Shown here piece after piece: positions 1-46,029 of a stretch of 46,029 nucleotides of DNA. The position numbers and the translations under genes are program-made. This stretch comes from Candidatus Sodalis sp. SoCistrobi (GTDB lineage Bacteria; Pseudomonadota; Gammaproteobacteria; Enterobacterales; Enterobacteriaceae). The notes under the pieces were generated by a model, which was given only the letters and a program-made list of their open reading frames with translations, was not told the DNA's origin and made no database searches. The stretch spans positions 1 to 46,029 of the forward strand of contig NZ_FRDB01000003.1 in the NCBI RefSeq assembly GCF_900143145.1, given 5' to 3'. How positions within the stretch are numbered: the stretch's first letter is position 1; every line of letters begins with the position of its first letter.

Positions 1-1
1 C

Positions 2-256
2 GGCGACTCCTACGATAATGCGATGGCAGAGAGTATCAACGGGTTGTACAAAACGGAGGTTATCCACCGCGGGAGCTGGAAAAACCGGACGGAAGTGGAG
101 TTGGCCACGCTGGACTGGGTGGACTGGGTGGACTGGGTGGACTGGGTGGACTGGTACAACAACAGAAGGCTGCTCGGGCGGCTGGGTTACATCCCTCCTA
201 CTGAAGCCGAAATGAACTATTACGCTTTGCAATTAGCATCAGAGGAAGCGGCGTAG
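2..256 (+). CDS. IS3-family transposase OrfB, C-terminal fragment
   Basis: The frame enters from the left edge and ends at TAG 254-256. The start of the visible protein, [11 protein letters not shown] followed by NGLYKTEVI, is the classic end of the IS3 OrfB integrase core (rve domain), which contains the catalytic Glu of the DDE triad (in AES). The tail carries the usual [12 protein letters not shown]-like segment and a final AE-rich stretch. The oddity is that the VDW tripeptide appears four times in a row, where relatives have it once. The frame is kept, so this transposase may still be full length, but extra residues in this position might affect activity. The N-terminal half and OrfA are outside the window. 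Confidence 0.85.
113..154 (+). repeat. 9-bp tandem repeat inside transposase
   Basis: GTGGACTGG occurs four times in direct succession at 119-154, preceded by a partial copy (GACTGG). Each unit adds Val-Asp-Trp. IS3 transposases normally have a single VDW here, so this is an in-frame slippage expansion of three extra copies. Confidence 0.85.
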
Positions 257-295
257 TATTGCCAAAATTACTCTCTAATAAACTCGGGGTTATTC

Positions 296-1869
296 AGTAT
301 TTCCAATGCGCCTGCGCGGTGGCGGATATTCTGCGCCGTCACCATGTGGCCGGCCGCAGTCTGGAAAGTTTGCCGGATTATGAGGTTATCCAGCTCAACG
401 ATACCCATCCCGCCATCGCTATCCCCGAAATGTTGCGCGTGTTGCTCGACGAACACCAGCTGACGTGGGATGAAGCCTGGCTGATTACCTCACGCACTTT
501 TGCCTATACCAATCACACGCTGATGCCTGAGGCGCTGGAGCGTTGGGATGAGAAGCTGGTGCAGACGTTACTGCCGCGCCATTTCGCCATTATCAAACAC
601 ATCAACGATCGGTTACGGGTGCTGGTGGACCAGCGTTGGCCGGGCGATAGCGCAGTTTGGCACCGTCTGGCGGTGCTGCATGATAAACAGGTACGCATGG
701 CAAATTTATGCGTGGTATGCGGTTTCGCGGTAAACGGCGTCGCCGCGTTGCATTCCGATCTGGTGAAAAGCGACCTGTTTCCCGAATACTATCAACTGTG
801 GCCGCAAAAGTTCCACAACGTGACCAACGGTATTACCCCGCGCCGCTGGCTGCAGCAGTGTAATCCGCAGTTGGCGGCGCTGATTGACCAGACGATTGGC
901 AAGAGCTGGATAACGCGGCTGGAAAGGCTGAAAGCGCTGGAGCCGTTTGCGGATGAGGCGGCGTTTCGCGCTCGCTTCCAGCAGATTAAACGCGATAACA
1001 AGCGGCGGTTGGCCGACAACATACACCAAGTGACGGGTATCAGCGTTGACCCGGAAGCCTTATTCGATGTGCAAATCAAACGGTTGCACGAATATAAGCG
1101 CCAGCATTTGAATCTGCTGCATATTCTGTCGCTCTATCGCCAATTGCGGGATAACCCCGGGCTGGATACCGTGCCGCGGGTCTTTTTGTTCGGCGCCAAG
1201 GCAGCGCTGGGCTATGCGCTGGCGAAAAACATTCTGTATGCCATCAATCAGGTGGCGTACAAGATCAATAACGACCGCACGATTAATGATCGGCTGAAGG
1301 TGATTTTCATGCCCGATTACCGCGTGACGCTCGCTGAATGGATGATCCCCGCGGCGGATTTGTCCGAGCAGATCTCCACCGCCGGCAAAGAGGCATCGGG
1401 CACCGGCAATATGAAACTGGCGCTGAATGGCGCGCTAACCATCGGTACGCTCGACGGCGCGAATGTCGAAATCGCCGAGCAGGTGGGCGAGGAAAATATT
1501 TTCATATTCGGCCATACGAAGAGTTAGGTGAAGACGCTGGTCGCCGGCGGCTACAAACCGGCGCAGATCCTCAAGCAGGATAAGGCGTTGAAAGGGTTGT
1601 TGGCAGAATTGTCCAGCGGCGTCTACAGCAATAAAGACAAGCATGCTTTCGACTTGTTGTTGCAAAGCTTGCAAAAAGGCGGCGATCCTTATCTGGTGCT
1701 GGCGGATTTCGCCGCCTATTGCCGCGCCCAACAGCAGGTGGACGCGCTTTATCGCCGTCCCGATGATTGGACACGTTGGGCGGTGCTTAATACCGCGCGG
1801 GTGGGATTCTTCAGCTCGGACCGGGCGATACGCGATTATCAACAGCGTATCTGGCAAGCAAAACGTTAA
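296..1869 (+). pseudogene. malP: Maltodextrin phosphorylase, 5'-truncated with an amber stop
   Basis: MalP releases glucose-1-phosphate from maltodextrins (GT35, PLP-dependent, about 797 residues in E. coli). Only the C-terminal two thirds are present: homology starts at QYFQCAC, roughly residue 290 of the E. coli protein, right at the IS3 end. The PLP-site region is preserved ([16 protein letters not shown], encoded near 1387-1434). The frame is broken once, by TAG at 1525-1527 in GHTKS*VKTLV. E. coli has Gln at the equivalent place, so one CAG-to-TAG change explains it. The same frame then runs to the natural stop at 1867-1869, ending IWQAKR exactly as in E. coli. There are therefore two independent lesions, an IS insertion and a nonsense mutation. 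malQ follows 53 bases later, the normal malPQ order. TTG at 259 is inside the IS and is not a native start. Confidence 0.93.
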
Positions 1870-1922
1870 GGCGGCGCGATGACCAGACACGGGGACAGCA
1901 TGGACAACCGAGGGGCGCGACG

Positions 1923-4173
1923 ATGACAGACCCGGAGGCGCTTTATCAGCGGGCGCAGCAGGCCGGCATTATTACCGAGTACGTCGACGCCTGGCAACGG
2001 CCGCGGCGCATTAGCCCGGAGACACTGCGGCTACTGCTGGCCGCCATGCCGGGGGCTGATGCCTGTAACCCCTCGGCGCCGCTGCCGCCTGTGTGGGTGA
2101 CCGGCGGTAAACGTAAGCGCTCGCTGACGTTGCCGGACGGGATATCCGGGGCCTGGACGCTTACCGAGGAGTCGGGCAGGCAGCATCACGGGCAGACTTT
2201 GGTAAATCCCTTGGCCGGCGGCGAGGGATCTGCGCCTGACTCAGAACGCGGTGCGCATCAATTGACGCTGCCGGCGGGGGTGTCCGACGGTTACCACCGG
2301 TTGACGCTAAGTGCCGCAGACCGCCGTTGGGAGTGCAAAGTGATTGTCGCCCCCGAGCGCTGTTATGAACCGCCGGCGCTCCGTGCGGGCCAGCGGCTGT
2401 GGGGTAGCACTGTCCAGCTCTATACGCTGCGTTCGTCACGCAATTGGGGCATCGGCGATTTCGGCGATCTGGCGCAAATGATCGCAGGCGTTGCTAAGCT
2501 CGGTGGCGCTTTTGTCGGCATCAACCCGCTGCATGCGCTATATCCGGCCCTGCCCGACTGGGCCAGTCCCTACAGCCCCTCCTCGCGCCGCTGGCTGAAT
2601 ATTATCTATATCGACGTCGGCGGCTTGGACGATTTTTTACAAAGTGAACCCGCGCAGCAATGGTGGCGGCAGCCGGAAACCGGGCAGCGCCTGCAGGCGC
2701 TGCGCGCGGATGACTATGTTAACTATGCGCAGGTGATGCAGCTCAAGCTGACGGCGCTGCGTTACGCCTGGACGCAATTCCAGCGGCGAGGGGAAGGCTG
2801 TCCTGAACGTCGCTCGCTGGCCGAATTTGTCGCTGGCCGGCGGCGACAGTCTGTATCAGCAGGCCACCTTTGATGCACTGCAGCTGCAACAGGTGGCTGA
2901 TAGCGGCAGCGGTCCGGGCTGGCGCGCCTGGCCGGCGGAGTATCAACAGGTCGGCAGCGCGGCGTTAGCGCGTTTCAGGCAACAACACCCGGACGAGATC
3001 GCATTTTTCAGTTATCTGCAGTGGCTGGCGGCCAGGCAGTTGGAGGGCTGTTATCGGCTCAGTCAGCGGCTGGGGATGCCGGTGGGGATGCCGGTGGGGA
3101 TGCCGGTGGGGATGCCGGTGGGGATGCCGGTGGGGATGCCGGTGGGGATTTATCGCGATTTGGCGGTGGGCGTCGGCGAGGGCGGCGTGGAAACCTGGGC
3201 CGATCCTCTGCTTTATTGTTTGTCCGCGTCGGTGGGTGCGCCGCCGGACAGGCTGGGCCCGCAGGGCCAGAATTGGCAATTGCCGCCGCAGGATCCGAAC
3301 GTGCTGTACGCGCGCGGCTATCAGCCTTTTATCGACATGCTGCGCGCCAATATGCGCTATTGCGGCGCGCTGCGCCTGGATCATGTGATGGCTTTGATGC
3401 GCCTGTGGTGGGTACCGCAGGGCTACGGTTCGGCGCACGGCGCTTACGTGCGCTATCCGGTGGAGGATCTGCTGGCGGTACTGGCCCTCGAGAGCCAGCG
3501 CCAACGCTGTATGGTCATCGGCGAGGATCTCGGCACCGTGCCGGAGGACATCGTCGAGAAGCTGCGTACCGCAGGCGTGTATTCGTATAAAGTGCTGTTT
3601 TTTGAACGGGATCAGGATCGGCAATTCCGTGCGCAGGCGGACTATCCCGCGCAGGCGATGGCCACGCTAACCACCCATGATCTCGCGACGTTAAGCGGCT
3701 TTTGGCAAGGGGCGGACATCGACCTGGCCCACCGACTGGGCCTGTATGACGACGAGCAAACTTGGCAACGGCTTCTGGAGGAGCGTCGTCAGGAACGGCA
3801 GGCGCTGCTGGACGCACTGCGGCGCGCGGACTGCTTACCGGCCAACACGCCTGTGCGGGCGGAAGATGTCGCTATGTCATCCGCCATGAACGCCGCCATA
3901 CACCGTTTTATGGCGCAAAGCCGCAGCGCGCTGCTGGGATTACAGCCCGAAGACTGGCTGCAAATGGCGACGCCGGTCAATGTCCCCGGTACCACCGATG
4001 CCTATCCTAATTGGCGGCGTAAACTGACGCGGGATCTGGAAACGATGTTTAGCGACCCTGACATAATCCGACTGCTTACGGCGGTTGGAGACGGGCGACG
4101 CCTTGCTTTGGCGCCTGCGCTGAGCCGTTCGGCCAGGAGAGCGCAGGACGATAACGACGATCGTGCGGGGTAA
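1923..4173 (+). pseudogene. malQ: 4-alpha-glucanotransferase (amylomaltase), frameshifted
   Basis: MalQ disproportionates maltodextrins (GH77). The first frame, 1923-about 2840, gives the N-terminal domain and the start of the barrel (LWGSTVQLYTLRS, NWGIGDFGDL, SPYSPSSRRWLN). At about 2835-2842 the coding frame moves: after FVAG the continuation GGDSLYQQATFDAL lies in another frame. Removing one C or G from the GGCCGGCGGCGAC stretch would restore FVAGGGDSL. The second frame runs intact to 4173 and holds the GH77 catalytic blocks: LRLDHVM with the nucleophile Asp, IGEDLGT with the acid/base Glu, and the later TTHD. A 12-bp unit is expanded to six copies at 3073-3144, adding about 20 residues before GIYRDLAVG. 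Without the frameshift the protein would be about 750 residues, longer than the E. coli 694. Decayed together with malP. Confidence 0.93.
3073..3144 (+). repeat. 12-bp tandem repeat, six perfect copies, within malQ
   Basis: GGGATGCCGGTG repeats six times without a mismatch and encodes Gly-Met-Pro-Val six times. The E. coli counterpart has one MPIG at this place, so five copies are extra. Perfect identity between copies implies a recent expansion. The antisense and alternative-frame open reading frames across it (HPHR or GGDA repeats) are artefacts of the repeat. Confidence 0.97.
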
Positions 4174-4283
4174 TGGCGTTAATAAGAACGTCGTCACCGG
4201 GCGCGGGGGGGCCTGCAGTCAGCAGCGCAGCCCAAGCCGTTTGCCCTGGCACAGCGGTCCGGGAGCGCGGCTGGGCTGAACGA

Positions 4284-4439
4284 CCCCCATCTGCTTGAGG
4301 GCCGTCAGGCGGTCATTAGACGCCAGTTCTTATTTGCGGGGCCGTCAGGTTTAATCAGCCGCCTCTCTTACTTGGGAGGCCGTCAGACATGGGTAAGACG
4401 CCCTCTTTTACTCGGGGGCCGTCAGGCGTTAATAGTAGG
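4284..4439. repeat. Four ~39-bp imperfect tandem repeats at the 3' end of nfuA
   Basis: Four units (about 4284-4322, 4323-4361, 4362-4400, 4401-4439) share the core GGCCGTCAG, whose GCCGTCAG part starts at 4301, 4341, 4379 and 4418. They also share a pyrimidine-rich start and an AT-rich end. The last unit runs into the stop and final codons of nfuA on the minus strand, so the array looks like repeated copying of the nfuA terminus and its 3' flank. The rest of the malQ-nfuA spacer (4174-4283) shows nothing recognisable. Confidence 0.8.
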
Positions 4440-5004
4440 AGTGCTCGCCGCGCTGATGCTCGGTGAGATCGCGCACACCCTTAAGTTCAGGGAATTTTTC
4501 CAGCAGCTCTTTCTCAATCCCTTCTTTGAGCGTGTAGTCCACCATTGAACAGCCATTACAGCCGCCGCCGAATTGCAGGATAGCCAGCATATCGTCGGTA
4601 ATTTCCATCAGCGTCACCTGACCGCCGTGGCTCGCCAGCTGCGGGTTGATCTGCGACTGCAGCAGATATTCCACGCGCTCGATTAGCGGCGCGTCGTCGC
4701 TCACTTTGCGCATCTTGGCATTGGGGGCTTTCAGGGTCAGCTGACAGCCGAGCTTATCCGTGACGAAGTCGATTTCCGCATCCAACAGATAAGGCGCGGA
4801 AAGCTCGTCCACATAAGCGGAGATTTTATCAAACTTCAGTTCGGTATCGGTGGCTTCCACCGCGTCCGGCGGGCAGTAGGAGACGCCGCATTCCGCATTG
4901 GGCGTGCCAGGATTGATAACGAACACGCGGATCTGGGTGCCCGGTTCCTGATTGGACAGTAATTTGGCAAAATGTTCCTGGGCAGCATCGGTAATACGGA
5001 TCAT
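4429..5004 (-). CDS. nfuA: Fe/S biogenesis protein NfuA
   Basis: NfuA is a scaffold/carrier that receives [4Fe-4S] clusters and passes them to client apoproteins, and matters under iron or oxidative stress. Both parts are present: an N-terminal degenerate A-type domain ([25 protein letters not shown]) and a C-terminal Nfu domain with the cluster-binding CxxC in GGGCNGCSM. The ATG at 5004 gives 191 residues starting MIRI, exactly as in E. coli; a GTG at 5013 would add three residues and is less likely. The C-terminus HQRGEHSYY is conserved, so the downstream tandem array has not damaged the protein. Next to gntX and bioH as in E. coli. It appears intact and functional. Confidence 0.96.
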
Positions 5005-5063
5005 AACTTTCACTCAATAGTTGACTAAACTAGTCGGATATTATACGCCCTTTCCCCTACAGA

Positions 5064-5747
5064 CTACAAGGTGCGGCAAATGCTCCACAGCCGCACTTCA
5101 CGGGCATCATGGCGCAACAGTAGACGGCTGATTTCGCCGGCTGTGCTGCCCGTGGTAACCACATCATCCACCAGCGCCACCCGTTTGCCGGCGACATCAG
5201 CGAGGCAGACAAAGGCGCCGCACAGGTTGTGTCGGCGTTGGCGGGCGCCTAAACGCTGCTGAGGCGGCCCGCCGCGGGCGCGAAACAACCCTTTAGCCTG
5301 CCAGGGGACCCGCAGCCAGCGTGCCAGCGCGCGGGCGAGCAGTTCAGTTTGATTATAGCCCCTTCGCCAGTGACGGTAAGCATGCAAAGGCACATTAAGC
5401 AACAAATCCGGCTTCTCTTCGCCTGCGGCGGCGCGCTCACGCCAGCGCAGCCACAGCAACCGGGCAAGTACGCTGGCAAGCCCGGTTTCGCGGTGATATT
5501 TGAGTTTTTTCACCAGCCGGCTGAGCGGCGGGCGGTAATCCCCCACCGCGAGCAGGCTGTGCCAGGGCGGTGCCCGCAGCTGGCAACGCCCGCACGGCTG
5601 CCGTTCGCTGCCCGCCGGCAGCCCGCAGCGTGGGCAGGCGGTTGCCCGTTCCGCCAGCAGCACGCAAACGCAGCCGCGGCAAATGCCGTGATGACTGAAC
5701 CAAAGTGGCTGCCGGCATAGCCAACAGAGGGCGCTGATTGTTAGCAT
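5064..5747 (-). CDS. gntX: ComF/GntX-family phosphoribosyltransferase-like protein
   Basis: A 227-residue protein of the ComF family, the same length as E. coli GntX. It has an N-terminal zinc-ribbon-like section with paired cysteines (CWLC, CRGC, CPRCG, CGRC) and a C-terminal type I phosphoribosyltransferase fold with the PRPP-binding loop VALVDDVVTTGST. It has been linked to gluconate uptake and to use of DNA as a nutrient, but its biochemical role is uncertain. The start ATG at 5747 is preferred because AAGGAGG lies 9 bases upstream and the protein then begins MLTISALCWLC as in relatives; a longer frame to 5813 would overlap bioH. It is divergent from bioH, with 41 bases between the two starts. 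Intact. Confidence 0.92.
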   Translation of the reverse strand: MLTISALCWLCRQPLWFSHHGICRGCVCVLLAERATACPRCGLPAGSERQPCGRCQLRAPPWHSLLAVGDYRPPLSRLVKKLKYHRETGLASVLARLLWLRWRERAAAGEEKPDLLLNVPLHAYRHWRRGYNQTELLARALARWLRVPWQAKGLFRARGGPPQQRLGARQRRHNLCGAFVCLADVAGKRVALVDDVVTTGSTAGEISRLLLRHDAREVRLWSICRTL

Positions 5748-5788
5748 AGTGTCATACCTCCTTGTTTCCGACTTTTGGACAATAGCAA

Positions 5789-6562
5789 ATGGCGTCACTG
5801 TTTTGGCAAACAACCGGTACCGGCGATCGCGATCTTGTGCTGCTGCACGGCTGGGGATTGAATGCCGAGGTCTGGTCTTACATTATTCCGCGGCTGGCGC
5901 CGCACTTTCGCCTGCACTTGGTGGATCTGCCGGGGTATGGCCGTAGCCGCGGTTATGGCGCGTTGACCCTTGAAGACATGGCGGAGGAAGTGGCGTCACG
6001 GGCCCCCCACGGCGCGTTATGGCTGGGCTGGTCGCTTGGCGGACTGGTAGCGACGATGGTAGCGCGCCGGCGACCGCAGGCGGTCGCGGGTCTGGTAACC
6101 GTTGCTTCTTCCCCCCGCTTTTGCGCCGACGGTGACTGGCCGGGGATACGACCCGAGGTGCTGGAAGGGTTTGCGCAGGAGCTGCGCCAGGATTTCACCC
6201 GCACCGTCAGCCGTTTTCTCGGCCTGCAAACGCTGGGAACGGCGTCCGCGCGTCAGGATGCGCGCTGGTTAAAAAGCGTGGTGCTGGCGCAGCCGGCGCC
6301 CGCGACCGAGGTTCTGACCGGCGGGTTGGCGCTGCTGCGTACCAGCGATTTACGCAAGGCACTGGACTCGCTTGACCTGCCGCTGCTGCGCCTGTACGGC
6401 TATCTGGACGGTCTGGTGCCGCGTAAAGTGGTCCCGCTGGTGGATGAATTGAGCCCCGCCAGTCAGAGCATTATCTTTGCCGGCGCGGCGCATGCGCCGT
6501 TCATTTCCCACCCGGCGCCGTTCTGCCAGGCGCTGTGCGACTTCAGCCAGCGCGTATTCTAA
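5789..6562 (+). CDS. bioH: Pimeloyl-[acyl-carrier protein] methyl ester esterase BioH
   Basis: BioH hydrolyses pimeloyl-ACP methyl ester, closing the BioC-BioH route to the biotin precursor pimeloyl-ACP. It is an alpha/beta hydrolase of 257 residues (E. coli 256). It has the oxyanion segment [12 protein letters not shown], the nucleophile Ser82 in GWSLGG, the acid Asp in [11 protein letters not shown] and the base His in [10 protein letters not shown]. It is divergent from gntX. All catalytic elements and the full length are preserved, which suggests that biotin synthesis is kept while the neighbouring sugar genes decay, though the rest of the bio pathway is not in view. Confidence 0.96.
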
Positions 6563-6581
6563 AGGCATTGGCGCTCGCGCA

Positions 6582-8259
6582 CTAACGATCGTTAAGCGGT
6601 TCCAGCCAATAAAAGGCGTAAGGCGCGAGGGTCAGCGGGCCGCCGCTGACAGAACCTTCGGTGCTCAACAGGCGATATTCGCCCGCCGGCAAGGTGCAAC
6701 TTACCGCTTTATTCGCCAAATTAAACAGACACAGCAGCCGTTGACCGGCGGCGCGACGGTAAAAGGCCAGCAGGGCATTATCCCACTCCAGGACTTCCAT
6801 GGCCGCATCAGGATGAAACGCCCGTTGTCGACGGCGCAGGCGAATAAGCGCGCTCAAGGCCTGGAATACCCGCGAGCGCAGGCTGGTTTCTTCGTCCAGC
6901 ATCGCTTCTATATTTTTCAGCGGGTACTTCTCTCGATTGACCGCGCGGTTATGGCCGGCGGCCTTTACCCCTTCATAGTCATTACGCGACCCGAGGATAC
7001 TTTGCACATAGACCGCCGGCACGCCGGGGAATGCCAGCAAAATGGCATGGGCGAGAATAAAGCGGCTAAGCCGCGTCTCGTCGCTATCCTCGCGCCGATT
7101 GAGCGCATCCAGGTAGGTGACATTGATTTCATACGGGCTGGTGGTGCCGTCGGTATTTTGTTTTTACGAGACCAGGGCGCCTTCCGACTCCAGATCGCGC
7201 ACCAGCCGGATAATCTCCGCCTCCGGCAGAATGCCGCGCAGCGGGTTCAGACCGATCCCGTCATGAGAGGCGAGAAAATTGAAAAAGGTGGTGTCGCCGC
7301 TGCCAGTCTCAAGCCCTGCGGCCCAGTGACGCAGGGCGCGACTGCTGCCGTTGTGCAGGGCGTGCAGCACCAGCGGCGGAAGCGGGAACTGATAGACCAT
7401 CTGGGCTTCATCGCGGCCGTTGCCGAAGTAGCTGATATTATCCTTATGGGGCACATTGGTTTCGGTAATAATCACCGTTCCGGGTGCGACCTCATCGCAG
7501 ATAGCGCGAAACAGCTTCACCAGCAAATGGGTACGGGGGAGATGAATACAGCGGGTGCCTACCTCTTTCCACAAATAGCCCACCGCGTCGAGGCGGATAT
7601 AGTCGGCGCCTTGTATCAGGTAATGTAACAGTACACCGATAACGGCGATCAAGACATGAGGGTTGTTGAAATTAAGATCCACCTGATCGGCGCTGAAAGT
7701 GGTCCACAAATACCGGGTGCTGCCGTCTTGGGCGGTGAAAGGCGTCAACAGCGGCGACGTGCGCGGGCGCGTCACGCTGGCAAGATCGGTCGCGGGGGGA
7801 AGCGCAATAAAAAACGCGTCATAGGCCTGTTGGCCCGCCAGATAGCCTTTCACCCACCGGCTTTCGGCAGACATATGGTTGCAGACGAAATCGAACATCA
7901 GCCGGGTGGTGAGATTAAGTTCGCCTATCTGCTGCCAACTGCCGACGATAGGGTTGACCTGCTGGTAATCGATAACGGAAAAGCCATCGTCGGAAGAGTA
8001 GGGGTAAAACGGCAGCAGATGCACCAGGGAAAACGTGGTGCGCAGGCGGTGGTTAAAAAAGGTGGTGAAGGTGTCGAGCGTGGGTTTTTCGGCCTCCATG
8101 AACTGGTCGGCGTAGGTGATAAGCACGACATCATCCTCATCCCAATGCGCTTTGCGCGCCTGATGCGGCGTGGATTTGGCTCTTGATGGTATCCAGTTGC
8201 CCCTGGCTTAAGGCGGCGGGATAAATCTCTCTCAGCAAGCGGGTAATGGCTTCCATCAT
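6582..8259 (-). pseudogene. Sucrose/glucosylglycerate phosphorylase-like GH13 gene, broken
   Basis: This is a homologue of the GH13_18 phosphorylases, closest in my memory to E. coli YcjM (glucosylglycerate phosphorylase, about 559 residues). Recognisable blocks are LLPFYPYSSDDGFSVIDY, FDFVCNHMS, IRLDAVG (nucleophile Asp), IITETNVPH (acid/base Glu), FLASHDGIGLNPLRG and YVQSILGSRNDY. Two lesions are visible. Near 8150-8165 the reading frame shifts between IKSQIHAA and ARKAHWDEDDVV. At 7164-7166 an in-frame TAA replaces a conserved Trp (VS*KQN versus VNWKNN in E. coli). The frame is otherwise open to TAG at 6582. The likely start is ATG 8259 (or 8256), with AAGGTG upstream. No ycj-type transporter or partner genes adjoin it, so it is an orphan insertion between bioH and feo. 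A long plus-strand frame over it (6477-7628) is a shadow. Confidence 0.88.
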
Positions 8260-8510
8260 GGCACCTTGTTGATGTGACGAACGTTCTGACACAGCATAAA
8301 TGTGGCAATGACGCCTAGTTGTCACTGTAGCTATTGGTGGTGAAATCGCCAAGGGGATTGCGTCGGCGTGCGGTGGCAAAAAAGAAGGGGGCGGGAAAAA
8401 GGCCTTTAAATTTAGCTGATTAGATTCGATATTAAGAATGCGCCGGAAACCGTCTTTTTAACGTGACACCTCACGTTGGCGCAACGCAACCAGCGGCACC
8501 GGCGACTGGA

Positions 8511-8893
8511 TAGCCGGCAGCGGCCGCTGTGCCCGCATGAACGGCAGGCGTCGGCGGCCGTAGCAAGGTGCTTATTTATTCGTCACGGGTGCCGTCGCCG
8601 ACGGGCGCAACCGGTAACAGGGTAGCCGGCAGCGGCTGCTGTGCTTGTATGAACGGCAGGCGTCGGCGGCCGTAGCAAGGTGCTTATTTATTCGTCACGG
8701 GTGCCGTCGCCGACGGGCGCAACCGGTAACAGGGTAGCCGGCAGCGGCTGCTGTGCTCGCATGAACGGCAGGCGCCGCGGCCGTAGCCAGGTGCTTACTT
8801 ATTCGTCGCGGGTGCTGCCGCCGACGGGCGCAACCGGTAACAGGGTAGCCGGCAGCGGCTGCTGCGTTCGCATGAACGGCAGGCGCCGGCGGC
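8511..8893. repeat. 112-bp tandem array duplicating the feoC 3' end
   Basis: TAGCCGGCAGCGG-type starts recur at 8511, 8623, 8735 and 8846, giving periods of 112, 112 and 111. Three full units and a partial fourth are present. The fourth unit lies inside feoC and encodes its Cys-rich tail; the feoC stop (8795-8797) falls in the adjoining unit. Read on the minus strand, the downstream copies would again encode similar Cys-rich tails ending in their own stop codons. The oldest-looking copy (near 8511) is the most diverged. Degraded similarity may extend a little below 8511. The rest of the gap (8260-8510) shows nothing recognisable. Confidence 0.93.
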
Positions 8894-9055
8894 AGTATCG
8901 TCGCCGGCAACTCGCTCCACCTGTCCCATCATCTCCAGCCGTTCCAGCATCGCCGCAGCCATCGCCTGGGGCAGCCGCAGCCGCAGGCCCAGGGTGCGAG
9001 CATCTCCCTGGCCCATCAATTCCAGCGCGTCGCGCAACTGCATCAGACCGGACAC
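8795..9055 (-). CDS. feoC: Ferrous iron transport regulator FeoC, altered C-terminus
   Basis: FeoC is a small winged-helix protein that binds an oxygen-sensitive Fe-S cluster and protects or regulates FeoB. The N-terminal winged helix is recognisable (MSGLMQLRDALELMG ... MLERLEMMGQVERV). The tail carries CRSCERSSRC, a clustered-cysteine motif matching CKSCxxxxxC of E. coli. GTG at 9055 is chosen because AAGGAG lies just upstream and directly follows the feoB stop (9-base gap). The protein is 86 residues, versus 78 in E. coli. The extra C-terminal residues come from a 112-bp tandem array that starts within the gene, so the native end has probably been replaced by the end of a repeat unit. Functional state uncertain, especially since feoB is frameshifted. 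Confidence 0.85.
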   Translation of the reverse strand: MSGLMQLRDALELMGQGDARTLGLRLRLPQAMAAAMLERLEMMGQVERVAGDDTAAGACRSCERSSRCRLPCYRLRPSAAAPATNK

Positions 9056-9064
9056 CGCGCCTCC

Positions 9065-11372
9065 TTAATGACAGCTTTCGCTGCCGGCGGGCTGGCAACA
9101 GGGTGTCGATTCCGGCGCGCTTAGCCCCGGCTGGAAACGATCCCGGCAGCGGTAAAGACAAGCGATCAGCAGGCCGTTGACGACGATAACGGTGGCTATC
9201 GCCATCGCGCTGTACAGCGGATGGTGCATGAAGGTGGCCGTCTGATAAAACAGCGTTGCCAGCGAATAGGCCACATTGACGCCCCACAGGGCGGACAGCA
9301 GCATCCAGCCGCGACTGCTTTCGCGGGTGATGGCGCCCAGGACCGAAATACAGGGCACATACAACAGGACAAAGATCAGATAGCTATAAGCGGCAATGGC
9401 GCTGCCGAACTTACTGCTCATCATGCCCATGGCGCCACCGCTCATCTCGCCGTCGCCTTTGCTGGCTTCAATAGGGTTGGCGAGGACGCTGAAACTGAAG
9501 ACATCCCGCAGACCCTGCCAGGTTTCCGTCATCGCGCCGGACAATTCATCCAGCAGATTGAACGACGTCGGCTCGAACGGGGTACAGGTGATCTGTTCGG
9601 CGGTATATAACGTATTCAGCGTCCCCACCACCACCTCTTTTGCCATTGCGCCGCTGATAAGACCGACCGTGGCTTGCCAGTTATCCTCATGGACGCCCAT
9701 CGGTTTCAGCAGGGGGGTCAGCGTCTTGCTCACCGCCGCCAGCGCCGAATGATTAACGCTGTCCGCCGCTTCGCCGTGCAGGGTGAAGCTGTTCAGGGCG
9801 CCAATCACCATGCTGGCGAGGACAATCACTTTGCCGGCCCGCAGTACAAAGCTTTTCAGCCGCTGCCAGGTTTGCAACAGCAGGCTTTTGATGTGCGGCA
9901 CGTGATACACCGGTAGCTCCATGATGAAGGGAATCGCTTCCCCGCGCATCAGCGTATATTTCAGCATCAGACCGGTCAGGATCGCGACCACGATCCCTAG
10001 CACGTATAGCGAGAACACCAGCGTCGCGCCGTGCTGGCCGAAGAAGGTGGCGGCGAAGACGGCGAAAATCGCCAACCGTGCGCCGCAGGACATGAAGGGC
10101 GCCATCATGATGGTCATCAGCCGCTCGCGCGGCGCGTTAAGTGTGCGTGCGCCCATCACCGACGGCACATTGCAGCCGAAACCGACGATCAGTGGCACAA
10201 ACGATTTGCCCGGCAGACCGAGGGATTGCATCAACCGGTCGATGACGAACGCGGCGCGCGCCATATAGCCGGAATCTTCCAGAAACGACAGACACAAATA
10301 CATAATGCCGATTTGCGGGACCAGCGGCAGTACGGTGTTGATCCCGCCGCCCACGCCCTGGGCCAGCAGCAGCGTCAACCATTGCGGCGCATGCAACTGA
10401 TAGCCGAGCCACCGGGTGCCGTCGATAAACAGCGCGGCGGCCCCCCCCCTCGAACAGCGGCTGCAGGGCGCCGCCGAGGTTGATGGCGAGGATGAACATC
10501 AGATACATCACCATAAAGAACAGCGGCACGCCAAGCCAGCGGTTGAGCAGCAGGGCGTCGAGCCGTGTGGTGAGGCGGTTGGCCGGCGTCAAATGGCCGT
10601 TACTCACGGCCTGACAGAGGGCGATGATAGTGGCATAGCGGGCATCGGCAATTAACAACGCCGCATCCTGCTGCAGGCCCGCGCGCAGGCTTTCCAGCCG
10701 CTGGGGCGAGGTCAATAGATCGCGGCTGTGAATGTCCCCTTCCAGCATGTGCAACGCCAGCCAGCGCCGCTGCCGCGGCGCATAGTGGTCGGGGGTAAAC
10801 GGCTGCAGCCGCTCTACCGCCTGGCGAACGGCGGGCGGGTAGTCAACCGTCAGGGACGACGCAACCGGTAACGGGCCGTCGAGCTCCGCTTTCAACGCTT
10901 CGATGCCTTCGGCGCGGGTGGATACCAGGGGGATCACCGGGCAGCCAAGTCGCCGTTCCAGCGCCGGGATATCGATGGTAATGCCCTGACTGCGGGCGAT
11001 ATCCAGCATATTCAGCGCCACAATGCAGGGAATCCCCAGTTCCAACAGCTGTAACGTTAGGTAGAGATTCCGCTCCAGGTTGGCGGCATCGACCACGTTG
11101 ATAAGGACATCGGCCTGCCGTTCGAGGATATAACGACTGGCGATTTGCTCGTCCAGCGAGCTTTGCTGCGACAGTGCCGTCAGGGAGTAGGCGCCTGGCA
11201 GATCGACGAGCGTAATGCGCTGCGCGGGGGTGGTGAAGAAGCCTTCTTTGCGTTCCACCGTGACGCCGGCCCAGTTACCGACCCGCTGGCGGGCGCCGGT
11301 CAACTGGTTAAAGAGGGTCGTTTTGCCGGCGTTGGGATTACCGATCAAGGCCACAGTGCGTGTAGTGATCAT
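9065..11372 (-). pseudogene. feoB: Ferrous iron transporter FeoB, frameshifted in a G9 run
   Basis: FeoB is the inner-membrane Fe(II) importer with a cytoplasmic G domain. The N-terminal frame (from ATG 11372) has G1 GNPNAGKTT, G2 GVTVERKEG, G3 DLPGAYS and G4 LNMLD, then the first membrane segment (MYLMFILAINLGGALQPLFEGG). There the frame is lost at nine consecutive C (10441-10449 on plus, G on the coding strand). With eight G the protein would continue AAALFIDGTRWLGYQLHAPQWL and stay open to the TAA at 9065, giving about 768 residues (E. coli 773). The rest of the transporter, including GCNVPSVMGART and the CxxxE-like region SCGARLAIF, shows no other lesion. The defect could be a real recent mutation, a phase-variable or slippage-rescued tract, or a sequencing error. 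feoA lies 73 bases upstream and feoC 9 bases downstream. Confidence 0.93.
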
Positions 11373-11445
11373 GAATGAAACCTGTAAGCAGTGACAAATA
11401 TAAACGGATTGCTCCGATCGCGCGGTGCGAAGGGAGCAGGTCGGA

Positions 11446-11673
11446 TCAATGGCCGGTGCGGCTCAACAGCAGCAGTGACAGATCTTTTTTTCGCAGTACC
11501 AGCTGTACCCGCCGAACCTCTATTTGCACGGGATCCCCCAGCGGCGCGACGCGCACCACTTGGAACGAGCTTCCGGGCAACATGCCGAGCGACAGCATTT
11601 TCTGCCGAAAGGCGGGAGGGATCTCTTTGGCATAGCCGGTAATTTTATAATGGTGCTGCAATTGCAGTTGCAT
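11446..11673 (-). CDS. feoA: Ferrous iron transport protein A (SH3-like)
   Basis: FeoA is a small cytoplasmic SH3-like protein that acts with FeoB, probably on its G domain. With the ATG at 11673 it has 75 residues, the same length as E. coli FeoA, and keeps the hallmark block [31 protein letters not shown] and the end [15 protein letters not shown]. The start is supported by AAGAAGG about 6 bases upstream; an upstream frame to 11736 is non-homologous. It is the first gene of feoABC. The 5' spacer is AT-rich and probably holds the operon promoter. Confidence 0.93.
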
Positions 11674-12211
11674 AGTGACCTTCTTGATGGTGACCGTAAG
11701 CGCGGTGGAAACGGCAATACCCGCGATACCCGGCAAGTACCGCTTGTCGGGTCGGGCTGGCGCGATTTAATTAATGCAAATGGTAAAAGTAATAGTTATT
11801 AATAACAATAATTTCAACATCTTATCACCCGAGCTAAATAAAACAAATCATCAACCAAATTCTTTTTTTTAATGGCGCATGAAAAAAAATAGTGTTCTAT
11901 TTTCGGTATAACTCATTGTATTTAAAGTATTGTTAGTTTGACGGTGGCGTGGTGATTTCGTTTTTCAGCGTGGGGGTCGGTTATTTTATTTTGCATTGCC
12001 TAACGTGGGGAAAATGAAACCAGCCCTGTGCCTATTGGCTATAAATATTAAATAAGCGTCGAAAATGGTTTAATGGAAATATTATGGTAATTGTCAAAAT
12101 TGGATGTAATTAACTAATGCATGGGATATAAATTAATATGGAATAATTTCAATAGTTATTTATTTACTTGTCTACCACTCCCCGGCAGATTCCACCGTGA
12201 CCGCCGTGGGG
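11674..12211. promoter_or_regulatory. AT-rich spacer upstream of feoA, probable feo promoter region
   Basis: About 400 bases (11765-12175) are far richer in A and T than anything else in the window and carry no plausible gene. A perfect 12-bp palindrome, GTTATTAATAAC, sits at 11795-11806 in an AT-rich context on the feoA side. Fur- or FNR-type control would be expected for feo in enterics, but I do not see a good match to either consensus, so the operator assignment is only a suggestion. Confidence 0.35.
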
Positions 12212-12223
12212 CCCCCCCCCCCC
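12212..12223. repeat. C12 homopolymer
   Basis: Twelve consecutive C lie at 12212-12223 in non-coding DNA downstream of yhgF. This is the longest homopolymer in the window and a likely length-variable site; its exact length may also be an assembly or sequencing uncertainty. Confidence 0.8.
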
Positions 12224-12240
12224 GACACGCGCCGCGCGAC

Positions 12241-12270
12241 CGTACCCTGATCGGTAAGAGTCAGGGTACG
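12241..12270. other. Perfect inverted repeat between yhgF and feoA
   Basis: CGTACCCTGA (12241-12250) pairs perfectly with TCAGGGTACG (12261-12270) around a 10-base loop. It has no T tract on either side. It may be an RNA hairpin at the end of the yhgF transcript or a protein-binding dyad. It lies between the C12 run and the 28-bp repeat array. Confidence 0.6.
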
Positions 12271-12301
12271 CCCGGCGGCGCCGTTAAAGGCAACGAGAGC
12301 G

Positions 12302-12413
12302 CCTGCGTGCGCCGTGCTTACCGCGCCAGCCTGCGTGCGCCGCGCTCACCGCGCAGGTCTGCGTGCAGCGCGCTCACCGCGCAGGTTTGCGTGCGCCGCG
12401 CTCACCGCGTCGG
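12302..12413. repeat. 28-bp tandem repeat, four copies, downstream of yhgF
   Basis: TGCGTGC recurs at 12304, 12332, 12360 and 12388, exactly 28 bases apart, each followed by a GCGCT(C/T)ACCGCG-like block. Copies are contiguous with a few mismatches. The array starts about 53 bases past the yhgF stop, and I find no copy inside yhgF. It is not CRISPR because there are no spacers. Confidence 0.88.
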
Positions 12414-12465
12414 CCTGTTTTCGCTGCCCGCGTATTCCACCGGCCCGTTCCCGTTATCCGGCGTG

Positions 12466-14808
12466 TTAGCGCCGTTTGCCCAGGGCGGCCGCCAGTGCGT
12501 CGCCCATCGCGCTATTGCCCCCTGCGGCGGGGCCACCCGATTGACGACCGCCGCTGCGCGCGGGTGGGCGGGACGCCGTTGCACCGCCATCCCGTCGGCG
12601 CTCAGCCGTATCCCGGCGCGCCGGCGCCTCGCCGGGCCGCTCATCAAGCCGCATAGAGAGCGCGATGCGCTTGCGCGCGATATCGACGTCCATGACCTTC
12701 ACTTTGACAATATCGCCGGCTTTCACCACCTTGTGCGGATCGTCGATAAACCGATCGGACAACGAGGAGATGTGTACCAACCCGTCCTGATGCACGCCGA
12801 TATCCACAAAAGCGCCGAAATTGGTCACATTGGTCACCGTGCCTTCCAGCACCATGCCCTGCGTCAAGTCCTGCAGCGTTTCCACGCCGTCGGCAAAGGT
12901 GGCGGTTTTGAACTCCGGCCGCGGGTCACGGCCCGGCTTTTCCAGCTCTTTAATAATGTCGGTAACGGTGGGTAATCCGACGCGCTCATCGGTGAAGCGG
13001 GACGGGCTCAGGCCGCGCAGCGTCGCGGGGTCGCCCATCAGATCGCTGAGTGATTTCTCCGTGGCCTGTAAAATCCGCTCCACGACCGGATAACTTTCGG
13101 GATGTACGGTAGAGGCGTCGAGCGGATTGTTGCCGTGATTGATGCGCAGGAAGCCGGCGCATTGTTCAAACGCCTTCGGGCCCAGGCGGGGCACTTTCAG
13201 CAACTGTTGACGATCGCGGAAACGGCCGTTTTCATCACGCCAACTGACAATGTTTTGCGCCATCATGCGCGTCAGGCCGGCGACGCGGATCAGCAGCGGC
13301 ACCGAGGCGGTATTGAGATCAACGCCGACGGCGTTGACGCAGTCCTCGACCACCGTGTCCAGCTTTTTCGCCAGCAGGCTTTGGCTGACATCGTGCTGAT
13401 ATTGACCCACGCCGATGGATTTCGGATCGATCTTGACCAGCTCCGCCAGCGGATCCTGCAGTCGGCGGGCGATGGAAACCGCCCCGCGCAGCGAGACATC
13501 CAAATCGGGAAACTCCAGCGCCGCTAGCTCCGAGGCGGAATACACCGACGCGCCGGCCTCGCTGACGATGACTTTTTGCCCTTTCACATCGGGATAACGC
13601 TTCTGGACCTCGGCATAAAACCGTTCGGTTTCTCGCGACGCGGTGCCGTTGCCGATGGCGACCAGTTCCACGTTATGTTTCAGACACAGCGCTGCGACCG
13701 CCGCCGCGGCTCTGTCGGTCTGGCCGGTGTGGGGGTAGAGGGTATCCGTCGCCACCAGCTTGCCGGTGGCATCCACCACCGCGACCTTAACGCCGGTGCG
13801 CAGCCCCGGATCCAGGCCCATGGTAGCGCGCAGCCCCGCCGGCGCCGCCATCAGTAAATCATGCATGTTGCGGGCGAAGACCTGAATGGCTTCTTCCTCG
13901 GCCTTTTCACGCATACTGCCCATCAGTTCGGTTTCCAAGTGCATCAGAATTTTGATGCGCCAGGTCCAACTGATCACCGTTTTGCGCCAGCTATCGGCCG
14001 GCGCCTGATTGAAGCGTACCTGCAAATGATCGGCGATCATCTGTTCGCAGTAGCTGGCACGCGGCGGCTCGTCTGCGTGCGGATCGGCGTTCAGCGCCAG
14101 CTGCAACACCCCCTCGTTGCGTCCGCGCAACATGGCCAGCGCACGGTGCGAGGGGACCTGAGACAGCGGTTCATGATGATCGAAGTAGTCGCGGAATTTG
14201 GCGCCTTCTTCTTCTTTACCGGGCACCACCCGCGCCACCAGATGAGCATTTTTCCACAGATAAGCGCGGATTTTCGCCAGCAGCGCGGCATCCTCGGCAA
14301 AGCGCTCCATCAGGATATAACGCGCGCCGTCAAGGGCCGCCTTGGCGTCGGCCACGCCGGCATCAGGGTTAACGAAACCGGCCGCCGCAGTATCGGGGTC
14401 GGTAGACGTGTCCTGCCAAAGCCGGTCGGCCAGCGGCGCCAGCCCCGCCTCGATGGCTATTTGGCCGCGGGTGCGGCGTTTGGGTTTATAGGGCAGGTAG
14501 AGATCTTCCAGCTCGGTTTTGCTCAAGGTCGCCTGAATAGCCGACGCCAGCGCCTCGGTAAGCTTGCCCTGTTCGTCGATGGATTTCAGAATACTTTGGC
14601 GCCGTTCATCCAGCTCGCGCAAATAACCCAGCCGCGTTTCCAGCGTGCGCAGCTGCGTATCGTCCAGCCCGCCGGTGACTTCTTTGCGATAGCGGGCGAT
14701 AAAAGGCACGGTGTTACCTTCGTCCAGGAGCCGCACCGCGGCGTCTACCTGGTCCGCCCGGGCTTTCAGCTCGCTGGCGATAAGATGGTTCAATGACTCT
14801 CTATTCAT
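12466..14808 (-). CDS. yhgF: Tex-like RNA-binding transcription accessory protein
   Basis: A 780-residue protein with the full Tex architecture. It has an N-terminal helical Tex region with HTH-like segments (from [16 protein letters not shown]), a YqgF/RNase H-like fold around residues 330-430 ([16 protein letters not shown]), helix-hairpin-helix motifs around 490-570 ([36 protein letters not shown]), and an S1 RNA-binding domain near 650-720 ([21 protein letters not shown]). Tex proteins are linked to transcription and RNA handling and to stress or toxin expression in several bacteria; the exact role in enterics is unsettled. The tail after the S1 domain is Arg/Gly/Pro rich. Position next to greB (divergent) and upstream of feo matches E. 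coli. Intact. Confidence 0.95.
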
Positions 14809-14959
14809 GCGTTAACGTTCATCTTGTCATAAGGATTGCTTGGGCCTGCACAGTTATACGGTTTGCGGCGGCAAAATGCCAGCCGCCCGCGCCCATTCAC
14901 CCCCGCCGCTGCTATGGTATATTGCCGCAATGGGCGAAAGTGTGTGATGACAGGTGACG

Positions 14960-15433
14960 ATGAAAACCAACCTTATTACCCGTCAGGGCTATCAGGAATT
15001 GCAAGATGAGCTGGACCATCTATGGAAACGCTACCGACCGGAGATTACCGAGAAGGTGGCCTGGGCCGCCAGCCTGGGCGATCGCAGTGAAAATGCGGAT
15101 TATCATTACAATAAGAAAATTCTGCGCGAAATTGACCGGCGGGTGCGTTATCTGCGCCGCGTGCTGAAAGAGGCGCGGGTGGTGGATTATTCGCCGCAGC
15201 AGGCGGGGCGAATATTTTTTGGCGCCTGGGTGGAGGTGGAAAACCCGGAAGGGGAAACCAAACGCTTTCGTATCGCCGGTCCCGATGAAATTTATAAACA
15301 TAAGGACTATATCTCCATCGATTCGCCCATGGCGCGCGCCCTGATCAAAAAGGCGGTGGACGACGAGGCGGAGGTGGTGACCCCCGGCGGGCGTCGCACG
15401 TGGTATATCACTGACATCTCTTATCAAGAATGA
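14960..15433 (+). CDS. greB: Transcript cleavage factor GreB
   Basis: GreB inserts its coiled coil into the RNA polymerase secondary channel and stimulates cleavage of backtracked transcripts. It has 157 residues, like E. coli (158). It has an N-terminal coiled coil with the acidic tip motif SLGDRSENADYHYNK (the Asp and Glu that help hold the second Mg ion) and a C-terminal FKBP-like domain with DYISIDSPMARAL. ATG at 14960 is preferred over GTG at 14954: AGGTG lies 5 bases upstream and the protein then starts MKTNLITRQGY, as in relatives. It is divergent from yhgF and followed by ompR-envZ, as in E. coli. Confidence 0.95.
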   Translation: MKTNLITRQGYQELQDELDHLWKRYRPEITEKVAWAASLGDRSENADYHYNKKILREIDRRVRYLRRVLKEARVVDYSPQQAGRIFFGAWVEVENPEGETKRFRIAGPDEIYKHKDYISIDSPMARALIKKAVDDEAEVVTPGGRRTWYITDISYQE

Positions 15434-15657
15434 CGTGTGCGGGTCGAGGGAGGACCTTGGTGGCCGTTAATTATTATTCGCGGCGGCGCGACAGATGTTA
15501 TTATCAGGTCGATCGCGCGCGGAAAGTGTTGATAACTACGCATCTTCATATGCTTTGTAACAATTTCGCTTAGAATGGTCACCTGAATTCGCTGTCAGTG
15601 ATCCACCGGTTTTTGAACAATATCCTTTACGGGCGTTTCGCCTTTGGGAGAGAGATA

Positions 15658-17756
<2,099 letters not shown>

Positions 17757-17759
17757 GCG

Positions 17760-17778
17760 GCGGCTCAGGCAGAGCCGC
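17760..17778. terminator. Hairpin between convergent envZ and pckA
   Basis: GCGGCTC (17760-17766) pairs with GAGCCGC (17772-17778) around a 5-base loop, 4 bases after the envZ stop and 22 bases before the pckA stop. No clear U tract follows on either strand, so this is a plausible but weak bidirectional terminator. Confidence 0.5.
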
Positions 17779-17799
17779 GCCTGACGCGGCCCAGCCGGT

Positions 17800-19419
17800 T
17801 CAGCGCTGCGGACCCGCGCTCACCAGCGCCACCCCCGCCGGCGTGTCGGTGAACTTACTAAAATTCTCGATAAAACGCTGGGCCAGGTCGTCCGCCTTGG
17901 CCCGCCATTCGTCGACGCTGGCGTAAGTGGTACGCGGATCAAGTATCGCGCCGTCCACGCCCGGCAGCGCGGTCGGGATCGATAGATTGAAAACCGGCAG
18001 GGTAGCGGTTGGCGCATCGTCGATATCGCCGCGCAGTATGGCGTTGATAATCGCCCGGGTGTCCTTAAGGGAAATCCGTTTACCGCTGCCGTTCCAGCCG
18101 GTATTGACCAAATAGGCGCGGGCGCCGGCGGCGTGCATGCGTTTAGCCAGGACATCCGCATAGGCGGTGGGGTGCAGCGACAAAAACGCTGCGCCAAAGC
18201 AGGCGGAGAAGGTGGGCACCGGCGCCACCACACCCCGCTCGGTTCCCGCCAGTTTGGCGGTAAAGCCGGACAGAAAATGATATTGGGCCTGTTCCATCGA
18301 CAGACTGGCGACCGGCGGTAGCACGCCGAAGGCATCCGCCGTCAGGAAGATGACCCGCGTCGCGTGTCCGGCGCGCGACACCGGTTTGACGATATTATCG
18401 ATATGGTCGATGGGATACGACACGCGGGCGTTTTCGGTTTTGCTACCATCGTCGTAATCCACGCTACCGTCCGCCCGCACCACCACGTTTTCCAACAGCG
18501 CGTTACGGCGGATCGCCTGATAGATTTCCGGCTCCGCCTCGGCGGAAAGGCGGATGGTTTTGGCGTAACAGCCCCCTTCAAAATTGAAGACGCCGTCGTC
18601 GTCCCAGCCGTGTTCATCATTCCCTATCAGGCGGCGGCGCGGGTCTGTCGATAGCGTGGTTTTGCCGGTGCCGGACAGACCGAAGAACAGCGCCACGTCG
18701 TCATCGATGCCGACGTTGGCCGAGCAATGCATGGAAGCGATGCCTTTAAGCGGCAGCAGGTAATTCATTACCGAGAACAGCCCCTTTTTCATCTCGCCGC
18801 CGTACCAGGTTCCGCCGATAAGCTGAATGCCTTCGGTCAGGTTGAAAGCGACAAAGTTTTCCGAATGCAGGCCTTGTTCACGCCAATCGGGATTAGTACA
18901 TTTGGCGCCGTTAAGCACCACAAAATCCGGTTCAAAGTCGCGCAGTTCTTCAGCGCTTGGCCGAATGAACATGTTTTTAACGAAATGCGCCTGCCAGGCG
19001 ACTTCGGTCACAAAACGCACCCGCAGCCGGCTGTCCTCATTGGCGCCGCAGAAAGCATCAATGACAAACAGGCGCTTGCCGCTGAGCTGCTGGCCGACCC
19101 GCCTTTTGAGGTGATCCCAGGTCTGCTGGTCAAGGGGATGATTGTCATTGGCGCCTTTGCCCTGATCGGACCACCACAGGGTGTCACGGGTTTTATCGTC
19201 GCGCACCACATACTTATCGAACGGTGACCGGCCGGTGAAAATCCCGGTGTCGACCGCCACGGCGCCCGATTGGGTCAGCGTACCGCGTTCAAAGCCGCTG
19301 AGGGCGGGGTCGGTTTCTTCTGCAAACAGCTGATCGTAACCCGGGTTGTACACCAGTTCGCGGCAGCCCGTTATTCCATAACTGAGCCATTGCTGCGGGG
19401 TAATACTCTCACTTACCAT
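17800..19419 (-). CDS. pckA: Phosphoenolpyruvate carboxykinase (ATP)
   Basis: PckA decarboxylates and phosphorylates oxaloacetate to PEP, the first committed gluconeogenic step. It has 539 residues (E. coli 540). Visible features include the P-loop [11 protein letters not shown], the substrate/metal region [12 protein letters not shown] and FGLSGTGK, the Arg-bearing [12 protein letters not shown], and the nucleotide-binding [16 protein letters not shown] 19419 follows AAGGAG by about 8 bases. It is convergent with envZ. In E. coli yhgE lies nearby; it is absent here. Complete, suggesting that gluconeogenesis from host amino or organic acids is retained while maltodextrin use is lost. Confidence 0.97.
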
Positions 19420-19572
19420 GTCACTGCTCCTTAGTTTAACAAGTACCGTTAGCGATTGTAGGGGTTAGCGGTGGGCGCGCCGAGAGATAAATCAAGGATT
19501 AACCTGAGCGGGCAGGCTTTTCATTATTTTGCGGACTGGCGCACGGAAAATAAGTTATTACCTTAACATATG

Positions 19573-19598
19573 CCGCCGGAGAGGCAATCGTCCGGCGG
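19573..19598. terminator. Hairpin downstream of hslO
   Basis: CCGCCGGA (19573-19580) pairs perfectly with TCCGGCGG (19591-19598) around 10 bases. It lies 16 bases past the hslO stop, so it could end the igaA-yrfG-hslR-hslO transcript. The minus strand continues CATATGTTAAGG without a strong U run. Confidence 0.5.
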
Positions 19599-19614
19599 AG
19601 CAATAGGGTAAATC

Positions 19615-20496
19615 CTAAGCCTGAGGGGAACGCCCTTGCGCCGCCTGCTGTTGCAGGTCAGCAATGGCGTCGGCATCGAAACGATAATGGCTACCGCAAA
19701 AATCGCAATGCATATCGACTTCGCCGTCTTGCTCAAGCATATCGTTCAATTCCTGCTCGCCCAAAGTCATCAGGGCATCGGCGCAGCGCTGGCGTGAGCA
19801 GGTGCAGCGGAATTGCACCGACTGCGCCGGGTAAACGGTGACGTTATCTTGATGATAAAGGCGATACAAAACGTCGTTGGCCGGCAATGCAAACAGTTCG
19901 TCGCCCTTCACCGTTGCGGTGAGCTGCGCCAGATGATCGAAATCGTCGGCGCGGGTATCCTGGCCGGGTAATACCTGCAGCAGCAGACCGGCGGCGGCCA
20001 CCTCTCCCTGATACTCTCCGGTGCGGATAAACAGCCGCGTCGGCAACTGCTCCGATTGCAGGAAGTAGTTCTCCAGGCAGTCCGCCAGCCGGGGCCCTTC
20101 CAGACCCACCACACCCTGATACCGCTCCCCTTCGGCGGGGGTCAGGGTTATCACCAGATAGCCGTTGCCCACCATTTGCGCCAGGGTGGCGTCATCGGCG
20201 ATATCGCCGTCGATGCGCGCCAGACCGCGCATATTCTGCCGATCGTCGCCGTTAATGACCGCCAGCCGCAGCGGGCCATCTCCCTGCAACTGGACGGTAA
20301 TTTCGCCGGTGAATTTCAGCGTGGCGGTAAGCAGGCTGGTGGCGACCAGGAGTTCCCCCAGCAACGTTTTCACCGCCGGCGGATAATTGTGCTGGCCCAG
20401 CACCTGGCGGTAGGTTTCCTGTAATGACACCAGCTCACCTCTGACGGCATAGTCTTCAAAGAGGTAACGGTGCAGTTGGTCTTGATGGGTCATCAT
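19615..20496 (-). CDS. hslO: Redox-regulated chaperone Hsp33
   Basis: Hsp33 is a cytoplasmic holdase activated when its zinc-binding cysteines are oxidised and the linker unfolds. It has 293 residues. The N-terminal substrate-binding domain includes [14 protein letters not shown] and [13 protein letters not shown]. The C-terminal zinc switch is complete: CTCSRQRC and CDFCG near residues 230-270 supply the four Cys ligands. Start codons ATG 20496 or 20493 are both possible. The gene follows hslR by 30 bases on the same strand, the usual heat-shock pair. Intact. Confidence 0.96.
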
Positions 20497-20526
20497 GGTC
20501 TCTCATGCCTGCGGCGCCGGGAGGGG

Positions 20527-20949
20527 TTATTCCGCCTCGCCCGAGTCGCCATATTTAAATTTAATCAGATTGCGGCGTTCTTTTTTGTCCGGGCGCCGGT
20601 CCGGGTGGGGCATGGTCAGGGCGTTGTGTTTCCGCGCCTCGGCCATTTTCTCCCGCTTGGCGATACTGACGTCGGTTTCCTGATACAATTGCTGTGCATC
20701 GCTGGCCGGACGGCGCTGATCGCTGATAGCGAGCACCCGCACCTGACGCTCGTCGTTGCCTTGACGCAGGGTTATCTCCGCGTCCAGCTCCATGGTTTTG
20801 CCGGGTTTGCTGCGCTGCCCATTGTAATGGACCTTGCCGCCCTCAATCATCTCGCGGGCCAGGGCGCGGGTTTTATAAAAACGCGCCGCCCACAGCCACT
20901 TATCCAGCCGCACGGCCGTAATATCGCCGTTAACGTCTTTGGGTTTCAT
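20527..20949 (-). CDS. hslR: Ribosome-associated heat shock protein Hsp15
   Basis: Hsp15 binds stalled 50S subunits that carry a nascent chain after premature dissociation, and helps recycle them. It has 140 residues (E. coli 133). It has an S4 RNA-binding domain (VRLDKWLWAARFYKTRALAREMIEGGKVHYNGQR) followed by a basic tail (MPHPDRRPDKKERRNL). It sits 15 bases after the yrfG stop and 30 before the hslO start, consistent with one operon. Intact; the N-terminus has a few extra residues (KDVNGDITA) relative to E. coli. Confidence 0.95.
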   Translation of the reverse strand: MKPKDVNGDITAVRLDKWLWAARFYKTRALAREMIEGGKVHYNGQRSKPGKTMELDAEITLRQGNDERQVRVLAISDQRRPASDAQQLYQETDVSIAKREKMAEARKHNALTMPHPDRRPDKKERRNLIKFKYGDSGEAE

Positions 20950-20964
20950 GTTGCCTCCTGAGTG

Positions 20965-21645
20965 TCAGGACATCATTTCAGCCAGCGCGGGCAGCAGCGC
21001 GCGATAATCGTTCAGCGCCGGATGCCGCTTGAATGTTTGCGGCGCCAGCCCGGAATCAGGGTTGCTGACGCCGAGACAATAGCGGATACCGAAGCGGCTG
21101 GCCGCGTCAAGGATCGGCTCGCTATCGTCGATAAACAGCGTCCGCGCCGGATCAAACCCGGTATGCGCATGTACGCGCTGCCACAACGGTTGATCTTCCT
21201 TGGGATAACCAAATGTATGGGTGGAAAGTAATAAATCAAGGTGCTGATCGAGACCGGTAAAGCGCATTTTCACCGCCAGACCGTCGGGGTGGGCGTTGGT
21301 CAGCAAGAGGGTGCGCCGGCCGTGCTGGCGCAATGCGCTCAGTAGCGGCAGCGTGTCGTCGCGCAACCGCAGGGTATGACCCAGTTCAGCGGTCATGGCG
21401 GCGATATCCAGCGCCAGCCGCCGGCTCCAGTAATCGAAACAGTACCAGTTCAAGGTATGGCGCACGCTGTGATATTCGCGGTCTATCAGAGCGCCGGCCT
21501 CAGCCGGGGTGATACCGCGCCGTTGGCTAAGGGCCGCCGGTACGCGATGCAGCCAGAAGTCACGATCGAAGGCCAAATCCAACAGCGTGCCGTCCATATC
21601 AAGAATGACGGTATCAATATGGAGCCAGTCGATGACTGCGGACAT
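20965..21645 (-). CDS. yrfG: HAD-family nucleotidase YrfG
   Basis: A haloacid dehalogenase superfamily hydrolase, described in E. coli as a purine nucleotidase (GMP/IMP phosphatase; name yrfG, also nudG-independent). It has 226 residues. HAD motif I is DMDGTLLDLAFD, motif II is TNAHP and motif III/IV is YPKEDQ with FIDDSEPILDAA. ATG 21645 with GGAG shortly upstream gives the conserved start MSAVIDWLHIDTVILDMDG; an earlier in-frame start at 21699 adds non-homologous residues. It lies between igaA and hslR as in E. coli. The 168-base gap to igaA contains a 52-bp tandem duplication of the igaA end. Confidence 0.92.
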   Translation of the reverse strand: MSAVIDWLHIDTVILDMDGTLLDLAFDRDFWLHRVPAALSQRRGITPAEAGALIDREYHSVRHTLNWYCFDYWSRRLALDIAAMTAELGHTLRLRDDTLPLLSALRQHGRRTLLLTNAHPDGLAVKMRFTGLDQHLDLLLSTHTFGYPKEDQPLWQRVHAHTGFDPARTLFIDDSEPILDAASRFGIRYCLGVSNPDSGLAPQTFKRHPALNDYRALLPALAEMMS

Positions 21646-21731
21646 GCGGACTCCAGGACGTGAGCAGGGCAAGGCGGAGGGGCTGCGGCAAGACGCCAAA
21701 CGGCCCGGTCAACCATCAGAATAGCATATTT

Positions 21732-21847
21732 GCCGCTCGACCGGGGGGCTATTGACGGCTATCAACCGCAGCAAACGCGGGGGCCGCTCAACCGGGTTTG
21801 CCATTGACGGCTATCAACCACGCCAAAGGCGGTTGCCGCTCAAGCCC
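21732..21847. repeat. 52-bp tandem duplication of the igaA 3' end
   Basis: CCGCTC recurs at 21732, 21784 and 21836, and ATTGACGGCTATCAACC at 21751 and 21803, both with a period of exactly 52. The unit at 21784-21835 contains the real igaA stop (21814-21816). The downstream unit (21732-21783) contains an equivalent stop at 21762-21764. Read on the minus strand, both copies encode a similar LSGxR tail before the stop. Confidence 0.9.
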
Positions 21848-23943
21848 ATCGCGTCGTGGCTGAAGCAGTTGTCATAATAGCGCTGGATATCTCGCGCCCG
21901 CCGTCGGCCATTATGCAGGCGGCGCACCAGCAACACGGCGTTGAGTGCGGCAAGCGTCAGCAGCAGTATCAGCAACAACGTGGCACCCACGTTGCGCCAC
22001 AGGGACACCCTTTCGGGCTCGTTATGCAGCGCAATATGGCGGGTACCGTTGGCATCGACGGTAATATTGGTGATGATGCCCTCGGCGTTAAACGGTGTAT
22101 GCAACAGTTGTGTAGACAACCGTTGCAGCTCGTGCCATTGCGCCAGGCCAGTATAATCGTTGAAATTTACGGCGGGGGGTGGAGTCTGGACCAGCTGTTT
22201 TTCTTCATCGCTGCGGATCAAAAATCCGCCCGGCGGCGGGCTGTTGAGCGCGTTGGTGGCGTTGCGTGTCTCGCTGGCAAAGTAGTACGAGGTTGCGGCG
22301 TTGACCAAGGCTTCCAACGTATCGGCACTAACCGGCCGCAGCAGCACATTTATTCCTTTCAACGATCCGGCGCGGGCGCGTTTGACGATAGTCGGCCAGT
22401 CGCGCCCATTGGCCAGATTCACCAGCGCCGCCTGCAGTCGTTGGCAGGGCGCGGCGTCATCCTGACACAACTCCTGAGTTTTCAGTACAATGTCGCTGAA
22501 ATCATCAAGCAAGATCATGCCGGATTTCTGAATGGCGGAGGCCAACCCCGGGGTGATTTTATTTTCATTGTCCAAAGCCGGGTGCAATTGATTATTCACC
22601 GCCGTCAGCAGCGATTCGGCACGATCGACCGTATCGGATTCCGGCATTGGCAGCGGGACGGCGTTGTTCCAGTAAATAGCCGAACAATCGAACGGCAAGA
22701 ACGGCGTTCGGCCGTTGTCGCTTTGCACATAACACATCCCGGTACCGCGGGCCGATAGGGTATCACCGATGCGCAACGTGGCCTGGTTCAAGGCGGCGAC
22801 GCTATCGACACGCACCGTTTGCGCCCCCTGCAGCCAGGCTACGCTCAATTTCAGCGGCAGCGAGAGCGGTACGTAGGCCAGCAGCAACGACAGGATCAGC
22901 AGCGAACTGCACAGCATCAGCAAATTTCCGCCCCAGCGTTGCAAAGGGAAATGAGTCACTTCGTCATGTAGCGAAAGGTAACGGCCCTGGCGCACGACTT
23001 GGCTGGAGAGGTAAATATCGATATCGGTTTTCTGGTCCAGATCGCGGGCGATATATGGCTGCCAATGCGCCGGGTATCTCAGATCGAGGCTGCCGAGAGA
23101 AATATTGCTGATGCTGCCCTGGTCGGACTCGCCGAACAGTCCCCAGCGCCGGGGGATCCCGCGCAGGCAGTGAATATCTTGCCGATTGCGCAGCGGCGTC
23201 GGGCGAAATCGCAGCCAGGCGGCCAGCCCGGCCGGCAACCCGGCCAGTGTCGCCAGCCAAGGCTGCGCCACGATGGGCGCCAGCAGGCTCAGAAGTATCA
23301 ACAGCAGCGCCGCGCTGCACAGGGCCGCTTCGCGTCGCCCGGACGGACGGCTGATGGCGCGCTCTTGCGGCGTTTCCTTACGCACCTTAAGCAACTCAAC
23401 CTGTTCATTGCCCTGCTCGCGCATTGATGAATTCGGCACCACCGCCGGCGCCGGCACCACCACGGACGGCGTGTCGTTCAACAGCGAATGGCCGTTTAGC
23501 GAAATCACCAGCGGCATGCTGTCGGTCCGTATCAGCTCGACATGGTTTTCCTCGGCAATGTATTGCTCCCATTGCGACGGCAAATGAATTTCAATGTTGT
23601 CGAGATAATAGCGCCATTTATGCGGCGCATCGGTCGCCAGGCCATAGCGGGTGATGGCGTGGGTACCGGCATAGACGTTATCGCTGCGCGGTGTCAGAGA
23701 AGCGCCCGCCGCCGCAGGCTCCGGCGCGCTGAGCGGCGTCGCGCGCGCCAGCGGCTGGCTATGATGGAAATAGTGTTCGATGGCCGCGCGCTCTTCCGCG
23801 GTCAGCTTACGTGGAAAAGGTTTGATGAACGACAGACGTTTAACGGAGACAGGGCGGGTGCGCCGGCGATAATAGCGCCAGCCGATAACGGAAACCACCG
23901 CACAGGCAAGCGCGCCAGCCAATACAGTGACGATTGCGCTCAT
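21814..23943 (-). CDS. igaA: Rcs phosphorelay repressor IgaA
   Basis: IgaA (YrfF, MucM) is an inner-membrane protein that restrains the RcsC-RcsD-RcsB envelope stress pathway by contact with RcsD, and is signalled by RcsF. It has 709 residues with ATG 23943 (GGGG about 6 bases upstream). There is one N-terminal TM segment, a cytoplasmic domain with YRYYLDNIEIHLP-like sequence, two TM pairs (around residues 210-260 and 345-370), a long periplasmic domain with four conserved Cys (GTGMCYVQ, FDCSAI, LCQDDAAPC) and a final TM near residue 650. The last residues LSGNRLWRG lie in a tandem array and may not be ancestral. Intact, which fits its near-essential role where Rcs is active. Confidence 0.94.
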   Translation of the reverse strand: MSAIVTVLAGALACAVVSVIGWRYYRRRTRPVSVKRLSFIKPFPRKLTAEERAAIEHYFHHSQPLARATPLSAPEPAAAGASLTPRSDNVYAGTHAITRYGLATDAPHKWRYYLDNIEIHLPSQWEQYIAEENHVELIRTDSMPLVISLNGHSLLNDTPSVVVPAPAVVPNSSMREQGNEQVELLKVRKETPQERAISRPSGRREAALCSAALLLILLSLLAPIVAQPWLATLAGLPAGLAAWLRFRPTPLRNRQDIHCLRGIPRRWGLFGESDQGSISNISLGSLDLRYPAHWQPYIARDLDQKTDIDIYLSSQVVRQGRYLSLHDEVTHFPLQRWGGNLLMLCSSLLILSLLLAYVPLSLPLKLSVAWLQGAQTVRVDSVAALNQATLRIGDTLSARGTGMCYVQSDNGRTPFLPFDCSAIYWNNAVPLPMPESDTVDRAESLLTAVNNQLHPALDNENKITPGLASAIQKSGMILLDDFSDIVLKTQELCQDDAAPCQRLQAALVNLANGRDWPTIVKRARAGSLKGINVLLRPVSADTLEALVNAATSYYFASETRNATNALNSPPPGGFLIRSDEEKQLVQTPPPAVNFNDYTGLAQWHELQRLSTQLLHTPFNAEGIITNITVDANGTRHIALHNEPERVSLWRNVGATLLLILLLTLAALNAVLLVRRLHNGRRRARDIQRYYDNCFSHDAMGLSGNRLWRG

Positions 23944-24111
23944 GCTAACCCCACCCACAACTTCATAAGTAACACACCAAAATTAACCGTCGCTACAAGG
24001 ATTCTCGTCGCTGCTGCTGCTGCTAGACATGGGCCTGCGGCGGGCACAGGAGGTCATCGGCGAATAACAGGCATAATAACCGATACTGGGGCGAGAGTAA
24101 CAAGCCCGCTG

Positions 24112-24140
24112 TTGCGGATATATCAGCATTTTCCTATTTT
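24112..24140 (+). promoter_or_regulatory. Candidate nudE promoter in the igaA-nudE spacer
   Basis: TTGCGG (24112-24117), a 17-base spacer and TATTTT (24135-24140) form a passable sigma-70 promoter about 160 bases upstream of nudE. The 356-base divergent spacer (23944-24299) also contains a short CTG run near 24010. I see no other recognisable element; the igaA promoter must lie on the other side but is not evident. Confidence 0.35.
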
Positions 24141-24299
24141 ATGGGTCGAGAGTCGTAATTGCGCATTGTCGCCTTGACGCGGTGAAAAGTGATGCTGCGC
24201 AGACAAGTTGCAGCCTGGTCCATTCTTAACGCACAATGTTGAGCAACCCGATGGACGGGCGTCTCTCCTGGCCATCCTGTGCGCAATCTCGGGAACGAT

Positions 24300-24860
24300 A
24301 TGGATAAGAATCTGCAAAAACCCAAAATACATCGCGTGGCGACCGTTGCCCAGTCCCGCCTGTTCACGGTGGAGTCGGTCGATCTTGAGTTCAGCAACGG
24401 CGCGCGGCGGGTCTATGAGCGCATGAAGCCTTCCCATCGCGAAGCGGTGATGATCGTACCGGTGCTGGACGACCATCTGCTGCTGATCCGCGAATACGGC
24501 GCAGGCATTGAGGATTATGAATTGGGGTTTCCGAAAGGACTTATTGACCCCGGCGAAGGGGTGATGGAAGCGAACAACCGCGAGCTGATGGAGGAGGCGG
24601 GCTTTGGCGGGCGCCACTTTACGTTTTTGCGCCGCCTGAGTATGGCGCCGTCTTACTTCTCCAGCAAAATGCACATTGTCGTGGCGCAGGAGTTATATCC
24701 ACAGCGGCTGCAGGGAGATGAACCAGAGCCGTTGCCGCTGGTGCGCTGGCCGATAAGCCGAATGCTGGCGCTGCTGGACGAGCCTGATTTTTGCGAGGCG
24801 CGCAATGTGAGCGCGCTGTTTCTCGCCCATGCCTGGCTCAATCGGGCACCGTCAGAATAA
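24300..24860 (+). CDS. nudE: ADP compounds hydrolase NudE (Nudix)
   Basis: NudE hydrolyses ADP-ribose, Ap3A and NADH-type ADP compounds, a housekeeping role. It has 186 residues, the same length as E. coli. The Nudix box is complete: GLIDPGEGVMEANNRELMEE followed by AGF, fitting GX5EX7REUXEEXGU. Further conserved blocks are SRLFTVESVDLEFSNG and LSMAPSYFSSKMHIVVAQ. ATG 24300 gives MDKNLQKP, aligned with the E. coli start; the Shine-Dalgarno (GGGA) is weak. It is convergent with mrcA. Intact. Confidence 0.94.
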   Translation: MDKNLQKPKIHRVATVAQSRLFTVESVDLEFSNGARRVYERMKPSHREAVMIVPVLDDHLLLIREYGAGIEDYELGFPKGLIDPGEGVMEANNRELMEEAGFGGRHFTFLRRLSMAPSYFSSKMHIVVAQELYPQRLQGDEPEPLPLVRWPISRMLALLDEPDFCEARNVSALFLAHAWLNRAPSE

Positions 24861-24865
24861 TGAGC

Positions 24866-24895
24866 CCGGGCCGGGTCCAAAGACATCCGGCCCGG
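24866..24895. terminator. Hairpin between convergent nudE and mrcA
   Basis: CCGGGCCGG (24866-24874) pairs with CCGGCCCGG (24887-24895) around a 12-base loop. It starts 6 bases after the nudE stop and ends 8 bases before the mrcA stop. It is a likely bidirectional terminator, though no U tract is evident. Confidence 0.6.
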
Positions 24896-24902
24896 CGGGC
24901 GG

Positions 24903-27461
24903 TCAGAACAGTTCTTGCTGCTGGCCGTTGTCCATCAGCGTCGTGCCGACTTCATGGACTACCCGGTCTTTCGGCTGGGTGCCGTCGATAAAGTATTCCG
25001 GCCGGCTGTTGCCGCCGCCGTCGGACAACTTACCGCTGCTCTTATCGATAGTCACGGTAACGATGCCCGGCGGTGGGTCCTGTTTCTCTTCTGGGATACC
25101 GTCCAGCGCTATCTTCATATACTCATCCCAGATAGGCTGGGCGCTTTTAGCGCCGCCCTCGGCACCGGAAATCTGATCGCTGATGGCGCCGGAAGCCGAG
25201 CTTCGGCCCAAATTGCGGCGGTGATCGTCGAACCCTATCCATACCGTGGTGACCGTGCCGGGGCCGTAGCCGGAGAACCAGGCGTCTTTGGAGTCGTTGG
25301 TGGTACCGGTTTTACCGCCGATATCATGACGCTTCAAATCGCGGGCGGCACGCCAGCCGGTACCCATCCAGCCGGGTTCGCCGAAGATGTTGCTGTTAAG
25401 AGCGTCGCGCATCAAAAACGACAGCGGCGTGCTAATCACGTGGGGGGCATACAGCTGTTCGCCGTCCGCCGCCGCCTGCGCCGGTGAAACCCGTTCCAGC
25501 CGCGGCATCGGCACCGTGCCGTTTTCGTCGGCCTGACGGGAGACGGCCACGTTTTCCATACTGTCGTCCGACAGCACCGCCGATTTCGGCGTATCACCAT
25601 AGATAACCGGCAAATCACAGCTGCCGCACACCACTTTGGGTCTGGCGGTAAACAGCACCTGATCGTTTTCATCGGTGATTTTGGTGATGAGGTAAGGGTC
25701 GACCAGATAACCGCCGTTGGCCAGTACCGCATAGCCCCGCACCAGCTGCAGCGGCGTGAAGGACGCGGAACCCAGCGCCAGGGATTCGGTGTGGACAATA
25801 TTCTGCGCCGGGAAGCCGAAACGTTGCAGATATTCCGCGGCGTAATCCACTCCCATGGCGCGCATAGCGCGCACCATCACCACGTTTTTCGACTGCCCCA
25901 GGCCCTGGCGCAGGCGAATCGGGCCGGAATAGGTCGGCGGCGAGTTGCGCGGCCGCCAGTCGGAGCCGGCGCCGGCATCCCAGCGGGAAATCGGCGCATC
26001 ATTAAGAATGGTCGCCAGCGTCAACCCTTTATCCAGCGCCGCGGTATACAGGAACGGCTTGATGTTGGAACCCACCTGGCGCAGCGCCTGGGTGATACGG
26101 TTGAATTTGCTCTGATTGAAGTCGAAACCGCCGACCAGGGCTTTCACCGCGCCGTCCTGCGGACTCAACGATACCAGCGCAGAATTGACGTCCGGGACCT
26201 GGGAAAGCGACCAGCCGTCCTCCGTTTGCTGCACCCAGACTTGCTGCCCCGCCTGCACCACATCGGTGACTTTTTTCGGCGTCGGGCCCTGCTGCGTGTC
26301 GCTTCTGAACGGCCGCGCCCAGCGCATGCCCGCCAGCGATAGCGCTACGTTGCTGCCGTCGACCATCATCGCTACCGCGCCGTCGACGCCGGTTTCGGTA
26401 ATGACCGCCGCGTGCAATGGACCGTACACCGGCAGGGTTTTCAGCCGGTCGCGAATATGCTGCGCGTCCCAAGGCGACTCGCCCACTTTCCACAGGACGC
26501 TGCTCGGACCACGGTAACCGTGGCGCATATCGTAAGCCAGCACGTTGTTGCGCACCACGTTCTGCGCCGCCTGCTGCAGCGGTTTAGTGATAGTGGTATA
26601 CACCTTGAAGCCGTCGGTATAGGCATTTTCTCCGTAGCGCTTGAGCATATCCTGGCGCACCATTTCCGACACGTAGGGTGCGGAAAAGTCGATTTCCGGC
26701 GCGTGATAACGGGCCACCAGCGCCGCGTCGCGCGCCTGTTCATATTCCGCCTGGGTGATGTAATTTTCATCGCGCATACGCGTTAGCACGGTGTTGCGCC
26801 GCGCCAGCGCCCGTTCGGGAGAATAGAGCGGGTTGAAGGTGGAAGGGGCCTTCGGCAAACCGGCTATCATCGCCATTTCGCTCAGCGTGAGCTGGCTGAC
26901 GTCCTTACCGAAGTAGACCTGCGCCGCCGCGCCCACGCCATAGGCGCGGTAACCCAGGTAGATTTTATTCAGATACAGTTCCAGGATTTCATCTTTGGTC
27001 AGCAATTGCTCAATCCGTACCGCCAGAAACGCTTCTTTGATTTTACGAATAAGCGTCCGTTCCGGGCTCAGAAAGAAATTGCGGGCCAGCTGCTGGGTGA
27101 TGGTGCTGGCGCCTTGTGAGGCGTGGCCGGACAGCAGGGCGATGGAGGCCGCGCGCAAAATCCCCACCGGGTCCACGCCGTGATGCTCGTAAAAGCGGCT
27201 GTCTTCGGTGGCGACAAACGCATGCACCAGTTCAGGCGGCATCTGATCGAGCCGGAGCGGGATGCGGCGTTTCTCACCGTACTGCGCGATAAGCTTGCCG
27301 TCCGCCGAGAAGATCTGCATCGGCGTCTGCAGGCGGATGTCTTTCAGCGTCGCCACATCGGGCAATTGGGGCGCAATATAGCGGTACATGCCATATATCG
27401 ATGCGGCTCCCAAAAAAATGCAACACACTGCAAAGATAAATAAATATTTTACGAACTTCAC
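24903..27461 (-). CDS. mrcA: Penicillin-binding protein 1A
   Basis: PBP1A is a bifunctional class A peptidoglycan synthase acting with LpoA. GTG at 27461 gives 852 residues beginning (M)KFVKYLFIF, matching the E. coli GTG start; an ATG at 27485 would add 8 residues. A single N-terminal TM anchor is followed by the GT51 domain (ATEDSRFYEHHG with the catalytic Glu; GASTITQQLARN; KDEILELYLNKIYLG). An OB-like insert follows, then the transpeptidase domain with SxxK in GSNIKPFLYTAA, SxN in GQSKNVVMV and KTG in GGKTGTTND. Divergent from hofM with 118 bases between the starts. Complete. Confidence 0.96.
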   Translation of the reverse strand: MKFVKYLFIFAVCCIFLGAASIYGMYRYIAPQLPDVATLKDIRLQTPMQIFSADGKLIAQYGEKRRIPLRLDQMPPELVHAFVATEDSRFYEHHGVDPVGILRAASIALLSGHASQGASTITQQLARNFFLSPERTLIRKIKEAFLAVRIEQLLTKDEILELYLNKIYLGYRAYGVGAAAQVYFGKDVSQLTLSEMAMIAGLPKAPSTFNPLYSPERALARRNTVLTRMRDENYITQAEYEQARDAALVARYHAPEIDFSAPYVSEMVRQDMLKRYGENAYTDGFKVYTTITKPLQQAAQNVVRNNVLAYDMRHGYRGPSSVLWKVGESPWDAQHIRDRLKTLPVYGPLHAAVITETGVDGAVAMMVDGSNVALSLAGMRWARPFRSDTQQGPTPKKVTDVVQAGQQVWVQQTEDGWSLSQVPDVNSALVSLSPQDGAVKALVGGFDFNQSKFNRITQALRQVGSNIKPFLYTAALDKGLTLATILNDAPISRWDAGAGSDWRPRNSPPTYSGPIRLRQGLGQSKNVVMVRAMRAMGVDYAAEYLQRFGFPAQNIVHTESLALGSASFTPLQLVRGYAVLANGGYLVDPYLITKITDENDQVLFTARPKVVCGSCDLPVIYGDTPKSAVLSDDSMENVAVSRQADENGTVPMPRLERVSPAQAAADGEQLYAPHVISTPLSFLMRDALNSNIFGEPGWMGTGWRAARDLKRHDIGGKTGTTNDSKDAWFSGYGPGTVTTVWIGFDDHRRNLGRSSASGAISDQISGAEGGAKSAQPIWDEYMKIALDGIPEEKQDPPPGIVTVTIDKSSGKLSDGGGNSRPEYFIDGTQPKDRVVHEVGTTLMDNGQQQELF

Positions 27462-27579
27462 CTGAGAATTCCCATTTTTTGTCATTTGGGCAGTTTATAA
27501 ACAACCGCGCGCTAGTATAAAGGTTAGCCTTGCTATTGGATACGTAATTTAAGTCCCGGGCCTCAGGGAAGGAGGAACC

Positions 27580-28437
27580 ATGGCGTTTGACCGCTGGCGG
27601 ATCGGTATGGATATGGCGCCTGACGTGCTGCGCGCGCTGGCGTTGTCGCGCGATGGCGCCCAATGGCGCTGTCGCGGCTGGTGGCAATTTCCTTTGCCCA
27701 TGGCCCGGGATGCACAGGGCGATCCCTGCCCTATGGCGGGCACCGTCGAGGCGCTGCGCCGCTGGCGTCGACAGCTTCCCCGGCGCTTGTCTGTGCGGCT
27801 TTGCCTGACCGGGCTACCGGTCACCCTGACGCGCCTGCCCGCACCCGATCGCCGCCTTGGTGAAACCGCCCGCGGCTGGTACCTCGAGAGCCAGCTGCGC
27901 CGGCGTCTGCCGAGTCTGCCGGCGGCGCTGGCCTGGGACTGGTGCCATGACGCCGCGCACCCTGAGCGCGTGCTGATCGTCAGCGCCCGGCTGTCGGCGC
28001 TGCTCCCGTGGCGCCGCTGTCTGCGCGCCGCCGGTCTGCCTGTACACCGCCTTGATATCGCCGCCGCCGCGCTACGCCGCATGGCGCGGGCGTGCGGCCG
28101 TCATCCCGCTTTGCCGCTGGTGCATCAGTGCTTCAGCGGCGCTTATCACGTCGCACCGCTGGCGCAGCCGCTGGACTTTGTCTTTAGCACCGCGTCGGCG
28201 CCGGCCTGCAATTTTACCCGTACTGAACCCGGCACGGTTCCCGAGGGGGGTGAACTCTGGTCGCCGTTTGACGCCTTGCGCGCCGTATCAGAGCGCCCAT
28301 CGGCGCCGCACGTGCGTTGGTGGCCGGGCGGCGGGCCGGCAGACGGCGGGCCGGTGCCGCTTCCCGACTGGCCGGCGGCCTGGGTGATTGCCGTCGGGCT
28401 GGCGCTGGCGCCAGAAGAGCGGCTGTGGAGCAGGTGA
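27580..28437 (+). CDS. hofM: PilM-like protein HofM
   Basis: First gene of the hofMNOPQ operon, homologous to type IV pilus/competence PilMNOPQ (ComABCDE) and tied in E. coli to use of extracellular DNA as a nutrient. This 285-residue protein resembles HofM (about 259 residues): an N-terminal IGMDMAPDVLRALAL segment like the actin-fold start, then Arg-rich poorly conserved sequence. GGAGGA lies just upstream of ATG 27580. The GTGA overlap with hofN indicates coupling. The family is weakly conserved, so the assignment rests largely on position between mrcA and aroK. Confidence 0.8.
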   Translation: MAFDRWRIGMDMAPDVLRALALSRDGAQWRCRGWWQFPLPMARDAQGDPCPMAGTVEALRRWRRQLPRRLSVRLCLTGLPVTLTRLPAPDRRLGETARGWYLESQLRRRLPSLPAALAWDWCHDAAHPERVLIVSARLSALLPWRRCLRAAGLPVHRLDIAAAALRRMARACGRHPALPLVHQCFSGAYHVAPLAQPLDFVFSTASAPACNFTRTEPGTVPEGGELWSPFDALRAVSERPSAPHVRWWPGGGPADGGPVPLPDWPAAWVIAVGLALAPEERLWSR

Positions 28438-28958
28438 ACCTGTGGCCCTGGCGGCAAACACGCCGGCGGCGTCGTCTCCGCTGCCTGCTGCTGCTGGCGC
28501 TGGCGCAGTGGCTGCTGATGTTGGCGCTTATTGGCGCGCCTGCCGTCTATTGGCGCCAGCAGCGTCTGGCGCTGGAAACGAGTCTGGCTGACATGCCCTT
28601 GCCCCGTGAGGCGTCCCTGGCGGGGGCGGCCGCCCCCGGCGTCGCGCCAACGGTAAGCACGGCGCGAGAGCGCTTCCAGCTGTGGTTGGATAGCGGCAAT
28701 CAACGCTATTTGCGTCTGTTTCGCCAATTGCCGGCGCTGCTGCCGCCGCAGCTGTGGCTGACGCATATCGAGCAGCGCAACGGCCGGCTCTATATCAGCG
28801 GCTGCAGCGAGGGGTATTCGCCCGTGGTGGTTCTGCGGCGTCGGCTGGCGGGCCACGCGCTGCTGCCCGATGTGCGCTGGCGGGAGGTCAGGCAGCGGGA
28901 CGCGGTACGCTGGCAATTTTTTTTGGAAGCGGACTGGCCGGTGGAGGATGCAGCATGA
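28434..28958 (+). CDS. hofN: PilN-like inner-membrane protein HofN
   Basis: A 174-residue protein (E. coli HofN 179) beginning with GTG at 28434, which overlaps the hofM stop as GTGA. It has the PilN pattern: a short cytoplasmic N-terminus with NLWPWRQTRRRRR, one TM helix near residues 17-40 (LLLLALAQWLLMLALIGAPAV), then a periplasmic part with QLWLTHIEQRNGRLYISG. PilN proteins bind PilM through the N-terminal tail and pair with PilO. Overlaps hofO by ATGA. Confidence 0.8.
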   Translation: MNLWPWRQTRRRRRLRCLLLLALAQWLLMLALIGAPAVYWRQQRLALETSLADMPLPREASLAGAAAPGVAPTVSTARERFQLWLDSGNQRYLRLFRQLPALLPPQLWLTHIEQRNGRLYISGCSEGYSPVVVLRRRLAGHALLPDVRWREVRQRDAVRWQFFLEADWPVEDAA

Positions 28959-29620
28959 CGTTGCCGGCGGCGGAAACAGGGCGCGATCGACGGATCATAA
29001 AATGGCTGTTGGGCTATGCGCTGTTGACGGTCGCCGTTATGGTTGCCGGCGGCGCAGGGGTCTTGCTGCCGGAAAAGCGGCGCCTGGAGCAGGTGCAACG
29101 TGCGTTCAATGCCCAGCTGCCAACGCACGGCGGTCACAGCGACATCGTCCTGCCGTTGCACGCGGAGAAGGCCGGGGCCGCGCCGCGGTCATCTCGCGGG
29201 GGAGCGGGAACGTGGCCGCCGCCGTCCGCCGCAAAAGCCGGTGCCGCGCCGACGTCCGTCGGCAGCAAAACGCAAACTGCGCCAACCGCCGGCGACAACG
29301 CGGGAGCGTGGCGCTGCCAGCGGTTGGCACAAGATCCTGTATCGCTATTCATGCCGCCGGGGCACGGCCCTCCCGCCGGGCTGCGCTGGCGGGTCACGCC
29401 CGCGGGAGACGAGGGGGGACGGCGCGGCTGGACGGTCGCGCTCACTACGGATTACGCCGGGCTTGAGCGTTTACTGAGCGCTATTGCGGCGCTGCAGGGC
29501 TGTCTCGGCCTGCAGGCACTATCGCTGAAAGCGACACCCGAAGGATTGATGCTGGATTTCAGATTAACGCCCGCAAACGAAAAGGAGGACGATAATGGGG
29601 AGAGGCCGGCTGGGGCATGA
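28955..29620 (+). CDS. hofO: PilO-like protein HofO, with a low-complexity insert
   Basis: A 221-residue protein starting at ATG 28955 (ATGA overlap with hofN); E. coli HofO is 146. It has an N-terminal TM near residues 16-38 (IIKWLLGYALLTVAVMVAGGAGVLL) and a short coiled-coil-like stretch. A region rich in Ala/Gly/Pro follows (about residues 72-115), probably an expansion rather than a domain. The C-terminal PilO-type fold is WTVALTTDYAGLERLLSAIAAL ... LSLKATPEGLMLDFRL. The end overlaps the next gene by 26 bases. Assignment is mostly by position and topology. Confidence 0.7.
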   Translation: MTLPAAETGRDRRIIKWLLGYALLTVAVMVAGGAGVLLPEKRRLEQVQRAFNAQLPTHGGHSDIVLPLHAEKAGAAPRSSRGGAGTWPPPSAAKAGAAPTSVGSKTQTAPTAGDNAGAWRCQRLAQDPVSLFMPPGHGPPAGLRWRVTPAGDEGGRRGWTVALTTDYAGLERLLSAIAALQGCLGLQALSLKATPEGLMLDFRLTPANEKEDDNGERPAGA

Positions 29621-31247
29621 CGGATCATGTCGCGCGAAACCGGGGACCGGACGGCTCGACGCCAGGTCATGTCCAGCGCTGGGACTGTGGCCGCTGCTGG
29701 CTGTCGTTTTTGCTGCCGCAGGGGTTGCGCGAGTCGCCTGTGCGGATGACGTGCCGGCGGCGGCAATCGTTGCGCCGGCAAGTGCGGCGGATGGACTGCC
29801 TGCGGTGGCGGCAATCGTTGCGCCGGTAAGTGCAGCGGATGGAATGCCCGCGGTGGTGACCTACGATCCGTCGGCGGCTACAGTGGAGGACTTGCCCGCG
29901 GCGGCCTACGATCCGCCCACGGCGGCTGTGGGCAATGACGGTGCGCCACCGCGGGATCCGTTCCGGCCGCCGTCCGCCGGCTCGTTCCCACGGGACAGCG
30001 CCATGGCGAAAGTGCGTTTGTCGGCCGACATGCCGCCGTCTTCCCTGTTTTCTCTGCGGCGCGGCGCCGTACCGGGCACGCTATCGCTGCGTGCTGATGA
30101 TGCGCCGGTGCGGCAGGTACTGCAGGCGCTGGCCGCTTTGCGCGGGCTGAACCTGGTGGTGACGCCGGGCGTTGAGGGCGAGATTACGCTCAGGCTGCAC
30201 GAGATGCCCTGGCGCCAGGTGCTTGAACTGATTCTGACGGCAGGCGGCCTGCAGCAGACGCATCAGGGACGCACGCTGGTGGTATCGCTGCAGGAAGCAC
30301 CGGATAACCCGGGGCCGGGAAAGGCTGCGGCACCGGTGGCGCGGGAGGAGGGCGCGCCGCTGGTTAACCGGTTGATTACCCTGCAATACGCCGACGCGGC
30401 GGAGGTGGCAAGCAGCATCGACGCCAAGCGGAGTTCACTGCTGTCATCCCGGGGCAGCGTCCGGCTCGATAAGCGCACCAATTCGCTGGTGCTGCGCGAT
30501 ACCGCCTCCGCGCTAGCCGCCGTGGGCGATTGGATCGCCGTTTGGGATGTCCCGCTGGAGCAGGTGCTGATTACCGCCCATATTGTCACCATCAGCCGGG
30601 AAAACCTGCGCGAAGTCGGGGTCAATTGGCGTTATCCGGCGGAAAGTACGCAAGATGATGCGCGCGCGATCGCTAAAATGCCTGTCGGCGGACATTTGGC
30701 GCGTATGGGGCTACCGTTGGCACGCCTGAACGGCCGGATGCTGGAGCTGGAACTGACCGCGCTGGAGCAAGAAAATAAAGTGGATATTCTGGCGAGTCCG
30801 CGCCTTTATACCGCCCATCAGCAGACCGCCAGCATCAAGCAGGGGGCGCAAATCCCCTATCCGATGACCAGCGGGCACGGCAAGCACCCTTCTATCCAGT
30901 TTAAGGAGGCGGTTTTGTGTATGGAGGTGACGCCGCGCATTTTGCGCAACGGGCGCATCACGCTGGATTTACGGCTGAGCCAGAATGTGCCGGGCAGTGT
31001 CATCAAGCAAGGAGACAGTCAAAGCGTTACCATCGATACGGAAGAGATCAAAACCCAGGTAACGATTGCCGACGGCGAAACCATCGTGCTCGGCGGCATA
31101 TTCCAGCATCAGAAGCAGCGAAGTCACGATCGGGTACCGCTGTTGGCCGATATCCCGCTGGTAGGGGCGTTATTTAAGCGCCAACGAGCTAATTATAAAC
31201 AACATGAATTAGTTATTTTTATTACGCCCACTCGCATATCAGGATAG
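29595..31247 (+). CDS. hofQ: Secretin HofQ, apparently fused to a HofP remnant
   Basis: The C-terminal about 390 residues match HofQ, the outer-membrane secretin-like protein of the hof operon. There is an STN/N0 domain (TLSLRADDAPVRQVLQALAALRGLNLVVTPGV), an N1 domain (ITLQYADAAEVA) and the secretin core (ENKVDILASPRLYT, GAQIPYP, FKEAVLCMEVTPRI, GGIFQHQK, VPLLADIPLVGALFKR, LVIFITPTRISG). The protein is 550 residues; E. coli HofQ is 412. The extra N-terminus starts where hofP would start (strong AAAGGAGG before ATG 29595). It has a hydrophobic signal-like stretch at residues 30-50, two copies of a 16-residue AAIVAPxSAADGxPAV repeat, and RDPFRPP at 120-126, which matches the RDPFKPP motif of E. 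coli HofP. No separate hofP exists. I infer an in-frame hofP-hofQ fusion that has lost the HofP core. Confidence 0.85.
   Translation: MGRGRLGHDGSCRAKPGTGRLDARSCPALGLWPLLAVVFAAAGVARVACADDVPAAAIVAPASAADGLPAVAAIVAPVSAADGMPAVVTYDPSAATVEDLPAAAYDPPTAAVGNDGAPPRDPFRPPSAGSFPRDSAMAKVRLSADMPPSSLFSLRRGAVPGTLSLRADDAPVRQVLQALAALRGLNLVVTPGVEGEITLRLHEMPWRQVLELILTAGGLQQTHQGRTLVVSLQEAPDNPGPGKAAAPVAREEGAPLVNRLITLQYADAAEVASSIDAKRSSLLSSRGSVRLDKRTNSLVLRDTASALAAVGDWIAVWDVPLEQVLITAHIVTISRENLREVGVNWRYPAESTQDDARAIAKMPVGGHLARMGLPLARLNGRMLELELTALEQENKVDILASPRLYTAHQQTASIKQGAQIPYPMTSGHGKHPSIQFKEAVLCMEVTPRILRNGRITLDLRLSQNVPGSVIKQGDSQSVTIDTEEIKTQVTIADGETIVLGGIFQHQKQRSHDRVPLLADIPLVGALFKRQRANYKQHELVIFITPTRISG
29760..29855 (+). 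repeat. 48-bp tandem repeat in the hofQ 5' extension
   Basis: Two imperfect direct copies, at 29760-29807 and 29808-29855, begin GCGGCAATCGTTGCGCCGG. Each encodes 16 residues (AAIVAPxSAADGxPAV). The in-frame length keeps the gene open. Confidence 0.8.
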
Positions 31248-31439
31248 ACTACCGGCCCTTGCATTGGACAAAAGCGGGGACGCGGCAACAATTTATGCGT
31301 TTTTTTCGTTATCAATTTGACGCTGTCGGCGATTTCGCTTACAAGGGTAACCCATTGAGCAACGCTGATTTTGCGTCAAATGTCCTACCGGTGGTGATAC
31401 CGGGGATCCTGCTTGCGGTGTGGGCATCGATTTAATCGG

Positions 31440-31469
31440 TTGCCAAACTACCCGGAGTGTTGAGATAAT
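31440..31469 (+). promoter_or_regulatory. Candidate aroKB promoter
   Basis: TTGCCA (31440-31445), an 18-base spacer and GATAAT (31464-31469) lie about 110 bases upstream of aroK in the 334-base hofQ-aroK gap. Further on, CCCGCC (31516-31521) can pair with GGCGGG (31534-31539), a small hairpin in the leader. Nothing else is recognisable in 31248-31581. Confidence 0.45.
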
Positions 31470-31581
31470 TTTCGCCTGATTCTCGCACTAACGCTCATGA
31501 GGTTTCAGTTTAGGTCCCGCCGCTAATTTGATTGGCGGGGCGGGTTGTCATTAACGAATAATCTTAGTAATACCGAAAAAC

Positions 31582-32103
31582 ATGGCAGAGAAACGCAATA
31601 TCTTTCTGGTTGGGCCTATGGGTGCCGGCAAAAGCACTATTGGTCGTCAGTTGGCTCAACAACTTAATATGGAGTTTTTCGATTCTGATCAAGAGATTGA
31701 GCGACGCACCGGGGCTGATGTAGGCTGGGTATTTGACGTGGAAGGCGAAGACGGCTTCCGCGATCGAGAAGAAAAAGTCATCAACGAACTGACCGAAAAG
31801 CAGGGGATTGTGCTGGCTACCGGCGGTGGCTCCGTGAAATCGCGCGAAACACGCAACCGCCTCTCCGCCCGCGGTGTGGTTGTTTATCTCGAAACCACCA
31901 TTGAAAAACAGCTCGCCCGCACGCAGCGTGATAAGAAACGCCCGCTGTTGCAAGTCGAAGCTCCGCCGCGCGAGGTTCTTGAAGCGCTGGCTCGCGAGCG
32001 TAACCCGCTGTATGAAGAAATAGCGGACGTCACTATCCGTACCGACGAACAAAGCGCCAAGGTTGTTGCTAACCAAATTATCAATATGCTGGAAAGCAGC
32101 TAA
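31582..32103 (+). CDS. aroK: Shikimate kinase I
   Basis: AroK phosphorylates shikimate at the 3-hydroxyl in the chorismate pathway. It has 173 residues, the same as E. coli and nearly identical in sequence. Walker A is GPMGAGKST (residues 11-19). Shikimate-binding residues lie in [24 protein letters not shown] and ATGGGSV, and the lid Arg is in [11 protein letters not shown]. The Shine-Dalgarno is poor. It heads the classic aroK-aroB-damX-dam-rpe-gph-trpS superoperon, all present here in order. Strong conservation suggests aromatic amino acid synthesis is retained. Confidence 0.98.
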
Positions 32104-32143
32104 TCTGAATTAACGAGATGCCGAAAAGGTCATTGAGCGTCCC

Positions 32144-33229
32144 ATGGAGAGGATTACCGTTACATTAGGGGAGCGCAGCTACCCGATTACCATTGCCGCC
32201 GGATTATTCAATGATCCGGCGTCTTTCTGGCCGTTGACGCGAGGCGATAGCGCCATGCTGGTCACCAACGACCGCCTCGCGCCTTTGTATCTGGAACCTC
32301 TGTGCCAGCGGCTGACCCAGGCCGGCGTCAAGGTCGATAGGGTCGTGTTGCCCGACGGTGAACAGAACAAATCGTTGACGGTGCTGGATCAGGTTTTCAC
32401 CGCGCTGCTGGCCAAACCCCACGGCCGCGATACTACCATTATCGCGCTCGGTGGCGGCGTCATCGGCGATCTGGCCGGCTTCGCCGCCGCCAGTTATCAG
32501 CGCGGCGTGCGTTTTATCCAGGTACCCACCACGTTACTCTCGCAGGTCGACTCGTCTGTGGGCGGTAAGACCGCAGTCAATCATCCTCTCGGCAAGAACA
32601 TGATCGGCGCCTTCTATCAGCCGGCGTCGGTAGTTATAGATTTGGACTGCCTCAATACGCTGCCGCAGCGGGAACTCTCCTCGGGCCTGGCGGAAGTCAT
32701 CAAGTACGGTATTATTCTTGATGCGGCGTTTTTTGCCTGGCTTGAGGTCAATCTTGAAGCACTGCTGGCATTGGAGCCGCAGGCGCTGGCCTATTGTATC
32801 CGCCGCTGCTGCGAGCTGAAAGCGGACGTCGTGGCCGCCGATGAACGCGAGCAGGGCCAGCGTGCGCTGCTGAATCTCGGCCACACCTACGGCCACGCTA
32901 TCGAAACCCATATGGGCTATGGCAACTGGCTGCATGGCGAAGCCGTGGCCGCCGGCATGATGATGGCGGTGCGCACCGCGCGTCGGCTTGGTCAATTTAG
33001 TGATGCCGATGCCCAACGGGTCAGTGCGCTGCTGCAGCGGGCCGGCCTGCCGGTGAGCGGCCCGGCGGAAATGGCGCCGGAAGATTACCTGCCGCATATG
33101 ATGCGCGATAAAAAAGTCATCGCCGGCCGGCTGCGTTTGGTGCTGCCGGTGACGCTGGGCAATGCACAAGTGCGCACCGGCGTGGCTGATGATATGGTGG
33201 TGGCATCTATTAAGGATTGCCAGGCCTGA
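32144..33229 (+). CDS. aroB: 3-dehydroquinate synthase
   Basis: AroB converts DAHP to 3-dehydroquinate using NAD and a divalent metal. It has 361 residues (E. coli 362). NAD-binding features are PDGEQNKSL and [19 protein letters not shown]. Metal ligands are the Glu in [11 protein letters not shown] and the His residues in [12 protein letters not shown] and [12 protein letters not shown]. The substrate site is [23 protein letters not shown]. It follows aroK by 40 bases and precedes damX by about 105 bases. Intact. Confidence 0.98.
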
Positions 33230-33334
33230 GCCGGCCGGCCGCGCGCTTGGGCGCGTCGGCGAGGCCGGTTTATTGTGATAAACCCTTCCCGTGCTCTGGC
33301 GCGGGAAAAACCCCTCTCAGTCGGAGAGTTTTAT

Positions 33335-34378
33335 ATGGATGAGTTCAAGTCGGAAGACGAACTGAGACCCGATAGCAGCGATCGCCGTCCCCCCCGCCAG
33401 CGGAAAGGTCCTACCGTGCCGAAGGTGCCGGTATCCAGACAGCATTTAATGATAGGTATCGGCATTTTAGTGCTGTTGTTGCTGGTAATAAGCATCGGTT
33501 CAGCGCTGAAATCACCGTCCCGCACCGATTCAGATCGCCAGGGAGCGAACAATAACGGTCAGCGTAATATCGATCTCTCCGGTTCGACTTCCGGCGCTGA
33601 CGCCGGTGCGTCTTCGCCTGGCGCTGCCGCGCCGGCGGCAAACAATGCACAGAACGGCGCGCCGGCGGCGGTCAACGGCAGTAACGGCGCGTCGGCCCCG
33701 CAAGAGCTGAGCGCGCCGCAGATTGCCTCTACGCCGACGCAAGCCGCGCCGGTGATCACGCCGAGCGGGCAGCAACGCGTGGAATTACCGGGCAACATGG
33801 CCGATGCCTTGTCGCAACAGGGGAGCCAGGTTAACGGCGTGGCCGCACAAATGAACGGTCAGGGGCCGGTTTCGACTCTGCCCACTGCGGCCGCCACCCT
33901 GACGCCGGGCAGCCGCGGCGGCGCGCAACACAAAGCGCCGTCGACCGCGCCGGTGAAGGCGCCCGCCGCCGTCCGCCGCGAGCCGAAACAAACGCCAATG
34001 GTGCCCAGCGCCGGCCGCCAGACCGCCAGCGCGCCGAAAGCGGCCGCCAGCTCTCGCGCCGCCGCGCCATCCGCGTCTTCCGCGTCCAGTGGCGCCGCCG
34101 CGGGTTCGATTCAATCTGCGCCCGCCGGTTATTACACGCTGCAGTTAAGCAGCGCTTCGCAGCCGGCGACGCTTAACGCCTATGCGCGCCAACAGCAACT
34201 GAGCCACTACTGGGTTTATCAGACCCGCCGTGACGGCAAGCCCTGGTATGTGCTGGTGAATGGGGTTTATCCTTCGCTGTCGCAGGCGAAAAACGCGGTG
34301 GCGCAACTGCCTGCCGATGTGCAGGCCAAAAAACCCTGGGCGCGACAAATCGGTCAGGTTAAAAAGGACCAAAATTAA
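33335..34378 (+). CDS. damX: Cell division SPOR-domain protein DamX, short form
   Basis: DamX is a bitopic inner-membrane protein that binds septal peptidoglycan through its SPOR domain. ATG 33335 (GGAGAG about 8 bases upstream) gives 347 residues beginning MDEFKSEDELRPDSSDRR as in E. coli; an upstream in-frame start at 33275 is not conserved. There is one TM helix near residues 37-57 (LMIGIGILVLLLLVISIGSAL). A long Ala/Gly/Ser/Pro periplasmic linker follows, then the SPOR domain (YYTLQLSSASQPATLNAYARQ ... WYVLVNGVYPSLSQAKNAV). E. coli DamX has 428 residues. The missing part is mostly the acidic/basic cytoplasmic stretch between the start motif and the TM helix, plus part of the linker. Probably functional. 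Confidence 0.93.
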   Translation: MDEFKSEDELRPDSSDRRPPRQRKGPTVPKVPVSRQHLMIGIGILVLLLLVISIGSALKSPSRTDSDRQGANNNGQRNIDLSGSTSGADAGASSPGAAAPAANNAQNGAPAAVNGSNGASAPQELSAPQIASTPTQAAPVITPSGQQRVELPGNMADALSQQGSQVNGVAAQMNGQGPVSTLPTAAATLTPGSRGGAQHKAPSTAPVKAPAAVRREPKQTPMVPSAGRQTASAPKAAASSRAAAPSASSASSGAAAGSIQSAPAGYYTLQLSSASQPATLNAYARQQQLSHYWVYQTRRDGKPWYVLVNGVYPSLSQAKNAVAQLPADVQAKKPWARQIGQVKKDQN

Positions 34379-34394
34379 TTAAGCGTTCCTGAAG

Positions 34395-34412
34395 ATAGCG
34401 CTGTAGCGCTAT
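34395..34412. other. Perfect palindrome between damX and dam
   Basis: ATAGCGCT (34395-34402) and AGCGCTAT (34405-34412) form a perfect dyad with a 2-base centre, 17 bases after the damX stop and 54 bases before dam. It is too tight for a good RNA hairpin but suitable as a protein-binding dyad or cruciform. No binder can be named. Confidence 0.55.
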
Positions 34413-34465
34413 GGTAAACAGGGTACAATCCGCGGCTCTGAAGAGTGTGAGTAAGTAGCGAAGGC

Positions 34466-35278
34466 ATGAAGAAGAACCGCGCGTTTTTAAAATGGGCCGG
34501 CGGCAAGTATCCGCTAATTGAGGTTATTCGCCGTCACCTGCCGGCGGGTGATTGTTTGATAGAGCCTTTTGTCGGCGCCGGTTCGGTGTTTCTCAATACC
34601 GATTACGATCGATACATCCTCGCCGATATCAACAGTGATCTCATCAATCTGTTCAATATCGTTAAAGAGCGCCCGAACGACTTTATCCGCGACGCCCGGG
34701 CATTATTTGCCGCTGACGCCAACATCTCTGAGGTGTATTACCTGCTGCGCAGCGAGTTTAATCTCTGCACGGACGCCCATCGGCGCGCGGTACTGTTTCT
34801 TTATCTCAACCGGCATTGCTACAACGGCCTGTGCCGATATAACCTGAGCGGTGAGTTCAACGTTCCTTTCGGCCGCTATAAAAAGCCGTATTTTCCAGAG
34901 TTAGAACTTTACCGGTTTGCCGAGAAGGCCAGCCGGGCGGTGTTTGTCTGTGAGCACTACCAACAAACGCTATCCCGCGCCGTACCGGGTTCGGTGGTAT
35001 ATTGTGATCCGCCCTATGTGCCGCTTTCGACCACCGCAAACTTTACGGCATACCATACCAACAGCTTTAGTTTGACCGAACAGCAGAACCTGGCGCGCCT
35101 CGCCAGCCAGCTGGCTCGCGAAAGCCGGGTACCGGTGCTGATTTCCAATCACGATACCGCGCTGACACGGCAATGGTATGGCGATGCGGTGCTGCATCAT
35201 GTCACGGCGCGCCGCACCATCAGCAGCAATATCTTCGGGCGCAGCAGCGTAAGTGAACTGCTGGCGTTATATCTCTGA
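34466..35278 (+). CDS. dam: DNA adenine methyltransferase (GATC)
   Basis: Dam methylates N6 of adenine in GATC and so sets strand discrimination for mismatch repair, replication timing and some phase-variable genes. It has 270 residues (E. coli 278). The SAM-binding motifs are FLKWAGGKYPL and EPFVGAGSVFLN, the catalytic motif is YCDPPY, and target-recognition blocks are NRHCYNGLCRYNLSGEFNVPFGRYKKPYFP and NFTAYHTNSF. The last part (ISSNIFGRSSVSELLALYL) differs from E. coli and lacks its Lys-rich tail. Intact catalytic core. Given the many slippage-type repeats in this window, the state of the mutS/mutL/mutH partners elsewhere would be worth knowing. Confidence 0.97.
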   Translation: MKKNRAFLKWAGGKYPLIEVIRRHLPAGDCLIEPFVGAGSVFLNTDYDRYILADINSDLINLFNIVKERPNDFIRDARALFAADANISEVYYLLRSEFNLCTDAHRRAVLFLYLNRHCYNGLCRYNLSGEFNVPFGRYKKPYFPELELYRFAEKASRAVFVCEHYQQTLSRAVPGSVVYCDPPYVPLSTTANFTAYHTNSFSLTEQQNLARLASQLARESRVPVLISNHDTALTRQWYGDAVLHHVTARRTISSNIFGRSSVSELLALYL

Positions 35279-35324
35279 GCGGGGCCGTCCCGCCGCAGAC
35301 TGACCGTAACTGACGGGAGACCGG

Positions 35325-36005
35325 ATGAAAAACTTTTTAATCGCCCCTTCCATCCTTTCCGCGGATTTTGCCCGCCTGGGTGAAGATACCGCCCGGGTGT
35401 TAGCCGCCGGGGCGGACGTGGTGCATTTTGATGTGATGGATAATCATTATGTTCCGAATCTCACCATGGGGCCGATGGTGCTTAAAGCGCTGCGTAACTA
35501 TGGCATTACCGCCCCCATTGATGTGCATTTGATGGTCAAGCCGGTCGATCGCCTGATGCCGGATTTCGCCGCCGCCGGCGCCAGTTACATTACCTTCCAC
35601 CCGCAGGCGTCGGAGCATGTTGACCGCTCACTGCAGCTCATCAAGAAGCACGGCTGCAAAGCCGGGCTGGTCTTTAATCCCGCCACGCCGCTGAGCTGCC
35701 TTGAGTATGTGCTGGATAAGCTTGATGTCATTTTGCTGATGTCGGTCAATCCCGGCTTTGGCGGCCAGTCTTTCCTGCCCTCGACCCTGGATAAATTGCG
35801 CCAGGCGCGTCAGATTATCGATCGCAGCGGCAGGGATATCAGGCTTGAGGTGGACGGCGGCGTTAAAGTGGATAACATCGGCGCTATCGCCGCTGCGGGC
35901 GCCGATATGTTCGTCGCCGGCTCCGCCATATTCAGCCAGCCGGACTACCGAACCGTTATCGACGCCATGCGTCAGGCATTAGCGGGAGCGGCGGGGAATG
36001 CGTGA
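35325..36005 (+). CDS. rpe: Ribulose-phosphate 3-epimerase
   Basis: Rpe interconverts ribulose-5-phosphate and xylulose-5-phosphate in the pentose phosphate pathway. It is a TIM barrel of 226 residues. It has the start [16 protein letters not shown], metal and catalytic residues in [25 protein letters not shown] and [11 protein letters not shown], and phosphate binding in [17 protein letters not shown] precedes the ATG by several bases. It overlaps gph by 8 bases. Intact. Confidence 0.98.
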
Positions 36006-36705
36006 AGAACAGCCTATCCGCGGTATCGCATTCGATCTTGACGGCACGTTGACCGACAGCGCCCCCGGCTTAACGGCCGCGCTTGATCGGACGCTGTCAG
36101 AGCAGGGACTGCCCCAGGCCGGTCTGGCGCGCATTGCCACCTGGATCGGCAACGGCGCCGATGTGCTGGTGGCGCGCGCGCTGCGCTGGGCTACCGATGC
36201 CGAGCCGGATGCCGCGTTACAACGCGCCACCCGTCTGCGCTTCGATGAACATTATGCCGCGACGGTGGCAGCGGGCAGTTCGCTGTTTCCCGAGGTCGCA
36301 CAGACGTTGGCGCAGTTGGCGCTTCGGGGGCTGCCGATGGCGGTGGTGACCAATAAGCCCACCCCCTTTGTCGCACCGTTGCTGGCCTCGCTCGGCATCG
36401 AGCGCCATTTTGCGCTGATTATCGGCGGCGATGATGTGACGGCCAAAAAGCCGCATCCCGCGCCGCTGTATTTGGTGCTCGGACATTTGGGGCTTTATGC
36501 CCGTGAGCTGCTGTTCGTCGGCGATTCGCGCAATGATATCCTCGCGGCCAAAGCCGCCGGTTGCCCAAGCGCCGGCATGACCTATGGCTATAACTATGGT
36601 GAAGCGATCACGCTGAGCCACCCGGATTACGTTCTGGACCGTTTTGCCGATCTTTTGCCCGTGCTCGGGCTGCCACCTTTCGTTAATCAGGACCGTTTAA
36701 AATGA
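35998..36705 (+). CDS. gph: Phosphoglycolate phosphatase
   Basis: Gph dephosphorylates 2-phosphoglycolate, which arises from repair of oxidised DNA ends. A HAD hydrolase of 235 residues (E. coli 252). Motif I is [15 protein letters not shown], motif II is VVTNKP, the motif III Lys is in AKKPHPAPL and motif IV is [16 protein letters not shown]. The start ATG overlaps the end of rpe and the stop overlaps trpS (ATGA), so translation is tightly coupled. The shorter length is at the C-terminus. Intact. Confidence 0.96.
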
Positions 36706-37706
36706 GTAAGCCCATCGTATTCAGCGGCGCGCAGCCGTCAGGGGAACTGACCATTGGCAACTATATGGGTGCGCTGCGTCAGTGGGTCAGCATGCAGGAT
36801 GAGTATGACTGTATTTATTGCATCGTCGACCTGCATGCCATCACCGCCCGTCAGGATGCCCAGCAGCTGCGTAAGGCAACGCTGGACGTTCTGGCGCTGT
36901 ATCTGGCCAGCGGTATCGATCCGGCTAAAAGTACGGTTTTCATTCAGTCCCATGTGCCGGAGCATAGCCAACTGGGCTGGTTGCTGAACTGCTATACCTA
37001 TTTCGGTGAGCTGAGCCGGATGACCCAGTTCAAGGATAAATCGGCCCGTTACGCCGAAAATATCAATGCCGGGCTGTTTGATTATCCGGTGCTGATGGCG
37101 GCAGATATTCTGCTTTATCAGACCAACCAGGTGCCGGTCGGGGAAGATCAGAAACAGCATTTGGAGCTGAGCCGCGATATCGCCAAACGGTTTAACGCGC
37201 TGTATGGCGAGATCTTCACCATTCCTGAACCGTTTATTCCCAAATCCGGCGCGCGCGTGATGTCGCTGCTGGATCCGACAAAAAAGATGTCGAAATCCGA
37301 TGATAACCGTAATAACGTCATCACCCTGCTCGAAGATCCCAAATCCGTGGTTAAGAAGCTCAAACGCGGGGTAACCGACTCCGACGAACCGCCGGTGGTG
37401 CGCTATGATCCGATGGCGAAACCCGGCGTCTCCAACCTGCTGGATATTTTGTCCTGCGTGACCGGTACGCCGGTGGCGGAGCTGGAACAGGCGTTTGCCG
37501 GCAAAATGTACGGCCATCTGAAATCCGCCGTGGCCGATGCGGTGTCGGAAATGCTGACCGCGTTGCAGGCTCGTTACTACGCCCTGCGCGCCGACGAAGC
37601 TTATTTGAATCAAGTGTTACGGGACGGGGCGGAAAAAGCCCGCGCTCAAGCCAGCGTAACCTTGGCCAAGGTCTATGAAGCCGTCGGCTTTGTCGCCAAA
37701 CCCTGA
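36702..37706 (+). CDS. trpS: Tryptophanyl-tRNA synthetase
   Basis: A class I aminoacyl-tRNA synthetase that charges tRNA-Trp. It has 334 residues, identical in length to E. coli. The HIGH-equivalent is in [14 protein letters not shown], the KMSKS loop is [13 protein letters not shown], and tryptophan-pocket blocks are [35 protein letters not shown]. It overlaps the gph stop. It is the last gene of the aroK-trpS cluster. Downstream, GGCCT (37731-37735) and AGGCC (37745-37749) can pair and a T5 run follows at about 37775, a weak possible terminator. Intact and essential. Confidence 0.98.
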
Positions 37707-37876
37707 GTCATTTATACCCTACGCGTGCCGGGCCTGATCTTGATAGGCCGGGCCGCGCTTCGCGTCACCACGCTTTTTCCGCGACTCCCGGCAAAGGTAA
37801 TGAATTATATGCGGTTGTTATTCTGCCGCGGTTACGCTATCTATCATGCAGGCCCCTGATAAAAGCGAGGTAACCT

Positions 37877-39157
37877 GTGCCGAATCCCCTGCTGCATACC
37901 ATCAGTCACGTCCGGCTGCCCTGGCGTGAAGGTTTATGGCAAATCACCCTCGAGCAGGGAGTCATCCGCCGTCTGGCGCCGCAAAATCACGGTCAGCAGG
38001 ACGGCGAAGGCGTCCTTAATGCCGAGGGCGGATTGGCGATACTGCCGTTTGTCGAACCCCACATCCATCTGGATACCACGCAGACCGCCGGTGACCCGCG
38101 CTGGAACGAGTCCGGTACGCTGTTTGAGGGCATTGCCCGTTGGGCCGAGCGCAAAACGACCCTGACCCATGAAGACGTCAAAACCCGCGCCTGGCAGACG
38201 CTGAAATGGCAGATCGCCAACGGTATTCAGCACGTACGCAGCCACGTGGATGTCTCCGACCCCTCACTGACGGCGCTGAAAGCGCTGCTGGAAGTCAAGC
38301 AGGAAGCGGCGCCGTGGGTGGATTTGCAGTTGGTGGCGTTTCCCCAGGAAGGGATCCTGTCTTTTCCAGACGGCGAAGCCTTGTTAGAGGAAGCGTTGCG
38401 GCTGGGTGCCGATGTGGTCGGCGCCATTCCTCATTATGAATTTACCCGCGAGTATGGCATCGCGTCGTTGCATAAAGCCTTTGCGCTGGCGCAAAAGTAC
38501 GACAAGCTGGTGGACGTCCACTGCGACGAGATCGATGACGAACAATCGCGCTTTGTGGAAACCGTGGCGACGCTGGCGCTGGAGGCCCGGCTGGGCGGCA
38601 GGGTCACCGCCAGTCATACCACCGCCATGCATTCCTATAACGGCGCCTATACCGCGCGGCTGTTCCGCCTGCTGAAACTCTCAGGCATCAATTTCGTCGC
38701 CAATCCGCTGGTGAATATTCATTTGCAGGGCCGTTTTGATGATTATCCCAAGCGCCGCGGCGTCACCCGGGTGAAAGAAATGCTGGCGCAAGGGATAAAT
38801 GTTTGCTTCGGCCATGATGATGTGTTTGACCCCTGGTACCCTCTCGGCACCGGCAATATGTTGCAGGTGCTGCATATGGGCCTGCACGTATGCCAGCTGA
38901 TGGGATATGAGCAGATCAATAAAGGGTTGAACCTGATTACCACTAATAGCGCGCGAACGCTCAACCTGAGCGATTACGGCATCAAATGCGGCTATCGGGC
39001 CAATTTACTGATCCTGCCGGCGGAAAACGGTTTCGACGCCATAAGGCGCCAGACGCCGCCGCGCTACGTTATCCGTCACGGGCAGGTGATCGCGGAAACC
39101 CCGTCATCGCCATCGCGACTGTATTTAACGCAGCCGGAGAGTGTGGATTTCCGCTGA
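37877..39157 (+). CDS. codA: Cytosine deaminase
   Basis: CodA deaminates cytosine to uracil for pyrimidine salvage. It is an amidohydrolase of 426 residues (E. coli 427) with all metal and catalytic residues: HxH in [14 protein letters not shown], His and Glu in [14 protein letters not shown], His in [14 protein letters not shown] and Asp in [12 protein letters not shown]. The start is GTG 37877 with AGG 8 bases upstream. The usual partner, the cytosine permease codB, is not adjacent, so substrate entry must rely on another carrier or on internal cytosine. It is convergent with the MocR gene (11 bases). The position after trpS differs from E. coli. Confidence 0.95.
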
Positions 39158-39168
39158 GCGGTGGGGTG

Positions 39169-40629
39169 TTACTGCTCGTCCTGCGCCGTTTCCGCCGCCG
39201 GGTTCAGCTTGGCGCAGGCCTCCAGCTGCTGTGCCACCGTTTCGCCGATGCATTTTACCGCGGCCTCGATAGCCGGTGTCATGCGGTTGGCATAATTGAG
39301 GCGCAGGCAGTGGCGGTATTTCCCGGAGGCGGAGAAAATCGGTCCCACCGCCACCTGTACGCCCTTGTTTTCCAATTGACGGTTCAGCCGCACGGTATCA
39401 AACGCCGGCGGCAACTCTATCCACAGCAGAAATCCCCCCTGCGGTCGGCTTATCCGGGTTCCTGCCGGAAAATACCGCTGCACCCACTCCGTCATAATGT
39501 CGCGATTAAGCTGATAGCGGGCGCGCATCCGGCTCACGTGCTTGAGGTAGTGCCCCTGACGCAGAAATTCGGCGATGGCCAGCTGCGGCTGCGTGGCGGT
39601 GGCGCCGGTGCCGATATATTTCATGTGCAGTACCTGCTCCATATAGCGCCCTGGCTCGATCCAGCCGATACGCAATCCCGGCGCCAGCGTTTTGGAAAAT
39701 GAACTGCACAGCAGCACCCGGCCATCTTCGTCAAAGGATTTTATCGTCCGCGGCCGGGGGTAGTGATAGGCCAGATCGGCATAAACATCGTCTTCAATGA
39801 TCGGCGTATCGTAACGTTGCGCCAGCGTCAATAACGCCACCTTGTGGGCGTCCGGCATGATATAGCCCAGCGGATTATTGCAGTTGGGCGTCAGTTGGAT
39901 AGCTTTGATTGGCCACTGTTCGAGGGCCAGTTCCAGCGCCTCCAGACTGATACCGGTCAGGGGATCGGTAGGGATTTCCAGCGCTTTCATGCCGAAACCC
40001 TTCAGGATTTGCGTGACGCCGTGAAAGCTGGGTGAGTCTACCGCCACAATATCCCCCGGCCGGCATAGCGCATGAATGGCGATAGACAACGCTTCGTGAC
40101 AGCCGGTGGTGATGATGATCCCTTCCGGCGCTACGTGGCTGCCGCTGTCTATAATCAGCCGCGCGATCTGCTCGCGCAGCGGCGCGGAGCCGCTCAGTTC
40201 ATCATAATGCATGCTGCGCAGGTCCGGGTGCAGCGCCACGCGACTCATCAGGGTTCGCAGCGGTTTCAGGGTGGTGGCGGTAACGTCAGGTACGCCGGGC
40301 CCTAAATGAATGACGTCGCGGGCGCTGCGGGTGCGGGTCAGTTGCAGCACCAGGTCCCATTGCGAAATCTCCACCGGTCGCTGCGCGGGCCGGCACATTT
40401 CCGGCAGTGCCGGCAGTCCGTGCTGCTGACAGACGAAATAGCCGGATTTGGGGCGGGCGGTAATCAACTGGCGGTGTTCGAGCACGCGATAGGCCTGCTG
40501 TACGGTGCTGATGCTTACGCCATGTTCCACGCTCAGCGCGCGCACCGAGGGCAGGCGCTGGCCGCGGTTGTACAGCCCTTGTTCAATGCGTTCGCCGATG
40601 ATGTCGGCCAGATGATGGTAGCGGGTCAT
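39169..40629 (-). CDS. MocR-type GntR/aminotransferase-fold regulator (YdcR-like)
   Basis: A 486-residue MocR-family regulator. Residues 1-70 form a GntR winged helix (HHLADIIGERIEQGLYNRGQRLPSVRALSVEHGVSISTVQQAYRVLE). The rest is a fold-type I aminotransferase-like domain with the PLP-binding Lys in CSSFSKTLAPGLRIGW and the Asp in IIEDDVYADL. MocR proteins sense an amino compound or PLP itself and often regulate a neighbouring gene. This one looks closest to E. coli YdcR in general layout. It is divergent from a DUF1127 gene, and the 175-base spacer carries four TACAGAT/ATCTGTA half-sites, a probable operator. GAGG lies about 6 bases upstream of ATG 40629. Intact; ligand unknown. Confidence 0.9.
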   Translation of the reverse strand: MTRYHHLADIIGERIEQGLYNRGQRLPSVRALSVEHGVSISTVQQAYRVLEHRQLITARPKSGYFVCQQHGLPALPEMCRPAQRPVEISQWDLVLQLTRTRSARDVIHLGPGVPDVTATTLKPLRTLMSRVALHPDLRSMHYDELSGSAPLREQIARLIIDSGSHVAPEGIIITTGCHEALSIAIHALCRPGDIVAVDSPSFHGVTQILKGFGMKALEIPTDPLTGISLEALELALEQWPIKAIQLTPNCNNPLGYIMPDAHKVALLTLAQRYDTPIIEDDVYADLAYHYPRPRTIKSFDEDGRVLLCSSFSKTLAPGLRIGWIEPGRYMEQVLHMKYIGTGATATQPQLAIAEFLRQGHYLKHVSRMRARYQLNRDIMTEWVQRYFPAGTRISRPQGGFLLWIELPPAFDTVRLNRQLENKGVQVAVGPIFSASGKYRHCLRLNYANRMTPAIEAAVKCIGETVAQQLEACAKLNPAAETAQDEQ

Positions 40630-40639
40630 AGTTGCCTCA

Positions 40640-40750
40640 TACAGATGGCCGTGTCAGCGGAAAAACCGGTACAGATCGTACTTAAGAATACCATTATAGA
40701 TGAAATAATCTCAATCTGTATGCTTAAAATAGTGCCTTTCTGAATCTGTA
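40640..40750. promoter_or_regulatory. Symmetric four-half-site operator between the MocR gene and the DUF1127 gene
   Basis: TACAGAT occurs at 40640-40646 and 40670-40676; its complement ATCTGTA occurs at 40714-40720 and 40744-40750. Within each pair the spacing is exactly 30 bases (about three helical turns), and all four sites are symmetric about 40695. The inner-left site extends to GGTACAGAT and the outer-right site to ATCTGTACC. MocR regulators commonly bind paired repeats in the divergent spacer, so these are the natural operator. The outer-left site lies only about 11 bases from the regulator's own start codon, which suggests autoregulation. Confidence 0.75.
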
Positions 40751-40804
40751 CCGTATTGAGGCAATCTTCCATCATAGCCCTGTCCCTCAGCCACAGGAGC
40801 TATG

Positions 40805-41062
40805 ATGAAAACGCCACCGGAATACTCTACCGCCTTACTTATGGCGCAATCTGACCCCGCCGTTTGCCCGGCCGCTGTGGGTCGGTCAGGCTTTGTGCGC
40901 CGTCTCTGGGCGCGGCTTCGCCGCTGGCGGCTTTACCGGCGCGACAAACGTATCTTACTCGGCCTCAGTAACGATCAACTGCGGGACATCGGTTTGACGC
41001 GCGACGACATTCATCGCTACAACGAGACGCTACACCCGCGCTGGCGCGCCGGTCGGCGCTAA
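40805..41062 (+). CDS. Small DUF1127-family protein (YjiS-like)
   Basis: An 85-residue protein. The C-terminal half is a DUF1127 domain: basic RRLWARLRRWRLYRRDKRILLGLSNDQLRDIGLTRDDIHRY. DUF1127 proteins are small, Arg-rich and in some bacteria bind RNA or affect phosphate and stress responses; no function is established for this group. ATG 40805 is preferred to ATG 40802 because GGAG is then at a normal 5-base distance. It is divergently paired with the MocR regulator and separated from it by the symmetric operator, so it is the likely regulated target. A 51-bp tandem array lies directly downstream. Confidence 0.8.
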   Translation: MKTPPEYSTALLMAQSDPAVCPAAVGRSGFVRRLWARLRRWRLYRRDKRILLGLSNDQLRDIGLTRDDIHRYNETLHPRWRAGRR

Positions 41063-41118
41063 AGACGACCACAGCGGATGCGGCAGGGCGTCTGGCCTGC
41101 AAGGTCTCCGCGTTGGGT

Positions 41119-41271
41119 AAGAATACCGGCCATACTGGGCGCCCGGGGTTGACGGCGCCATCGTCGGGCAAGAATACCGGCCATGCTGGGCGCCCGGGGC
41201 TGAAGGCGCCATCGCCGGGCAAGATTATCGCCCGCGCCGGGCACCCGGGGTTGACGGCGCCATCGCCGGGC
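41119..41271. repeat. 51-bp tandem repeat, three copies
   Basis: AAGAAT/AAGATT starts lie at 41119, 41170 and 41221, exactly 51 bases apart, each followed by a GCCCGGGG-type block and GGCGCCATCG. It lies in the 297-base gap between the DUF1127 gene and the convergent nickel permease gene. Because 51 is a multiple of 3, both strands show apparent repeat ORFs, which I do not accept as genes. Just after the array, CGCGCC (41276-41281) pairs with GGCGCG (41286-41291), a short hairpin. Confidence 0.88.
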
Positions 41272-41359
41272 TTCGCGCGCCTTCAGGCGCGACGGTGCCA
41301 ATCGTGGTCTCTCTGTGCTGATGCGAAATTCAACGCGCCAATCCGGGTGTGCGGTTTTG

Positions 41360-42376
41360 TCAGATAGGCAACTGATCGTAGCGCCGCCAGCGGTAATTAA
41401 GCACCGATATTCCCCAGCACACGGCAAACAGTCCAATCACCACAAAACCGGCGTTGCCCAACTGATCATTAAGTGAGGCGACCAGCCGCCAGGGGGCGCC
41501 CTGCAGATCAAACTTTTCCGCCAGCAGCCCTGCCGCCTCGAGTCCGCCGATGAACAGCGCCACCAGCACCGAGGTAGCAGTGACGGTCATATTGTAATAA
41601 AGCCTGCGTTGCGGCTTATTCAGCGCCCAACCATAGGCGTTAATCATCATCAGATTATCCAGGGTGTCCACCAGCGCCATGCCGCTGGCAAACAGCGCCG
41701 GGAAGATCATTATCGACCAGATAGCGATACCCGCCGATGCACCGGCGGCGGACAAGCCCAATAGACCCACCTCGGTCGCGGTATCAAACCCCAGCCCGAA
41801 TAAAAAACCCACCAAGTACATATGCCAGCTTTTGCGCGTTAACCGGATCAATGCGCCAAACAGGCGGTACATCAGCCCGCCCCCCAGCGGCTCCTCGGGC
41901 GCCGCGCCGTTTCCCTGCTTGAGCCGGCGGAACCGGCGCCATATGCCTTTAAGAATAAGGAGATTGCTCAGCGCCATCAGCAGCAAAAAACCGCTGGAAA
42001 CGGCGGATCCTATCAGACCGCCGTAGGTATGCAGCCAGCCCATATGGGCCCGAAAGGCGGAGGCCGTTAGCGCGATAGCGAAGGTGGCCAGAATGACGAT
42101 TGTAGAATGCCCCAGGGAAAAAAATGCGCCTACTCCCGTCGGGCGCTGGCCCTGCTGCATCAATTGGCGGGTCACGGTGTCGATAGCGGCGATATGGTCG
42201 GCATCGACCGCATGGCGCAGGCCGTAGCTCCAGGCGAGCAGGCTGGCGGCGATGAGGGCGCTATTCTGTCCGAAAGCCAACAGCGCCCAGGTCCAGCTGA
42301 ACAGATTGGCTCCAATCAGCGCCGCCAATAACAACGGGGCGCGAGAAACGGCAGGGGAAGCTCCGGTCATGGTCAC
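41360..42376 (-). CDS. NiCoT-family nickel/cobalt permease
   Basis: A 338-residue integral membrane protein of the HoxN/NixA family that imports Ni(II) and/or Co(II). The signature HX4DH is present as LRHAVDADHIAAID in TM2. Other family blocks are FFSLGHSTIVI, LVGFLFGLGFDTATEVGLL and FASGMALVDTLDNLMM. About eight hydrophobic segments are visible. The start could be GTG 42376 (AAGGA 4 bases upstream) or ATG 42370. No urease, hydrogenase or cobalamin gene is in the window to show which metal enzyme it serves. The 361-base upstream region (42377-42737) shows no recognised riboswitch or NikR operator. Intact. Confidence 0.92.
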   Translation of the reverse strand: MTMTGASPAVSRAPLLLAALIGANLFSWTWALLAFGQNSALIAASLLAWSYGLRHAVDADHIAAIDTVTRQLMQQGQRPTGVGAFFSLGHSTIVILATFAIALTASAFRAHMGWLHTYGGLIGSAVSSGFLLLMALSNLLILKGIWRRFRRLKQGNGAAPEEPLGGGLMYRLFGALIRLTRKSWHMYLVGFLFGLGFDTATEVGLLGLSAAGASAGIAIWSIMIFPALFASGMALVDTLDNLMMINAYGWALNKPQRRLYYNMTVTATSVLVALFIGGLEAAGLLAEKFDLQGAPWRLVASLNDQLGNAGFVVIGLFAVCWGISVLNYRWRRYDQLPI

Positions 42377-42704
42377 AAAATCCTTATAGACAGGGAAAGG
42401 GTAAACGTGTGTGCGCGCGGGGACATCGTGGACCCCGCGACGGCTGACGGCGCACGCGGCATCTGGACGAGCTTCCCGGCGGCGGCCGGAAGCAGAGCTA
42501 ACTGCGCAAACGATTGCGAGTCAGACTATCCACCCTCTAAGGCGCGCGAAACCACTATGACATGATGAAGGTGAGTGAACAAATAGTTGATGTTGAGTTG
42601 TATTAACGCCGCGCCGCCCGGCGATGGCTCACGGGCACGGTCGGCGTGACAGGAGAACCCGCACCCTGGCCGGCAGTTTGTCGTTAGCGGGGAGAAGGGG
42701 GAAG

Positions 42705-42731
42705 AGGCCGGCTTGGGGAACAAGCCGGCCT
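42705..42731 (-). terminator. Strong terminator hairpin after tsgA
   Basis: AGGCCGGCTTG (42705-42715) pairs perfectly with CAAGCCGGCCT (42721-42731) around a 5-base loop, 6 bases past the tsgA stop. On the minus strand it is followed by a pyrimidine-rich CTTCCCCCTTCTCC stretch. Confidence 0.8.
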
Positions 42732-42737
42732 AGACGA

Positions 42738-43937
42738 TCAGCCGATCGCCTGGCTATGGCTATGGATACGGTGACGACTGACAAAACCCAGCAGCAAGCA
42801 CAGGACAAACACCGCCGCATACAACAGGTTGGCGGTTTGCAGCGCCGCGCTAACGCCGAAGCGGGCCACAATAGGACCGGTAACGACAAACGTCAACATG
42901 GTGCCGATGGTGCCACAGGTCAGGATAAAATTGATAAGCTTGGGCGACGTTACCTGGGTCTGCTGCGAGCCCAGCGTAATGATCGTGGTATAAATCGCGC
43001 TGGAAACAAAGCCCAGCGCCAGTAAACACCAGGGCAACAGAGCGGGATCGCCGGCGTGGATAAACCCATACATGAAAGCCGCCGACAGCGCCGCAAGCAC
43101 CGTCACGATACGCTGCAAATCGAAGAAGCGCAGTAGGGCGCTAAAAACCCACATCCCTACCATATAAGCGGTCCAAAAGTTGCCTACCAGGCCGCCGGCC
43201 TGTTGAATATCCATATTGAAACGCGACGTCGCATATTCCGGCACCCAGGAGATAAAACCGAGCTGGCCCAAAATATAACAGAGCGCAGCCAGCGCCAGCA
43301 GCGCCACGCCCGGACCCCAGGACTCGCGTGTTTGCGGCGTCTGCTGACCCGTGGCGTCGGCGTCGCGCGCTTTCAGCACCGGAAAATCGGACAGCAGAGT
43401 AAGAACAAAAATCACCACATACACCCCGCCAATACAGGCATACACCCAGTACCAGGTAATATGGCGCGCTAGCAGCACGCCGGCCAGCATGGGGAATAGC
43501 ATACCGGCCATACTGAAGAACGAGTCGGTAAACAACAGGCGCGAGCCGCGCTGCCGCCCCGCATACAGATGGGTGATCAGATAGGTGCCGATGGACATCG
43601 TGATGCCGCTAACCACCCCTAGGACAAACATCGACAGGGAGAATATCGTCAGATTATGGCCGCTCATTAACCCCAACACCGCCAGCACCATCAGCAGAAA
43701 ACCGAACATTAACTGCCGTTTCAGCGGGATAATTTCCATCAGCCAGGCATTGAGGAAAATCGCCGCTAAAATGCCGGAGTTAAGGAACGTGAAGGTATTA
43801 CTCATACGTGAAACGGGTAACTGGAAGTAGTCGGCGATGTTACCCAGCACCACGCCGGTGACGATAACCAACGCGCCCGTGAGACCATAGGAGAAGAAAC
43901 TAATCCATGTTAGTCTTAATTTATTGTTTTTATTCAT
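42738..43937 (-). CDS. tsgA: Major facilitator superfamily transporter TsgA
   Basis: A 399-residue MFS permease with about 12 TM segments, closely matching enteric TsgA (393 residues). Shared blocks are [95 protein letters not shown] and [18 protein letters not shown]. TsgA was named for tellurite/selenite/gold effects; its physiological substrate is unknown. AGG precedes ATG 43937 by about 8 bases. Only 51 bases separate the start from the IS4-family element, so the native promoter may have been displaced and transcription might depend on the IS. Confidence 0.95.
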
Positions 43938-43988
43938 TTTAAACCTAGTTTTAATCTGCTAACGACCAATGAAAGCCTGGCCCCTGAA

Positions 43989-45366
43989 GCATAGGTATCT
44001 ACACATTTATCGTGATACCTGTTATTACTTTGCAGAATGATTTCAACCTATCTGTTGGCGGGATTGACTCTCGCCTTACCCGCCGATATCAGACGCTGGT
44101 TAAACAGCATATGACGCCCGCGGCTCTTCTTGCTTCTGCGGTTAAAGACCTCGCAAGTGCTCAAAAATCAACTTTCGCAACTACCCAAGCTGTCTGGCGT
44201 TTTCTGAATAATAAGCGAATTAGCTTCAGTCAACTCAATGAGCCAATTATTTCGCTAGCACTTGAGCAAATTTCGCTTAGCCCGCATCCATACGCTCTCG
44301 TTGTTCATGATTGGTCACGTTTACAATTTCTTTACCATCATGCCAAATACGGACGCTTAAAAATGACGCACGGTGGCGATGTTGGATATGAACTTCAAAG
44401 CAGCTTGCTGGTTGATGCTGGCACGGGTTTGCCAATAGCGCCTCTATCTCAGACACTTACCGATGCAACCGGTTGTCATTCAACGTTGGCGGAAGGACTG
44501 TCCGAACGGCAGACACATATGGACGCCTTGACGACCGATATTGCCCGTGTGGAATCGCTTAATATAGGTAAAAAGCTGATTCATATAATTGATAGAGAGG
44601 GTGACTCTATTGGACATATGCGGACGTTGAGTACTCAAGGAATATGCTGGCTTATCCGAGGAAAAGAAGGACATGGTGCAGAGTGGCAAGGTAATTCATT
44701 GAAAATTGGTGAGATTGCTGCTCTTCTGCCATACAACGGATGCGGACAGGTAGACTGGAAAGGGAAAAAAGCTGATATGGAAATCAGTGAAACCTCGATA
44801 GTCATAACCCGAGCTGCGCAGCAGAAGCGTAAAGATAAAGAAACCGGCCGCCGCATAAAAATCCAACCTGGAGAGCCTCTGACGGTCAGATTGGTTGTTG
44901 TTCGGCTTACGGATGATCTCGGTAATGTGGTGGGACGCTGGACGCTGCTTACAAACGTTTGCAGCGAGATCACCTGCGAGGAAGTAGCTCGTTGGTATTA
45001 CTGGCGCTGGAATATTGAATCATTTTTTAAGTTGCTGAAAGGTGCCGGACATGACGTAGAAACATGGCTTCAGCGCAGCGCGCCAGCCGTACTACGCAGG
45101 TTGTTAATAGCCAGTATGGCTGCTGTTCTGGTATGGCGGCTGCAACGCGCTGAAGGAGAAGAAAATGCGGCAGCCCGCCAGCTGATATGTCGCTTGTCAG
45201 GACGACAGCAAAAGCGAGGCCGCAGAGAGAGCGCTCCTGCTCTGCTCGCTGGCCTATCCATCTTGTTGAATACACTAAAATTATTATCGGAATATAGTCT
45301 GGAAGAACTTACTCATTTAGCGAGAGTTGCTCTTAAGCCTCCTCCCTGATGTGTAGATACCTATGC
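43989..45366 (+). mobile_element. Complete IS4-family insertion sequence
   Basis: Perfect 18-base terminal inverted repeats bound it: GCATAGGTATCTACACAT at 43989-44006 and its complement at 45349-45366. Total length is 1378 bases with one transposase gene. Flanks (GGCCCCTGAA on the left, GTTTAATGCG on the right) do not match, so there is no visible target duplication. The right flank is the interior of an IS1 insB gene, while the left flank is the tsgA leader, pointing to a deletion or recombination after insertion. Confidence 0.95.
44012..45349 (+). CDS. IS4-family transposase
   Basis: A 445-residue DDE transposase of the IS4 family. The first catalytic Asp is in VVHDWSRLQF, the second in IIDREGDSIG, and the Glu is in YYWRWNIESFFKLLK, which fits the family Y-(2)-R-(3)-E-(6)-K signature. 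The listed start is GTG 44012. The stop overlaps the start of the right inverted repeat. The frame is intact, so the element may be active. Confidence 0.95.
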   Translation: MIPVITLQNDFNLSVGGIDSRLTRRYQTLVKQHMTPAALLASAVKDLASAQKSTFATTQAVWRFLNNKRISFSQLNEPIISLALEQISLSPHPYALVVHDWSRLQFLYHHAKYGRLKMTHGGDVGYELQSSLLVDAGTGLPIAPLSQTLTDATGCHSTLAEGLSERQTHMDALTTDIARVESLNIGKKLIHIIDREGDSIGHMRTLSTQGICWLIRGKEGHGAEWQGNSLKIGEIAALLPYNGCGQVDWKGKKADMEISETSIVITRAAQQKRKDKETGRRIKIQPGEPLTVRLVVVRLTDDLGNVVGRWTLLTNVCSEITCEEVARWYYWRWNIESFFKLLKGAGHDVETWLQRSAPAVLRRLLIASMAAVLVWRLQRAEGEENAAARQLICRLSGRQQKRGRRESAPALLAGLSILLNTLKLLSEYSLEELTHLARVALKPPP

Positions 45367-45721
45367 GTTTAATGCGGGTACGGAGCGTCAGGTTATTGCG
45401 CTCTATACGTTGCGTGAAGATCTTGCCAGTCAGATGTTTCTGCTTCGGCACCTCTCTTGCATAGCTGCCCCAGTTGTCACTGGTAATCATGCCGATGTTG
45501 AACGGCGTCAACAGAGCCAGCAATTCACGGCAGGTCTCATCGGTTCGGGGGCCAAAAGTGTAGGCTATAACGCCGCCCGTTTTGGTATTGTAAGCGTACC
45601 AGAGCCAGTGCTGTAGCGCCTTACTGCCAACGAAGCTCCATTGCTCATCAAGTTCACAGATAAGGGCGACATCGGCGTGAGCAACGGGAGAAGACGTTAT
45701 CCGGCGGGGCGAGAGCTTTTT
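45367..45721 (-). pseudogene. insB: IS1 InsB transposase, C-terminus cut off
   Basis: The frame opens in the -1 register at the insA slippery site and reads KKLSPRRITSSP, then the catalytic region CELDEQWSFVGSK, LWYAYNTKTGGVIAYTFGPR, ITSDNWGSY and TQRIERNNLTLRTRIKR, without stops. It is then interrupted at 45366 by the IS4-family element. About 35 C-terminal residues are lost. It is normally made as the InsAB' fusion by -1 frameshifting. Confidence 0.88.
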
Positions 45722-45969
45722 AAAGCCCGGATGACCGTGTTGATGCCGATTTTCAACGTTCTAGCGGTATCGCGAACACCGGCACCGTTGAAGGCCATAT
45801 CAACGATCTGCTCTTTAACTCCCGGCTTTCGCGCTTCATAGCGGTAGGTAAGCTGGAATACACGGTGACAGCACTGACACCGGAAGCGTTCGCGCTTAGT
45901 TGGACTAAGGCCATGTCGATAAATTTCATCTGAATGGCAGCGAGGACAATGAACAGAAACTGTAACCAC
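45697..45969 (-). CDS. insA: IS1 InsA
   Basis: A 90-residue protein with the InsA zinc-finger pairs (CPRCHSDEI and CQCCHRVF) and a helix-turn-helix (VRDTARTLKIGINTVIRALK) that binds the IS1 ends and represses transposition. It starts at GTG 45969. The slippery heptamer T TTA AAA (minus strand, 45724-45718) lies near its end and would produce the InsAB' transposase by -1 shift. InsA itself is intact; InsB is not. Confidence 0.92.
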   Translation of the reverse strand: MVTVSVHCPRCHSDEIYRHGLSPTKRERFRCQCCHRVFQLTYRYEARKPGVKEQIVDMAFNGAGVRDTARTLKIGINTVIRALKSSRPAG

Positions 45970-46029
45970 GTGGAAACCTCAAATAGAGGCAGAATATCAC
46001 AAAAGTCAACTATTTGAAGGCATTACCGA

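Follow-up and report, generated by a model that had tools for sequence, protein, structure and literature searches.

A conserved three-box core in the yjiR-yjiS spacer is the predicted operator of the MocR-type regulator YjiR

The spacer between a gene for a MocR-type regulator and the divergent gene for a small DUF1127 protein in Candidatus Sodalis sp. SoCistrobi contains a group of short boxes that, judging from orthologous spacers, are real and conserved and look functional, and it is very probable that the regulator itself, YjiR, binds them. The conserved unit is an asymmetric arrangement of three boxes, TACAGAT-(44)-ATCTGTA-(30)-ATCTGTA, rather than the symmetric four-site design that a sequence-only reading of this DNA had proposed as the functional unit; in this corrected geometry, YjiR would be a local regulator of its own neighborhood. 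We favor the view that it is a PLP-dependent autoregulator that probably activates yjiS. Throughout, the window means the whole stretch of DNA that was analyzed, 46,029 nucleotides long.

The regulator, its partner, and the boxes between them

The regulator gene lies on the reverse strand of the window (39169 to 40629) and encodes a protein of 486 amino acids in which Pfam recognizes a GntR winged helix (PF00392, 52.4 bits against a cut-off of 27) and a fold-type-I aminotransferase domain (PF00155, Aminotran_1_2, 124.9 bits against a cut-off of 19.7). The gene is matched by E. coli yjiR at the DNA level, and in a tree of 47 rows from chosen loci its product groups with E. coli YjiR in a DUF1127-linked clade of 35 rows with a support of 100/100. 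In an alignment of 138 MocR rows, 137 have the PLP lysine, K313, and the remaining row has a gap; the alignment took the place of a regular expression, which failed to detect the PLP motif in 26 of 133 rows. By sequence, this gene is thus a YjiR orthologue whose product is predicted to depend on PLP. The domain fusion, the PLP lysine, and the mixed-orientation boxes at whole-turn spacing beside a divergent gene together place the protein in the MocR subfamily. Its partner, on the forward strand (40802 to 41062), occupies the place of E. coli yjiS and encodes the YjiS orthologue, a DUF1127 protein of 86 amino acids (PF06568, 44.6 bits against a cut-off of 23.3).

The spacer contains two exact copies of TACAGAT, at 40640 to 40646 and 40670 to 40676, and two exact copies of ATCTGTA, at 40714 to 40720 and 40744 to 40750. 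The boxes of each pair are 30 bases apart, and the mirror centre of the four is exactly 40695; the four sites, the 30-base spacings, and the symmetry described in the sequence-only reading are all exact in the window sequence. Taking the second TACAGAT as box 1 (forward strand, extended form ACCGGTACAGAT) and as conserved position 0 of the core, box 2 lies at +44 and box 3 at +74, both on the reverse strand, so that their forward-strand letters read ATCTGTA. The first TACAGAT, also on the forward strand, is an outer box at -30, and a degenerate internal box, TATAGAT, lies at +25 on the forward strand (40695 to 40701). At 10.5 bp per turn, 30 bases correspond to 2.9 helical turns and 44 bases to 4.2.

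Several further features of the surroundings may be mentioned. Among the named genomes compared, the closest is Candidatus Sodalis endolongispinus, with 97% for the proteins, in line with a probable origin in a Sodalis-like insect symbiont. A 51-bp unit, whose length is divisible by three, is repeated in tandem 3.1 times directly downstream of the DUF1127 gene (41115 to 41271), and a cytosine deaminase-like gene is found at the 3′ side of yjiR (37877 to 39157). An IS1 InsA gene is present at 45697 to 45969, and the stretch from 45928 to 45964 recurs 20 more times in the draft of 397 contigs, which is consistent with an IS-rich symbiont genome.

Conservation of the core

We compared 93 orthologous spacers (80 from genome contigs, 12 from relatives, and one from E. 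coli). The 21 core nucleotides have no mismatch in 52 of them, one in 29, two in 8, and three in 2, and the two poorest spacers, L004 and L010, have five and eight, respectively. When neighboring spacings were scanned over the same 93 spacers, there was a clear mismatch minimum at 44/30. With the spacing left free, box 2 and box 3 are 30 bases apart in 51 of 54 Enterobacteriaceae spacers (the exceptions being G019, G469, and G494), while the interval between the first two boxes of the core measures 44 in 45 of the 54, 45 in 5, 43 in 3, and 50 in a single spacer. In 44 of these 54 spacers and in 80 of 82 others, the two distances are both exact; the second set is mostly Pseudomonas, and the two overlap in some species (e.g., G493, L033). 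The 30-base spacing proposed from the window alone is therefore kept for the pair on the DUF1127 side (51/54 and 80/82). The half-sites on which that proposal depended are conserved in the orthologous spacers, and its interpretation as an operator survives. Taken together, the core appears to be conserved across Enterobacterales and Pseudomonas.

Promoters and the direction of regulation

In the mechanism we propose, the spacer would serve YjiR as its operator, with the TACAGAT/ATCTGTA boxes as the predicted binding words. One YjiR dimer would hold box 2 and box 3, which are direct repeats 30 bases, or about three turns, apart. A candidate promoter for the DUF1127 gene has its -10 hexamer, CATCAT, at 40770 to 40775 on the forward strand, and a -35 at a spacing of 17 bp (40747 to 40752) would overlap box 3. 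The corresponding CATnnT, at +100 to +105, has a per-position conservation of 0.88 to 0.92 in a profile of 91 spacers, mostly from Pseudomonas, and is weak or blurred in Enterobacteriaceae; the consensus scan of the window did not find CATCAT. Box 3 would thus stand at the -35 edge of the likely yjiS promoter, a position typical of class II activators, which would suit activation. The remaining boxes (box 1, internal, and outer) are all found on the yjiR side of box 2, before the start of that gene, and their occupancy would repress yjiR. The consensus scan also gave a candidate yjiR promoter, TTGAGA-18-TATTCT (40685 to 40714, reverse strand, 9/12), as a consensus match; it is not conserved in the spacer profile, in which no single yjiR promoter common to all genera was found. 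A ligand that forms or displaces an aldimine with PLP would switch the complex, and the output would be the amount of YjiS.

The most serious competitor of this mechanism, although we give it clearly lower odds than activation, is that YjiR represses yjiS as well as itself and that the ligand relieves the repression, box 2 lying inside or beside the yjiS promoter. In a survey of constitutive E. coli promoters, the entry for yjiS is TTAACC-15-TAAAAG (PMC3946193), which puts K-12 box 2 between the -35 and the -10 and hence suggests repression. Similarly, in the window, a consensus match directed towards the DUF1127 gene, TTAAGA-16-AATAAT (40682 to 40709, forward strand, 9/12, with a TG before the -10), ends just before box 2, and the AT-rich sequence that follows this box shows strong conservation. 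However, both promoters are list or consensus entries rather than mapped starts, a -35 at that position is poorly conserved, and the characterized MocR regulators include the activators GabR, TauR, and PdxR (PMC5320631). We favor YjiR as a local autoregulator that probably activates yjiS.

Accessory boxes and symmetry

Outside the core, the arrangement of boxes depends on the lineage. A box on the MocR side is found with at most one mismatch in 30 of the 54 Enterobacteriaceae spacers, against a mean of 3.6 and a maximum of 9 in 200 shuffles. Among these 30, it lies at -18 in 23, at -30 in 5 (the Sodalis group), at -40 in 1, and at -19 in 1, and in named Serratia spacers it lies at -40 in three and at -41 in one. 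An exact outer box is absent from all 67 Pseudomonas spacers, and the three that have one with a single mismatch (-22, -22, and -26) are near chance (shuffle mean 0.9, maximum 3). The internal box behaves similarly: at +24 or +25 and with at most one mismatch, it is present in 26 of the 54 Enterobacteriaceae spacers (shuffle mean 2.4, maximum 7), and in the mostly Pseudomonas set it is at chance level (3 of 82, shuffle mean 3.8). It is exact in L032 and in some f10 genomes, such as G893, the latter read by eye.

Given that the outer box changes position with the lineage or is missing, the symmetry of the window is best regarded as a lineage variant. Perfect symmetry as a design was rejected on the same grounds, and the degenerate fifth box, TATAGAT, breaks the mirror in any case; what the sequence-only reading took for a symmetric functional unit of four sites thus reduces to three boxes at 44 and 30, and the box at 40640 is not conserved in position. 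It is conceivable, though we think it rather improbable, that the symmetric four boxes of the Sodalis group represent a distinct functional state in which two dimers bridge into a closed loop, and not a drifted outer box. Boxes at 30/44/30 occur in five Enterobacteriaceae genomes (exact in G000, G004, G436, and G486, with one mismatch in G408), four boxes, all of them exact, are found at 31/44/30 in L012, and the positions of the outer box (18, 30, and 40) differ by about one helical turn, so that the face of the DNA would be roughly kept. Against such a loop, the relatives L034, L035, L036, and L038 retain the outer box at -30 yet carry two or three mismatches in box 2, and in most orthologues the outer box is absent or elsewhere.

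A single operator locus that follows the regulator

Among 119 Enterobacteriaceae genomes, 49 have both genes, 66 have neither, 2 have YjiR only, and 2 have DUF1127 only. The co-occurrence gives a Fisher p of 2e-28, a value that ignores relatedness and genome reduction. A divergent DUF1127 domain lies within 800 bp of 50 of the 52 YjiR copies in these genomes; thus, the pair is old, and the view of the MocR and DUF1127 genes as a divergent two-gene pair is confirmed as near-exclusive in Enterobacteriaceae. In one of the YjiR-only genomes (G436), YjiR itself is split over two frames, and in the other (G480), the partner frame begins like YjiS and has no Pfam match. One of the DUF1127-only genomes (G486) has a broken YjiR. 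The other, G427, has its DUF1127 gene at L201 2496 to 2660 and serves as a natural control: neither a search at E 1e-140 nor the 5 kb of sequence examined at this locus revealed a YjiR, and the operator is absent, the best fit to the core having 10 mismatches, the same as in shuffles. G463 contains an additional DUF1127 gene that is not next to YjiR. In G479 (C66:18500-22500; L189 and L180), there is a tandem pair of YjiR genes, each copy facing a divergent DUF1127 domain of its own, and both spacers have distances of 45/30, with one mismatch in one and three in the other.

The gene pair has no constant companion. For 49 loci chosen for their spread over genera, we found no conserved third neighbor: the largest cluster comprises 9 loci, all of them from Pseudomonas, and the next 8. 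The neighbor at the 3′ side of yjiR clusters in 8 of the 49 loci, which are Sodalis-like or near relatives. The pair is also accessory in E. coli: among 5426 complete genomes, matches covering at least 80% of the K-12 query are present in 3499 for yjiR, 3646 for the spacer, and 3354 for yjiS.

The core was then sought by pattern in the same 119 genomes. At up to three mismatches, it occurs in 47 (3 for a backwards control), and at up to one mismatch it occurs in 36, at a single locus in each. Of these 36 loci, 34 adjoin a listed YjiR, and 2 (G410 and G486) adjoin YjiR genes broken over several frames. Neighbors were checked for 31 chosen loci with the core pattern, the DUF1127-like frame being recognized by a regular expression and not by Pfam. 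All 16 loci with zero or one mismatch lie beside a MocR gene and a DUF1127-like frame; 2 of the 5 with two mismatches lie beside MocR, 2 have no MocR, and L242 has one MocR match at a position outside the criterion of the test. None of the 10 loci with three mismatches lies beside MocR; thus, such matches should be taken as chance unless a MocR gene adjoins. In the genome of the window, no other box pair at a spacing of 44 or 30 was found within one mismatch, and a wider regulon in that genome was rejected at this threshold. At two mismatches, 21 of the 29 places outside the operator listed for one pair are one repeated IS1 sequence (backwards control 3), and the other pair gives six scattered places (backwards control 2).

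These observations also bear on the idea that another regulator reads the boxes and that YjiR is merely a neighbor. Salmonella yjiS does show that further regulators can act at this gene (PMC11707872), but the operator follows YjiR and the MocR genes related to it and not DUF1127, it also precedes LysE, SnoaL, and cupin partners, and it is absent from G427, the one genome with DUF1127 in which no YjiR was found; we therefore regard this alternative as very improbable. Chance repeats in an AT-rich spacer can practically be discarded. The 7-mer is short, and a fifth copy at 43564 brings the window to 5 against 1.8 expected, a number reached in 4 of 100 whole-window shuffles. However, when the 172-bp spacer was put through 50,000 dinucleotide shuffles, only 30 of them contained any 7-mer in the equally spaced two-plus-two design, and the decisive point, the conservation of the core in both Enterobacterales and Pseudomonas, already refutes chance.

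Related regulators and the possible signal

When 369 genomes of the class were searched by pattern alone, with up to two mismatches allowed, the core was found in 4, in all cases beside MocR; three of these regulators are only 39 to 44% identical to YjiR. Given that a backwards control matched 2 of the 369 genomes, the three distant matches count only in that every one of them adjoins MocR, and the tally says little on conservation, as the sample consists mostly of families without YjiR. The partner of the YjiR-like MocR is a LysE-type exporter in L209 and a SnoaL protein in L208, with a LysE-type gene further on. In L210 (G175, 2026 to 3340), a divergent cupin gene and, after it, a frame that combines DUF1127 and SnoaL_2 domains lie behind the same operator. 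A fourth case, L226, has a LysE partner and a core with two mismatches.

We also applied a word-free test of the 44/30 spacing to 14 MocR spacers outside the YjiR orthologues (L013-L021, L023, L026, and L208-L210), and only L208-L210 passed it. L013 and L017 failed because their distances are 44/31 and 43/31. Nevertheless, the boxes of these two, whose MocR proteins are 37 to 38% identical to YjiR, read TACAGTT or TACAGAT, then AACTGTA or AGCTGTA, then ATCTGTA, and they precede divergent genes for biopterin-dependent aromatic amino acid hydroxylases (phenylalanine hydroxylase-like, PF00351). As similar operators are thus found at related MocR genes with other partners, the box code appears to be older than the exclusive partnership with DUF1127. 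By analogy with the LysE exporter and phenylalanine hydroxylase partners of these related regulators, amino acids would be a reasonable first guess for the ligand of YjiR.

The sequence-only reading had considered the output of the pair to be unknown, which is out of date. In E. coli, YjiS binds the sensor kinase PhoR, and phosphate uptake is faster in a yjiS mutant (PMC12501420, 2025), while in Salmonella YjiS has been tied to the sensor kinase SsrA (PMC11707872, 2025). The latter study reports that yjiS expression is blunted in an ssrB mutant; the regulator to which it points is SsrB, the only regulator of yjiS that we have met in print, and its main text does not mention yjiR. As for YjiR itself, it has been counted among the E. 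coli factors of unknown function and found active under serine hydroxamate (PMC9308461), its gene is induced in the mouse gut in an enterohaemorrhagic strain in which its deletion causes no colonization defect (PMC6550539), and the protein served as a negative control in a gel shift with YdcR (PMC9321722). Judging by titles and the openings of abstracts, we found, among the papers listed, no publication presenting YjiR as acting on yjiS; we also found none combining MocR and DUF1127.

With the conserved operator, an orphan regulator of E. coli would have a precisely predicted binding site and only one predicted target, and, if the prediction is right, a PLP-dependent sensor would be joined to phosphate signalling. 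A bolder extension, which we offer tentatively and think more likely wrong than right, is that YjiR is a dedicated, single-target amino acid sensor that, via PLP, is alone in setting the level of YjiS, and that YjiS in turn tunes PhoR and other sensor kinases. The pair would then form a link, conserved in both Enterobacterales and Pseudomonas, through which the status of amino acids or vitamin B6 acts on phosphate uptake, with a box code inherited from an older MocR group for amino acid export and phenylalanine hydroxylation.

Comparison with known systems

The operators of MocR regulators described in PMC5320631 resemble that of the window in the number of boxes, their mixed orientation, their spacing near whole turns, and a TGT core. 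The commonest class in that work, with two direct boxes and one inverted box at whole-turn spacing, accounts for 245 of 761 regulons, and a class of four boxes, '<- <- -> ->', comprises 39 regulons; the four boxes of the window would fit the latter if the box is read as ATCTGTA, under an assumed arrow convention. YjiR and DUF1127 are absent from the main text of PMC5320631; a prior prediction in its supplement or in RegPrecise is possible.

The nearest known counterpart is yjiR-yjiS of E. coli K-12 (b4340-b4341), which shares with the window the orthologous genes, the divergent layout, and the three-box core, box 2 of K-12 having one mismatch. The outer box is where the two differ, as in K-12 it lies at -18 with one mismatch and in the window at -30. 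Among the named regulators, PdxR is the closest NCBIfam model to the YjiR of the window (NF052282), but its 286.2 bits are under the cut-off of 320, so that membership in PdxR does not follow, and no vitamin B6 gene was seen beside this yjiR. The distance to the GabR model is greater (NF052285, 135 bits against a cut-off of 600), and membership in GabR does not follow either. Nevertheless, the domain layout and PLP fold of GabR from Bacillus subtilis are common to the YjiR of the window, which matches the sequence of PDB 4n0b at an E value of 1e-21. According to the title of a paper cited in PMC5320631, GabR is an autorepressor and an activator of gabT; its partner genes encode GABA enzymes, unlike the DUF1127 partner of YjiR.
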